DNA from: an uncultured Bacteroidales bacterium
GTDB lineage: Bacteria; Bacteroidota; Bacteroidia; Bacteroidales; UBA932
DNA length: 48,022 nt
Reading direction: 5' to 3'
NCBI GenBank assembly: GCA_949289565.1
Contig: CASEOO010000042.1
Coordinates: forward strand, 1 to 48,022
The translations under genes and the position numbers were made by a program. Below the pieces are notes generated by a model, which was not told the DNA's origin, searched no databases, and was given only the letters and a program-made list of their open reading frames with translations. Shown piece after piece: positions 1-48,022 of the stretch (its first letter is position 1; every line of letters starts with the position of its first letter).

Positions 1-1
1 C

Positions 2-217
2 AAGAAAAAATACGCGTATAAGACAAAAACAGATGATTTTCCGAAATTCGGACTTGTTGAAAAAACAGAGAAGTATGTAAGATATCATGATGACAGGGAA
101 ACAAAACTTCCTCAAGAATTGTATTTGTCCAAAGAATATAAGGTGGAGTGGGATCCTTCGGATGGACAGAGTGACTGGTATTTCCTTGAAATTAAGATCC
201 CGCAGAAATCTGAATGA
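2..217 (+). CDS. C-terminal end of an unidentified protein (cut by window edge)
   Basis: The frame is open from the first bases of the window to a TGA at 215-217 and gives 71 residues ending FLEIKIPQKSE. The 5' part lies outside the window. The residue mix is natural for a soluble or periplasmic beta-rich protein (alternating charged and aromatic residues), with no membrane segment in the visible part. I do not recognise the family. It is followed 73 nt later by a membrane-anchored unknown on the same strand, so both may belong to one accessory transcript. Confidence 0.55.
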   Translation, partial: KKKYAYKTKTDDFPKFGLVEKTEKYVRYHDDRETKLPQELYLSKEYKVEWDPSDGQSDWYFLEIKIPQKSE

Positions 218-290
218 TTTTTTAGAGTGTCGTAATTTGGCACTGTCGTCAATTATTTTTGCATTGTAAAAATCGGGATATTCGTTTTTG

Positions 291-983
291 ATGCGGAACA
301 GGTTTTCGATATGGATCTTGATTTTGTGCTGTCTGGTATATCCAGTTTGTTTTAAGTATTTTACGGCAAAAATTGATTTTATGGAACAGGTAAACAGAAA
401 TAAAAGGCAGACATTTGTGCCGACATTAGAAGATGAGTTTAGAAAATACCATGATCGACGAACAGGGATGATTATGCCAAAAGGAAGCCTTACTGTTTAT
501 GCTGAAGATTTTGGCGTCCCAAAGGAAGTCCTGAAACAAGAGGAAGATTGGTATAATGACGGACAACCCTCCCCGTTTGCGGATGATGAAGAATTCTATG
601 AAGCGTTGACTAAAGAGTATGGATATGTACCGAATATTTATAGGATGGATGAACAGACATACTGTTTTTACGCAGAGGACAGACCACACAAAGTTTGTGA
701 AAATGTCACTGTAAGAAGAACAATATCCATGACACTTTGGCGAGGATTGATGACAGTTGATTTTTATGATTATGCGGATTTGTCGCAATATGGAGATTAT
801 TCCGAACGGATAGAGGACATTCCTATAAATGAGTTGATAAAAGCATTGAAAGTCCGGACAGAAAATGGAGTATGGCGCAAAATGAAGAAGTTGTATAATG
901 GCAGACCGGACGCATTCGAAAGTTTCTATAAATTTGTTAAAGAAAACGGACTGACGCATAAATATCAAGTTTGGTTGCCATAA
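291..983 (+). CDS. membrane-anchored protein of unknown function
   Basis: This 230-residue protein begins MRNRFSIWILILCCLVYP. One strongly hydrophobic segment (about residues 5-22) follows a short basic N-terminus, so it is probably a signal anchor with the rest outside the cytoplasm. The remainder is acidic and aromatic with no motif I recognise. I chose ATG 291 over the TTG just before it. The stop at 981-983 is followed closely by the next gene on the same strand, suggesting joint transcription. The AT-rich codons and lack of a known family fit accessory cargo. An immunity or stress role would be a guess. Confidence 0.6.
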   Translation: MRNRFSIWILILCCLVYPVCFKYFTAKIDFMEQVNRNKRQTFVPTLEDEFRKYHDRRTGMIMPKGSLTVYAEDFGVPKEVLKQEEDWYNDGQPSPFADDEEFYEALTKEYGYVPNIYRMDEQTYCFYAEDRPHKVCENVTVRRTISMTLWRGLMTVDFYDYADLSQYGDYSERIEDIPINELIKALKVRTENGVWRKMKKLYNGRPDAFESFYKFVKENGLTHKYQVWLP

Positions 984-1000
984 TAAACGATAATGAGATT

Positions 1001-1363
1001 ATGTTAAGTGTCTATATGGGGGCTGTAAAATCTGGAAATTTCGATTATTACAAACCGTATTCCGGACAGGACAAAGATACTGCTTCCTATACTTATTGTC
1101 CTGACCGCATAATAAAGTCCGATATCGCTACTGGTGGAGATTTGGTCTGCCCATTATACTATGCAATATTGGACGACAAAGACTCTGTTCAGACAGATTG
1201 GGGTTGTTGGGTATTGAAAAAGACCAAACAGGACTTGATACAATTTGTACAAGATAATCATACTTGGGAGCCTCGTGTGCTTAAAGAAGTAATGAATGCT
1301 TTGAAAGACGGGGAAGAATACCTGCTTACAGCCTTTGATGATGGCTATGAGTTGAATGATTGA
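1001..1363 (+). CDS. hypothetical protein
   Basis: A 120-residue soluble protein starting MLSVYMGAVKSGNFDYY and ending AFDDGYELND. The start is ATG 1001. The frame is also open upstream to a TTG at 971 that would overlap the preceding gene, but ATG is the more likely start. It is acidic and rich in Asp and Tyr, with no membrane segment and no motif I can name. It ends 5 nt before the HD-domain gene at 1369, so the two are almost certainly translated from one message. Function unknown. Confidence 0.55.
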   Translation: MLSVYMGAVKSGNFDYYKPYSGQDKDTASYTYCPDRIIKSDIATGGDLVCPLYYAILDDKDSVQTDWGCWVLKKTKQDLIQFVQDNHTWEPRVLKEVMNALKDGEEYLLTAFDDGYELND

Positions 1364-1368
1364 TAAAT

Positions 1369-1857
1369 ATGACAATAGAAGAAACATTACAGATTGCGCT
1401 TGATGCGCACAAAGGGCAGAAAGACTTGGACGGGAAACCTGCTATCCTGCATCCTGTTGCAGTAGGACTTATGGGCAGCAATGACGCTGAAATCAAGGCA
1501 GGTTTCCTGCATGATGTGGTCGAGGACTCGGATCTGACGATTGATGATTTGCGCCGGAAAGGTGTGGATGAAGACGTGCTTGCTGCATTGGAACTGCTGA
1601 CCCATGACAAGGAAACGGACTATTTCGAGTATGTGTACAGGATAGCCCATTCCGGCAACTATACTGCTATTCATACCAAAATCAATGATTTGAAACACAA
1701 TTTTGACCGAGGCAGGAAGTCTTACAAGAGGGCAAAGGAACTTAACGACACGGAAAGGGCGGAACGCATTGCCAAAATCAATGAGAAGCATCGGAGAGCC
1801 TTGCAGATCTTCGGGTATATACCTCTTTATAACAGTCTGGAAAGCATTGATTTCTAA
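1369..1857 (+). CDS. small HD-domain protein, (p)ppGpp hydrolase-like
   Basis: The 162-residue product matches the hydrolase half of RelA/SpoT proteins and stand-alone alarmone hydrolases. The metal ligands are visible in the right order: His28 (in LHPVAV), His48-Asp49 (in FLHDVVEDSD) and Asp107 (in KINDLKHN). Glu52-Asp53 sits where these enzymes carry their ED pair. There is no synthetase or regulatory domain, so the likely reaction is removal of the 3'-pyrophosphate from guanosine alarmones or a related nucleotide. ATG 1369 is preferred over a TTG 9 nt upstream. It lies at the end of an accessory three-gene run. Another nucleotide substrate is possible. Confidence 0.75.
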   Translation: MTIEETLQIALDAHKGQKDLDGKPAILHPVAVGLMGSNDAEIKAGFLHDVVEDSDLTIDDLRRKGVDEDVLAALELLTHDKETDYFEYVYRIAHSGNYTAIHTKINDLKHNFDRGRKSYKRAKELNDTERAERIAKINEKHRRALQIFGYIPLYNSLESIDF

Positions 1858-2448
1858 AAACCGAGGGGGTAGAGTAGAGTGCCGGCAATCGGCACAGGGT
1901 CAAATCTAATCAGTCTGTACCCTAATACCGCCTGATGTAACTCTTCACCCGTTCAACCTTGCCGAATCGTATGCGTTTGTACGCCTTGACTCTGACAAGC
2001 CTGATAATCTCCGCCCTAATGGAGATTATGACGAATTTGCAATTTGTTCTCTTTTTCATATTGGATTAAATAGACTATAGCTGTAGAACAATTGGCTCCT
2101 CGCATAATTACCTCCCCTCGGTAGAGTTCAAAAAAACAGACATCCATTTAGGGATAGATGCCTGCCTTATTTTGCTATAGTCACTCCAATATGACATCGC
2201 AAAGATAATGATAATTTTCAGAACGGCAATATTTTTGACTTTCCTTTGCGATTTTTCGCGGAATAGTACTCCTTTAGTACACCCTGCTAAAAATGAAAAG
2301 AGGGCGGGTCAAAAGTCACGAAGTGACCGCGACTGGAAGGAGCGAGCTCCCCCTAATAGGGGGTGCAGGGGGTTAGGATGGGGCCAGTCTTTCGCAGAAA
2401 GACGATAGATGGTGACTCAAAGCCCCTTTTGAGTCACCATCTATCGTC
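1858..2448. other. non-coding, hairpin-rich stretch
   Basis: I see no convincing gene here. It contains several inverted repeats: one at 1879-1895 (GTGCCG/CGGCAC), one at 2004-2029 (ATAATCTCC/GGAGATTAT), one at 2315-2327 (GTCAC/GTGAC), a near-palindrome at 2349-2363 (CCCCCTA/TAGGGGG), one at 2387-2403 (GTCTTTC/GAAAGAC), and the long one at 2401-2448. A TATCTTTG box on the minus strand (2200-2207) could start a leftward transcript, but no protein lies in its path. The GC-rich segment 2300-2400 resembles, from memory, structured intergenic DNA of Bacteroides conjugative elements. That resemblance is not proof. Confidence 0.5.
2401..2448. terminator. long perfect inverted repeat, 21-bp arms
   Basis: Bases 2401-2421 and 2428-2448 are exact reverse complements around a 6-base loop (2422-2427). 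The repeat ends one base before the 13-bp tRNA-like core at 2449. If DNA left of 2449 once followed the tRNA-Leu gene directly, this would be that gene's transcription terminator read leftward. Alternatively it is the end structure of a second element. There is no clear T-run. Confidence 0.55.
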
Positions 2449-2461
2449 GTACCCGGAGCCG
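2449..2461. other. candidate attachment site, left end (attL)
   Basis: GTACCCGGAGCCG here is identical to 10400-10412, which is the 3' end of the tRNA-Leu gene on the other strand (discriminator base, acceptor strand and part of the T stem). The two copies are in the same orientation and enclose the replication and recombinase genes. This is what integration at a tRNA 3' end leaves behind. Identity stops after 13 bp, in keeping with the short cores used by serine recombinases. Confidence 0.6.
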
Positions 2462-2854
2462 AGTTGTTTTCGAACCAATTTCTTGCTGATTTAGAGCGGA
2501 TTTGGGCTTTGCGATATTACATACCTGACCCGAATAGACCGGATTATTCGGAGAATATATGAAGTGATTTCTATGCTCGAATCGAAATGATTTATATGGT
2601 AATTACATTGTGGTTTTTATCTGTTTTTCTCTTTCCCATGCCCGTATATAGAGGGGAGGAAGTGTTAAAAGTAACAACTGTTATCCACCTTATTTTTCTA
2701 GACGCGATAGGCAGGTATAATAGACAACATGCAGTCCGGTATGATGATTTTCTTTGAGGATTTTTGCTGGATTTGATGTTACTATACTTGACTTTTTTGC
2801 GGTGCTTACTATATATCACTATAAGGACAGGCAAATCGCGCCTGAAAAGTGACT
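2462..2854. other. left end of the element, no independent gene
   Basis: No stand-alone gene is convincing here. The first 98 bases stay open in the frame set by the attachment core and stop at TGA 2560-2562. In a circularised element these codons would follow the recombinase gene directly and give it a tail starting AELFSNQF. The rest is AT-rich upstream DNA of the small gene at 2855 and could hold the replication origin for the nearby initiator, but I could not identify a nick site. Confidence 0.45.
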
Positions 2855-3022
2855 ATGAAAACATATAAACGACAGTACCGAGAACTGGACGACACGACCA
2901 AAGAGAAGATTTCGCAGGCAAATCGGAACAGACCTAAATCAGAAATTCATCGCCAGCGCATAAGCCAAGCCATGAAGGACTATTGGAAGACGATTCCTCA
3001 CCGTCCGGCAAGTGGCATTTAA
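2855..3022 (+). CDS. small basic NUMOD3-like protein
   Basis: A 55-residue protein starting MKTYKRQYRELDD, with a core of the form KISQANRNRPKSE...RISQAMKDYW. This repeats the K-I-S-x-A-x-K/R pattern of NUMOD3-type DNA-binding helices found in homing endonucleases and in small proteins of Bacteroides mobile elements. It is strongly basic, so DNA binding is the natural inference. It lies 70 nt upstream of the replication initiator on the same strand and may help it recognise the origin. Assignment is from the motif pattern only. Confidence 0.6.
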   Translation: MKTYKRQYRELDDTTKEKISQANRNRPKSEIHRQRISQAMKDYWKTIPHRPASGI

Positions 3023-3092
3023 CCAATTATCAAGGTTAAGTTTTCGGTTTTTTGAGGACAGACAATAATAACAAGGGAAATGAACAACAGGA

Positions 3093-4070
3093 TTGATAAC
3101 ATTAGACCGTATAAAGATAATCGCACCATTGGAATGTGTTGCTATCATCAGACAAGAGGCATTCGAGGTCAAGACAAAGAATAATGCTATAATATCAATG
3201 TCATACACACAGACAAGCCCGTGCAAATTATATGTTGAGGTAGACTATAAGGAACAGGAAACGGTAATTGAGTTCACGGGCAAAATACTTATGGACGCTT
3301 ACCCTGAACTCATCAACAAGGACAATATAACAAGGTGCTTTGACCATATCAATCGTATGGGATTCTGTCGTGTGGATGTAGATATGGTATTGGAGTATGG
3401 CAAGGTCTGTTCAATGGACGTCACCAAAGATGTGCCATGTACAGATGTTGCTGCCCTGTCAGAATGGCTGCGCACGCATATCGTCAACCACCGGAAATAT
3501 CTCGCACGGAACATCGGCGGCAACTTGACCATAGAAAAGAATGTCCGGACGAAGGCGTACAGGAGACGGCTGACGGTATATGACAAGGAAAAGGAGTTGA
3601 GGCGTGCCGACAATCAGGGTTTCATGGCATCCTTGACAGACCATGAATGCCTGTTGTCTTATTTCAGGGGCAGAATCCGATTTGAGTATAACCTCAACAC
3701 CAAACAATCCATAAGGCAGGTTTTGAATATCGGGGACACAACCATAAATTCTATATTGGGTTCGGATGCAAGACCAATCTATGATTTCGTAAACGATGTC
3801 ATTTCCGAGGATAGGGAGGCGGATTCGGCTTGCCTGTCATGGACAGACAGAAAGAACCTTGCCCTGCTTCGGGATTGCGATATGGATTTGTCAAAGGTCG
3901 AGACGGAAATCCGGACTTATGCGTCAAAAGGCTCACACCTGTCGCAGATGATAAAGCCATATCGTGAGTTATGGTCAAGGATAAATGGCAAGAAGGCTGA
4001 ATTCAAGACAAATCTGCTCGGATTATTGCTTGAGACGACAATCATGCTTCCTCTCCTGTTCGTATGGTAG
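3093..4070 (+). CDS. replication initiation protein, filamentous-phage gene II/X-like
   Basis: A 325-residue protein with the layout of the phage/plasmid gene II/X replication family: an N-terminal DRIKIIAP strand, a central LTVYDKEKEL motif (a Tyr close to the position expected for nicking), and then IRFEYNLN. Such proteins nick one strand at the origin and start rolling-circle replication. I chose TTG 3093 because the family-like N-terminus begins there, and the first in-frame ATG, at MSYTQTS, would remove a conserved strand. A TGA at 3081-3083 closes the frame upstream. The hydrophobic C-terminal end (LLGLLLETTIMLPLLFVW) is odd and may be an altered tail. Confidence 0.65.
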   Translation: MITLDRIKIIAPLECVAIIRQEAFEVKTKNNAIISMSYTQTSPCKLYVEVDYKEQETVIEFTGKILMDAYPELINKDNITRCFDHINRMGFCRVDVDMVLEYGKVCSMDVTKDVPCTDVAALSEWLRTHIVNHRKYLARNIGGNLTIEKNVRTKAYRRRLTVYDKEKELRRADNQGFMASLTDHECLLSYFRGRIRFEYNLNTKQSIRQVLNIGDTTINSILGSDARPIYDFVNDVISEDREADSACLSWTDRKNLALLRDCDMDLSKVETEIRTYASKGSHLSQMIKPYRELWSRINGKKAEFKTNLLGLLLETTIMLPLLFVW

Positions 4071-4171
4071 TGTGTCAAAACCGGGAATGTATCAGTTTAA
4101 TGCATGAAAAAAGGTGATATACCCCATGTCAGATGTATCACCTTATCATTTTGTATTAATTTGATATTCTC

Positions 4172-4588
4172 CTATCTTTTCTTCATCTCGTGATGCCAAC
4201 CGTCTTCATCCCCGGCATCAGAATGCATGGTCATATCTGTATCTGTGATTAATATAACCTCATATTCATTCGGATAACCCTCAGCATCGGTAAATGAGAT
4301 TATCTTTCCGTCAAAGGTGTATTGATATGTTTCAGGGCTTTCTCCGATAAAACAAAAAGACATTTTGGACTCATCAAATACCAAATATTCTTCTCCTTAG
4401 GCAGGTTTGTCTTCTGTCAGCATTTTCCCGGATGACATCAAATATTCCCGGACAACATCCAAAGTACCGATGAGAGGATTGTCCTCATTATCGGTTCCGC
4501 TATCCGGGTCATCAGTGACTTCGGGATATTACACCATAAACACGCCTATGCCTAACAGAAGCATAATTGCATATACCGTATTTTTCAC
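4172..4588 (-). pseudogene. broken lipoprotein gene with two in-frame stops
   Basis: Read leftward from GTG 4588, one continuous frame gives a signal peptide (VKNTVYAIMLLLGIGVFMV), a TAA at 4531-4529, then an acidic stretch starting YPEVTDDPDSG. A second TAA follows at 4399-4397, then YTFDGKIISFTD and a natural end at 4172. The frame is never shifted, and all three pieces look coding and fit one secreted, lipocalin-like protein of about 137 residues. The first stop sits exactly where a lipobox Ser-Cys would be expected. It is immediately downstream of two intact lipoprotein genes of similar build, so it is probably a decayed third member. Confidence 0.65.
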
Positions 4589-4623
4589 AATCTTGTATAA
4601 TTGCAGGTTGTTTTAATTTTATC

Positions 4624-5151
4624 TCATGGTAATTTGGACAGTGTGGCGACATACCTTATCTCATGCAGGTTCCCGTCATATCCAAGCCAATCTGTGATTG
4701 GGTCATAATTGAACATCTCTCTGAACTGATACCCGAGGACGGTGGCCGCATCAATCTCTATGTAGACATGCCCGTCCGATACGCTGCCCAATGAACCGGA
4801 CTCGCCCGTTTCGGGATTTCGGATTTTCAGTTCTCCTCCTGAATACTCCCATTCGGCGACTTTTGTCCCCATTACATACAGACAGCCGTCATTGCTGAAG
4901 TTATAGGTAATCATGGCGCCTAAGCCTCCACTCATGGGGTCATAGAATTCTTTGGTCGAATTGTCTTCCATCAGGCATACTATGCCCAACTCCAACTTGT
5001 TGAACTCTATCAGGCTGCCGTCATAATAGAAATCGTTGCTGGATATTGACCAATTACCGGCAATATCTGCATTGTCGGTCTTGTCTTTGTCGCATGAGCC
5101 TGCCATGACACCCAAGCAGAGTACCATGACCGTATACAGTAATCGTTTCAT
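4624..5151 (-). CDS. lipocalin-like lipoprotein
   Basis: The 175-residue precursor has a type II signal: basic MKRLL, a hydrophobic stretch, and a lipobox ending AGSC with Cys20 as the lipidated residue. DKDKTDN follows; acidic residues after the cysteine are typical of surface-exported Bacteroidetes lipoproteins. The mature part opens with ADIAGNWSISS, the G-x-W start of lipocalin-like domains, and is rich in short beta strands. It ends GNLHEIRYVATLSKLP, matching the end of the neighbour upstream (GNVHELKEVYVFSKQ), so the two are paralogues. They are 42 nt apart on the minus strand and probably co-transcribed. Ligand unknown. Confidence 0.75.
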   Translation of the reverse strand: MKRLLYTVMVLCLGVMAGSCDKDKTDNADIAGNWSISSNDFYYDGSLIEFNKLELGIVCLMEDNSTKEFYDPMSGGLGAMITYNFSNDGCLYVMGTKVAEWEYSGGELKIRNPETGESGSLGSVSDGHVYIEIDAATVLGYQFREMFNYDPITDWLGYDGNLHEIRYVATLSKLP

Positions 5152-5193
5152 AAGTTGATATTTTTGTGAAATTATTAAGGCTGCAATATATGT

Positions 5194-5799
5194 TTATTGT
5201 TTAGAGAACACGTAAACTTCCTTTAATTCGTGGACATTCCCGTCTCGTCCCGACCAAAAATCTATATCAGTTTCCGGGGAGTCAATTTCATGGTCGCTTA
5301 TGTAATATCCCTTACATTTATACGTACCGTAGGTCATGCAAAGATTGTTGCCTGAAATTGTAAACAGGTATGACTCTTTGTCCGGGGCATCGGCGGCGAC
5401 CATTAAAACCTGACCATTTTGAAAAGACCACCTCAAAGGAAAATCCTCGTCATGGATACCTTCTTCAGACCAAAATGTAGCAGTTCCGTCCTCTTTGAAA
5501 ATAATGCCCAAATCAAAATAAAATTCAGGACCGTTCTCGCTGACATCATAAATATCCTGACCGTAGGAACTACTTCCGGATGTCAAGAAATAGCAGTATT
5601 TTTCGGCAACATTTACAGGGATTTTCTCATTGTCATAATAGTAATCTGTTGTTGATTGGTACCATGTTCCCACAATGTCCGATGCCTCTTTTATTGTTGT
5701 AGGCGGAGGTGTAGATGAGCTAGTACTTGAGTCTTTGTCGCATGAGAAGAAGATGCAGCCAAGCAGAAGGAGCATCAGTGTGTTAAGTTTTTTAAGCAT
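5194..5799 (-). CDS. lipocalin-like lipoprotein
   Basis: A 201-residue precursor starting MLKKLNTLMLLLLGCIFF, with lipobox FFSC and Cys20 as the modified residue. A Ser/Thr/Pro linker follows (about residues 24-36), then a lipocalin-like domain opening with DIVGTWYQSTTDYYYD. The start DIxGxW...YYYD and the end GNxHExxxV...SK are shared with the 175-residue protein downstream, pointing to gene duplication inside the element. It is first in a leftward run of two intact genes and one broken gene. The product is expected at the outer membrane or cell surface. Its role in the element (binding, protection or fitness cargo) is not visible. Confidence 0.75.
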   Translation of the reverse strand: MLKKLNTLMLLLLGCIFFSCDKDSSTSSSTPPPTTIKEASDIVGTWYQSTTDYYYDNEKIPVNVAEKYCYFLTSGSSSYGQDIYDVSENGPEFYFDLGIIFKEDGTATFWSEEGIHDEDFPLRWSFQNGQVLMVAADAPDKESYLFTISGNNLCMTYGTYKCKGYYISDHEIDSPETDIDFWSGRDGNVHELKEVYVFSKQ

Positions 5800-6161
5800 A
5801 ATAATGATGGGTTATACCTCCCGCCTCTCGGAGGTTGTCCTGTTATAAGAAAGTGTGAGGCTGATTCCGTTTATCTTATAGGAGGTTGTGGCTAACCCGA
5901 ATGCGAATAAACGACCCAATACCTCACACCCGTATAGATTGAGGTATCAGGAGCTACAACGCCCCTTTGCCACATGGTCTACACAAGAATGAGTGCTGTC
6001 CGTTAATCCCCGCATTCAGAAAATTGCCACATTTCCTATAAGGACTTACGAAAACACTTCCGTATGTTATTCACCGGAATTCCGGCACGACAAAGGTAAG
6101 CATTTTCGCGATACGGACAACACCCATATTGAAGGTATTGACCTGCAAATTAAATGTTTTT
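5800..6161. other. intergenic region between lipoprotein and HAD genes
   Basis: I find no gene here. A short inverted repeat lies near 5816-5835 (ACCTCC/GGAGGT) in what would be the leader of the lipoprotein transcript. The region must hold the start signals for the leftward lipoprotein genes and any terminator for the HAD gene ending at 6162. I could not find a clear promoter box of the TAnnTTTG type for the lipoproteins. Confidence 0.4.
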
Positions 6162-6911
6162 TCAAGATAGCAGGTCTATGATTTGGATTGGGCTTGAACA
6201 GTGTTCCCCTTTTTTCAATTCTTCCGTTTCGTTTACATTTTCGCAGTCCCATGTTGCAGCGACAAACCGTATTCCTGCACTCTCAGCCATCTTCCTGTCC
6301 TCCAACGAATCCCCGATGTAAATGGCATCATCCTTCGGAATTCCGCCCAATTTATTGAGAGCCATGTCTATCAGTTTCGGGTCCGGTTTCCGGTGATACA
6401 GCTGCCACCCTACAATACCGTCGCAGTCAATGTTGAAGAAGCTGAATGCGGCTTTTATTATGTCAGTTTTGGCGGAACTGACGATACCGACTTTGATACC
6501 GCTGTCCTTCATCCATGAGAAGACACTTTTCCATCCGTCGTAAAGGGTGTACTGACGGACTATTTTGCTGCATATCAGGTCGAAATCCTTTGCTTTGCGA
6601 GCTTCCCTGTCAATCCTGGTGTCGAATATTGTACAGTCAAAGTCAATCAGGACAGCCTTCGGTCTGATTGTATGCCGTTGCCTTTCGGCAGCCTTACGCC
6701 CTCTCATGCCCTTTGCAGAAATGAGGACACCTTCTTTTATAGTCGCTTTGCCGTTGATGTACGGTTTGTCGGGGGTGATGCCATAATTCCGGAGCGACCC
6801 GTACGAGACCCCCAATTCCTCTTTGGTAAATTTTGAGTATATCGCAGCCACAGAGCCGAAGTAATAGTCGTTGCCGCCGAACCTAAGATGAATGATTTTC
6901 CTGTCAGCCAT
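6162..6911 (-). CDS. HAD-family phosphatase with an extra N-terminal domain
   Basis: The 249-residue protein has all HAD motifs: D90-F-D92-C-T94 (nucleophile and acid), Ser145 in GIVSSAKT, Lys175 in HRKPDP, and the acidic pair in GDSLED (Asp201, Asp205). The spacing fits a cap-C1 phosphatase of the phosphoglycolate phosphatase/PpaX type. The substrate cannot be told. About 85 residues precede the HAD part (FGGNDYYFG, GSLRNYG and others) and look like a separate small domain. ATG 6911 (MADRKIIHL) is preferred to the ATG at 6938 because a consensus promoter box (6926-6933) lies between them, so transcription would start after the upstream ATG. Confidence 0.75.
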   Translation of the reverse strand: MADRKIIHLRFGGNDYYFGSVAAIYSKFTKEELGVSYGSLRNYGITPDKPYINGKATIKEGVLISAKGMRGRKAAERQRHTIRPKAVLIDFDCTIFDTRIDREARKAKDFDLICSKIVRQYTLYDGWKSVFSWMKDSGIKVGIVSSAKTDIIKAAFSFFNIDCDGIVGWQLYHRKPDPKLIDMALNKLGGIPKDDAIYIGDSLEDRKMAESAGIRFVAATWDCENVNETEELKKGEHCSSPIQIIDLLS

Positions 6912-6925
6912 ATTCTCGTTTTCCG

Positions 6926-6956
6926 CAAATATACGCATTTATGACAAATACTCAAA
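6926..6956 (-). promoter_or_regulatory. promoter of the HAD gene
   Basis: On the minus strand a TTTG (6956-6953), a 19-nt spacer and TATATTTG (6933-6926) form a full Bacteroidetes promoter. It overlaps the upstream ATG at 6938 and supports translation from 6911. Confidence 0.65.
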
Positions 6957-6969
6957 ATATGTCATAAAT
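6937..6969. promoter_or_regulatory. inverted repeat, candidate operator
   Basis: ATTTATGACA (6937-6946) and TGTCATAAAT (6960-6969) are perfect 10-bp inverted arms 13 bases apart, lying across the leftward promoter. The heptamer TGTCATA occurs again at 6992-6998 in the rightward promoter. The arrangement suggests one regulator acting on both divergent transcripts. Confidence 0.5.
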
Positions 6970-6972
6970 ATA

Positions 6973-7004
6973 TTTGCATATATTAAATAAATGTCATATC
7001 TTTG
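6973..7004 (+). promoter_or_regulatory. promoter of the 7029-8430 gene group
   Basis: TTTG (6973-6976), a 20-nt spacer and TATCTTTG (6997-7004) match the Bacteroidetes housekeeping promoter exactly. Transcription would begin around 7011, just upstream of ATG 7029. Confidence 0.7.
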
Positions 7005-7028
7005 TATCAAGATAATAAAGGAACAGCA

Positions 7029-7370
7029 ATGAGAGCATACGACTTCAAGGCAGCGGTTGACGAGATAAGGAAAAGCGGTGGCAGCAGGCAGACCTTATAT
7101 ATAAGGGAAGCATGGAGAGACAGGTGCATGACAATCTTCGGGTATGTGGACGGGAGTGCAGAGGTGTTTGAGGAGACTCATCCATACATGGCTTTCAATT
7201 CCGTTGCGGAGGCAGTTTTAGCACTCAATAAGATACAGGGCGAGTATGACAAAGCCCTCGACGAGAGCAGAAAGGCATTCTCCAACAGGCAGGCAGAGGT
7301 AAAGGTCGAGTCATGCTCAATTGCAGAATGGTATGCCACAGCACCGAGAGGGACATATTTCGGAGACTGA
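7029..7370 (+). CDS. hypothetical protein of a mobile element
   Basis: A 113-residue soluble protein starting MRAYDFKAAVDEIRKSGG and ending APRGTYFGD. The start ATG 7029 lies about 18 nt after the predicted transcription start. Residues 70-95 (LALNKIQGEYDKALDESRKAF) look helical. No catalytic motif or membrane segment is visible and I do not recognise the family. It leads a compact rightward run of small proteins ending with a serine resolvase, a layout common in Bacteroides mobile elements. Confidence 0.6.
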   Translation: MRAYDFKAAVDEIRKSGGSRQTLYIREAWRDRCMTIFGYVDGSAEVFEETHPYMAFNSVAEAVLALNKIQGEYDKALDESRKAFSNRQAEVKVESCSIAEWYATAPRGTYFGD

Positions 7371-7408
7371 TGCAGGAACAAGTTTAACAATATCAAAAGA
7401 ATAAAGCC

Positions 7409-7483
7409 ATGAATAATACGATGATAGTAACGAGGGACAGCAGGACAGTCACGAGGATTGCGATTATAGGAGAAGCGGCATGA
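7409..7483 (+). CDS. 24-residue leader-like peptide
   Basis: ATG 7409 opens a frame encoding MNNTMIVTRDSRTVTRIAII and four more residues, ending in TGA 7481-7483. That stop overlaps the ATG of the next gene (7480) in an ATGA junction. The overlap suggests translational coupling: ribosomes finishing the short frame could restart on the SH3 protein. The peptide may have no function of its own. Confidence 0.4.
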   Translation: MNNTMIVTRDSRTVTRIAIIGEAA

Positions 7484-7734
7484 TTGCAGGCGCAAAGTCG
7501 ATGATGGTTGAGAATTTGAAACGGCAGATGAGGAACGGGGTGGCGCATTTCGCTTTTGTCAAGAAGAACGGTGAATTCCGGGAAGCATGGGGCACGACAA
7601 GTGCAGCCCTTGCGGCAAAGCATACCAACGGGAACGGAGAATGCAGGGAGCAATTTGCCACCACGGCATATTTTGACGTTGAGGCAGGTTCATGGCGTTC
7701 ATTCAGGTGGGAGAACCTGATAGCAGTATATTGA
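7480..7734 (+). CDS. SH3 beta-barrel fold protein (DUF2693-like)
   Basis: An 84-residue protein with the pattern of DUF2693 proteins, common on Bacteroides mobile elements. The visible pattern is VENLKRQMRNGVAHFAFVKK, then EAWGTT, then AYFDVEAGSWRSFRWENLI near the end. The repeated G-x-A-x-F-x-F-x-K-K strand and the closing W-R-S-F-x-W-E-N-L signature are clear. These small barrels are thought to bind a partner protein or nucleic acid, but no function is established. ATG 7480 overlaps the stop of the tiny frame upstream. An alternative start is the methionine at residue 9. Confidence 0.7.
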   Translation: MIAGAKSMMVENLKRQMRNGVAHFAFVKKNGEFREAWGTTSAALAAKHTNGNGECREQFATTAYFDVEAGSWRSFRWENLIAVY

Positions 7735-7785
7735 CGGAGACGGAGGATGGATTGCTCCCCGTCCTCTCCAATACATGACAAGAAA

Positions 7786-8430
7786 ATGGACAAGGTAGTA
7801 ATTTTTGCACGGGTCAGCACCGACAGGCAGGAGTATCAGAGGCAGCTTGTAGAGTTGCGGGAATATTGCGCCAAGGCAGGGTGGCAGGTAGTCAGAGAAT
7901 TCGCCAGCAAGATTTCAGGGGCGAAGCGGAACGATGAGAGGCCGGAGATAATGGAAATGATAGACTACATAAAGGCCAATGCCATTGACCGGGTTGTAGT
8001 GCTGGAGATTTCGAGGCTCGGCAGGAATACCCTTGAAGCCTTGAAAGTCATTCAGAACCTCAATGACAACGGGGTTTCCCTGTATATCAAGAACTACAAT
8101 CTAGAAACTCTCACTCCTTCAGGGCAGGTCAATCCTGTTGCCTCCCTCATCTGCACTATTCTTATTGAAATAGCCCAAATGGAACGGCTGACAATCAGGG
8201 AGCGCATGGCATCTGGACGCAACCAATATATAAGAAGGTGCAGGGAACAGGGCATCAAGATGGGGCGTCCCTCAACTTATCGGAAATCAGAGGCCATGTA
8301 TAAGGAACAGTACGGCAGGGAAATATCTCTCCTGAAGAAAGGTATAAGTTTAAGGAACGTCGCATCAATTACGGGCGTGTCAGTCAATACCTTGCGCAAG
8401 ATTCGGAACCTTTTGGGCGACCATGTATAA
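7786..8430 (+). CDS. small serine recombinase (resolvase/invertase family)
   Basis: A 214-residue resolvase. It begins MDKVVIFARVSTDRQ with Ser11 as the catalytic nucleophile inside ARVSTDRQ. RVVVLEISRLGRN carries the conserved arginine pair, and a long E helix leads to GRPSTYRK. A C-terminal helix-turn-helix (about residues 170-210, RNVASITGVSVNTLRKI) contacts DNA. The length is the family norm. I chose ATG 7786 because these proteins usually start directly before the first strand; an in-frame ATG at 7747 would add 13 residues. Likely roles are resolving element dimers or inverting a segment. No paired invertible repeats are visible nearby. Confidence 0.85.
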   Translation: MDKVVIFARVSTDRQEYQRQLVELREYCAKAGWQVVREFASKISGAKRNDERPEIMEMIDYIKANAIDRVVVLEISRLGRNTLEALKVIQNLNDNGVSLYIKNYNLETLTPSGQVNPVASLICTILIEIAQMERLTIRERMASGRNQYIRRCREQGIKMGRPSTYRKSEAMYKEQYGREISLLKKGISLRNVASITGVSVNTLRKIRNLLGDHV

Positions 8431-8436
8431 ATGTGG

Positions 8437-8468
8437 TTTGGGAATTCAAAATCAAATCCATATATTTG
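8437..8468 (+). promoter_or_regulatory. promoter of the integrase operon
   Basis: TTTG (8437-8440), a 20-nt spacer and TATATTTG (8461-8468) form an exact Bacteroidetes promoter. The first good start codon is at 8700, so the message would have a leader of about 225 nt. Confidence 0.65.
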
Positions 8469-8474
8469 CATCAG

Positions 8475-8699
8475 ACGGTACAAATACCATGTGCTGTCCT
8501 CTGAAGTTGTTTCGGTTTCAGAGTTATAATAAGCCTTCAAGGCATCTCAAAACGTAATAAACATCATATAATAAATAGGTGCAGAAAATCCGGCTATGCA
8601 ACCGGACGGGGCAAAGCCGTCCCGGGCGTACAAGAACCGTTGTCAATAGGTAATGGCAACGTGGTCGAAAGGGCGAATAAGGCGGTAATATGCTTATGG
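8475..8699 (+). other. long structured leader of the integrase operon
   Basis: Between the promoter and ATG 8700 there is no convincing gene. The leader contains CCGG...CCGG repeats and a hairpin with arms GGACGG (8604-8609) and CCGTCC (8617-8622), close upstream of the first gene. It could control translation or premature termination of the recombinase message. Confidence 0.4.
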
Positions 8700-8873
8700 A
8701 TGTTATCACTTGAAAAGTGTGTCACTATACTGAAACAATACGATTATAAGATTGACAATGATACACTTAAAGAACTGAGGGATTACCTGTATTCAATAGC
8801 CTCGATACAGGTAATGAATGATGATTCGGAAGCTGATATAAATAATTTTACTATTAACACTTCAGTTATATGA
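8700..8873 (+). CDS. small helical protein coupled to the recombinase
   Basis: A 57-residue acidic protein starting MLSLEKCVTILKQYDYKID. The pattern EK-x-x-x-I-L-K...L-x-x-L-R-D-Y-L-Y-x-I-A is helical and resembles short proteins that often precede recombinases in Bacteroidetes elements. Its TGA (8871-8873) overlaps the recombinase ATG (8870), so translation of the two is coupled. I chose ATG 8700 over a TTG at 8640. It may act as a directionality or accessory factor, but that is inferred from position only. Confidence 0.55.
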   Translation: MLSLEKCVTILKQYDYKIDNDTLKELRDYLYSIASIQVMNDDSEADINNFTINTSVI

Positions 8874-10519
8874 TAAATGTCATATTATATACAAGGGTCA
8901 GCACCGATGAGCAGGCTGACGGAATGGGACGGGAGGCACAGGAGAGATATTTAAGGGCCTACTGCACAAACCATGACTATAACATAGTCGGGGATGAACA
9001 ACCATATAAGGAGGACTACTCGGCAAAGAGCCATGAACTTGACCGACCTGAACTGATGAAGGTTTATAAATACTGCAAGAAACATAGAGGGCAGGTCAAT
9101 AAAGTGCTGTTTCTCCGCTGGGACAGGTTTACCCGTAATGTGGAATTCGCATATACGTACAAACGTAAGTTTTATGATGAGTTAGGAATTGAAATCAATG
9201 CGATAGAGGCCCCGATAGATTTTACACGTCCCGACTGGGCCCTTATGTTGGCAATGTATTGCGGTGCAGCCCACGCGGAAGACAACAAGATTGCCGAAAG
9301 GACGAAAGACGGCAACCACGAGCACCTGATGAGAGGCGAATGGACAGGCAGAGCCCCAAGAGGGTACAAGAATGTCAGGGCAGGGAAGCATAATTGCTGG
9401 ATAGAGATAGACAAGGAAAAGGCTCCGGCTATCCGGCAGGCTTTTGAGGAGGTTGCCAAGGGTTTGGAGGCTCCGACAAGAATAAGGAAGCGGCTGTGCC
9501 CGTATATTCCGGATTCGTCATTCTTCGATATGCTCCGCAATCCGTTCTATGCCGGGATTATCCGTGTCCCGGCGTATAAGGACGACCCTGAGCAGTATGT
9601 TGAGGGCAAGCACGAAGCCCTTATAGACAAACTGACATTTGACAAGGTACAGGCAGTCATAGACGGAAAGAAGAAATCAGTGCCGAAGCTGGCGCAGAAA
9701 AAGGTAAATCCGGATTTGTATCTCCGGAAGTTCCTTGTCTGTCCCGTCTGCGGCCATCCTCTGACAGGTGCGACAAGCACAGGTAACGGAGGCCAATATA
9801 CCTATTATTTCTGCAATCATGACCACAGGCACCTCAACAGGAGAGCGGAAGAAGTCAATGATGGCTTTGTGAAGTACGTGTCGGCATTGAAGCCTAACAA
9901 GGCTGTGCTTGCGCTGTACAATGAGATATTGTTGGATATCCGGGGCGATAAGGTTAGAGAGAACAAGTTGCAAGCGGACAAACTTGAAGCAGAGTTGAAT
10001 TCCATTCAGGAGAGAGCAGACAGAGTGAGGGATTTATTTTATGACGGGCAGATAACAAAGTTGGAGAAGGAGCAGACTATGGAGCGATACAACAGGCAGA
10101 TATCAGATTTGAAGGAGCGGATAGGTGCGTTGAGGATGAGCAAGGATATGAAGGTGCAGGACAAGCTGGACTACTCAATCAATATCATCGGGAATCTCGG
10201 AGAATTTTTCAGGACTGCAAAGCCGGAAATCAAGGTTTTGCTACTCGGTTCGATATTTCCGCAAAAAATCGAATTCGACGGAAAAAATTATCGAACCAAG
10301 TCCTACAATCGGATGCTCGACCTTATTTATCATGAAACCAACAAATTACAAGGACAGAAAAATAAAAAATCCTCTGAAAAATCAGAGGATTTCAGTTGGG
10401 TACCCGGAGCCGGGGTCGAACCGGCACATCCTTTCGGACATTGGTGTTTGAGACCAACGCGTCTACCGATTCCGCCATCCGGGCATGCTGGCAGCAGGCG
10501 GCAGCCCTGCTGGAAATGA
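8870..10519 (+). CDS. large serine recombinase (integrase), tail fused across tRNA
   Basis: A 549-residue integrase. The resolvase domain starts MINVILYTRVSTDEQ with nucleophile Ser11 and is followed by the Recombinase domain (about 170-270, APRGYKN...LRNPFYAG). A zinc ribbon follows (CPVCGHPL...YYFCNHD, about 295-325), then a coiled coil (about 360-430). It should carry out insertion and excision of the element. From residue 511 (VPGAGVEPAHP) the frame reads through the antisense strand of tRNA-Leu, so the last 39 residues are acquired from the target site. The stop is in chromosomal DNA. In the circular form the tail would differ (starting VPGAELFSNQF). The start overlaps the stop of the gene before it. 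Confidence 0.88.
   Translation: MINVILYTRVSTDEQADGMGREAQERYLRAYCTNHDYNIVGDEQPYKEDYSAKSHELDRPELMKVYKYCKKHRGQVNKVLFLRWDRFTRNVEFAYTYKRKFYDELGIEINAIEAPIDFTRPDWALMLAMYCGAAHAEDNKIAERTKDGNHEHLMRGEWTGRAPRGYKNVRAGKHNCWIEIDKEKAPAIRQAFEEVAKGLEAPTRIRKRLCPYIPDSSFFDMLRNPFYAGIIRVPAYKDDPEQYVEGKHEALIDKLTFDKVQAVIDGKKKSVPKLAQKKVNPDLYLRKFLVCPVCGHPLTGATSTGNGGQYTYYFCNHDHRHLNRRAEEVNDGFVKYVSALKPNKAVLALYNEILLDIRGDKVRENKLQADKLEAELNSIQERADRVRDLFYDGQITKLEKEQTMERYNRQISDLKERIGALRMSKDMKVQDKLDYSINIIGNLGEFFRTAKPEIKVLLLGSIFPQKIEFDGKNYRTKSYNRMLDLIYHETNKLQGQKNKKSSEKSEDFSWVPGAGVEPAHPFGHWCLRPTRLPIPPSGHAGSRRQPCWK
10367..10392 (-). terminator. intrinsic terminator after tRNA-Leu
   Basis: Arms 10367-10377 and 10382-10392 are exact 11-bp reverse complements around a 4-base loop. 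Read on the minus strand, the stem directly follows the tRNA and is followed by a T-rich run (TTTATTTTT). It lies inside the recombinase frame, within the element. Confidence 0.75.
10400..10412. other. attachment core at the tRNA end (attR)
   Basis: GTACCCGGAGCCG, identical to 2449-2461, covers the last bases of tRNA-Leu on the opposite strand. It is the point where the recombinase reading frame leaves element DNA and enters the tRNA gene. Confidence 0.6.
10401..10484 (-). tRNA. tRNA-Leu (anticodon CAA)
   Basis: Read leftward, the gene starts GCCCGGATGGCGGAATCGG and ends CTCCGGGTA. The acceptor arms GCCCGGA/TCCGGGT pair, with a G-U at the first pair. The D-arm contains GGTAGAC, and the anticodon loop CTCAAAC gives CAA. 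A long variable arm (TGTCCGAAAGGATGT) marks it as a class II leucine tRNA, and the T-arm is GCCGG-TTCGACC-CCGGC. The length is 84 nt without CCA, and CCA is not encoded. It is intact despite being the insertion target. Confidence 0.95.
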
Positions 10520-10523
10520 AGTG

Positions 10524-10531
10524 CAAAGGTA
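10524..10531 (-). promoter_or_regulatory. promoter box of tRNA-Leu
   Basis: TACCTTTG on the minus strand lies about 40 nt before the tRNA 5' end, with ATTG about 20 nt further upstream as a near-match to the TTTG element. Confidence 0.5.
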
Positions 10532-10582
10532 TTATAAATTGTCTTAAAAAACAATAGCGGTTCAGAATTATCTTCATCCGGT

Positions 10583-11170
10583 TCATTCCACCGAAGACGG
10601 GTCGATGAGATTGTTAAGCAATGCATACACTGTCAGGCCCGCCACGGTCTTGATGCCGGTCTTGCGGGTGATATTTCTCCGGTGGGTGATGACGGTGTGG
10701 ATGGAAATATTGTACATGTCAGCTATCTCCTTGTTTATCATTCCTTTTGCTACGCATATCAGAATGTCCTTCTCGCGAGAAGACAGGTCTGACCCATCTG
10801 TGGAGGCATTGTCATGCGGGACTGTGACAGCAGACCTGAGCTTATGAATAATATCGGCCGGACTGTCATACAGGCTGAGCACGGCATCGTACTGCCTGGC
10901 TGTCTCGTCATCCATGAAGACACTCGGGAAAGCCACGACAGAAGCATCGGTGAATTCTGCAATCTGCTGCCTCGCCATCCCCTGCATAGAATGTGCAAAC
11001 ACTGCGGGGTCAACGATAATGACATCTGCAGCCGTGTTCTTCAGGATAGTTTCCTCTCTTGAAGATATATCGGACACTATTCCTTCCACCTTGAATTCTC
11101 CGAGATCCTTGAACACCCCTTCTATGCCTCTGGCCATCACTTTTGACGGCATGATCAGAAACGCTTTCAT
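10583..11170 (-). CDS. LuxR/NarL-type response regulator
   Basis: A 195-residue regulator. The N-terminal half (1-120) has a receiver-like beta-alpha pattern, with Asp in VIIVDPAVF at the usual phosphorylation strand. The C-terminal 60 residues are a LuxR helix-turn-helix (LSSREKDILICVAKGMINKEIADMYNISIHTV..., written here in part; key features SxRE, G-x-x-x-K-E-I-A and HTV). Its ATG overlaps the stop of the hemerythrin-domain gene (ATGA at 11167-11170), so the two are translated together. The pairing suggests it acts on the response to oxygen, nitric oxide or iron stress. No sensor kinase gene is adjacent. Confidence 0.8.
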   Translation of the reverse strand: MKAFLIMPSKVMARGIEGVFKDLGEFKVEGIVSDISSREETILKNTAADVIIVDPAVFAHSMQGMARQQIAEFTDASVVAFPSVFMDDETARQYDAVLSLYDSPADIIHKLRSAVTVPHDNASTDGSDLSSREKDILICVAKGMINKEIADMYNISIHTVITHRRNITRKTGIKTVAGLTVYALLNNLIDPSSVE

Positions 11171-11877
11171 CTATCCTCCTTTTTCACTTCAAGCCTGTTC
11201 ACCATAGGCACCAGCACGTGGTTTTCCAGATTCGTGTGCCTTTCCAGATCCTCAGACAGCGAGAACAGGGCGAACAGGACATCGTTTGCCAGCTTTGGAT
11301 TGCATTCCGCAGGCAGGTACTTCATTACGATGTTCTTCAGGTCGCTGAGCTTCTCTTCGATGTTGCTGTGGTTCTCTTCGAAAGTAGATGCCGAGTAGTC
11401 TCCTGCATCAGAACCGGCGGCCACGGACTCTACATAAGGGAAGAACACCGTCTCTTCATATTCAAAATGCTTCTCGACCTCCCGGCGGTATCCTTCCAGA
11501 AAATCCAGTATGACCCTCTGCTGGCTTTCTGCGCATGGAGCCACCAGCTTATCCATCAGCCTCTCCAGAGTACTGAACCCGTCGTCAATGTAAAAGGAAT
11601 GGGATGTCTGAAGATATCTCAACACAGAAAGAGGGTCTCCAGCCTTCAGTGCCTCTTCTGTAGGCATATATCCCTGATATGAATATATGTTGCAAATCAG
11701 GATGAACGCCTCTGCATCTATGCCGCTCTCCTTGCATACCTGAGCCACAGTCTTTTCTCCGAAACCTGCATGCATTCCCAGCCGGGACAGCACTGTCAGC
11801 AGCCTGTAGTTGATTTCGACCAGGTCTGACATTTTCATTTCGGGAGAAAAAAACTTCATTTCCTTTTTCATCTTCAT
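11167..11877 (-). CDS. hemerythrin-domain protein (RIC/ScdA-like)
   Basis: The 236-residue protein has an N-terminal ScdA-like region (SDLVEINYRLLTVLSRLG...GFGEKTVAQVC). A hemerythrin HHE domain follows, whose di-iron ligands appear in order: His in TSHSFY, His/Glu in EKHFEYEE, His in ENHSNIEE, and His/Glu/His in ERHTNLENH. Relatives repair iron-sulfur clusters or sense oxygen and nitric oxide. The Cys-Cys motif of classical RIC proteins is absent. I start at ATG 11877 (MKMKKEMKFF); a longer frame to 12036 would run through a palindromic operator. It lies between the coupled regulator and ferrous iron uptake genes. Confidence 0.78.
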   Translation of the reverse strand: MKMKKEMKFFSPEMKMSDLVEINYRLLTVLSRLGMHAGFGEKTVAQVCKESGIDAEAFILICNIYSYQGYMPTEEALKAGDPLSVLRYLQTSHSFYIDDGFSTLERLMDKLVAPCAESQQRVILDFLEGYRREVEKHFEYEETVFFPYVESVAAGSDAGDYSASTFEENHSNIEEKLSDLKNIVMKYLPAECNPKLANDVLFALFSLSEDLERHTNLENHVLVPMVNRLEVKKEDR

Positions 11878-12021
11878 AAAAATTAAAATTGTCCAATCCT
11901 TTTCCTCCGGCTTCAGCCGTAAAATTGTTAAATTTAGCTGGATTTCTTTGAAATCCAATGCCAGGATGAATTTCTTCGAGGTTATGGACCTGTATTGATT
12001 CCCTGAAACCCCAATATAAAA

Positions 12022-12046
12022 TTGTCCCGATATCACATCGGGACAA
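12022..12046. promoter_or_regulatory. palindromic operator upstream of the hemerythrin gene
   Basis: TTGTCCCGAT (12022-12031) and ATCGGGACAA (12037-12046) are perfect 10-bp arms with a 5-base centre, ideal for a dimeric regulator. The site lies about 145 nt before ATG 11877. An imperfect AAACTTTG box at 12055-12048 suggests that it overlaps the transcription start. The rest of 11878-12260 holds no gene that I can see. Confidence 0.55.
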
Positions 12047-12260
12047 TCAAAGTTTAAACAACAATTAAAAGGATCTGAATTTTCAGTGCCTGGCTGATTC
12101 TATGCAGCCGTAGGCAATACATTATCAGTTTATGGCTCGAAAAATTAATTTCTGTTGCAAAGGTACATCCTGTACGGAGCCAAGTCAATCCCTATTTGTA
12201 GGTATTTTACAGGATAGTCCGTCCGGACGCTTTCGCAGAAAGCCGGCAGTTTCCTTAGTT

Positions 12261-14645
12261 TCAGAACAGCAGGGCGGCTCTGTATACGATAAAGGCCATC
12301 ACCCATGCCAGCACGATGGTGTAGACAGCAGAGAATATTGGCCATTTCCATCCTCCAGTCTCGGCTTGCATGGCTCCGAATGTCGCAATGCATGGGAAGT
12401 ACAGGAGCACGAAAACCATGAATGCCAGGGCGGCGGCAGGAGTGATGCTGTTCTGCAGGGCCTGCTGGAGCTTTGTCTCTCCGGAACCAGACTCCACATC
12501 TTCGTCGATACTGTACATCACACCCATTGAACTGACTACCAGTTCCTTGGCTGCTACGCCGGAAAGCAGGCCCACTCCCATCTGCCAGTCGAATCCGAGA
12601 GGCTTCAGCACGGGTTCTATAGCTTTCCCGATATGGCCCAGATATGAATTTTCCTGCTGGACAGCCTTGTCAGTATAGTCGTTGTGATGAGGGAAGTACC
12701 CCAGAAACCATATGATGATGGAGCTTATGAGGATGATGCCTGTGATTTTATGAAGGTATTGTTTCCCTTTCTCCCAAGTATGGCGCAGAATGGACTTCGA
12801 AGTCGGCACGCGGTAAGGAGGGAGCTCCATTACGAAAGGCAGGTCGTCATCTTTGAAGAACCGGCTGAGTATCTTGGCTGAAAGCACTGCCATCAGGATG
12901 CCGAAAGCATACATCCCGAGAAGAACCAGGCTTCCGTATTTTGGGAAGAATGCCCCGGCGATCAGAAGATATACGGGAAGACGGCCTGAACATGACATGA
13001 AAGGCACTATGAGAGTGGTGATCAGCCTGCTCTTAGGGCTTTCAATGGTGCGTGTCGCCATGATCGCCGGCACATTGCACCCGAAGCCCATGATCATCGG
13101 AATGAAAGACTTCCCGTGCAGGCCCATCTTATGCATAAGCCTGTCCATGATAAAGGCCGCCCTGGCCATATAGCCGGAGTCTTCGAGCAGAGACAGGAAG
13201 AAATACAGCAGGACGATGTTCGGGAAAAAAACAAGAACGCTTCCTACGCCTCCGATGATTCCGTCCACGACCAGGTCCTTGGCCATGCCGTCAGTCATGA
13301 TGGACGACACGAAATCCCCGAATTTGGCCACCAGCCAGTCAATCCATTCCATTGGATATTCTCCAAGCATGAAGGTGCCTGAAAATACAATGTACAGCAT
13401 CAGGAAAAATATGGGGAACGCCAGCCAGCGGTTCGTCACGACGGCATCTATCCTGTCTGTCACAGATCTGTGTTTCTTCTGGATTTTCCCTGGCCTGTAT
13501 GTCTCGGCCAAAGCTCCTTTTACGAATGCGTATTTCGCATCGATGACAGCTGACTCGGTGGATGTGCCCATCAGCTGTTCGAATCTCTTCTGCTCCTCAA
13601 ACTTGATGGCGATGATTTCATCTTTGTTCGGCAAGGTGTCGATGATGCCTGCCACTTCCCTGTCGTTCTCCAGAAATCTGATAGCGAGGTATCGGGTGGA
13701 ATACTTGTATCTGATGTCCTGGTTTTTCTGAATCGCGAGTTTCACCCGGTCTATTGACTGCTCAAGCTCGAGGCCATGATTGATATGTATGTGCCTGGCT
13801 ATTTGTGGGTCAGGATTCTCATACAGCTCAATCACCTTGTCGAACAAGTCGTTTATCCCTTCCCCTGTTTTGCTGACCGTGGGCACCAGAGGCATGCCGA
13901 GCAGGTGGCCTAAAGTCTTGATGTCCAGTTCATCGCCCTTGGCTTTCAGTTCATCGTACATGTTCAGGGCCATGATCACGCGCAGATTCATGTCTATGAT
14001 CTGTGTCGTCAGATATAAATTCCTCTCCAGATTCGATGAGTCCACTACATTGATGACGATGTCAGGAGTGTCTTCCACCAGATTCTTGCGGACGTAGAGT
14101 TCCTCAGGGCTGAAGCCTGAAATGGAATATGTGCCAGGCAGGTCCACAATTACGAATTTGTAGCCGCCGTATTCGAAATTTCCCTCTTTGGCGTCCACTG
14201 TCACTCCGCTGTAGTTCCCCACATGCTCGTGGCTGCCGGATGCTATGTTGAAAAGGGAGGTCTTGCCGCAGTTCGGGTTTCCGACCAGCGCCACCCTGAT
14301 CACGTGCCTGCGTTGTTCAGCCAGGTCCTTCATCCTTTGAGCCAGGATTTCCGCCTCGTCGCAAGACTCGGCGATGGAAGGCGCCGGCGATGCAGGCTTG
14401 TCAAGGCTTTCTTTCGCTTCGGACTCGCTGATGACTTCTATCATGTCCGCCTCCTCGCGCCTGAGCGATATCTTGTATCCTATGATTTCATATTCGATAG
14501 GGTCTTTCATCGGGGCATTCAGAATCACTTTCACTACATTCCCCTTGATGAATCCCAGTTCCAGTATCCTTTTCCGGAAGCTGCCGTGGCCGCTCACCCT
14601 GACCACTACACCCCGCTCCCCGGTCTTCAGTTCAGATAGTTTCAT
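12261..14645 (-). CDS. feoB: ferrous iron transporter FeoB with fused FeoA domain
   Basis: A 794-residue fusion. Residues 1-75 are a FeoA SH3-like domain (LKTGERGVVVRVSG). After a linker comes the FeoB G domain: G1 GNPNCGKTS (122-130), G3 DLPGTYS (from 168), G4 NMYD. The membrane part follows, with FeoB Gate and core segments (for example GFGCNVPAI and SCSGRLPVY). It imports Fe2+ across the inner membrane with nucleotide-dependent gating. FeoA-FeoB fusion is common in Bacteroidetes. The gene is monocistronic with its own promoter box and lies next to the hemerythrin/regulator pair, an iron-related neighbourhood. Confidence 0.95.
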   Translation of the reverse strand: MKLSELKTGERGVVVRVSGHGSFRKRILELGFIKGNVVKVILNAPMKDPIEYEIIGYKISLRREEADMIEVISESEAKESLDKPASPAPSIAESCDEAEILAQRMKDLAEQRRHVIRVALVGNPNCGKTSLFNIASGSHEHVGNYSGVTVDAKEGNFEYGGYKFVIVDLPGTYSISGFSPEELYVRKNLVEDTPDIVINVVDSSNLERNLYLTTQIIDMNLRVIMALNMYDELKAKGDELDIKTLGHLLGMPLVPTVSKTGEGINDLFDKVIELYENPDPQIARHIHINHGLELEQSIDRVKLAIQKNQDIRYKYSTRYLAIRFLENDREVAGIIDTLPNKDEIIAIKFEEQKRFEQLMGTSTESAVIDAKYAFVKGALAETYRPGKIQKKHRSVTDRIDAVVTNRWLAFPIFFLMLYIVFSGTFMLGEYPMEWIDWLVAKFGDFVSSIMTDGMAKDLVVDGIIGGVGSVLVFFPNIVLLYFFLSLLEDSGYMARAAFIMDRLMHKMGLHGKSFIPMIMGFGCNVPAIMATRTIESPKSRLITTLIVPFMSCSGRLPVYLLIAGAFFPKYGSLVLLGMYAFGILMAVLSAKILSRFFKDDDLPFVMELPPYRVPTSKSILRHTWEKGKQYLHKITGIILISSIIIWFLGYFPHHNDYTDKAVQQENSYLGHIGKAIEPVLKPLGFDWQMGVGLLSGVAAKELVVSSMGVMYSIDEDVESGSGETKLQQALQNSITPAAALAFMVFVLLYFPCIATFGAMQAETGGWKWPIFSAVYTIVLAWVMAFIVYRAALLF

Positions 14646-14664
14646 GTTGGAAAATTTTGCGGTG

Positions 14665-14672
14665 CAAAGATA
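14665..14672 (-). promoter_or_regulatory. promoter box of feoAB
   Basis: TATCTTTG on the minus strand ends about 20 nt before the feoB ATG (14645). No good TTTG element is visible at the usual distance upstream, so activation by a regulator is possible. Confidence 0.5.
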
Positions 14673-14834
14673 CGCAAAAATACGTTTCCCGCTATCCCTA
14701 TATATAGGTATATCCGCTGCTTGACAGGGCCTCGGGAAGAAAAAATACGGGGCGGCACTTTTTTGAAATTGGCTGTGCTGTCATAAGGTATATTTTTTGT
14801 AAATTTGCCCCGGCCAAATATTTATTGTACAATT

Positions 14835-16064
14835 ATGAAAGGATCTGCATTTCTGAAAGACACTTACAGCAGTCTTGACAGCAAGTCTAAATATGTTGTA
14901 TTCAAAATCAAGAAATCCAGCTGGAAATTCTGGGCGGTTATAGCGGCGGTGCTTGCCGCTCTCGTGGCGCTGATAGTCTGGCTCACCAGGCCGGAACCTC
15001 CCAAGGAAGACATACCTGTCGTCATGACAGAGACAGTTTCCACTCAGGATGTCGAGCTTTATGGGGAATATCCGGGCACAATACGCGCCCAGCAGTTTGT
15101 CGAAGTCCGTGCACGTGTCGAAGGGTATCTGGAGAACATGCTTTTCGAGGAGGGTACATATGTCGAGAAAAATCAGGTTCTCTTCATCATAGACCCTCGC
15201 CAGTATCAGGCCCAGGCTGACAGGGCGAAGGCTCTTCTGGAAAAAAGCAAGGCTCTGGCGCAGAAAGCGGAACGCGACCTGAACCGCATACGCCCGCTTT
15301 TTGAGCAGAATGCGGCCAGCCAGCTTGACCTTGACAACGCCATAGCCGCATATGAAAGCGCCAAGGCCGAAGTCCTTATGAGCGAAGCTGACTTGAAACA
15401 GGACGAACTGGCACTTAGCTATACTATTGTACGTTCACCTATAAGCGGTTACATAAGTGAAAGGCATGTCGATATCGGCACTCTTGTAGGGCCAGGCGGC
15501 CAGTCTCTGCTGGCCAATGTCGTCAAGAGCGACACTGTGGACGTCGAATTCAAGATGACCGACCTCGACTACCAGATCAGCAAGGACCGGAATGTAAATA
15601 TCGGCCAGAAAGATTCCACGCGTAAATGGGACCCGTATGTCACTATAACCATGGCAGACAAGTCTGTCTATAAATACAAGGGACTGGTGGATTTCGCTGA
15701 CCCGCAGGTGGACTCCCGTTCCGGTACATTCTCGGTACGTGCAGAGATGCCTAATCCTGACCATGACCTGCTGCCAGGCCAGTTTACAAATGTCACGCTC
15801 CTTCTCGATGTGAGGGAAGATGCGGTGGTCGTGCCGTCCAAAGCTATCATTACCGAGAAGAGCGGAGCATATATTTTCGTGCTTCGCAATGACGGCATTG
15901 CCGAGAAACGTTTCATCGAGCTTGGCCCGGAGACAGGAAACAAGACCGTTGTGGAGAGGGGGCTCCTCCCTGGGGAACAGATAGTCGTCGAAGGATATCA
16001 CAAACTTTCGCACGGGCAGAAAGCCCGCACGGCAGATGCACCAGAGGCCTCTGCAGAAAATTAA
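14835..16064 (+). CDS. RND efflux periplasmic adaptor (AcrA/MexA family)
   Basis: A 409-residue membrane-fusion protein: one N-terminal membrane segment (about 31-50), then EVRARVEGYLENMLFEEG (first lipoyl half). The alpha-helical hairpin follows (about 125-190, rich in Ala, Lys and Glu), then the second lipoyl half (RSPISGYISERHVDIG), a beta-barrel, and VVPSKAI near the membrane-proximal end. It lacks a lipobox, so it is held by the membrane segment. ATG 14835 is preferred over an upstream TTG lying within a TAAATTTG promoter box (14800-14807). It links the RND pump encoded 6 nt downstream to the outer-membrane channel. Confidence 0.9.
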   Translation: MKGSAFLKDTYSSLDSKSKYVVFKIKKSSWKFWAVIAAVLAALVALIVWLTRPEPPKEDIPVVMTETVSTQDVELYGEYPGTIRAQQFVEVRARVEGYLENMLFEEGTYVEKNQVLFIIDPRQYQAQADRAKALLEKSKALAQKAERDLNRIRPLFEQNAASQLDLDNAIAAYESAKAEVLMSEADLKQDELALSYTIVRSPISGYISERHVDIGTLVGPGGQSLLANVVKSDTVDVEFKMTDLDYQISKDRNVNIGQKDSTRKWDPYVTITMADKSVYKYKGLVDFADPQVDSRSGTFSVRAEMPNPDHDLLPGQFTNVTLLLDVREDAVVVPSKAIITEKSGAYIFVLRNDGIAEKRFIELGPETGNKTVVERGLLPGEQIVVEGYHKLSHGQKARTADAPEASAEN

Positions 16065-16070
16065 CATGGT

Positions 16071-19000
16071 ATGAAATCAGATTTTTTTATAGACAGACCG
16101 GTCTTCTCGACTGTTATTTCCGTCATCATAGTGCTGGTGGGCATCATCGGACTTGCGCTTTTGCCTGTTGACCAGTATCCGAACATCGTTCCTCCGGTAG
16201 TCAGGGTCACTGCTTCATATCCTGGAGCCAGTGCACAGACTGTAGCCCAGGCCGTGGCTACCCCTATAGAGCAGGAACTCAACGGAACGCCTGGCATGCT
16301 GTACATGGAGTCCAAGAACACGAACTCCGGAAGCTTTACAGCCAATATTACATTTGATATATCCAGCAATCCGGACCTTGCCGCCGTAGAGGTGCAGAAC
16401 AGGGTGAAGCAGGCCGAAGCCAGGCTTCCGGTGGAAGTGGTGCAGAACGGCATATCTGTGGAGAAGGTGGCTGCAAACAAGCTGGTGACAGTCACTCTTC
16501 TCACTGACGACCCGAAATTCGATGAAATATACTTGAGCAACTATGCGACGCTGAATGTCCTCGACATGCTCAGGCGAGTGCCAGGGGTAGGGCGTGTATC
16601 CAATGTCGGCAGCCGTTATTACGCTATGCAGATATGGGTGCAGCCAGACAAGCTGGCCAGCCTCGGGCTTACAGTGCAAGACTTGCAGAAAGCTCTTAAA
16701 GACCAGAACCGAGAATCTGCTGCAGGAGTTCTCGGGCAGCAGCCTATCGAAAATGTGGATGTCACCATTCCTATTACCGCCACCGGCAGGCTGTCGTCTG
16801 TGAGCCAGTTTGAGAATATAGTCATCAGGGCAGGGCAGGATGGTTCTATCATCAGGTTGAAAGATGTAGCCAGAGTCTCGCTGGAGGCCCAGTCCTACAA
16901 TACCGAGAGCGGAATCAACGGCGGAAATGCCGCTGTGATGGATGTCTATATGCTTCCTGGCGCGAATGCCCTCGAAGTGGCGGAAAACGTGAAAAAGGAG
17001 ATGGAGGAAATCTCCAAGTCATTCCCGGAAGGCATCACATATGATATACCTTTCGATATGACCACTTATATCTCGGAGTCTATACATCATGTTTACCGGA
17101 CGTTGTTCGAGGCGCTTCTGCTGGTGATACTTGTGGTCTTCCTCTCCCTTCAGAGCTGGAGAGCCACACTTATTCCGGCTATTGCAGTGCCTATCTCCCT
17201 GATCGGAACTTTCGGCATCATGCTTATATTCGGGTTCTCTCTGAACATGATGACTCTGCTGGGGCTTATTCTGGCTATCGGTATTGTGGTGGATGACGCC
17301 ATAGTGGTGGTGGAGAACGTGGACCGGATCATGAGGGAGGAACATCTCTCCCCTTACGAAGCCACCAAGAAAGCCATGCAGGGAATCGGGGGAGCGCTTA
17401 TTGCGATGTCGCTTGTGCTCTGTGCCGTATTCGTGCCGGTGAGCTTCCTGTCAGGCATCACCGGGCTGCTTTTCAGGCAATTCACAGTCACTATAGCCGT
17501 TTCTGTCATCATCTCTACGATAGTGGCTCTGACACTGAGCCCTGTGATGTGCTCGCTTTTCCTCAAACCGCCTCGGCCAGATGAAAAGAAAAACATCGTT
17601 TTCAGAAAGATAAACGACGGGCTGGCGTCAGGAAATAAATTCTATGAGAAAATGATCCGTGCCTGCTTGCATCACAGAAGGAGGACTGTGGCATTCTTCG
17701 GCATAGCTGTCATAGCCATATGGGTGTTTTCCCGCCTCGTGCCGAGCAGCTTCATCCCGAAGGAGGACCAAGGTTACTTCACTGTGGAGCTGGAACTTCC
17801 TGTAGGCGCGACGCTTGAAAGGACGAGAATTATTACAGAAAGGGCCATGGACTTCCTGATGAGACAGCCAGATGTGCAGTATGTGCTGAATGTCACTGGC
17901 TCCAGCCCGCGTGTCGGAAGCAACCAGTCGAACAGCCAGCTTACTGTGATACTCAAGCCATGGAAAGAAAGGAAGGAGACAGACATAAACAAGACGATGG
18001 AGGCAGTGAGGGATTCCTTGTCAGTGTATCCTGAGAGCAAAGTCTACCTGAGCACGCCGGCAGTCATCCCTGGACTGGGTACGTCCGGAGGTTTTTCCAT
18101 GGTGCTTGAAGCCAGGGGAGACGCGACATACGAGCAGCTTCAGGCGGCTGCCGACACCCTTATGTACTATGCTTCGCAACGCAAGGAGTTTACTGGTCTG
18201 TCGACCAATGTCACAAAGGACATCCCTCAGCTGTTTTTCGATGCAGACCGTGACAAGATTCAGATGATAGGAGTGCCTCTTGCTGACGTTTTCTCCACCC
18301 TGAAAGCTTTCACCGGGTCCATTTATGTGAATGACTTCAATATGTTCAACCGAGTCTACCGTGTCTATATACAGGCTGACGCACCATACAGGGCTCATAA
18401 AGACAATCTGAACCTCTTCTTCGTGAAAAGTTCGAACGGGACCATGGTCCCTGTCAATGCCCTCGGAAGCACTGAGTACACCACTGGCCCTGGCACCATA
18501 AACAGATTCAATATGTATTATGCCATAACTGTCAATGGCGAAGCCTCACATGGCTACAGTTCCGGCCAGGCGATGGATCTGCTGGAAAGCCTGGCCAGGG
18601 AGCATCTGCCGGACAATATAGGCATAGAGTGGAGCGGGCTTTCATATCAGGAGAAGAAGGAAGGAGGGCAGACTGGCGTAGTTCTCGGCCTGGCATTGCT
18701 TTTTGTATTCCTCTTCCTGGCCGCGCAGTATGAAAGCTGGTCTATTCCTGTTGCAGTGCTGCTGACCTTGCCTATTGCGATAGCCGGTGCATATATGGGA
18801 GTCTGGATTTTAGGATATGAGAGCAATGTATACTTCCTGATCGGCCTGGTTATGCTCGTAGGACTTGTAGCGAAGAATGCCATTCTTATTGTGGAGTTCG
18901 CAAAAGAGGAGGTCGAGAAGGGCAAGCCTCTCGAAGAGGCGGCCGTCACAGCCGCCCATCTGAGGTTCAGGCCTATCGTTATGACGTCGCTGGCCTTTAT

Positions 19001-20615
19001 CCTCGGCATGCTGCCTCTTGTATTTGCCACCGGGCCAGGTTCTGCCAGCCGTCAGGACATCGGCACAGGCGTGTTCTTCGGAATGATAGTGGCGATTACT
19101 GTCGGTATAGTATATGTGCCGTTCTTCTTTGTCCAGATTTATAAATTGAAAAGGAAAATGTCGAGAAAGAAAAAACATTCCTCCGGCGCAGCATTGGCGA
19201 TAGCCGCTCTGGTCATGGCTGGAGGCATGGGAGTTTCATGCTCTCCGGCAAAGCATTGCGCCTCTCCTCAGCTGGATCTTCCTGAGGAATTCATGGCTTC
19301 GGATGCTGCGGACACTTTGACATGGGCCGATGTGGAATGGTGGAAAATATATCCGGATACGACACTGCAGAGCCTTATAAAGGATGCTTTGGAATACAAC
19401 AAGGACATGCTCGCGGCCGCCGAGCGCCTGAGGGAGATGGAATATCGCTACAAGATACAGCGTTCTGAACTGTGGCCGTCGATTTCGGCAAGGGTTTACG
19501 GGGAAAATGAATATACGAACTATTCAGGTCACGATCCGGCTGATGACCCTGTCGCGAGTGTTCTGGGCCGTTTCTCATGGGAGATAGATTTGTGGGGGCA
19601 TCTCAGATGGGCCAGCAAGGAGAAACTTGCAGAATATTTTGCCAGCGTGGAAGCGCAGAGGGCCCTGAAGATATCGTTGATAGCAGAAGTTGCGAACGCT
19701 TATTTTGATTTGCAGGCTCTCGACAATGAACTGCTCATTGTGCGCAGGACTCTGCAGACCAGGGATGAAGGTGTCCAGAAGGCAAAGCTCAGGCTTGATG
19801 GCGGGTTGACTTCGGATATCCCGTATCAGCAGGCGCTGGTGGAGCGTGCGACCACTGCCGCCCTGGTCCCGGAACTGGAGAGAGAGGTCGCTGTCAAGGA
19901 GAGCGACCTGGCTTTCCTGACAGGATCCTATCCGAAGCATATTGAAAGGTCGCGCATTCCTCTGGAACTCTCGTACAGGAAAGAGATTCCGGTGGGTGTC
20001 CCGTCACAGCTGCTGACACGCAGGCCGGATTTGAGGCAGGCTGAGCAGAATCTGCGGGCGGCCGAAGCCGCTGTAGGGGTGGCCCAGGCTGAGCGTTTCC
20101 CTGTTTTTGAAATTTCATTCAATGGAGGCACTGAGACTAACACATTGGCGAATATTGTCAAAGCTCCGTATTATTATCTGCTGGGAAATTTGACGGCCCC
20201 GATTTTCGAGTTTGGAAAAAGACGTGCGAACTTCAAGGCGTCCATTGCCGCGTATAACCAGGCCCGGTATGATTATGAAAAAGATGTCCTCCAGGCTTTC
20301 AAGGAGGTGTATGATGCGATAGTCAGCTACAATACCGCAGTAGAGAACACCAGTTTGAAATTCGACCTGCAGGAGGCTTCCAAGCAGTATGTGGCCTTGG
20401 CAAATCTGCAATATATAAACGGAGCCATCAGCTATATGGATGTGCTGGATGCCCAGAGGGCATATTTCAGCTCGCAGGTGGAGCTGAGCAATGCCATTAT
20501 GCAGGAATACAAAGTCCTGGTGGATTTGTACAAGGCTTTGGGCGGAGGCTGGAACCAGCCTGATCCGCAGGCTTTATCTGAAGCCAATGACGGCTCAGAC
20601 GGTGCAGGAAATTAA
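16071..20615 (+). CDS. RND pump fused in frame to an outer-membrane factor
   Basis: One 1,514-residue frame holds two proteins that are normally separate. Residues 1-1029 are a complete AcrB-type pump: first helix FFIDRPVFSTVISV, the Asp-Asp pair in TM4 (GIVVDDAIVVVENV) and the TM10 lysine (GLVAKNAILIVEF). Residues 1030-1514 are a complete OprM/NodT-type channel with its own lipoprotein signal: MSRKKKHSS, a hydrophobic stretch, then GVSC with Cys1057. ATG 19158, preceded by AAGGA, could start the channel separately. Either the polyprotein is cut at the lipobox, or internal initiation makes the channel, or both stay linked. With the adaptor upstream this is a full tripartite exporter. Confidence 0.9.
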   Translation: MKSDFFIDRPVFSTVISVIIVLVGIIGLALLPVDQYPNIVPPVVRVTASYPGASAQTVAQAVATPIEQELNGTPGMLYMESKNTNSGSFTANITFDISSNPDLAAVEVQNRVKQAEARLPVEVVQNGISVEKVAANKLVTVTLLTDDPKFDEIYLSNYATLNVLDMLRRVPGVGRVSNVGSRYYAMQIWVQPDKLASLGLTVQDLQKALKDQNRESAAGVLGQQPIENVDVTIPITATGRLSSVSQFENIVIRAGQDGSIIRLKDVARVSLEAQSYNTESGINGGNAAVMDVYMLPGANALEVAENVKKEMEEISKSFPEGITYDIPFDMTTYISESIHHVYRTLFEALLLVILVVFLSLQSWRATLIPAIAVPISLIGTFGIMLIFGFSLNMMTLLGLILAIGIVVDDAIVVVENVDRIMREEHLSPYEATKKAMQGIGGALIAMSLVLCAVFVPVSFLSGITGLLFRQFTVTIAVSVIISTIVALTLSPVMCSLFLKPPRPDEKKNIVFRKINDGLASGNKFYEKMIRACLHHRRRTVAFFGIAVIAIWVFSRLVPSSFIPKEDQGYFTVELELPVGATLERTRIITERAMDFLMRQPDVQYVLNVTGSSPRVGSNQSNSQLTVILKPWKERKETDINKTMEAVRDSLSVYPESKVYLSTPAVIPGLGTSGGFSMVLEARGDATYEQLQAAADTLMYYASQRKEFTGLSTNVTKDIPQLFFDADRDKIQMIGVPLADVFSTLKAFTGSIYVNDFNMFNRVYRVYIQADAPYRAHKDNLNLFFVKSSNGTMVPVNALGSTEYTTGPGTINRFNMYYAITVNGEASHGYSSGQAMDLLESLAREHLPDNIGIEWSGLSYQEKKEGGQTGVVLGLALLFVFLFLAAQYESWSIPVAVLLTLPIAIAGAYMGVWILGYESNVYFLIGLVMLVGLVAKNAILIVEFAKEEVEKGKPLEEAAVTAAHLRFRPIVMTSLAFILGMLPLVFATGPGSASRQDIGTGVFFGMIVAITVGIVYVPFFFVQIYKLKRKMSRKKKHSSGAALAIAALVMAGGMGVSCSPAKHCASPQLDLPEEFMASDAADTLTWADVEWWKIYPDTTLQSLIKDALEYNKDMLAAAERLREMEYRYKIQRSELWPSISARVYGENEYTNYSGHDPADDPVASVLGRFSWEIDLWGHLRWASKEKLAEYFASVEAQRALKISLIAEVANAYFDLQALDNELLIVRRTLQTRDEGVQKAKLRLDGGLTSDIPYQQALVERATTAALVPELEREVAVKESDLAFLTGSYPKHIERSRIPLELSYRKEIPVGVPSQLLTRRPDLRQAEQNLRAAEAAVGVAQAERFPVFEISFNGGTETNTLANIVKAPYYYLLGNLTAPIFEFGKRRANFKASIAAYNQARYDYEKDVLQAFKEVYDAIVSYNTAVENTSLKFDLQEASKQYVALANLQYINGAISYMDVLDAQRAYFSSQVELSNAIMQEYKVLVDLYKALGGGWNQPDPQALSEANDGSDGAGN

Positions 20616-20644
20616 TTTCAACTGCATGGAACTGAAAAAATTGA

Positions 20645-20654
20645 GGGGGGGGGG
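20645..20654 (+). repeat. homopolymer of ten G
   Basis: Ten consecutive G bases lie 29 nt after the stop of the RND fusion gene and 143 nt before nhaC. The G-run could pair with the C-rich stretch near 20670-20680 as a weak stem. Such runs are prone to slippage in replication and sequencing. Confidence 0.8.
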
Positions 20655-20767
20655 AAACTATCTGACATTCCCGCCTCCCTCGGACAACACACATTTCATA
20701 TGTTTATGTACAGTGCCGGCGCTGATCAATAAACATTCAAATTTAAGAAAATTTTGTGTGATTTAAG

Positions 20768-20775
20768 TAATTTTG
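20768..20775 (+). promoter_or_regulatory. promoter box of nhaC
   Basis: TAATTTTG ends 22 nt before ATG 20798. No clear TTTG element is seen 19-21 nt upstream. Confidence 0.45.
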
Positions 20776-20797
20776 CCTGTCAAATATTTGTTAATCT

Positions 20798-22093
20798 ATG
20801 AAAATAGGACGCAACGGGAAAATGAACGGGTGGCTGGCATTAAGCCCGCTGCTGCTTTTTCTGTGCATATATCTTGTCTCTTCTATAGCCGCATCTGATT
20901 TTTACAAGGTTCCGATAGCCGCCGCATTCCTTCTGGCTTCAGCATATGCACTTATTATCACACCGGCATCTGGCACTGAGAAAAGAATAGAGATATTTTC
21001 TGAAGGTGCAGGAAACAGGAATGTCCTTCTGATGATATGGATATTCGTTCTTGCAGGAGCCTTTGCCGGCACAGCTGAAGATATGGGCGCAATAGATTCA
21101 GCTGTGAATTTCACCTTAAGCATACTGCCGGGAAAGTTCCTGTATGCAGGGCTTTTTATAGCTTCCTGCTTCATATCCATGGCTATAGGCACGAGCGTTG
21201 GGACGATTGTCGCCCTGGTTCCGGTGGCGGCAGGAATTGCATCGGAAGCAGGGGCTGATGTGGCATTTGTTACAGCCATTGTTTCCGGAGGCGCATTTTT
21301 CGGTGACAACCTCTCATTCATTTCGGATACGACTATTGCGGCGACGCGGACCCAGGGATGTTCCATGTCCGACAAGTTCAGGGTGAATGTCGGCATTGTC
21401 GCTCCGGCGGCGCTTATAGTCACTGCGATTTATGTTGTGGCCGGACTGTCTTCAGGAGTGGACGTGGCCGCCGGTGATGTGAACGGGGTGAAATTAGTGC
21501 CTTATCTTCTGGTTATCGGGCTGGCTCTGGCTGGAGTGAATGTGGTGACGGTGCTTATGCTCGGGATATTGGCGAATGCCGTCATAGGATTTGCGTATGG
21601 CTCGTTTACATGGGTAGGCTGGCTGGCGTCGATAGGTGACGGCATAGGGTCGATGGGTGAACTGATTATAGTGACGATGCTGGCTGGAGGTATGCTGGAG
21701 GTTATCAGACACAACGGAGGTTTGGATTTCATCATTTCAGGCCTGACCAAGCGTATTTCAGGAAAACGAGGTGCTGAATTCAGTGTCGCCGCATTGGTGA
21801 GCCTTGCAAATTTGTGTACAGCGAACAATACCATAGCCATTATCACGACGGGGCGGATAGCTAAGGACATTTCTGAACGCTTCGGGCTGGACTCGAGGAA
21901 GACAGCCAGCATATTGGATACTTTTTCGTGCCTGGTGCAGGGGCTTATTCCTTATGGCGCCCAGCTGTTGATGGCTTCCGGTTTGTCTGGAGTTTCAGGC
22001 ATTTCCATTATCGGCTTTATGTATTATCCTCTCACAATGGGGCTCTGCGCCATTCTCTCCATTATTTTCCGCTATCCTCGCAAGTACAGCTAA
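20798..22093 (+). CDS. nhaC: NhaC-family Na+/H+ antiporter
   Basis: A 431-residue inner-membrane protein with about eleven hydrophobic segments. The signature GGAFFGDNLSFISDTTIAAT (about residues 165-184) is characteristic of NhaC. MAIGTSVGTIVALVP in an earlier helix and NLCTANNTIAIITTG in a later one also fit. It exchanges cytoplasmic Na+ for H+, or possibly transports another small substrate as some relatives do. It is preceded by its own TAATTTTG box and followed by a separate promoter for aroB, so it is probably a single-gene unit. Confidence 0.85.
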   Translation: MKIGRNGKMNGWLALSPLLLFLCIYLVSSIAASDFYKVPIAAAFLLASAYALIITPASGTEKRIEIFSEGAGNRNVLLMIWIFVLAGAFAGTAEDMGAIDSAVNFTLSILPGKFLYAGLFIASCFISMAIGTSVGTIVALVPVAAGIASEAGADVAFVTAIVSGGAFFGDNLSFISDTTIAATRTQGCSMSDKFRVNVGIVAPAALIVTAIYVVAGLSSGVDVAAGDVNGVKLVPYLLVIGLALAGVNVVTVLMLGILANAVIGFAYGSFTWVGWLASIGDGIGSMGELIIVTMLAGGMLEVIRHNGGLDFIISGLTKRISGKRGAEFSVAALVSLANLCTANNTIAIITTGRIAKDISERFGLDSRKTASILDTFSCLVQGLIPYGAQLLMASGLSGVSGISIIGFMYYPLTMGLCAILSIIFRYPRKYS

Positions 22094-22154
22094 TATAATA
22101 CGAATAATTGCTTTTAAAAGCGGCCTCAGTTTCAGATTATCGGGACAAATTAGT

Positions 22155-22162
22155 TATCTTTG
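22155..22162 (+). promoter_or_regulatory. promoter box of the aro cluster
   Basis: TATCTTTG with a TTTC near-match 21 nt upstream (22130-22133). It makes a TTG start for aroB at 22160 unlikely and points to ATG 22184. Confidence 0.55.
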
Positions 22163-22183
22163 TCTGGACTGGAATTTTTGTCG

Positions 22184-23299
22184 ATGGAAGATATTTGCAT
22201 TTATAATGGCGGGGAGGCGATCAGCCGGATAGTTTTCGGACAGAAGCTGTCCGGGGTGACGGGGGCGTTCGCTCATTGCACCGGAAGCGCACAGACGCTG
22301 CCGGTGTACATGATATATGACAGGAATGTGGAAGCGTTTGCATCAGAGGCGGAGGCTGTTCTTTCTGGTGAGCCTGGACTGAAATTCTGCGGAAAATACG
22401 GCGTGGAAGCGTCTGAGGAAAACAAGACGATGGCATCTGTGCTAGGCATGAACGGATGGCTTCTGGAAAACGGCGCTGACAGGAATGCCATGATTCTGGC
22501 CATAGGCGGCGGTATCACTACGGATATGGCAGGATTTGCTGCTTCAATATATAAAAGGGGGGTGCGTTTTGCATATATCCCGACTACCCTGCTGTCTCAA
22601 GTGGATGCGGCCATAGGAGGGAAGACGGGGGTGAATTACGACTCATACAAGAATATGATAGGAGTTATCCGCCAGCCGGAATTCACGTTTATCTGCCCGG
22701 AAGTGCTGGATACTCTGCCAGTCAGAGACTTCCTTTCAGGTGCTGCGGAACTGGTGAAGTCCTTCCTGATAGAAGACGGAGGGTGGTATCGCAGATCAGT
22801 GGATTTCTTGTCCAGGTTTCATGAAGCCGCTGACAAGCCGGCCTTTCTGAAAACTGGAAGGGCTGAACTTCTGGAGCTTATTCATGCCGCCGATTCTGTT
22901 AAGGCCGGCGTAGTTTCCCGCGACCAGTTCGAAACAGGGGAGCGGCGCAAACTGAATCTGGGCCACACATTCGCCCATGCTATAGAAAAAAATGCCAGAG
23001 AAGCCGGAGATGACATCACGCACGGCGAGGCAGTTTCGATGGGAATGGTGATGGCCGCCAGGCTTTCGACCAGAGCGGGACTTGCCGAAAAAGGCTTCCC
23101 AGAGGCGCTGGAGACTGATTTCCGCAATGCCGGGCTTCCTGTTGACTGCCCGTATCCGGTACAGGCGCTTGTCGATGCTATGTCAAAAGACAAGAAAGCT
23201 GAAAACGGGACTATACATTTCGTGCTGCTCTCGGCTCCGGGCTCGGTGGCGATATACGATATGACGGCATCTCATGCGGCGGAAATGCTTGCAATTTGA
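22184..23299 (+). CDS. aroB: 3-dehydroquinate synthase
   Basis: A 371-residue enzyme converting DAHP to 3-dehydroquinate, step two of the shikimate pathway, in the cytoplasm. The NAD site GGGITTDMAGFAAS is followed by RGVRFAYIPTTLLSQVDA and GGKTGVN. The metal ligands are Glu in GAAELVKS, His in LGHTFAHAIE and His in HGEAVSMGM. The start is ATG 22184 (MEDICIYNGG), about 20 nt after the promoter box. It is first of three same-strand shikimate genes; gaps of about 50-60 nt separate them, so they are probably one operon. Confidence 0.93.
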   Translation: MEDICIYNGGEAISRIVFGQKLSGVTGAFAHCTGSAQTLPVYMIYDRNVEAFASEAEAVLSGEPGLKFCGKYGVEASEENKTMASVLGMNGWLLENGADRNAMILAIGGGITTDMAGFAASIYKRGVRFAYIPTTLLSQVDAAIGGKTGVNYDSYKNMIGVIRQPEFTFICPEVLDTLPVRDFLSGAAELVKSFLIEDGGWYRRSVDFLSRFHEAADKPAFLKTGRAELLELIHAADSVKAGVVSRDQFETGERRKLNLGHTFAHAIEKNAREAGDDITHGEAVSMGMVMAARLSTRAGLAEKGFPEALETDFRNAGLPVDCPYPVQALVDAMSKDKKAENGTIHFVLLSAPGSVAIYDMTASHAAEMLAI

Positions 23300-23353
23300 T
23301 AACCATATCCGGGTACGAGAACATTGGCGGGCCCGGAAATATATAATGACATT

Positions 23354-25354
23354 ATGATTTGCACTGTTATACAGAACAAGACGGCCTCGCAGATTGCTGA
23401 AATTCTGCAGAATGTGGAGATGGCTGAAATCCGCCTGGACAGATGCACTCTTTCTGCTGAGGAAATAGATGAATGCTTCGAGTCAGATGTGCCTCTCGTG
23501 GCTACCTGCCGCGTTTCTGAAATCATGGCGGCGGGCCAGAGCCTTTCTGAAGTCAGAGCGGCAAGCATATGCGAGGAACGTCTCTGCAGGGCCATACGTG
23601 CAGGTGCGCGATATGTGGATGTGGAGGTAGAGGCTCCGAAATATATGTCGAAACGAGTGCGGGCATGTGCAGGGGAGTATGGAAGCGTGTTCATCAAGTC
23701 GTATCACGATTTCAGCGGGACTGATTCATACGAGGGTCTCAAGGCGATGGTGGAAAAATGTCTGCACATAGGCGCTGACATAGTTAAAATAGTGACCACA
23801 GCGGCTTCATCAGATGAGGCGGACAGAGTGCTGAAGCTTTACGATGAATTCGAGCCGGGACGTCTCATAGCTTTTTCCATGGGCGAGTCCGGGCGGGAAT
23901 CCAGGATGATGTGCCTTGCCAAAGGGGCTCCGTATACATATGCATCGCTGAATGAGGAAGATGCGGCCGCTCCCGGCCAATGGCCATATGCTTCAATGGT
24001 TTCTGCTTTGTACGGCGGCCGTCGCTTCATAAATGCCTCAGTCTCTATTCCTTCTTCGAAAAGTTTTGCCCAGAGGGCAATAGTCGCGGCCGCCCTGGCA
24101 GACGGTGTCTCGCATCTGTCCGGCTATTCGCCATGCGGCGACAATGAGTCTGCTCTGTCAGTGGCCAGAGCCCTTGGCGCCGAGGTCGAGGCCAATGGCG
24201 CCGAGCTCGTTGTGAAGGGTATCGCGGCTGCGCCAGGATGTATAGATATCAAGACTTTGCATACTGGCGAGTCCGGTCTTCTGACCCGCCTCATGATACC
24301 GCTTCTGCCGATGATCTCGAAGTCAGCGGTGAAAATTACGGGAGAAAAGACATTGCTGGACAGGCCTTTGAAAGGTGCGGAAGAGATGATGGAGGCTTTC
24401 GGGGTGAAACTGGAAAGCGAGTCAGGAGACTGCCGGATTCCTCTCTCAGTGGCTGGCCCGGAAAAAGGAGGGCAGGCTGAGATATCTGGAAAATACGGAT
24501 CACAGCTTATATCCGGACTGCTGATGTCGCTTCCTCTGGCTGAAAAATATTCGAAAGTCACGGTCCGCGACCCGAAAAGCATTCCGTATATGTTCATTAC
24601 ACTGGACGTAATGAAGAAGTTCGGTGTCAAGGCGGCAAATGAGATGTCTGGTGGCCGTGAGTTCATGGAATCCGGAGGAGACTGGTCGCTTTGTTCCGAA
24701 ATGCTGTTCAAGATTAAAGGCGGACAGCATTACCATGCGGCTGATTTCGCCATTGAGGGAGACTGGAGTTCAGCTGCGAATTTCCTGGTGGCTGGAGCCG
24801 TATTCGGGAAAATTGAAATTTCCGGCCTGGATACCAAATCTCTCCAGGCAGACCTGTCTATCATGGACATATTGATGGAAGCAGGCGCGAGCCTGTCGCA
24901 GACAGGGGATCATCTGGGCGCAGTGACAGTGCAGCGGGCTCCGCTGACGGCATTTGAAGTAGATGCTTCGAACTGTCCGGATCTTTTCCCGATAGTTTCT
25001 GTGCTGGCCGCTTTCTGCCAGGGAACAAGCCGTATTTCCGGTGTGGACAGGCTTGCTCACAAGGAAAGCGACAGAGGGAAAGCTATACTGGATATGCTTT
25101 TGAAAATGGGCGTCAGGGCTTCTGTGGAGGACAATGCCCTTGTCATAGAGGGACATTCCCTGTCTTCCCGTCTGCTGAATGGAAATCTTCTGAAAGGCGG
25201 ACAGTACACATCCAGTCATGACCACAGGATGGCGATGGCCCTGAAAGTTGCTGAATTGGGGGCTGAGAGTCCTGTGCTCATAGACGACACTGCCTGCGTC
25301 GCCAAATCTTTCCCCGCATTTTTCGATCTGTTCGGAAAACTGCTCAGGCAATAA
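23354..25354 (+). CDS. aroD-aroA: fused 3-dehydroquinate dehydratase and EPSP synthase
   Basis: A 666-residue two-domain enzyme. Residues 1-225 are a type I dehydroquinate dehydratase: EIRLDR, the catalytic His in KSYHDF, the Schiff-base Lys in DIVKIVT, then SMGESGRESR. From about 230 it is EPSP synthase: SIPSSKSFAQRA, GDNESA, GESGLLTRLM, YGSQLISGLLMS, the Asp in NCPDLFP, and DHRMAMA near the end. It makes 3-dehydroshikimate and later EPSP, steps three and six; the shikimate dehydrogenase and kinase between them are not in this window. I chose ATG 23354 over a TTG at 23324. It sits between aroB and aroC. Confidence 0.9.
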   Translation: MICTVIQNKTASQIAEILQNVEMAEIRLDRCTLSAEEIDECFESDVPLVATCRVSEIMAAGQSLSEVRAASICEERLCRAIRAGARYVDVEVEAPKYMSKRVRACAGEYGSVFIKSYHDFSGTDSYEGLKAMVEKCLHIGADIVKIVTTAASSDEADRVLKLYDEFEPGRLIAFSMGESGRESRMMCLAKGAPYTYASLNEEDAAAPGQWPYASMVSALYGGRRFINASVSIPSSKSFAQRAIVAAALADGVSHLSGYSPCGDNESALSVARALGAEVEANGAELVVKGIAAAPGCIDIKTLHTGESGLLTRLMIPLLPMISKSAVKITGEKTLLDRPLKGAEEMMEAFGVKLESESGDCRIPLSVAGPEKGGQAEISGKYGSQLISGLLMSLPLAEKYSKVTVRDPKSIPYMFITLDVMKKFGVKAANEMSGGREFMESGGDWSLCSEMLFKIKGGQHYHAADFAIEGDWSSAANFLVAGAVFGKIEISGLDTKSLQADLSIMDILMEAGASLSQTGDHLGAVTVQRAPLTAFEVDASNCPDLFPIVSVLAAFCQGTSRISGVDRLAHKESDRGKAILDMLLKMGVRASVEDNALVIEGHSLSSRLLNGNLLKGGQYTSSHDHRMAMALKVAELGAESPVLIDDTACVAKSFPAFFDLFGKLLRQ

Positions 25355-25415
25355 TGCATATGTGGCTTCCCGGATGACATGCCGAGGTCCGGGTTTATAA
25401 TTAAACGATACGGAA

Positions 25416-26393
25416 ATGAACAGTTTTGGTCAGAAATTCAGAGTCTCATTGTTCGGAGAGTCCCATGGCCGGGCCATAGGGATAGTAATGGACGGCGTGC
25501 CTGCCGGAATCCCATTGTCCGAACAAGATTTCACGGAAGACATATTGCGCCGCAAGAGCGGAGCTAAAGGCACTACTCCCAGGATAGAAGATGACAAGCC
25601 TGAGATTCTCAGCGGAGTTTTTGGGGGAAAGACGACAGGTGCGCCTCTGACAGTGGTGTTCAGAAACAACAACACGAAATCTTCCGACTATGAAATATTC
25701 AAGGTTATGCCGCGTCCCGGGCATGCCGATTTTGCCGCCGGTGTGAAATGGGAGAATTTCAATGATCCCCGTGGAGGCGGGCATTTCTCCGGCCGTCTTA
25801 CACTTCCTGTGGTGGCCGCAGGCGTGGTGGCGAAGAAAATCATCGGCGATGTGTGCGTAAATGCCAGACTCGTGGAGGTAGGCGGAGTTTCCGGCGGTGA
25901 AGAGCAGTGGCGAGATGTTCTGGACCAGGCTATAAAGGACGGGGATTCTTTGGGAGGAATAGTGGAATGCTCCATAGACGGAGTTCCGGCTGGTGTGGGC
26001 GAGCCTTTCTTCGATTCAGTCGAATCCCTTATTTCCCATGCTGTATTCTCTATCCCTGGAGTGCGGGGTGTGGAATTCGGCGACGGGTTTTATGCCGCGA
26101 GGATGAAAGGTTCTGAACACAATGATCCTATTATCTCGGATTCCGGGGAATGCGGGAAAAATGGTGCTGGCGGCGTGAACGGCGGACTGGCAAACGGAAA
26201 TCCGATAGTGTTCCGCGTGGCTTTCAAGCCGACTTCCAGCATCAGAAAACCTCAGCAGACCTATGATTTTGCGACTGGAAGCATAGGTACGCTCGAAATC
26301 CCCGGGCGTCATGACGTATGCTTTGCCCTCAGAACTCCTGTCGTGGTGGAGGCAATGGCCGCGACAGTCATGGCTGATCTGATGTCGAGATAG
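25416..26393 (+). CDS. aroC: chorismate synthase
   Basis: A 325-residue FMN-dependent enzyme making chorismate from EPSP, the last common step to aromatic amino acids and folate. The motifs GESHG (15-19), RPGHAD, GGGHFSGRLT and the C-terminal RTPVVVEAMAA are clear. It is somewhat shorter than the usual 350-390 residues but both ends are present. It follows the aroD-aroA fusion by 61 nt. Its last 26 bp overlap the end of the leftward gene at 26368, so the two transcripts converge. Confidence 0.93.
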   Translation: MNSFGQKFRVSLFGESHGRAIGIVMDGVPAGIPLSEQDFTEDILRRKSGAKGTTPRIEDDKPEILSGVFGGKTTGAPLTVVFRNNNTKSSDYEIFKVMPRPGHADFAAGVKWENFNDPRGGGHFSGRLTLPVVAAGVVAKKIIGDVCVNARLVEVGGVSGGEEQWRDVLDQAIKDGDSLGGIVECSIDGVPAGVGEPFFDSVESLISHAVFSIPGVRGVEFGDGFYAARMKGSEHNDPIISDSGECGKNGAGGVNGGLANGNPIVFRVAFKPTSSIRKPQQTYDFATGSIGTLEIPGRHDVCFALRTPVVVEAMAATVMADLMSR

Positions 26394-27330
26394 CTGCGGA
26401 TGCTTCATGCGGACCTGTAAGCCTGAGCCGGTATTTCAGGCTTCCGTTGTTCATGTACCACAGCATATTGCCGTAGTCCGGGATGCCGGATGCACTGCAG
26501 CTCTGGCCTGGCAGTTTTGCTGGCAGGCCAGTATGAATCGTCTTGAATGCTTTTCTGGACCAGTCTGACGGGTTTATCATGAAGAGAACAGGCTCTTTAG
26601 CTCCGTCTTCAATGAAGCCGAGCCTTCTGTATACATCTCCTCCTGACCATTCCAGGTCAGCGTAGCTCATGATGTCGTCTGGTTTTATGTCCATGATGAA
26701 TTTCTTCAGGATTTTCCCCATGCCTCCAGGGATTCTGGTCCCGCTGGAGGATGCATACCTGATCCATTCGTAAGACCTGATTTCATGGCCGTCCTTAATC
26801 CATCTGCGGGCATTTGAAAATGTGGCCGCCGCCACAAGACTGCCAGTTTTTTTTTCAGTCAGCCCGTAACAATGCCGGCATGCTGAAGATCCATAAGTAT
26901 GATTCGCATCCATGAATCTGTTTGCGGAGGCGCGGTCTATCCTTTCCACAGTGCAGTTCCTGGCGAATATGCTGTGGAATTCCCCAAGATGCGACAGCAG
27001 CCTGGCTCTGTACAGTCTGTTCTGCTTTCTCCATCGGTCCTCTGCGACAGTTATGGAGCTGATGATTCCCCCGTCGTGACGGCTGATGTCTGTATCTGAG
27101 CCGGCTCTGTCCATGCATTGTTCCTGAAGCACCTTTCTGGCGGCCGACCGTTTCCTGTATTCTTCTGCGGCTTCTTCAGGCGAGCGTGCGCTGATGGCTT
27201 CCGGAAGTATATACAGAGTTTCTCCAGACACATTCGCGGCCCTCAGGAACATCAGTCCATTCACGTCCGTTTCTTCACAGGTGAATCCCGCCTGTGTCAC
27301 GAAGTGCAGTATTTCCTGATAAAATTCCAT
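26368..27330 (-). CDS. unknown protein with a GNAT-like C-terminal domain
   Basis: A 320-residue soluble protein. I do not recognise the N-terminal 125 residues. The central part (about 130-270) carries ERIDRASANRFMDANH, then YGL...LVAAATFSNAR, GGMGKILKKF and ISYADLEWSGGDVYRRLGF-type residues (key positions YADLEW and GDVYRRLGF). This matches the layout of GNAT-fold proteins encoded by phages, distantly like Mu Mom, which modify DNA. CRHC (about 151-154) may bind metal. Function unproven. It converges on aroC and diverges from umuD. Confidence 0.55.
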   Translation of the reverse strand: MEFYQEILHFVTQAGFTCEETDVNGLMFLRAANVSGETLYILPEAISARSPEEAAEEYRKRSAARKVLQEQCMDRAGSDTDISRHDGGIISSITVAEDRWRKQNRLYRARLLSHLGEFHSIFARNCTVERIDRASANRFMDANHTYGSSACRHCYGLTEKKTGSLVAAATFSNARRWIKDGHEIRSYEWIRYASSSGTRIPGGMGKILKKFIMDIKPDDIMSYADLEWSGGDVYRRLGFIEDGAKEPVLFMINPSDWSRKAFKTIHTGLPAKLPGQSCSASGIPDYGNMLWYMNNGSLKYRLRLTGPHEASAAISTSDQP

Positions 27331-27424
27331 TATCAGCGCTTATTGCCCAGAATTTTCCGTTTGACGTAAATCGGGAGCAATGTTAGCAAAGTTTTTTCTC
27401 ATTTTGCAGTTTTTTCTTTTTCAT

Positions 27425-27440
27425 GAGAAAAATTTTTCTC
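27425..27440. promoter_or_regulatory. 16-bp palindrome upstream of umuD
   Basis: GAGAAAAATTTTTCTC is a perfect palindrome 45 nt before ATG 27485, in the shared upstream region of umuD and the divergent gene at 27330. It is a good candidate for a damage-response operator. No LexA box can be assigned in this phylum by sequence alone. Confidence 0.5.
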
Positions 27441-27484
27441 TTTTGATAATAATTTTCTGAATTTTGTCATCTAAGAATGGGAAA

Positions 27485-27919
27485 ATGACAGAAGAACAGA
27501 TTAAAAATGGAAATTCCAGCCTTGCGCCCATGGCCGAGAGCGGAATACATGCAGGCTTCCCGTCCCCGGCTCAGGACTATATGAATCCATGCATAGATTT
27601 GAACAAGGAGCTGGTGAAGCACCCTGCCGCGACATTTTACGGCAGGGTAGTCGGGGATTCCATGCTGGATGCCGGGGTGGAAGAGGGGGACATACTGGTG
27701 ATTGACAGGGCGTTGGAGGCGTCTGAAGGGAAAATGGCGGTCTGTTTTGTGGATGGTGAGTTCACTCTTAAATACATCTCCAGGCAGAATCCGCTCACGG
27801 GCGAGAAAGACGGCATATGGCTGGTGCCTGCAAATCCCAGGTATCCCCCTATGAAAGTGCAGGATTTTTCAGATTTTACTGTCTGGGGAGTCGTCACTTA
27901 TATCATTAAGAAAGTCTGA
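27485..27919 (+). CDS. umuD: UmuD-like self-cleaving polymerase V subunit
   Basis: A 144-residue S24 peptidase. The cleavage site is Ala23-Gly24 in IHAGFPSP, the nucleophile is Ser59 in GDSM, and the general base is Lys96 in EFTLKY. These sit within one residue of their E. coli UmuD counterparts, so I start at ATG 27485 (MTEEQIKNG). RecA-promoted self-cleavage would give the active UmuD' partner of the polymerase encoded 10 nt downstream. A palindrome upstream probably carries its control. Absence of a DNA-binding domain separates it from LexA. Confidence 0.92.
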
Positions 27920-27929
27920 GAGAAGAGCG

Positions 27930-29195
27930 ATGTACGCACTGGTGGACTGCAACAATTTCTTCGTTTCCTGCGAGCGGGTTTTCAGGCCTCAGCTCGAAGG
28001 GCGGCCTGTCGTGGTCCTTTCAAACAACGACGGGTGCGTTGTGGCCAGGAGCAATGAAAGCAAGGCCATGGGCATCAAGATGGGGACACCGTTTTATCAG
28101 GTGAGCCATCTGGCAGACCAGGGCCGTCTTGAAGTCTGTTCATCGAATTATGTCCTGTACGGCGATATGTCAGCCCGTGTCATGTCCATCCTGGCAGATG
28201 CTGTACCTAAAATCGAGATCTATTCAATTGATGAAGCTTTCCTGGTGCTGGACGGAATAGCGCATGATAAAATCAAGCCTCTGTGCACCTCTCTGACGGC
28301 GCAAATCCGCAGGTGGACAGGCATACCTGTGAGCATAGGCGTGGCCCGCACCAAGACTCTGGCGAAGATAGCAAGCCATTTTGCAAAAAAATATCCAGGG
28401 TATAAGGGCGTGTGCATGATAGACAGCGAAGATAAAAGGCTCAAGGCGCTGTCCATGACCCCGGTTGAAGAGGTCTGGGGAGTGGGACGGCGTCTCGCTC
28501 CGAAGCTGAAAGAGGCTGGCGTGATGACGGCCCTTGATTATACGGAGCGGCCTGAAAGATGGATCAGAGAGCATTATATGCTGCACGGCGTCCGCACATG
28601 GATGGAGCTCCGCGGAACAGTGTGCGTGGAAGCTGAGGTTGAAGCGGCCAGAAAATCCATTTGCACATCCAGGTCTTTTGCAGATATGATAGAAGATGAA
28701 GAGGAGATTTCCATGAAGGTGGCCGACTTCGCGGCGCAATGCGCAAGGAAGTTAAGGGAAGAGGGAACGGCGGCGCTGGATGTCACAGTTTTCGTGTATA
28801 CAAACAGATTCAGGGCTGATCTGGAACAGTATTTCCCATCGGCCACTGTCCGTCTGCCTGCCGCGGCCAGCAATACCCAGGAAATCGTTTCCGCGGCCTT
28901 GAAGGCTTTGCATGCCATATTCCGCCCAGGGTATAAATACAAGAAAGCCGGTGTGGTAGTGGGCGGCATCGTCCCTGCCGGCAGTGTCCAGGCATCGCTC
29001 TTCGATTTTGACCCTGGCCTCAGAGCTAAAAATGACCGTCTGTCGCACATTATGGACAGTGTGAACAGGAAAGGTGACTCTTCTTTGCTGAGGCTGGCGT
29101 CGCAGAAGCCAGGCCACTATGCGGAAGACATCAGAAGAGAGCACTGCTCCCGCCGCTATTCCACATCGCTGGATGAAATCATCGAGGTGAAATGA
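27930..29195 (+). CDS. umuC: Y-family DNA polymerase UmuC
   Basis: A 421-residue translesion polymerase. The catalytic acids are in [14 protein letters not shown] (Asp6) and YSIDEAF (about 98-104). [20 protein letters not shown], the helix-hairpin-helix region ([16 protein letters not shown]) and a little-finger domain follow. QASLFDF near residue 355 matches the beta-clamp binding motif. With UmuD it would copy past damaged bases during the damage response, at the cost of mutations. It lies in a tight umuDC operon, followed 48 nt later by apbE. Confidence 0.93.
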
Positions 29196-29243
29196 CGGCA
29201 TATGAAATTTTTTTTGCATAAATTCGCGAAGACATACATCGAT

Positions 29244-30314
29244 ATGAAGACGAAAACAAAAGCTATATTTCTCTCTGTCCTCTGCATGGCGGTATTTGCA
29301 TGCTCGCCGCAAGACAGGTACATAGCCATTACCGGCTACGCTCAAGGCGGAACTTACTCTGTGAAACTGAACTTGAGAGGTCAGGACGGCATAATTGCCG
29401 CCAGGCCTGAGGCGGTAAAAGCCGGTATTGATTCGGTGCTGGAGGCCGTGAACAACTCTGTTTCAGGCTATAACAAGGGTTCTGTCCTGAGCCGGTTCAA
29501 TGCCGGAGAACTCGTCACCCCGGACCGCATATTCAAGGACCTTTACGCGGCCTCATATAAATATTATATAGAGACAGACGGCAGTTTCGATGTTTCAAGC
29601 GCGCCTCTGTTTGATATTTGGGGTTTCGGTTTTACATCTGGCTCCATGCCTGACAGCGCGGAAGTCATGTCGACGCTGTCCCGAACAGGCATGGACAGGC
29701 TTGCCGACACATTGGTGACTGATGCCGGCGGATGCACTTCTGCATCTATGATTCTGAAAGACAGGAGTGCAGAACTGCTGCCTGAACTGAATTTCAATGC
29801 CATAGCCCAGGGCTATTCCTGCGACTTGGTAGCAGAATACCTTCATTCGCTGGGCGTGAACCAGATGCTGGTGGATGTGGGCGGCGAGATATATTGTGAA
29901 GGACTGAATCCTTCAGGCAAGCCGTGGAGCATAGGACTTGACAGGCCGGTGGACGGAAACAGTGTTCCAGGCCAGGATCTTCAGTGCATATTCAGCGCAG
30001 GCCCCGAGCCATGCGGCGTGGTTACTTCCGGGAATTACAGAAAATTCTATGTCCGCGACGGAAAGAAGTATGCACACACCATAGATCCTAAGACGGGCTA
30101 TCCTGTGTCGCATTCACTGCTGTGCGCCACAGTTATCGCCGCCACAGCCGCAGAGGCAGACGCGCTGGCTACATATTGCATGGTCATAGGCTTTGAAAAA
30201 GCCCGTGATTTCATCATGTCGCGTCCCGATCTCGAGGGCTGTCTTGTATACGATGAAGACGGGCAGATGAAAACCTGGACCTCTCCTGACCTTCAAATTT
30301 CATTGACGCAATAG
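29244..30314 (+). CDS. apbE: FAD:protein FMN transferase (ApbE lipoprotein)
   Basis: A 356-residue enzyme that attaches FMN to threonine residues of electron-transport proteins such as Rnf/Nqr subunits, on the outer face of the inner membrane. The lipobox is VFAC with Cys20. The family motifs are ITGYAQGGTYSV, SRFNAGE, LNFNAIAQGYSCDLVAEYL, DVGGEI and the closing YAHTIDPKTGYPV. I prefer ATG 29244 because it gives a standard lipoprotein signal; ATG 29202 would add 14 residues. It converges exactly on comEC, the two stops being adjacent at 30314/30315. Confidence 0.9.
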   Translation: MKTKTKAIFLSVLCMAVFACSPQDRYIAITGYAQGGTYSVKLNLRGQDGIIAARPEAVKAGIDSVLEAVNNSVSGYNKGSVLSRFNAGELVTPDRIFKDLYAASYKYYIETDGSFDVSSAPLFDIWGFGFTSGSMPDSAEVMSTLSRTGMDRLADTLVTDAGGCTSASMILKDRSAELLPELNFNAIAQGYSCDLVAEYLHSLGVNQMLVDVGGEIYCEGLNPSGKPWSIGLDRPVDGNSVPGQDLQCIFSAGPEPCGVVTSGNYRKFYVRDGKKYAHTIDPKTGYPVSHSLLCATVIAATAAEADALATYCMVIGFEKARDFIMSRPDLEGCLVYDEDGQMKTWTSPDLQISLTQ

Positions 30315-31427
30315 TCACGGCAGCTGGCATATAACCTCCAGATACCATACGACGAATTCGCAGCACCAGTTTATGCCGTCTGTCAGAAACTCCGGGCAGA
30401 TGCCGAGCCTGTGCAGAAACACTGCGGCCAGGGCCGCAGGCATCAGGGCGGAAGTCAGCGGAACAGCTATCAGATTCGTGATGATGAAGTATACTGGAGC
30501 GGATTTGAACAGAATCCACGCCAGAGGCCCTGTGAAGGCTTGGCATGCAATCGACATCGCCGCGCTGTCCCACACTTTTTTGAGTACGGGCACCCTGCAT
30601 GGGTAGAGGCCGCGGAGAGCCGGATACAGAAAATATATGCCGCACATCGCCAGATATGACAGCTGAAAGCTCGCCGAGGTGATAACTCCAGGATTAAGGG
30701 CGCATTGTATTGTAAGCGCGAAGCACAGTATGTTCACTGGACGGGCTGTCCGTCCGGCCAGCAATGCTGTCTCCCTCAGCAGGATGAACAGGAAGGCGCG
30801 TATGATAGAAGGCGATGCCCCTGTCATCACGGAATAGAACAGTGTCGAAGCAAGTATGGTCACAAATCTGGCTATATCCGCCTTCCTCGACTGCCCCAGC
30901 ACCGACAGACACTTGCTGAGAATCAGATAGATGATGGCCAGATGCATTCCGGAAAGCGCCAGAATATGCGAAGCCCCGCTGTCCCTGAAAGCCTTTTTCA
31001 CATCTGCCGTCACATCAGACTGGTCACCTGTGACCAATGCCTTTATGAGGGCGTTGCTGCCATAGTCGTCCATCGGCAGCGAATCTATTCCGGACTTGAG
31101 CCATGATGCGGCAGGGGCCGCGGCTTTCTCTATCAGTCCGCTGCCGCCGCGGCCAGCCGCGCCAATATTTATGACTTCATGATTCGACCAGCAGAAAACC
31201 CCGCAGCAGAAAACTGCCGCCATGCACAGCGCTGTCTTCACCCATGATTTCGCCGTATTTCTGAAAACTGCCGCCACGGCCAGCGTTGCGCCTGCGGCCA
31301 TGGCCGCGGATGCGGCCGCGCCGGAAGACCATGAATAAAAAAGATGGTGGCCGCATAGAAAAATTCCGGTAACGTTACCGGCGCAGAATGGCAATGCATA
31401 CAGCACAGACTCTCTCCCCTCTACCAT
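30315..31427 (-). CDS. comEC: short ComEC/Rec2-type membrane channel
   Basis: A 370-residue membrane protein containing the ComEC competence core: NALIKALVTGDQSDV, then DSGASHILALSGMHLAIIY (the family hallmark), then repeated hydrophobic helices ending near the C-terminus. ComEC carries single-stranded DNA across the inner membrane during natural transformation. Most relatives are about twice as long, with an OB-fold segment before the core and a beta-lactamase-like domain after it; both are missing here. It could be a minimal form or a shortened gene, but the frame shows no sign of decay. Confidence 0.8.
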   Translation of the reverse strand: MVEGRESVLYALPFCAGNVTGIFLCGHHLFYSWSSGAAASAAMAAGATLAVAAVFRNTAKSWVKTALCMAAVFCCGVFCWSNHEVINIGAAGRGGSGLIEKAAAPAASWLKSGIDSLPMDDYGSNALIKALVTGDQSDVTADVKKAFRDSGASHILALSGMHLAIIYLILSKCLSVLGQSRKADIARFVTILASTLFYSVMTGASPSIIRAFLFILLRETALLAGRTARPVNILCFALTIQCALNPGVITSASFQLSYLAMCGIYFLYPALRGLYPCRVPVLKKVWDSAAMSIACQAFTGPLAWILFKSAPVYFIITNLIAVPLTSALMPAALAAVFLHRLGICPEFLTDGINWCCEFVVWYLEVICQLP

Positions 31428-31471
31428 TTTATTAGAATTTGGTTTGCAAATCCGTTTTCTTCTTTTGAATT

Positions 31472-31504
31472 TTTGCGAAAGTACTCATTATTTTTATAAC
31501 TTTG
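31472..31504 (+). promoter_or_regulatory. promoter of ackA-ptb-buk
   Basis: TTTG (31472-31475), a 21-nt spacer and TAACTTTG (31497-31504) form a full Bacteroidetes promoter 48 nt before ATG 31553. Confidence 0.7.
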
Positions 31505-31552
31505 CGTTGATATTCTGAAAATCGTTGCAGATTACAATTTATTTTTAATTAT

Positions 31553-32767
31553 ATGATTATCCTTGTATTGAATTGTGGAAGTTCATCACTGAAGTATCAG
31601 CTTCTCGATATGAAGGGTGATGAAGTTTTCGACCTGATGGCTAAGGGCCTTGTCGAAAGAATCGGTATGGATGCCGGATGCATAAAGCATCAGACAGCCG
31701 GAAAAGAGAAATATGTGAAGGAAATGCCTATTCCTGACCATACAGTAGGCATCAAGGTCGTGCTTGATGCTCTTCTGGATCCGGAGTACGGAGTCCTTTC
31801 CACATTGGAGGACATAGAAGCTGTCGGGCACCGTGTCGTGCACGGCGGCGAGGAATTCTTCTGCAGCAAGCTTATTGATGAAAATGTCATAGCTGAAATA
31901 GAGAAGTGCTCAGACCTTGCACCTCTTCATAATCCTGCCAATCTCTTGGGAATCAAGGCAGTGTCTGAAGTGCTCCCTACTGTGCCGCAGGTGGCCGTGT
32001 TCGATACCGCTTTCCATCAGACTATGCCGGCATATGCCTATATGTATGCCCTTCCTTATGAATATTATGAGAAATACCGTATCCGCAGGTACGGTTTCCA
32101 CGGCACCAGCCATAAATATGTGTCTGCAAAAGGGGCCAAGTTCACCGGGCTGGATCTCGAGAACTCGAAGATCATTACATGCCACCTCGGGAACGGAAGC
32201 TCGATTACTGCCATTGCGAACGGCAAGTCTATAGACACCTCCATGGGCTTCACTCCGCTTGAAGGCATTATCATGGGGACAAGGTGCGGATGCATCGACC
32301 CTGAAATAGTGACTTACCTCCAGGAAAAGGAAAACCTTTCAGTGGATGAAGTGAACAAGGTTCTGAACAAGAAGAGCGGTTTCCTCGGCCTTTCATGCAT
32401 ATCATCAGACGCCCGTGACCTGAATGACGCGGCCAATGCCGGTGACAAGAAAGCCAAGCTCACTCTCAAGAAACTCGTGTATGACATCACAAAATACATA
32501 GGCGCTTATGCCGCAGTGATGAACGGTGTAGACCTGATAGTGTTCACAGGAGGCATCGGGGAAAACAACAGCCGTCTTCGCCGCAGGGTTTGCGAGAATC
32601 TTTCATATCTGGGGCTCAAGTTCGACTATGAAGCCAATGTGGCTACCGGGAAAGACACCCTCATATCGCTTCCGGATTCGAAGGTCAAGGTGGCTGTCAT
32701 CACTACGAATGAAGAGCTTGTGATCGCTCAGGACACCATGCATATCGTCAATGAAAATAACCAATAA
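31553..32767 (+). CDS. ackA: acetate kinase
   Basis: A 404-residue cytoplasmic kinase interconverting acetyl phosphate and acetate with ATP formation. It begins MIILVLNCGSSSLKYQLLD (phosphate-binding N7 to K14). HRVVHGGE, RYGFHGTSHKYV, HLGNGSSITA, DTSMGFTPLEG and FTGGIGENN follow. The length is standard. It is the first gene of a unit with a phosphotransbutyrylase-type gene and butyrate kinase, where the more usual partner would be phosphate acetyltransferase. A strong promoter precedes it, fitting a central fermentation role. Confidence 0.96.
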   Translation: MIILVLNCGSSSLKYQLLDMKGDEVFDLMAKGLVERIGMDAGCIKHQTAGKEKYVKEMPIPDHTVGIKVVLDALLDPEYGVLSTLEDIEAVGHRVVHGGEEFFCSKLIDENVIAEIEKCSDLAPLHNPANLLGIKAVSEVLPTVPQVAVFDTAFHQTMPAYAYMYALPYEYYEKYRIRRYGFHGTSHKYVSAKGAKFTGLDLENSKIITCHLGNGSSITAIANGKSIDTSMGFTPLEGIIMGTRCGCIDPEIVTYLQEKENLSVDEVNKVLNKKSGFLGLSCISSDARDLNDAANAGDKKAKLTLKKLVYDITKYIGAYAAVMNGVDLIVFTGGIGENNSRLRRRVCENLSYLGLKFDYEANVATGKDTLISLPDSKVKVAVITTNEELVIAQDTMHIVNENNQ

Positions 32768-32780
32768 AACCACTATATCA

Positions 32781-33689
32781 ATGTTTACTAAATTTGAAGA
32801 CATCTTTGCCGAGCTTGCAGGCAGGGGTGCAAAAAAAAGAATGATTGCAGCATGGGGTGTGGATGGGCATACCATTGCCGCCGCCAGCAAGGCTATAGAT
32901 CTCGGAATGATAGAGGCCACTCTTGTCGGTGACGAGGCCCTCATCAAAGAGCAGTGCGACAAGGATGGCATAGACATCACGAAATTCACCATTGTTCACA
33001 ACCCTTCTGAGCTTCCTGCAGTGGCAGAGGCTGTGACTATGGTCCGTGAAGGCCAGGGTGACATACTCATGAAAGGCCTTTGCAGCACTGACAAGTTCAT
33101 GCGCGCCATATTGAACAAGGAAACAGGCCTTCTCCCTCCTAAGGCAGTGCTCAGCCATGTGTCTGTGATAGAGAATCCGAATTACCACAAACTCATCTTC
33201 CTGGGCGACATGGCAGTGATCCCTCTTCCTGACCTCAGCCAGAAGAAGGCTATACTGACTTATCTCGTGAACACCGCACATTCCATGGGCATAGCATGCC
33301 CTAAGGTAGCCATCATTGCCGCTACTGAGCAGATGCTCGAAAAAATGCCTGCCTGCGTAGAAGCCGCTGTCCTGGCGAAGAAAGTGGACAGGGGAGAGAT
33401 CAAGGGATGCGTAGCTGACGGACCTCTGGCCCTGGATGTGGCTATCGATCAGGAATCAGTGGAAATCAAGCATCTGGTAAGCCCTGTGGCTGGAGATGCA
33501 GACTGCCTTCTCTTCCCGAATATCGAGTCAGCCAATGTTTTCTACAAAACGAACTCAAAGCTTGCGGCAGGAGTTCACCAGGCTGGCATGGTAGTGGGAG
33601 CTAAGGTGCCTTGCGTTCTTTCAAGCCGGGCAGACAGCATCGATACTAAGTTGAATTCCATCGCTATTGCCGCCATGGCGGCCAAGTAG
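32781..33689 (+). CDS. ptb: phosphate butyryltransferase (phosphotransacylase family)
   Basis: A 302-residue enzyme that exchanges CoA for phosphate on butyryl-CoA (or acetyl-CoA) to give the acyl phosphate. Features include ILMKGLCSTDKFMRAIL, LLPPKAVLSHVSVIE, GDMAVIPLPDL and a C-terminal KVPCVLSSRADS, the family's CoA and active-site region. I use ATG 32781 (MFTKFEDIF), 14 nt after ackA; an in-frame ATG at 32751 would overlap ackA. The following gene is butyrate kinase, which favours butyryl over acetyl as substrate, though specificity cannot be read directly. Confidence 0.88.
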   Translation: MFTKFEDIFAELAGRGAKKRMIAAWGVDGHTIAAASKAIDLGMIEATLVGDEALIKEQCDKDGIDITKFTIVHNPSELPAVAEAVTMVREGQGDILMKGLCSTDKFMRAILNKETGLLPPKAVLSHVSVIENPNYHKLIFLGDMAVIPLPDLSQKKAILTYLVNTAHSMGIACPKVAIIAATEQMLEKMPACVEAAVLAKKVDRGEIKGCVADGPLALDVAIDQESVEIKHLVSPVAGDADCLLFPNIESANVFYKTNSKLAAGVHQAGMVVGAKVPCVLSSRADSIDTKLNSIAIAAMAAK

Positions 33690-33695
33690 TCCGTG

Positions 33696-34841
33696 ATGAC
33701 TGGGAAGATTTTGGCCATCAACACCGGATCTACTACGACAAAGCTTGGATTTTATGACTCAGGCAGGAAGGTGTTCGAAGAGAACATCTTCCACAGCCTG
33801 GACAAACTTTCCAGATATAACTCTGTAATGGACCAGGGCCATATGAGGCTTGTCACCATTACAGAGTTTCTTTTGTCAAAGGGCATCCGCCTTGTTGATA
33901 TAGACCTGGTCATGGCGAGGTCAGGCCTGGTGACTCCGATGGAGACAGGTGTATATGAGATAAACGAAGTCTTGGAAGACGCCTTGAGGCATTGCACGAA
34001 CGGAGTCCATGCCTGCAACTTGAGCGGTCTTCTGGCATGTGATGTAGCGGAGCTTGTGAATGAAGCCAGGAAAGATGCCGGCATTTCAGGTGTATGCAGA
34101 GCATATATGGCAGACCCTCCTATGGCTGATGAAATGCTTCCTGAAGCGAAGATAGGCGGGCTGCCTGAATTCCCGCGCAGGGCGCTCTGCCATGCCCTTA
34201 ATTCCAGGGCGGTAGTCAGGCATTATGCGAAAAAACAAGGCAAGAGGCCAGAAGAGGTTACCGCCATAGTTGCGCACATAGGCGGCGGCACTTCTGTCAC
34301 CCTGCACAAGGGAGGACGCATTATTGATACAAATGATGCCTTGGGCGGCGACGGCCCTCTCAGCACTGAAAGAGCAGGGACTGTGCCTGCCTTCCCTTTG
34401 ATAGAGATGTGCTTCAGCGGCCAGTATACGAAAGACGAAGTGAAGCGCAAACTCGTCGGAAACGGGGGAGCGGTGGCATTTTGCGGAACGAATGACTTCA
34501 AGTCGGTGGTGGCCAAAGCAGAGGCTGGAGATGAGTCTGTGAAACTTTTTCTTGAAGGGTTCTGCCTGAGCGTTGCAAAATATATTGCCGGCCTGGCAAC
34601 TGATGTCTGCGGACAAGTTGATGTCATTATTTTGACCGGAGGCATTGCCTGGAATCAGGCACTTATGGAGAAAATCACCGGCAGAGTCTCATTCATCGCC
34701 CCTGTGGAGATATATCCTGGAGGAAACGAGATGGACTCTCTGGCAGAAAACGGTTATGGCGTGCTGTCAGGAGAGATGGAAGTGAAGCATTATCGTCCTT
34801 CCTCTTCTTGCTGGTGCGGGAAGCCAGTTTCCTCTTGCTGA
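33696..34841 (+). CDS. buk: butyrate kinase
   Basis: A 381-residue acyl kinase of the same fold as AckA. It starts MTGKILAINTGSTTTKLGFY with the phosphate-binding NTGSTTTK, followed by VMARSGLVTP, HIGGGTSVTLHKGGRIIDTNDA, GDGPLSTERAGTVP and ILTGGIAWN. It forms butyrate and ATP from butyryl phosphate; branched acids are also possible substrates. The gap to ptb is 6 nt. The last residues (SSSCWCGKPVSSC) extend past the usual end and overlap the leftward serine hydrolase gene by 52 bp, so the tail was probably gained by losing a stop. Confidence 0.92.
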   Translation: MTGKILAINTGSTTTKLGFYDSGRKVFEENIFHSLDKLSRYNSVMDQGHMRLVTITEFLLSKGIRLVDIDLVMARSGLVTPMETGVYEINEVLEDALRHCTNGVHACNLSGLLACDVAELVNEARKDAGISGVCRAYMADPPMADEMLPEAKIGGLPEFPRRALCHALNSRAVVRHYAKKQGKRPEEVTAIVAHIGGGTSVTLHKGGRIIDTNDALGGDGPLSTERAGTVPAFPLIEMCFSGQYTKDEVKRKLVGNGGAVAFCGTNDFKSVVAKAEAGDESVKLFLEGFCLSVAKYIAGLATDVCGQVDVIILTGGIAWNQALMEKITGRVSFIAPVEIYPGGNEMDSLAENGYGVLSGEMEVKHYRPSSSCWCGKPVSSC

Positions 34842-36208
34842 AAGCTCTGTCCTAAGGCGAAATTTCCGGCCACGCTCGTGGAAAACAGATCGCGTGACGG
34901 CAGCATAGGGCTGTATAGCTCCCGGCATTTTCTGAACAGGGCCTCGGTGTATCTGGTGAACCCGGGGCCTTTCCATGTGCTGGTGTTTGTTATCATGATC
35001 CAGCATTCTCCGTCAGGGAAATATTTTACCAGTGCGCTTGTGCCTCCAAGCGTGCCCGTCCTGGTCCATTCTCCTGTCGGTTTTGTGTCGTTCCACCCCA
35101 GTGAATAAGTCTCAGGATTGAAATACTCTGTCATTTCAGCCACGCTTTCCTCTGAAATTATATCCGGAATCTCGGCCTTTCCGTCTATGGAGGCAACGAA
35201 CCTGCTGAGCTCTGCAGGTGACCCGCACCATGCGCCCGCGCCTGACAGCCCGTGGATGTCATTCGCTCCGTAGCATCTTTCGACCATACGTCCGCTCAGA
35301 TTGTATTCCTCCATCAGTTCAGACCCTGCGTGCATATAGTATCTGACCTCGTTAGGATATTTGTCTTCGTAGTAATTGCCTGCCAGATGCATGTCAAAAC
35401 ATCCTGCCGGACGGAGCACATTTTCCTGGATGAAAGTTTCGTAGTCCATGCCGCTGATTTTCTCTATGATCATGGACAGCAGGAGATAACCGAAGTTCGA
35501 ATATCTCTGCCATGTGCCTGGCTTGTATCCCAGCGGACGTGAAAGCACGCATCTTACGAGGGTTTCGTGGTCCGGAGCATCGTCCAGCCTGAACTGTCTG
35601 ATGATATCCTGTGTGGAGAACATCGGATCTCCCCGGCTGTTCGTGAATCCAGCCTGATGACGGAGCAGCTGCTCGACTGTGATGCCGAATTTTGCCTTTT
35701 CTCTGATGGCCGCAGTGAAAATAGAGTCATTCAAGATGCCCGTCTCTCCGAAAACAGTGTCTTGCAGCGAGATCTGCCCTTTTTCTTTCAGCACCATGAT
35801 TCCGGCGGCTGTGATGAGCTTGGACACAGATGCCATCCTGAGTATGTGGCCCGGAGTCATTTTCTCGCCGTTGGCCTCATCGGCATATCCATATCCTTTC
35901 ACGTACAGAAGAGAGTCATTCCGCATAACCGCAAGAGAAGCCCCTTTGATTTCCCACAATTTAAGGAACTTTTCTATTCTTTTGTCCATGTTTTCCAGTT
36001 CAGGACAAGCTGATGCGCTGTCTGGAAGCGCATGATTCAGGCTCATGGCCGCCGCGACTGAAATATGCGGTTTTTCTGACACGGAGGCGCCATTAAGCCC
36101 CCATGAAGCATTGTCTTTTTTCGTGGCTGATGAAAGCGGCAGGAATATAGCCAGCATGAGTACAGCTAAGGATGCCGGCGCCAGAACCATAAGCCTCTTT
36201 CTGCTCAT
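34790..36208 (-). CDS. serine hydrolase, beta-lactamase/DD-peptidase family
   Basis: A 472-residue exported or membrane-anchored protein (hydrophobic 7-28). The active-site SxxK is Ser127-Lys130 in MASVSKLI. The second motif is Tyr-Ser-Asn in QRYSNFGY, and TGTLGG near residue 405 stands in for the KTG/HxG strand. Relatives include class C-like esterases, peptidases and D-alanyl hydrolases; true lactamase activity should not be assumed. ATG 36208 overlaps the stop of the kinase-like gene upstream (ATGA), with GAGGTGAA just before it. The 3' end overlaps buk. Confidence 0.82.
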   Translation of the reverse strand: MSRKRLMVLAPASLAVLMLAIFLPLSSATKKDNASWGLNGASVSEKPHISVAAAMSLNHALPDSASACPELENMDKRIEKFLKLWEIKGASLAVMRNDSLLYVKGYGYADEANGEKMTPGHILRMASVSKLITAAGIMVLKEKGQISLQDTVFGETGILNDSIFTAAIREKAKFGITVEQLLRHQAGFTNSRGDPMFSTQDIIRQFRLDDAPDHETLVRCVLSRPLGYKPGTWQRYSNFGYLLLSMIIEKISGMDYETFIQENVLRPAGCFDMHLAGNYYEDKYPNEVRYYMHAGSELMEEYNLSGRMVERCYGANDIHGLSGAGAWCGSPAELSRFVASIDGKAEIPDIISEESVAEMTEYFNPETYSLGWNDTKPTGEWTRTGTLGGTSALVKYFPDGECWIMITNTSTWKGPGFTRYTEALFRKCRELYSPMLPSRDLFSTSVAGNFALGQSFQQEETGFPHQQEEEGR

Positions 36209-36831
36209 TTCACCTCCTCGCGCAATATGCCTGCTCTGACGGCGAAGTCTATAATGTAGTCGGCTGTGCCTTCTATGCCCAGAATCGATGAGTCTATGCA
36301 CAGGTCGTAGTTAGATGCCACGCCCCAGTTCCCGAATGTATAGTAGTTGTAGTATGTCTCCCTCTTGCGGTCAGTCTTTTCTATCAGGTCCTCAGCCTTG
36401 TCCCTGGAAAGGTTCAGCCTGTCCATTATCATCTGGATGCGGTTTTCTTCAGGTGCTGTTATGAACACGTCCACAGTGCAGTCCATGTCTCGCAGAATGT
36501 AGTCTGCGCAGCGTCCTACTATGACGGCCGATTCCTTTTCTGCGATGTCCCTGATGACTGTGCTCTGTATCTGGAAAAGGTTCTCTCCGTTGAGATAGTT
36601 TTTCGGAGAGCCGAATGTCTGCGTGGCGAAGAATGATGACACCGGGAAGAGATTTCTCTTCTCGTCCTTTTTCTTGAACACGTCAGGGCTGAAGCCGCTG
36701 GACTCTGCCGCTTTAGTGATGAGCTCATTGTCATAGACTTTGATACCCAGTTTCCTGCCAAGTTCCAGAGCGACCTGCTTTCCTCCGCTGCCGAATTGGC
36801 GCCCAAGATTGATTATTATTTTTCCGTTCAT
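36205..36831 (-). CDS. cytidylate kinase-like protein
   Basis: A 208-residue cytoplasmic P-loop kinase. GRQFGSGGKQVA (residues 10-21) is the nucleotide-binding loop of the cytidylate-kinase-like family, and ESAVIVGRCADYIL, then NRIQMIMDRLNLS with the LID-like arginine region (DRKRETYYNYY), follow. The family is distinct from Cmk itself and its substrate is not established. The downstream hydrolase is translationally coupled. The leader 36832-36919 contains TGTCCC/GGGACA arms near 36858-36873 that could form a small stem. Confidence 0.8.
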   Translation of the reverse strand: MNGKIIINLGRQFGSGGKQVALELGRKLGIKVYDNELITKAAESSGFSPDVFKKKDEKRNLFPVSSFFATQTFGSPKNYLNGENLFQIQSTVIRDIAEKESAVIVGRCADYILRDMDCTVDVFITAPEENRIQMIMDRLNLSRDKAEDLIEKTDRKRETYYNYYTFGNWGVASNYDLCIDSSILGIEGTADYIIDFAVRAGILREEVK

Positions 36832-36919
36832 AAAATGCAGTATTGTTTATTGTCCCGTCAGGGACATCCTTTTTTTCTTATGTGGCCTACGGCCAATGCC
36901 GGAAGTTAGTCCCTGCTTC

Positions 36920-38308
36920 TCAGAGTTTGCTTCCGAGGATGGACGGGTCGTCGCCGTCGTTCAGTTTCCTGAGCTTTTTCATCAGCGCCATCAGCATGAT
37001 GAAAGTGACTAAAAATGCCAGGAAGTCTGAAATAGGGAAGGACAGCCATATGCCCTTGGCATCGAAAAACATCGGCATGACATAGAGCAATGGCAGAAGG
37101 AACAGAAGCTGTCTGGACATGGACAATATGATGGACTTGTTTATCATGCCCAGGCACTGGAACAGATTGGACGTCACCATCTGGAATCCAACCAAAGGCA
37201 GCATCAGGTTGATCAGCACGAGCCCTTTGGCTGAAAGCTCTATCAGCTCCTGGTCAGATGTGAAGATGGATACTGCCGCGTGCGGGAAGGCTATGGACAC
37301 TGCGAAGCCGACCATAGCCACCAATGTGGCATATTTTACGGTTTTCTTGTATACCTCCTTCACTCTGGAATATTTGCGTGCCCCGTAATTGTAGCCGGCG
37401 ATAGGCTGCATGCCCTGGTTCAGTCCCATGTTGATCATTATGAACAGGAAAGATATCCTGTTTACGATGCCGTATGCTCCGATGGCCAGGTCTCCGCTGT
37501 AGCTTTTCAGCTGCTGATTTATGAAAAGTGTCACCAGGCAGGCCGCCGAATTCATCAGGAATGGCGCGAGTCCTATGGAAAGAGAGTCTTTCGCTATTCT
37601 GGTGTCAAGCTTGAGATTCTTCTTCTTGAAATGCAGAAGCCTGGATGAGTTGCTGAAGTAGCGCAATATTACCGCCAAGGCGACGAGCTGGGCTATCACC
37701 GTGGCAAGCGCCGCCCCTCTGATGCCCATGTTCATCATGAATATGAATATCGGGGCGAGAATCACATTCAATATTACGGTCATGATAGTCAGGTTCATAG
37801 CCATCCTCGGGTTTCCGGACGCCCTGAGCTGGTTGTTCAGCCCGAGATACAGATGCGTGATGACATTTCCCAGCAGGATGACCTGCATATATTCCCGGGC
37901 ATAGACGATGGTCTGGTCGCTCGCTCCGAAGAAATAGAGGATAGGGTCCAGGAAAGTCAGTGCGACAGTCATGAAAACCAGTCCGATGATGATGTTCAGG
38001 GTCACGACATTGCTCAGGACTTTGTTCGCCATGTCATAGTTTTTCTGCCCGAGAAGCACAGACATGATTGTGCTTGCTCCGACACCTACCAGTGTGCCGA
38101 ATGCCGCCGACAAGTTCATCAGAGGGAATGTGACAGCCAGTCCGGCGATGGCCAGAGGCCCTACGCCATGACCGATGAAAATGCTGTCTATCATGTTGTA
38201 GAGCGAGGATGCAGTCATGGCTATGATAGCCGGCCCTGCATACTTCATGAGGAGCTTTCCGATTTTCTCGGTGCCCAGTTCCAAAGGCACAGCCTGATTC
38301 ACTGCCAT
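36920..38308 (-). CDS. MATE-family efflux transporter
   Basis: A 462-residue inner-membrane exporter with twelve hydrophobic segments in two halves. Family features are GPAIIAMTASSLYNMIDSIF (first helix), GVGASTIMSVLLGQK, LRASGNPRMAM and, in the second half, MGLNQGMQPIAGYNYGARK. It resembles MepA/NorM-type multidrug or organic cation exporters driven by Na+ or H+. The gene starts 2 nt after the FKBP lipoprotein stop, so it is the last member of a leftward operon. Substrate not readable. Confidence 0.9.
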   Translation of the reverse strand: MAVNQAVPLELGTEKIGKLLMKYAGPAIIAMTASSLYNMIDSIFIGHGVGPLAIAGLAVTFPLMNLSAAFGTLVGVGASTIMSVLLGQKNYDMANKVLSNVVTLNIIIGLVFMTVALTFLDPILYFFGASDQTIVYAREYMQVILLGNVITHLYLGLNNQLRASGNPRMAMNLTIMTVILNVILAPIFIFMMNMGIRGAALATVIAQLVALAVILRYFSNSSRLLHFKKKNLKLDTRIAKDSLSIGLAPFLMNSAACLVTLFINQQLKSYSGDLAIGAYGIVNRISFLFIMINMGLNQGMQPIAGYNYGARKYSRVKEVYKKTVKYATLVAMVGFAVSIAFPHAAVSIFTSDQELIELSAKGLVLINLMLPLVGFQMVTSNLFQCLGMINKSIILSMSRQLLFLLPLLYVMPMFFDAKGIWLSFPISDFLAFLVTFIMLMALMKKLRKLNDGDDPSILGSKL

Positions 38309-38310
38309 CT

Positions 38311-39339
38311 TTATTCCTCCTCTTCTTCGTCCGGATCAGGGTCAGGCACCAGTTCTATCTCGAAAACAAGCGGTGCATATGCAGGAATGAGCGAGCCGCT
38401 TCCGGATGTGCCGTATCCGTATGTGGACCAGAATATTCCTGTGCCTTTTTCCATGGCCTTCATTTCCCACAATGTCTTGCCGAAGCCGGATATGATGCTG
38501 TTCCCGTCCAGCTTGATCTGGGTGGAGTCAGATGACATGGTCACCTCCATCGGCCCGTACGTCTTGTCTTCCGAGAAGATGTTGTGGTCCTTTGCTGTCT
38601 TTTCGACTGTAGTGTCGAATACCTGGCCGTCAAGACGCATGCCGGTGTAGTTGATATATACTGTAGTGTCCCTGTGCATGTCTTCCAGCTCGCCTTCTCC
38701 TGCGGTTTCAGTGATATAGTAGAATCCCTCAGGGCCGGCCTCCGGCAGAGTGATGGAATGTTCTGCGCAGTATTCTTCTATGGCTTCTGTCTGCCACTCG
38801 TAAATGTCTTCAGCTATGCCATCCACCCTTACCTTGTATATTCTGGAACTCTGGTCGGTCACATTGGCCATATATTCTTCTTCTGTATCATACCTGTTGT
38901 ATGTCATGAACCATCCGGGAATAAGAGCTTCCCTTTCCCCTCCGACTTTCATTCCTGCCAGCAAGTCTTCCAGGCCTTTGTTTATCGCGCCTTCTCTGAA
39001 AGACCATACTTGAGGGCCGTAATAATACGTTTCGTTATAGCTGCCAGTCTGCTTTGCGCTTTCAGCATCTGATGATGTTGTGATATTTCCTTCCAAATCT
39101 CTGACCACATAGCTCACCAGCACATAGCATGGCATAGTGACATCCTCGCCGTCCCCGGTTTTCTCTGCGCCAAGCATGTAGATGCCCATCCCTGCCTTCT
39201 CGGCATCAGGGTGGTGCGTGTGAATCCATGCTTCGAGATACATTTTTTCATCTTCATTCGGCCTGGTCTCTTCTTTCACGGCGCATCCGCCTAAAACAGC
39301 TGTGCAGAGACCTGCAAAAGCCAGCAATCTAAATTTCAT
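38311..39339 (-). CDS. FKBP-type peptidyl-prolyl isomerase lipoprotein
   Basis: A 342-residue lipoprotein: MKFRLLAFAGLCTAVLGGC with Cys19. The mature part has two FKBP-like regions. The first (about 70-175) contains GINKGLEDLLAGMKVGGERE. The C-terminal one (about 225-335) has VYINYTGMRLDGQVFDTT and an acidic tail (PDPDPDEEEEE). It probably assists folding in the periplasm or at the outer membrane. ATG 39339 is chosen over a TTG two codons upstream because it begins the signal peptide cleanly. The gene lies between a smaller FKBP-like lipoprotein and the MATE gene. Confidence 0.82.
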   Translation of the reverse strand: MKFRLLAFAGLCTAVLGGCAVKEETRPNEDEKMYLEAWIHTHHPDAEKAGMGIYMLGAEKTGDGEDVTMPCYVLVSYVVRDLEGNITTSSDAESAKQTGSYNETYYYGPQVWSFREGAINKGLEDLLAGMKVGGEREALIPGWFMTYNRYDTEEEYMANVTDQSSRIYKVRVDGIAEDIYEWQTEAIEEYCAEHSITLPEAGPEGFYYITETAGEGELEDMHRDTTVYINYTGMRLDGQVFDTTVEKTAKDHNIFSEDKTYGPMEVTMSSDSTQIKLDGNSIISGFGKTLWEMKAMEKGTGIFWSTYGYGTSGSGSLIPAYAPLVFEIELVPDPDPDEEEEE

Positions 39340-39371
39340 CTTCAATATTTTTCCTAAATTATCGTTTTTAA

Positions 39372-39929
39372 TCAGTCATTGGTCAAACTCTCGACCCATA
39401 TCTGGAAAATCAGTGCAGAGTTCGCCGGTATGTTTCCTATGATTTTATCGCCGAAGCCGTATTTCCCGGAAAATACTATATAGCAGACTTCTCCTCCGCG
39501 CACTCCGGCAAGCCCTTTCTTCAGGCCCTCTATCAGTTCCGTGTCTTCATCCAGCGTCAAAGTCAGTATGCTGCAGTCCGGGGATGTCAGATTCCATCCG
39601 CTTTCTGCCGCAGTCTCTTCCCGGTTCGTTGTGAACAGGCTGGAGGCTGACGGTGCGCTTCCTGAAAAAATATATCCGGCATAGTAGAATGACACTATCC
39701 CGCCTTCTTCCAGGGCATCTCCTGTCCCTTCGGTGAGCACGACCCTGTTTGAACCCCCGTTTCTCACAATCCGGGGCGCCGGCTCCTGGTTCATCAGCCC
39801 TTCGATGAAGCTGTCTATCCTGTCCTCCTGTGAAGAATATGTATTCTCCAGGCTCTGCTTTTTGCAGGAGGCCAGGCCCAGCAGAATGACTGCGGCCAGG
39901 GCCCATATGTATCCTGAACGATTCATCAT
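39372..39929 (-). CDS. small FKBP-type lipoprotein
   Basis: A 185-residue lipoprotein starting MMNRSGYIW, with lipobox GLASC and Cys22. The mature domain contains GIVSFYYAGYIFSG, LIEGLKKGLAGVRGGEVCYI and SGKYGFGDKIIGNIPANSAL, the FKBP core pattern (V-x-Y-x-G, GL-x-G...GE, YGYG-like and IP-x-x-S-x-L). It could be an isomerase or a chaperone. It is one of a pair of FKBP lipoproteins in a leftward run that begins with the DHH phosphoesterase gene. Confidence 0.82.
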   Translation of the reverse strand: MMNRSGYIWALAAVILLGLASCKKQSLENTYSSQEDRIDSFIEGLMNQEPAPRIVRNGGSNRVVLTEGTGDALEEGGIVSFYYAGYIFSGSAPSASSLFTTNREETAAESGWNLTSPDCSILTLTLDEDTELIEGLKKGLAGVRGGEVCYIVFSGKYGFGDKIIGNIPANSALIFQIWVESLTND

Positions 39930-39971
39930 TTCCAAAATACTTAATTTGTCTGGCCGGTTCCGGCCAATTCA

Positions 39972-41033
39972 TTAGCGGCTGGCGCCGCCGGAGAAAAATT
40001 CTTTCAATTTTTCTTTTACATAATGCGAGGCTTCTTCTGCTGTGCCGCAAGGAAGGTCTTCTCCTTTCATCAGCCTGCCTCCGGCGGCCAGCTCGTGTCC
40101 TCCTCCATGAAAATACACGGCAGAGAATTTGTTCGCGGAAATGCCTTTCTTTGAACGGATCGACACCCTGAATCTGTCGTCCTCTTCTTTCAGCAGCAAG
40201 CTCATCCTTACACAACCTATGCCGAGGGGCATGTTCACAAAGCCTTCTGTTTCTCCTTCCTTGATGTCGTATTTCCGGGCAAGCGCCTTGTCTATAATCA
40301 TATATGCCACCCCGTCTTCTGTAATGGCCATATTTTCAGAAAGCAGCTCTCCCATAAGGCGGAAGCGGTTTTCTCTGTAATTTGTGTACAGGGCAGCCAC
40401 TACTGCATCCCTGTCGATGCCTGCCGCCAGGAGCTGCGACGCCATCATGAATGTGGACGGATACACTGAGTTCGAAAAATTGTTCGTGTCCGTAGTCATT
40501 CCTGCCAGAAGCGCTTCGGCGCATTTGCGAGGCAGTTTACTTGCATCGCCGGCGATGTCAGGCATATTCATTAAAATATGGTACAGCAATTCCGATGTGG
40601 ACGACACTTCCACTTCTGAAAATATCAGGCTGAATTTTCCAGTGTCAGGGTTGAGGTGATGGTCTATGAGCACTTTCGGGCATTTGCATTCTTCCAGAAT
40701 ACGGCTCATTTTCTCTGCCCGGCTGAATGTGTTCATGTCCAGGCAGAAAAGCAGGTCTGCAGAGTTGACAGCCTCGGCCGCCGCTTCCGGATTCTCTTCA
40801 TGGACAATGATGCTGTCCGTGTCGCCTTCTGCCAGAAAAGCAAGCGATTCAGGATAACGGTCGTGAAGGACTGTGACAGCCTGTTTCCCTGAAGCCTTCA
40901 GATATCTCATCAGCCCTGTGGAACTGCCGATGGCGTCTCCGTCCGGATGCATATGGGTGACGATGGCCGCCTTCTCTGCCTTTCCGGCCAGAATGTGCAG
41001 CGATGATATGAGCCCGGGGTCTATACTTGTCAT
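39972..41033 (-). CDS. DHH-family phosphoesterase (NrnA-like)
   Basis: A 353-residue cytoplasmic enzyme. The manganese ligands are in HMHPDGDAIGSS (His27-Asp33), CLDMN and IDHHLN. The DHHA1 domain ends with FHGGGHELAAGG, the substrate-binding glycine motif. NrnA-type members degrade short oligoribonucleotides and remove phosphate from pAp. I chose ATG 41033 (MTSIDPGLIS); ATG 41054 would add seven residues. It is first in the leftward run leading to two FKBP lipoproteins and a MATE exporter, with its own promoter box at 41101-41094. Confidence 0.87.
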   Translation of the reverse strand: MTSIDPGLISSLHILAGKAEKAAIVTHMHPDGDAIGSSTGLMRYLKASGKQAVTVLHDRYPESLAFLAEGDTDSIIVHEENPEAAAEAVNSADLLFCLDMNTFSRAEKMSRILEECKCPKVLIDHHLNPDTGKFSLIFSEVEVSSTSELLYHILMNMPDIAGDASKLPRKCAEALLAGMTTDTNNFSNSVYPSTFMMASQLLAAGIDRDAVVAALYTNYRENRFRLMGELLSENMAITEDGVAYMIIDKALARKYDIKEGETEGFVNMPLGIGCVRMSLLLKEEDDRFRVSIRSKKGISANKFSAVYFHGGGHELAAGGRLMKGEDLPCGTAEEASHYVKEKLKEFFSGGASR

Positions 41034-41093
41034 AAATTCAATGTGTTGGATCATCTTGGCGTCCTGACGGACGGCGATAAATCAATGTGGGCG

Positions 41094-41101
41094 CAAATTT
41101 A
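41094..41101 (-). promoter_or_regulatory. promoter box of the DHH gene
   Basis: TAAATTTG on the minus strand lies about 60 nt before ATG 41033, back to back with the rightward promoter. Confidence 0.45.
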
Positions 41102-41109
41102 CAAATTAT

Positions 41110-41141
41110 ATTGCATTTCATAAATCAAATTTTTAACTTTG
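41110..41141 (+). promoter_or_regulatory. promoter of the 41185-44544 block
   Basis: ATTG (41110-41113), a 20-nt spacer and TAACTTTG (41134-41141) make a good Bacteroidetes promoter 43 nt before ATG 41185. Confidence 0.6.
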
Positions 41142-41184
41142 TCCGGAATTTGATTTTGAATATAATTAAATCACTAAAATAATT

Positions 41185-41895
41185 ATGAAAATACTGAAAA
41201 AGGTACTTGTCTACCTCATTTTCCCTCTTGCCATCATAGGATTGGCGTACATGATTGTAGAAAGCGTCATGGAACCTGTGCGTTTCAACAATGAAAAGGC
41301 GGCCCGCGAGGCAGTCGCTATCCAGAGACTGAAGGATATCCGTACTCTGCAGAATGCTTTCAAGACTGAATACGGCAAGTTTACAGCGTCTTTCGACACT
41401 CTCAAGTCTTTCTACACTGATTCTTCCATGAAAGTGGTGATGCAGCTTGGTTCGGCTGACGACTCTGTGGCAGTGGCCAATACGGAGCAGCTCAAGAGGA
41501 GGAATCCTCGGATCAAGCCTGAGCAGATGCTTGAGCTCTACAAAAAAGGCGAGCGTCTGGTCTTCAGGATCGAGAATGAAATCCCTGTCAAGGATACCTT
41601 GTTCAATGACCGCGCAGACTTCAACCTTGATTCTCTGGCATTCGTGCCTTTCTCACAGGGCGATTCCATAAAGATGGATGCTGTTGTGAAGACTGTGTCC
41701 GGAGTGAAAGTGCCTCTTTTCGAAGCCAGCCTTACGTACAAGTCTCTGTTGAAAGGTTTGGACAACCAGCTGAGAATAAACCTCGACGCATCGGAGAAAG
41801 AGAGGAACGAAAAGAAATACGGCACTGCTGATTTCTCAGGACTTAAGGTGGGAAGTGTCACTGCTCCGAACAACAATGCAGGAAACTGGGAATAA
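41185..41895 (+). CDS. conserved membrane-anchored protein
   Basis: A 236-residue protein with one N-terminal membrane helix (about 7-27, VLVYLIFPLAIIGLAYMIV). A helical stretch follows (NNEKAAREAVAIQRLKDIRT) with a look reminiscent of type II secretion pseudopilin N-termini, then a soluble domain ending NNNAGNWE. In Bacteroidetes, as I recall, such genes sit directly before DUF3822 and rsmD, as here. It overlaps the DUF3822 gene by 20 bp. Function not established. Confidence 0.75.
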   Translation: MKILKKVLVYLIFPLAIIGLAYMIVESVMEPVRFNNEKAAREAVAIQRLKDIRTLQNAFKTEYGKFTASFDTLKSFYTDSSMKVVMQLGSADDSVAVANTEQLKRRNPRIKPEQMLELYKKGERLVFRIENEIPVKDTLFNDRADFNLDSLAFVPFSQGDSIKMDAVVKTVSGVKVPLFEASLTYKSLLKGLDNQLRINLDASEKERNEKKYGTADFSGLKVGSVTAPNNNAGNWE

Positions 41896-42571
41896 CAATA
41901 CAGCTGAGAGCATATCTGTCCAGGTTTCCCTGTCCGGGTATGTTTCCAGAATTGAACATGACGGCGTCAGCGTATCATCCGGCTGGATGAGCGCTGACCG
42001 TTTTTTTACTGACCCGCAGTTCAGGAGACGGTATGCAGATGTGTCTATATCTGTCTTCACGCCTAAATTTACATTGGTCCCGGACCAGTTTTTTGATGCT
42101 GTATCAGCCAGAGCCCTGCTTTCTGATGTAGCGGACGTGGAAGAATCTGACTCCGTTTTCTGCGAGCCTCTGCCTCAAATGAAGTCCGTCCTGATATATT
42201 CCACTTCTATAGGCGAGACTTTGTCAAAGGCTGTGGCAGAGACAGTGCTGAGAGTTGACGGTGAAAAAGGGCGTGTCCTTCCGGAAGTCTGGTATATGCT
42301 TCAGGCATTGGATAATATTCCGGAGTATAACAAGGTCGTGGCATCCATAGCTGACGGATATCTGTACCTTGCAGTCGCACAAGGGCGCAGCCTGCTGCTG
42401 TGCAATTCTTTTCGTGCATTGGACTTCGTTACTGCTGAGTATTTCATATTTTTAGCGATGAAGAAGTTTCAGCTGAACATGGAGATGACAGTGGTGTATT
42501 TCCGCACTCCGCTTCGTGAAGAAGAGGAAATGTCTCTTTACAGATATTTCAAGTCGGTGGATTATATTTAA
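41876..42571 (+). CDS. DUF3822 family protein
   Basis: A 231-residue soluble protein of a Bacteroidetes-specific family, usually encoded next to RsmD. Visible landmarks are FTLVPDQFF, then SVLIYSTSIGET, then a C-terminal half with IADGYLYLAVAQGRSLLLCN and VYFRTPLREEEEMSLYRYF, which fits an actin-like nucleotide-binding fold. No enzymatic activity is known to me. I use ATG 41876, which overlaps the upstream gene by 20 bp. A GTG seven codons earlier is possible. Confidence 0.8.
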   Translation: MQETGNNNTAESISVQVSLSGYVSRIEHDGVSVSSGWMSADRFFTDPQFRRRYADVSISVFTPKFTLVPDQFFDAVSARALLSDVADVEESDSVFCEPLPQMKSVLIYSTSIGETLSKAVAETVLRVDGEKGRVLPEVWYMLQALDNIPEYNKVVASIADGYLYLAVAQGRSLLLCNSFRALDFVTAEYFIFLAMKKFQLNMEMTVVYFRTPLREEEEMSLYRYFKSVDYI

Positions 42572-42610
42572 TTGCGAGAGACAAAACGTGATGCCAGAGA
42601 GGTTTTGCAT

Positions 42611-43183
42611 ATGAGGATTATCGGAGGTAAATTCAGGGGGAAGTCTATCAATCCTCCTCAAGGTTATTCCGCCCGCCCGACGACGGATTTTGCAAAGGAG
42701 GGGCTGTTCAATATATTGGATAATGAATATGAGTTTGACGGCCTTTCTGTACTTGACCTTTTCGGAGGCACAGGTTCAATATCATATGAATTCGCTTCAA
42801 GAGGTGCGTCAGATATCGTTTGCGTGGAGATGAATCCTGCAAATGCCTCATTCATCAAGTCGCAGGCAGCCAAGCTCTGGGCAGGCTGCATTTCCGTAGT
42901 CCGCCACAATGTCTTCGACTTCCTTAAAATATGCGGGAAAACATTTGATATAGTTTTTGCAGATCCTCCCTATGCTATAGAAAGGCTGGAGACTATCCCT
43001 TCCCAGGTCTTTGCTTCCGGCGTCGTGAAGCCTGGCGGATACTTCATACTGGAGCATCCGGGAACATTCGATTTTCAGAAACATCCATTTTTCGTCAAGG
43101 AGAGGAAATATGGAAATGTCCATTTTTCTTTTTTCGAGGCGCCCGAAGCCTCGTCCGGCGATAATGAAGGCAGCGCTGATTGA
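42611..43183 (+). CDS. rsmD: 16S rRNA (guanine-966-N2) methyltransferase
   Basis: A 190-residue SAM-dependent methyltransferase. It begins MRIIGGKFRGKSI, then RPTTDFAKEGLFNIL. The SAM loop is LDLFGGTGSIS (48-58), and the catalytic DPPY is at 118-121. It methylates G966 in the small ribosomal subunit. ATG 42611 is chosen because the family starts with MRIIGG; an upstream TTG at 42572 is unlikely. It follows DUF3822 by 39 nt. Confidence 0.93.
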   Translation: MRIIGGKFRGKSINPPQGYSARPTTDFAKEGLFNILDNEYEFDGLSVLDLFGGTGSISYEFASRGASDIVCVEMNPANASFIKSQAAKLWAGCISVVRHNVFDFLKICGKTFDIVFADPPYAIERLETIPSQVFASGVVKPGGYFILEHPGTFDFQKHPFFVKERKYGNVHFSFFEAPEASSGDNEGSAD

Positions 43184-43201
43184 AATTAATTTATACATTA
43201 T

Positions 43202-44056
43202 ATGAAAAAGATTCTAGCCATTTTGGCCGTTGCCCTGGCGGGCTGGCATAGCGCCCAGGCGCAGACTGCATCAAGCCTTTTCTGGAAAAAGGATGGCGTG
43301 CAGGTGACGGAAATTGTCTCAGAGGAGGCAGATCAGTATAAAAATGTAGGCCATCACGGGCCAGCCGTGGAGAATACTCATTTCGCTCTCAGAATTTATT
43401 TCAATGACAGCGGCGCGATAGATGTGTATTCGAAGACAGGACGCGGGCTTGAGCTCGAGAAATACAAATGGTATCCGACTGCCGAGCAGCAGGAGAGTTA
43501 CGGTGCCGGATGCGATGAATACCGTGTCGGCAAGACTGTTGGCCTTGGCGGCATAGCCCTGTGGGATGGAAAACAGGAGGTGAAGCTGAAAGCCACTAAG
43601 GGCAGGACAGCCAGAGTCGGGGATACGAAGAACGGATCTTTTGCGGAAATGATAGCTTATGGAGTGCCTTATCAGGAGGATACTGTAGATATTTCCATAA
43701 GGATAGACATGAACAAGAAAACTCGCGAGGCTGTGATCTCTGCCACATCCTTGACTGGAAAGCCAGTGATGTTCCTGACAGGGGTGAATTATCATCCAGG
43801 AGAAATTGTCAAGTGCGGCGACGGCTTTATTTTCGCATGGGGAGTGCATCCTGCCGATGTGTCGGCCTCTCCTATACCAATAGGGGCAGGCATGTTTTAC
43901 AGCCCGTCAGATTTCGGACCTATGGAAGTGACCGGGGATATGGTGAGGATAGTTTCCAAGCCGGCCAAGAGCATATCCACTACCGTAGTGGCCGCTTCGA
44001 CAAAGGAGGCTGAGCTGAACACTGTGGCTCGCTTTGAAAATTACATGACTAAATAA
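43202..44056 (+). CDS. secreted DUF4861-like protein
   Basis: A 284-residue exported protein: signal peptide MKKILAILAVALAGWHSAQA with a likely cut after Ala20. The mature part has QVTEIVSEEADQYKNVGHHG and FALRIYFNDSGAIDVYSKTG, the features I associate with DUF4861, a beta-rich family of Bacteroidetes. It might bind or process a carbohydrate, but this is unproven. Its stop overlaps the start of ybaK by one base (TAATG at 44054-44058). Confidence 0.7.
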   Translation: MKKILAILAVALAGWHSAQAQTASSLFWKKDGVQVTEIVSEEADQYKNVGHHGPAVENTHFALRIYFNDSGAIDVYSKTGRGLELEKYKWYPTAEQQESYGAGCDEYRVGKTVGLGGIALWDGKQEVKLKATKGRTARVGDTKNGSFAEMIAYGVPYQEDTVDISIRIDMNKKTREAVISATSLTGKPVMFLTGVNYHPGEIVKCGDGFIFAWGVHPADVSASPIPIGAGMFYSPSDFGPMEVTGDMVRIVSKPAKSISTTVVAASTKEAELNTVARFENYMTK

Positions 44057-44544
44057 TGCCGAAAAATAAAAAACAGGAGAAGACCAATGCGGCTCGTCTG
44101 CTGGACAAGGCAGGCATAGAGTATGAACTAGTCCCGTATGAGGTGGACGAAAACGATTTGGCGGCCACGCATATTGCCGATCAGTTAGGGGAGCCGATAG
44201 AACAGGTGTTCAAGACTCTGGTCCTGTCAGGAGACAAGACCGGATACTTTGTATGTGTGGTTCCTGGAAATGCGGAGGTGGACCTGAAAGCCGCGGCCAA
44301 GGTGTCCGGGAACAAGAAATGCGACTTGATTCCCATGAAGGATCTTCTGGGGGTGACAGGATATATCAGAGGCGGATGCTCGCCTGTGGGCATGAAGAAG
44401 CCTTTCCCTGCATATTTTCATTCTTCAGCAATGGGTTTCGAGAAGATTTATGTCAGTGCCGGTGTCCGTGGCCTGCAGTTCAGGCTTAGTCCGCAAGATC
44501 TTGTTTCTTACGTTCACGGGGAGACTGCCGATATTGTTAAATGA
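44056..44544 (+). CDS. ybaK: Cys-tRNA(Pro) deacylase, YbaK/EbsC family
   Basis: A 162-residue cytoplasmic editing enzyme that removes cysteine wrongly attached to tRNA-Pro. Motifs are NAARLLDKAGIEYEL, QVFKTLVLSGD with the conserved Lys, DLKAAAKVSG and GYIRGGCSPVGMKK. The length is standard. It starts within the stop of the preceding gene, so the two are coupled, and it closes the rightward block. A hairpin follows at 44575-44610. Confidence 0.93.
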   Translation: MPKNKKQEKTNAARLLDKAGIEYELVPYEVDENDLAATHIADQLGEPIEQVFKTLVLSGDKTGYFVCVVPGNAEVDLKAAAKVSGNKKCDLIPMKDLLGVTGYIRGGCSPVGMKKPFPAYFHSSAMGFEKIYVSAGVRGLQFRLSPQDLVSYVHGETADIVK

Positions 44545-44574
44545 TGGCGGCCCGCGGCCGTCAAAGCGACAGAA

Positions 44575-44610
44575 GAGGGGTGACACGAAATGACTTTCGG
44601 CTCACCCCTC
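44575..44610. terminator. hairpin between converging genes
   Basis: GAGGGGTGA (44575-44583) and TCACCCCTC (44602-44610) are 9-bp arms with a shorter GAAA/TTTC stem inside. A second hairpin follows (GTCTTTC/GAAAGAC, about 44615-44631). Placed between ybaK and the leftward CoA-transferase, it probably ends transcription from both sides, though T-runs are weak. Confidence 0.5.
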
Positions 44611-44644
44611 AAACGTCTTTCTTCGAAAGACTGGACTCATCTAA

Positions 44645-45952
44645 TTATATGGATACGGCAGTGTAGTGAGGCCCGAAACGCTCGAAAGCGACCCTGTCCA
44701 GCGCTTCCCTGTCATCAGGATGAGCTATGCTGATGAGCATCTTGGCGCGTTCCTGCATCGATTTCCCGTAGAGATCCACTGCACCGTATTCTGTAACGAC
44801 CCAGTGTGCATGCGCTCTTGTGGTCACGACGCCAGCCCCGGATGAAATTACAGGCGCTATTTTCGACACCCCTTTCTTTGTGCGTGACGGCATGGCTATG
44901 ATGGCCTTCCCTCCATGTGACAGCGACGCTCCATATACGAAATCTATCTGGCCTCCTACTCCGGAATAGAATTTCGTGCCTATCGAGTCGGCGCAAATTT
45001 GTCCGGTCAGGTCTATCTGCACTGCTGAATTGATAGCCACCATTTTCGGATTCCTGGATATTACGTATGGGTCATTTGTGTAACCCACGTCCATCATGGC
45101 CACCATTGGGTTGTCATCTATGAAGTCATAGCATTCTTTAGAGCCGAGAAGGAATGTTGCCACGATTTTACCTTTGTCCGTGACTTTTTCCGTCCCGTCT
45201 ATCACCCCTTTGTCCACCAGGCCAAGCACGCCGTCTGCAAACATTTCGGTGTGGATGCCCAGATGCTTGTGCCCTCCCAGCTGTGCGAGGACAGCGTTGG
45301 GTATGGCGCCGATACCCATCTGCAGGCAGGAGCCATCGTCTATCAGGTCTGCACAATGTTTCCCGATGGCAGTCTCCACTTCGTCAGGCTGGCTGAAATG
45401 ACTCGGCACGAGAGGAGTGTCGTCTTCCACGAAAATATCTATCAGGTCCATGGGAATCATAGCCTGCCCCCATGCCCGCGGTACATTTCTGTTCACAACG
45501 GCTATGACAGTCTTTGCGCATTCTATGGCGGCCAAGGTGGCATCGACAGATGTCCCAAGCGATACATACCCGTGCTTGTCAGGCGGGCATACCTGTATCA
45601 TTGCTACATCGCACGGAAGAGCTCCGCAACGGTAGAGTTTCTGCGTCTCGCCCAAGAATACCGGGATGTAGTCAGCATATCCTTCCTGGACACATTTGCG
45701 GACATTGGCTCCGATGAAAAATCCTTGGTGGAAAAAAATGCCTTCAAACTTAGGGTCTGCATAAGGGGCTGGGCCTTCGGTGTGAAGATGGTGCACTTTC
45801 ACATTTCTAATTTCTCCGGCTTCCCCTCTGCGGCACATTGCATTGATCAGGATCTGCGGTGCGCTGGCCACGCTGCTCAGGTGCACGTGGTCGCCTGACT
45901 TGATGACTTTGACTGCTTCGTCTGCAGATACATAGTGGATTTCTTTTTTCAT
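44645..45952 (-). CDS. acyl-CoA hydrolase/CoA-transferase (4-hydroxybutyrate or butyryl type)
   Basis: A 435-residue CoA-transferase of the acetyl-CoA hydrolase family. It begins MKKEIHYVSADEAVKVIKSG. The catalytic Glu lies in GIHTEMFADGVLGLVDKG, and GVGGQIDFVYGASLSHGGKA follows. The C-terminal VVTEYGAVDLYGKS and RAKMLISIAHPDDRE are family hallmarks. Such enzymes move CoA between butyryl-CoA or 4-hydroxybutyrate and acetate. I chose ATG 45952, as the frame upstream to 46129 lacks family sequence and crosses the promoter. With ackA, ptb and buk elsewhere in the window it offers a second route to butyrate. Confidence 0.88.
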   Translation of the reverse strand: MKKEIHYVSADEAVKVIKSGDHVHLSSVASAPQILINAMCRRGEAGEIRNVKVHHLHTEGPAPYADPKFEGIFFHQGFFIGANVRKCVQEGYADYIPVFLGETQKLYRCGALPCDVAMIQVCPPDKHGYVSLGTSVDATLAAIECAKTVIAVVNRNVPRAWGQAMIPMDLIDIFVEDDTPLVPSHFSQPDEVETAIGKHCADLIDDGSCLQMGIGAIPNAVLAQLGGHKHLGIHTEMFADGVLGLVDKGVIDGTEKVTDKGKIVATFLLGSKECYDFIDDNPMVAMMDVGYTNDPYVISRNPKMVAINSAVQIDLTGQICADSIGTKFYSGVGGQIDFVYGASLSHGGKAIIAMPSRTKKGVSKIAPVISSGAGVVTTRAHAHWVVTEYGAVDLYGKSMQERAKMLISIAHPDDREALDRVAFERFGPHYTAVSI

Positions 45953-45973
45953 GTCTGTCTTGTTCGTGAATTG

Positions 45974-45981
45974 CAAAATTA
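45974..45981 (-). promoter_or_regulatory. promoter box of the CoA-transferase gene
   Basis: TAATTTTG on the minus strand lies 22 nt before ATG 45952, which supports that start over upstream codons. Confidence 0.5.
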
Positions 45982-46043
45982 ATAAAAAATCATATTCGGT
46001 GAAAATGGCTGGCGGTACAGCTGAATTATTGAACATTCTTTTA

Positions 46044-46051
46044 TAATTTTG
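46044..46051 (+). promoter_or_regulatory. promoter box of mazG
   Basis: TAATTTTG lies 29 nt before ATG 46080, divergent from the CoA-transferase promoter. Confidence 0.45.
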
Positions 46052-46079
46052 CACCTGCATCATAATATTTTCGGACGAT

Positions 46080-46898
46080 ATGAAAACAAGAACAGAGAAA
46101 CTCGAAGCATTCGGCAGAATACTCGACATACTGGATGAGCTCAGAGTGAAATGCCCGTGGGACAGGGCGCAGACTGCAGAGTCACTCAGGCCTCAGACTA
46201 TAGAAGAGACATACGAACTTAGCGACGCCATCCTTAAAAAAGATGACGCAAACATATCTAAAGAGCTCGGCGATGTGCTTCTTCATGTCCTTTTTTATTC
46301 CAAAATAGGAGAAGAAAACGGTACATACGATATCGTGGATGTCATCAATCATCTGTGTGACAAACTCATATACCGCCATCCTCATGTCTTCTCCACTGCT
46401 CAGGTGGCCGATGCCGCAGAGGTGGTGAAGAACTGGGAACAGCTGAAGCTGAAGGAAAAGGACGGGAACAAGAGAGTCCTGTCAGGAGTTCCGGAGACCC
46501 TTCCTCCTCTCCTGAAAGCCTACAGGATGCAGGACAAGGCTCGTGGTGTGGGCTTCGACTGGGAGCAGAAAGAGCAGGTATGGGACAAGGTCAGCGAGGA
46601 ACTCGGCGAATTCAAGGCAGAACTCCAGTCCATGGAGACCGTATCGTCCGACGAAGACAAGAAAGCCGCCAAAGACCGTGCAGAAGCCGAGCTCGGTGAC
46701 TATCTCTTCGCGATAGTCAATGCCGCCAGGCTCTACGGACTGAATCCGGATACGGCTCTCGAGCGTACCTGCCGCAAGTTCAGGCAGAGATTCACATATC
46801 TGGAAGAGCACACCATCAGGCAGGGCAGAAGTCTGAAAGACATGACACTGGCCGAGATGGATGCTATCTGGGACGAGGCTAAGGCAAAGGGACTCTGA
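46080..46898 (+). CDS. mazG: nucleoside triphosphate pyrophosphohydrolase MazG
   Basis: A 272-residue enzyme with two MazG domains that splits NTPs to NMP and pyrophosphate. Domain 1 starts LRVKCPWDRAQTAESLRPQT and has the magnesium motif EETYEL...KELGDVLLH. Domain 2 has SEELGEFKAEL and AEAELGDYLFAI. It cleans damaged or excess nucleotides. Its stop overlaps the ATG of tcdA (TGATG at 46896-46900), so the two are coupled. Confidence 0.94.
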   Translation: MKTRTEKLEAFGRILDILDELRVKCPWDRAQTAESLRPQTIEETYELSDAILKKDDANISKELGDVLLHVLFYSKIGEENGTYDIVDVINHLCDKLIYRHPHVFSTAQVADAAEVVKNWEQLKLKEKDGNKRVLSGVPETLPPLLKAYRMQDKARGVGFDWEQKEQVWDKVSEELGEFKAELQSMETVSSDEDKKAAKDRAEAELGDYLFAIVNAARLYGLNPDTALERTCRKFRQRFTYLEEHTIRQGRSLKDMTLAEMDAIWDEAKAKGL

Positions 46899-47671
46899 TG
46901 GAGGCGGATATTGTGATGCCTGCAGGAGCTCAGTCATCTGGGATTCCTGCCTGGAAGGAGCGGACTGCTCTTCTCATCGGCCTGGGAGGAGTGGACAGGC
47001 TGGCCCGTGCTGCTGTGGCCGTAATAGGGGCCGGGGGTGTCGGAGGTTTTGCGGCAGAGATGATAGCGCGTGCAGGGGTGGGCAGGATGCTTGTCATGGA
47101 CAGTGACGTGGTGTCGGTTACGAACAAGAACCGGCAGCTTCTGGCCTTGGATTCCACCGTTGGAAGGCTCAAATGCGAGGTGCTGGCCGAAAGGCTCAGG
47201 GATATAAACCCTGACATTGACCTGAAGGTCATGGAAAAGTATCTGGAGGCTGACGCTGTGGCTGCTGTTTTCGCGGACTGGAAGCCCGATGTGGTGATAG
47301 ATGCAATAGATACCATCGCGCCGAAGCTTGCGTTGATCAAGTATTGCCTCGACAGAGGCATCCCTGTGGTTTCATCGATGGGGGCCGGAGCTAAAATGGA
47401 TGCGACTAAAATCAGGATAGCTGACATTTCGAAGACTTTCAACTGCCCGCTGGCTTTTATCGTCAGGAAAAGGCTTCGCAGGATGGGGATCACAAAGGGT
47501 GTGACAGCAGTTTTTTCAGAGGAACTGCCTGACAAGGATGCTTTCATTGTCTGTGACGAGAAGAACAAGAAATCTAACGCCGGAACCATTTCCTATATTC
47601 CCGCCGTCTTCGGGTGCACCTGTGCCCAGGCGGCAATATCTTCGCTGCTTTCGGACCGGAAATCCGTTTGA
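46898..47671 (+). CDS. tcdA: tRNA threonylcarbamoyladenosine dehydratase
   Basis: A 257-residue ThiF/E1-like enzyme that cyclises t6A37 of tRNA using ATP. The ATP site is VIGAGGVGGFAAEMIARAG, followed by DSDVVSVTNKNRQ and DAIDTIAPKLALIKYC. SMGAGAKMDATKI and GTISYIPAVFGC close the pattern. TcdA is favoured over MoeB/ThiF by length and lack of zinc Cys pairs. Start codon ATG 46898 overlaps the mazG stop. No terminator is obvious downstream; the next feature is a repeat array. Confidence 0.9.
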   Translation: MEADIVMPAGAQSSGIPAWKERTALLIGLGGVDRLARAAVAVIGAGGVGGFAAEMIARAGVGRMLVMDSDVVSVTNKNRQLLALDSTVGRLKCEVLAERLRDINPDIDLKVMEKYLEADAVAAVFADWKPDVVIDAIDTIAPKLALIKYCLDRGIPVVSSMGAGAKMDATKIRIADISKTFNCPLAFIVRKRLRRMGITKGVTAVFSEELPDKDAFIVCDEKNKKSNAGTISYIPAVFGCTCAQAAISSLLSDRKSV

Positions 47672-47805
47672 TCCGGATGTTGCCGAATGCACTTTTTTTA
47701 TTTGCAGGCTTTATGCAAAAACGGAATTGAATTCCGAAATTACATAAAATTATTCTAAAAATTAAAGGATTCAGACAAAAATCCCGCTTGCTCGTTGACT
47801 CTGCC

Positions 47806-48022
47806 CAATGCAATTTGAACAAGTTCATTTGCATTGCTCTCGGCTTCTGCGTATATTTGGCCTGCGGCCACATATACTGTGGCACTTCGGGAATGGAAAT
47901 TAAACAAGTTTATTTCCATTCCTCTCAGTTTCTGCGTATATTTGGCTTCGCCACATATACTGTTCACGCCTCGGCAATGCAATTTGAACAAGTTCATTTG
48001 CATTGCTCTCGGCTTCTGCGTA
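47806..48022 (+). repeat. tandem array of hairpin-promoter repeats, period 84-85 bp
   Basis: At least three units begin at 47806, 47890 and 47975; the last is cut by the window edge. Each has a stem-loop (8-9 bp plus 5 bp with an AA loop), then TTTG or TTTC, a 20-nt spacer and TATATTTG, which is the Bacteroidetes promoter pattern. Units 1 and 2 also have a second stem-loop (GGCC-TGC-GGCC or GGC-TTC-GCC between TATAT and ATATA). Unit 2 differs from units 1 and 3 by paired changes that keep the first stem. The 135 bases between tcdA and the array hold no gene that I can see. Confidence 0.75.

Follow-up and report, generated by a model that had tools for sequence, protein, structure and literature searches.

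An integrated element at a tRNA gene

The window (the whole stretch of DNA analysed, 48,022 nucleotides from an uncultured Bacteroidales bacterium) contains on its forward strand, at 8870..10519, an open reading frame of 549 amino acids that encodes the integrated form of a large serine integrase with Pfam Resolvase, Recombinase and zinc-ribbon (Zn_ribbon_recom) domains. Its N-terminus is formed by the Resolvase domain (E 2e-22), where R9, V10 and S11 are invariant across 50 aligned proteins and S11, judged by its position, is presumably the catalytic serine; the gene occurs in a single copy in the window's own genome (E <= 1e-40). The body of the gene (8870-10399) runs up to a 13-bp core whose first base, 10400, is also the first base of codon 511. 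Core comparison identifies this copy (10400..10412, forward strand) as that of attR, where it supplies codons 511-514 and one further base, and the reading frame then continues into a replacement tail (10413..10519, forward strand; from the reading frame and the tRNA positions) made of antisense tRNA followed by chromosome. The target is a tRNA-Leu(CAA), predicted at 10397..10485 on the reverse strand and left whole by the insertion, with the core lying within the 3' end of the antisense tRNA. The original prediction, that the integrase frame crosses the 13-bp core at codon 511 and ends in antisense tRNA and chromosomal DNA, thus describes the locus correctly.

The core, GTACCCGGAGCCG, occurs in two exact copies, at 2449-2461 (attL, forward strand, by core comparison) and 10400-10412, with no further exact copy in the window. 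Allowing up to two mismatches yields four matches against 0.50 expected, a number equalled by 1 of 100 shuffles. Together the two copies delimit an integrated element (2449..10412, core to core) of 7951 bp (7.95 kb) from core start to core start. A second genome of the same genus, which has no element at this place, matches the left flank of the window (1366-2245) at 83% and reaches the same tRNA 491 bp further on, where similarity to the window restarts exactly at 10400. Because this genome has no match to window positions 2246-2448, the comparison fixes the right end of the element to the base and leaves the left end resting on the core copy. A dispersed repeat of about 150 bp (2292-2448) abuts the attL core and ends in a palindrome with 21-bp arms (2401-2448); similar copies lie on contig C32 of the same genome (91%), and others occur in further genomes from the genus. 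To the right of the tRNA, the second genome matches window positions 46080-47637, about 35 kb (10557-46079) being absent or rearranged there.

A contig scan of genomes recovered 22 relatives, and genome searches added further loci, defining a gut-bacterial family of small mobile elements with relatives in Bacteroidales and core-to-core lengths of 4.4 to 17.5 kb. The family uses nine target tRNAs: Leu(CAA), Leu(CAG), Leu(TAA), Arg(CCT), Arg(CCG), Met(CAT), Glu(CTC), His(GTG) and Ala(GGC). The integrase frame enters antisense tRNA unshifted in 18 of the 22 relatives; it stops ahead of the tRNA in L039, and the match length is not divisible by three in L033, L041 and L051, with frameshifts inside the gene in L033 and L041. 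Non-tRNA DNA lies to the right of the core in L041 (from 10529 on), L079 and L116, and in L041 a tyrosine-recombinase-like gene follows the core, as if a second element had entered the same tRNA later.

The gene content would be consistent with an integrating plasmid for which the free state is important. Besides the integrase, the element carries a gene resembling those for replication proteins (3093..4070, forward strand; Phage_CRI, E 7.2e-5), with members of the same cluster in 7 of 21 elements and an open reading frame similar in size and place in 12 others (the one tested had no Pfam match). A resolvase-type small serine recombinase (7747..8430, forward strand; Pfam and clustering of reading frames) belongs to a serine recombinase cluster of 41 reading frames that covers all 21 elements, most of which have a small recombinase in addition to the integrase. 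A Cro/C1-like regulator on the opposite strand (a weak match) is found in 14/21. A small NUMOD3-like reading frame (2849..3019, forward strand; 19.7 bits, below the Pfam cut-off of 20.4) has a counterpart in 19/21 and is a candidate helper or directionality protein. An 84-amino-acid reading frame (7480-7734) contains a WYL_2 domain (E 5.9e-24), with relatives in 4/21 elements including that of the window, and a 77-amino-acid frame directly 5' of the integrase (8640-8873), without a Pfam match above the cut-off, has similar reading frames in 7/21 (BLAST).

A probable stranded integrase tail

Just inside the left end, beside the NUMOD3-like frame, lies what the sequence indicates to be a stranded C-terminal tail of the integrase (2461..2562, forward strand), consisting of 33 codons and a TGA in frame with integrase codon 514 across the core. 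In-silico joining reproduced the predicted circular form, in which codon 514 passes in frame to base 2461 and the frame stays open for 33 codons to the TGA at 2560; codons 511-514 are followed by these 33 codons (tail AELFSNQFLADLERIWALRYYIPDPNRPDYSENI). Related elements carry, just inside the far end, a start-less stretch with the consensus LFSNQFLEDLDxIWxLRxxIPDP, and across the core this tail continues the integrase frame in all 25 related elements with two readable intact ends, which are not 25 independent trials because the elements are related (L031 and L032 are nearly identical). The 25 comprise 21 under a fixed core rule, three added elements (L116, L124 and L125) and L078/L130; in L041 the tail was compared with the frame downstream of the internal frameshift. 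Of the 21, 18 have the core in codon phase 0 and 3 in phase 2, and the tail tracks the phase.

Cores were defined as the longest shared stretch containing GT(A/G) close to the tRNA end, a rule adopted after a first pass in which the unrestricted longest match had put L052 and L075 out of frame; that pass had also assigned L040 an odd core, and its matches in these three loci fell within the tRNA or off its end. Duplicate contigs, recognised by their length, were counted once (L031/L123, L032/L122, L041/L128, L052/L121, L039/L104 and L047/L057). Eleven loci with a contig end 0-7.6 kb to the left (L033, L039, L043, L045-L047, L051, L117, L118, L120 and L126), none of which showed a tail, were excluded from the 25, and loci with short left flanks (L058-L061, L071, L073 and L114) also stood outside the count. 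A scan of the left parts with a loose motif, from which a few unrelated chance matches were set aside, found a conserved start-less coding stretch directly after the core in 16 of 23 loci (the window and L031-L052), and a profile built from the tails scored 72-89 in the seven loci where it detected one, against at most 24.2 in shuffled sequence. A scan of 132 loci, covering both strands, gave at most one tail per locus. The tail was absent within about 46 kb to the left in L119, and L127 retains, at about position 114 of the oriented locus, a degenerate tail that is interrupted by a stop codon and lacks a core, likely a dead left end. Among seven more distant loci (L080-L086, 31-35% identity), a tail-like stretch follows a core in frame in L084 alone. 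That the tail is a small gene of its own was considered and rejected: the copies share no start codon and the DNA before each is unrelated. In the window, TTG at 2464 is a conceivable start, at a place where relatives have CTA, CTT, CTG, GTT, GTC or other codons.

The joined protein was also found among database homologues. The original prediction had pointed to recombinases that align to about residue 510 of the integrase and continue with a tail like AELFSNQFLADLE; one such protein, P0092 (548 amino acids), is among the 120 homologues listed of 884 above threshold. It aligns with the integrase and carries SVPRTGLFSNSFLRDLDKIWELREVIPDPTKV..., and thus represents integrase and tail joined. In P0092 the predicted free form has a counterpart among real sequences, on a single 2305-base contig that may instead derive from a tandem junction. 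Approximate pattern matching assigns tRNA-antisense ends to 98 of the 120 listed homologues, the tail to one and other ends to 21, the last group including early-stopped and cut proteins. Homologues from free elements that stop before the core had been named as evidence against the prediction; P0044, P0058, P0080 and P0090 do stop there, and this group has no readable left end that would tell free forms from elements still carrying a tail. A search with the P0092 tail, which yielded three candidates, matched P0092 alone; the rarity of joined proteins says little, since clustering of the database at 90% identity would hide free forms whose sole difference is the tail. Viral contigs searched with one protein and alignment A1 gave no match, PLSDB and a phage collection gave only matches below 60% identity and no close relative, and a PDB search with the tail profile gave a single match (E 1).

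Structure predictions place the protein among the large serine integrases. The integrase body model resembles solved serine integrases (best Foldseek match 9dxd_A, E 3.0e-16), and the P0092 model has long helices at 343-439, the coiled-coil region as in large serine integrases. By Pfam and Foldseek, every recognised domain precedes the core, and the integrated gene loses the tail alone. Once the alignment includes tail rows, the model contains a helix at 517-531 (mean pLDDT 67 over 521-530, pTM 0.35) that is unplaced relative to the body; without these rows the tail is unresolved. The tail is predicted, with moderate confidence, to form a short helix tethered by a flexible linker, the linker (487-518, low confidence) being probably disordered.

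The attachment sites and the tRNA T-loop

On the tRNA side, TCGAAC (the T-loop of the tRNA in antisense) starts 16 nt from the G of the core GT (10416..10421, forward strand), and on the attP side it starts 21 nt from that G (2470..2475, forward strand); the two are likely the zinc-ribbon motifs of attB and attP, respectively. Across the family, the tRNA-side distance to the G of GT(A/G) is 16 nt in 21 of 22 tRNA-bearing elements and 14 nt in L074 (His), and the motif reads TTGAAC in L077 and L078; L041, L079 and L116, with other DNA there, stand outside this count. On the attP side, TCGAAC or a one-change variant stands at 21 nt in 23/25, at 22 nt in L048 and at 19 nt in L074 (the distance in L130 was counted from the sequence directly). 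Once the crossover is at the tRNA end, tRNA geometry alone fixes the T-loop distance, and the informative part of the spacing is the attP motif and the 5-bp difference. In the LI integrase of Listeria, the available text of PMC3783163 places the zinc-ribbon motif at attP positions 16-24 and 5 bp nearer the centre in attB, in agreement with the location found here. A short core and a putative zinc-ribbon motif lying 5 bp nearer the centre in attB, both characteristic of large serine integrases, are found here, and the shift indicates that the enzyme probably finds tRNA genes via the T-loop. We consider it probable that the integrases of this family pick their tRNA genes in this way, through the zinc-ribbon domain. 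A long fixed core, as in tyrosine systems, was rejected: the shared stretch is down to 5 bp in L040, L044, L052 and L075.

The bases around the core probably serve more than one role. In L052, the DNA motif is in place but read in a different frame, with the protein motif a few codons later, an arrangement which argues that the DNA motif and the protein tail are conserved separately. Folding further identifies, on the tRNA strand, a hairpin followed by a U-rich run (10366..10393, reverse strand), probably a replacement terminator for the tRNA. A hairpin and U-rich run precede the core in all 21 elements folded (z -2.5 to -7.2; 100 simple shuffles each), and the hairpin bases also encode the linker preceding the tail.

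Selection on the tail and the probable consequences of its proposed exchange

For codons 4-25 of 20 tails (of 21; L079 is too short), reading in the integrase frame gives a pN/pS of 0.344 and stops at 0/440 codons; the two alternative frames give 1.136 and 1.675, with stops at 19/440 and 38/440. Among 31 close pairs, dN/dS of the tail could be computed in 25, with values of 0-0.084 in 23 and the highest in L037/L049 (0.128) and L040/L042 (0.229); synonymous sites were saturated in the other six. Within a group of seven elements (21 pairs), tail DNA is 79-92% identical, as against 41-65% in the next 150 bp and 41-54% in the preceding 150 bp. These patterns show that the tail evolves as a protein under purifying selection and, since such selection acts only where the tail is translated, its position points to translation in the circle or at a tandem junction. 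Taken with P0092, the in-frame conserved tail implies that integration takes off a selected tail and substitutes tRNA-antisense residues, and we are highly confident that the gene is split by integration with its tail under selection.

We propose the following course of events. The attP crossover would lie inside the integrase gene, near its 3' end. In the circle, codon 514 would run into the 33-codon tail (2461-2562), giving an enzyme of 547 amino acids that promotes attP x attB integration. Its zinc-ribbon domain would sit on the T-loop, whose sequence in attB lies 5 bp closer to the crossover than the corresponding motif does in attP. Insertion beside the tRNA gene would leave the conserved tail stranded at the opposite end, and tRNA-antisense residues would take its place at the C-terminus. 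The tail-less enzyme would then integrate poorly, favouring stable residence, or excision with a helper protein. As a whole, this explanation (a self-split serine integrase, T-loop targeting and a state switch) appears to us quite likely to hold. A state switch is the likeliest role of the tail swap, and changed behaviour is likelier than lost activity because the integrated enzyme keeps every recognised domain. That the tail favours integration is a tentative choice of direction, on which we would put slightly less than even confidence. Control of direction in serine integrases is usually credited to a separate directionality protein. The available text of PMC5704250 describes TndX of Tn4451 as a serine recombinase that integrates and excises without a directionality factor, and a helper therefore need not exist. 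Somewhat more speculatively, the family may read the T-loop common to tRNAs, and so be able to settle next to many tRNA species, and use the integrase gene as a memory of location, with an oppositely biased tail-less form as a partial stand-in for a directionality factor.

Two readings accept the exchange and give it another purpose. Under the first, compactness accounts for attP at the gene's 3' end, the tail aids the free enzyme's folding, persistence or binding, and the two forms do not differ in recombination. It would explain why recognised domains are all kept in the integrated form and why replacement tails vary with the tRNA so that no single sequence is selected, and the Mx8 integrase is likewise active, with changed specificity, after a similar swap (available text of PMC6070905). 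However, purifying selection on a tail present only in the free form points to a state-specific job, and we judge this reading rather unlikely. Less probable again is that the swap sets the amount of enzyme and not its direction, through a tail that marks for degradation or through lowered expression from antisense tRNA and hairpin: a terminator-like hairpin faces the integrase transcript in 21/21 elements folded, and tag-like C-termini are known in integration-dependent phage immunity, but the replacement tails have no common motif beyond what the tRNA imposes. Very little probability remains for conservation of the tail as DNA only, as an attP arm whose open frame is a by-product; the fixed TCGAAC-like motif, 21 nt from the core in 23/25, would be expected of such an arm, yet changes fall at synonymous sites in codons 4-25, pN/pS is frame-specific, and L052 has its DNA motif in another frame with the protein motif later. 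An open frame across a tRNA can arise by chance at a single locus, but unshifted entry in 18/22 relatives, the 98/120 listed homologues and the nine tRNA species make such an accident practically negligible.

An attP within the integrase gene is already known from the Mx8 and SSV types, both tyrosine recombinases. The integrase of Mx8, a phage of Myxococcus xanthus, is a tyrosine recombinase. According to the available text of PMC6070905, its attP is part of the integrase coding sequence, and the gene acquires a new 3' end on integration, which bears out Mx8 as the parallel drawn in the original prediction; the available part of Islander also places this integrase among the tyrosine integrases. 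The sequence of our element suggests the same combination of attP inside the integrase gene and a new C-terminus on integration. In contrast to Mx8, this integrase has serine recombinase domains, a tail conserved across the family and many tRNA targets, and tyrosine recombination, common to the Mx8 and SSV types, is replaced by a serine recombinase with Bacteroidales relatives. The 'suicidal' archaeal integrases of the SSV type likewise have attP in the gene, which integration parts in two; the available text of PMC8371274, where self-disrupting integrases are termed exclusively archaeal, describes tyrosine enzymes whose N-terminal part is cut from the catalytic domain, whereas here the C-terminal tail alone appears to be lost, recognised domains all lying before the core. 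Mycobacteriophage BPs, as far as the available text describes its integration-dependent immunity, similarly has attP inside a gene whose product is altered by integration; the gene is that of the repressor in BPs and of the integrase itself here.

In domain order, coiled coil, short core and 5-bp zinc-ribbon shift, the enzyme resembles the large serine integrases (LI/A118, Bxb1 and phiC31), all known members of which, to our knowledge, have attP outside the integrase gene. In 2014, serine integrases were not known to specify tRNA genes (available text of PMC4383910), and the available text of two later papers (PMC5704250 and PMC12884075) contains no serine integrase at a tRNA gene. In titles and abstract openings of the open literature, to which subscription papers mostly do not belong, we recognised no report of self-altering or tRNA-using serine integrases. 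If the proposed exchange is real, self-altering integrases would extend from the tyrosine to the serine family, and recombination itself would edit the enzyme, making two natural forms of one enzyme directly comparable. If the T-loop reading holds, serine integrases would also follow a simple rule (T-loop, 16 nt) in their use of tRNA genes, and this rule might turn tRNA-adjacent sites into landing pads in Bacteroidales.
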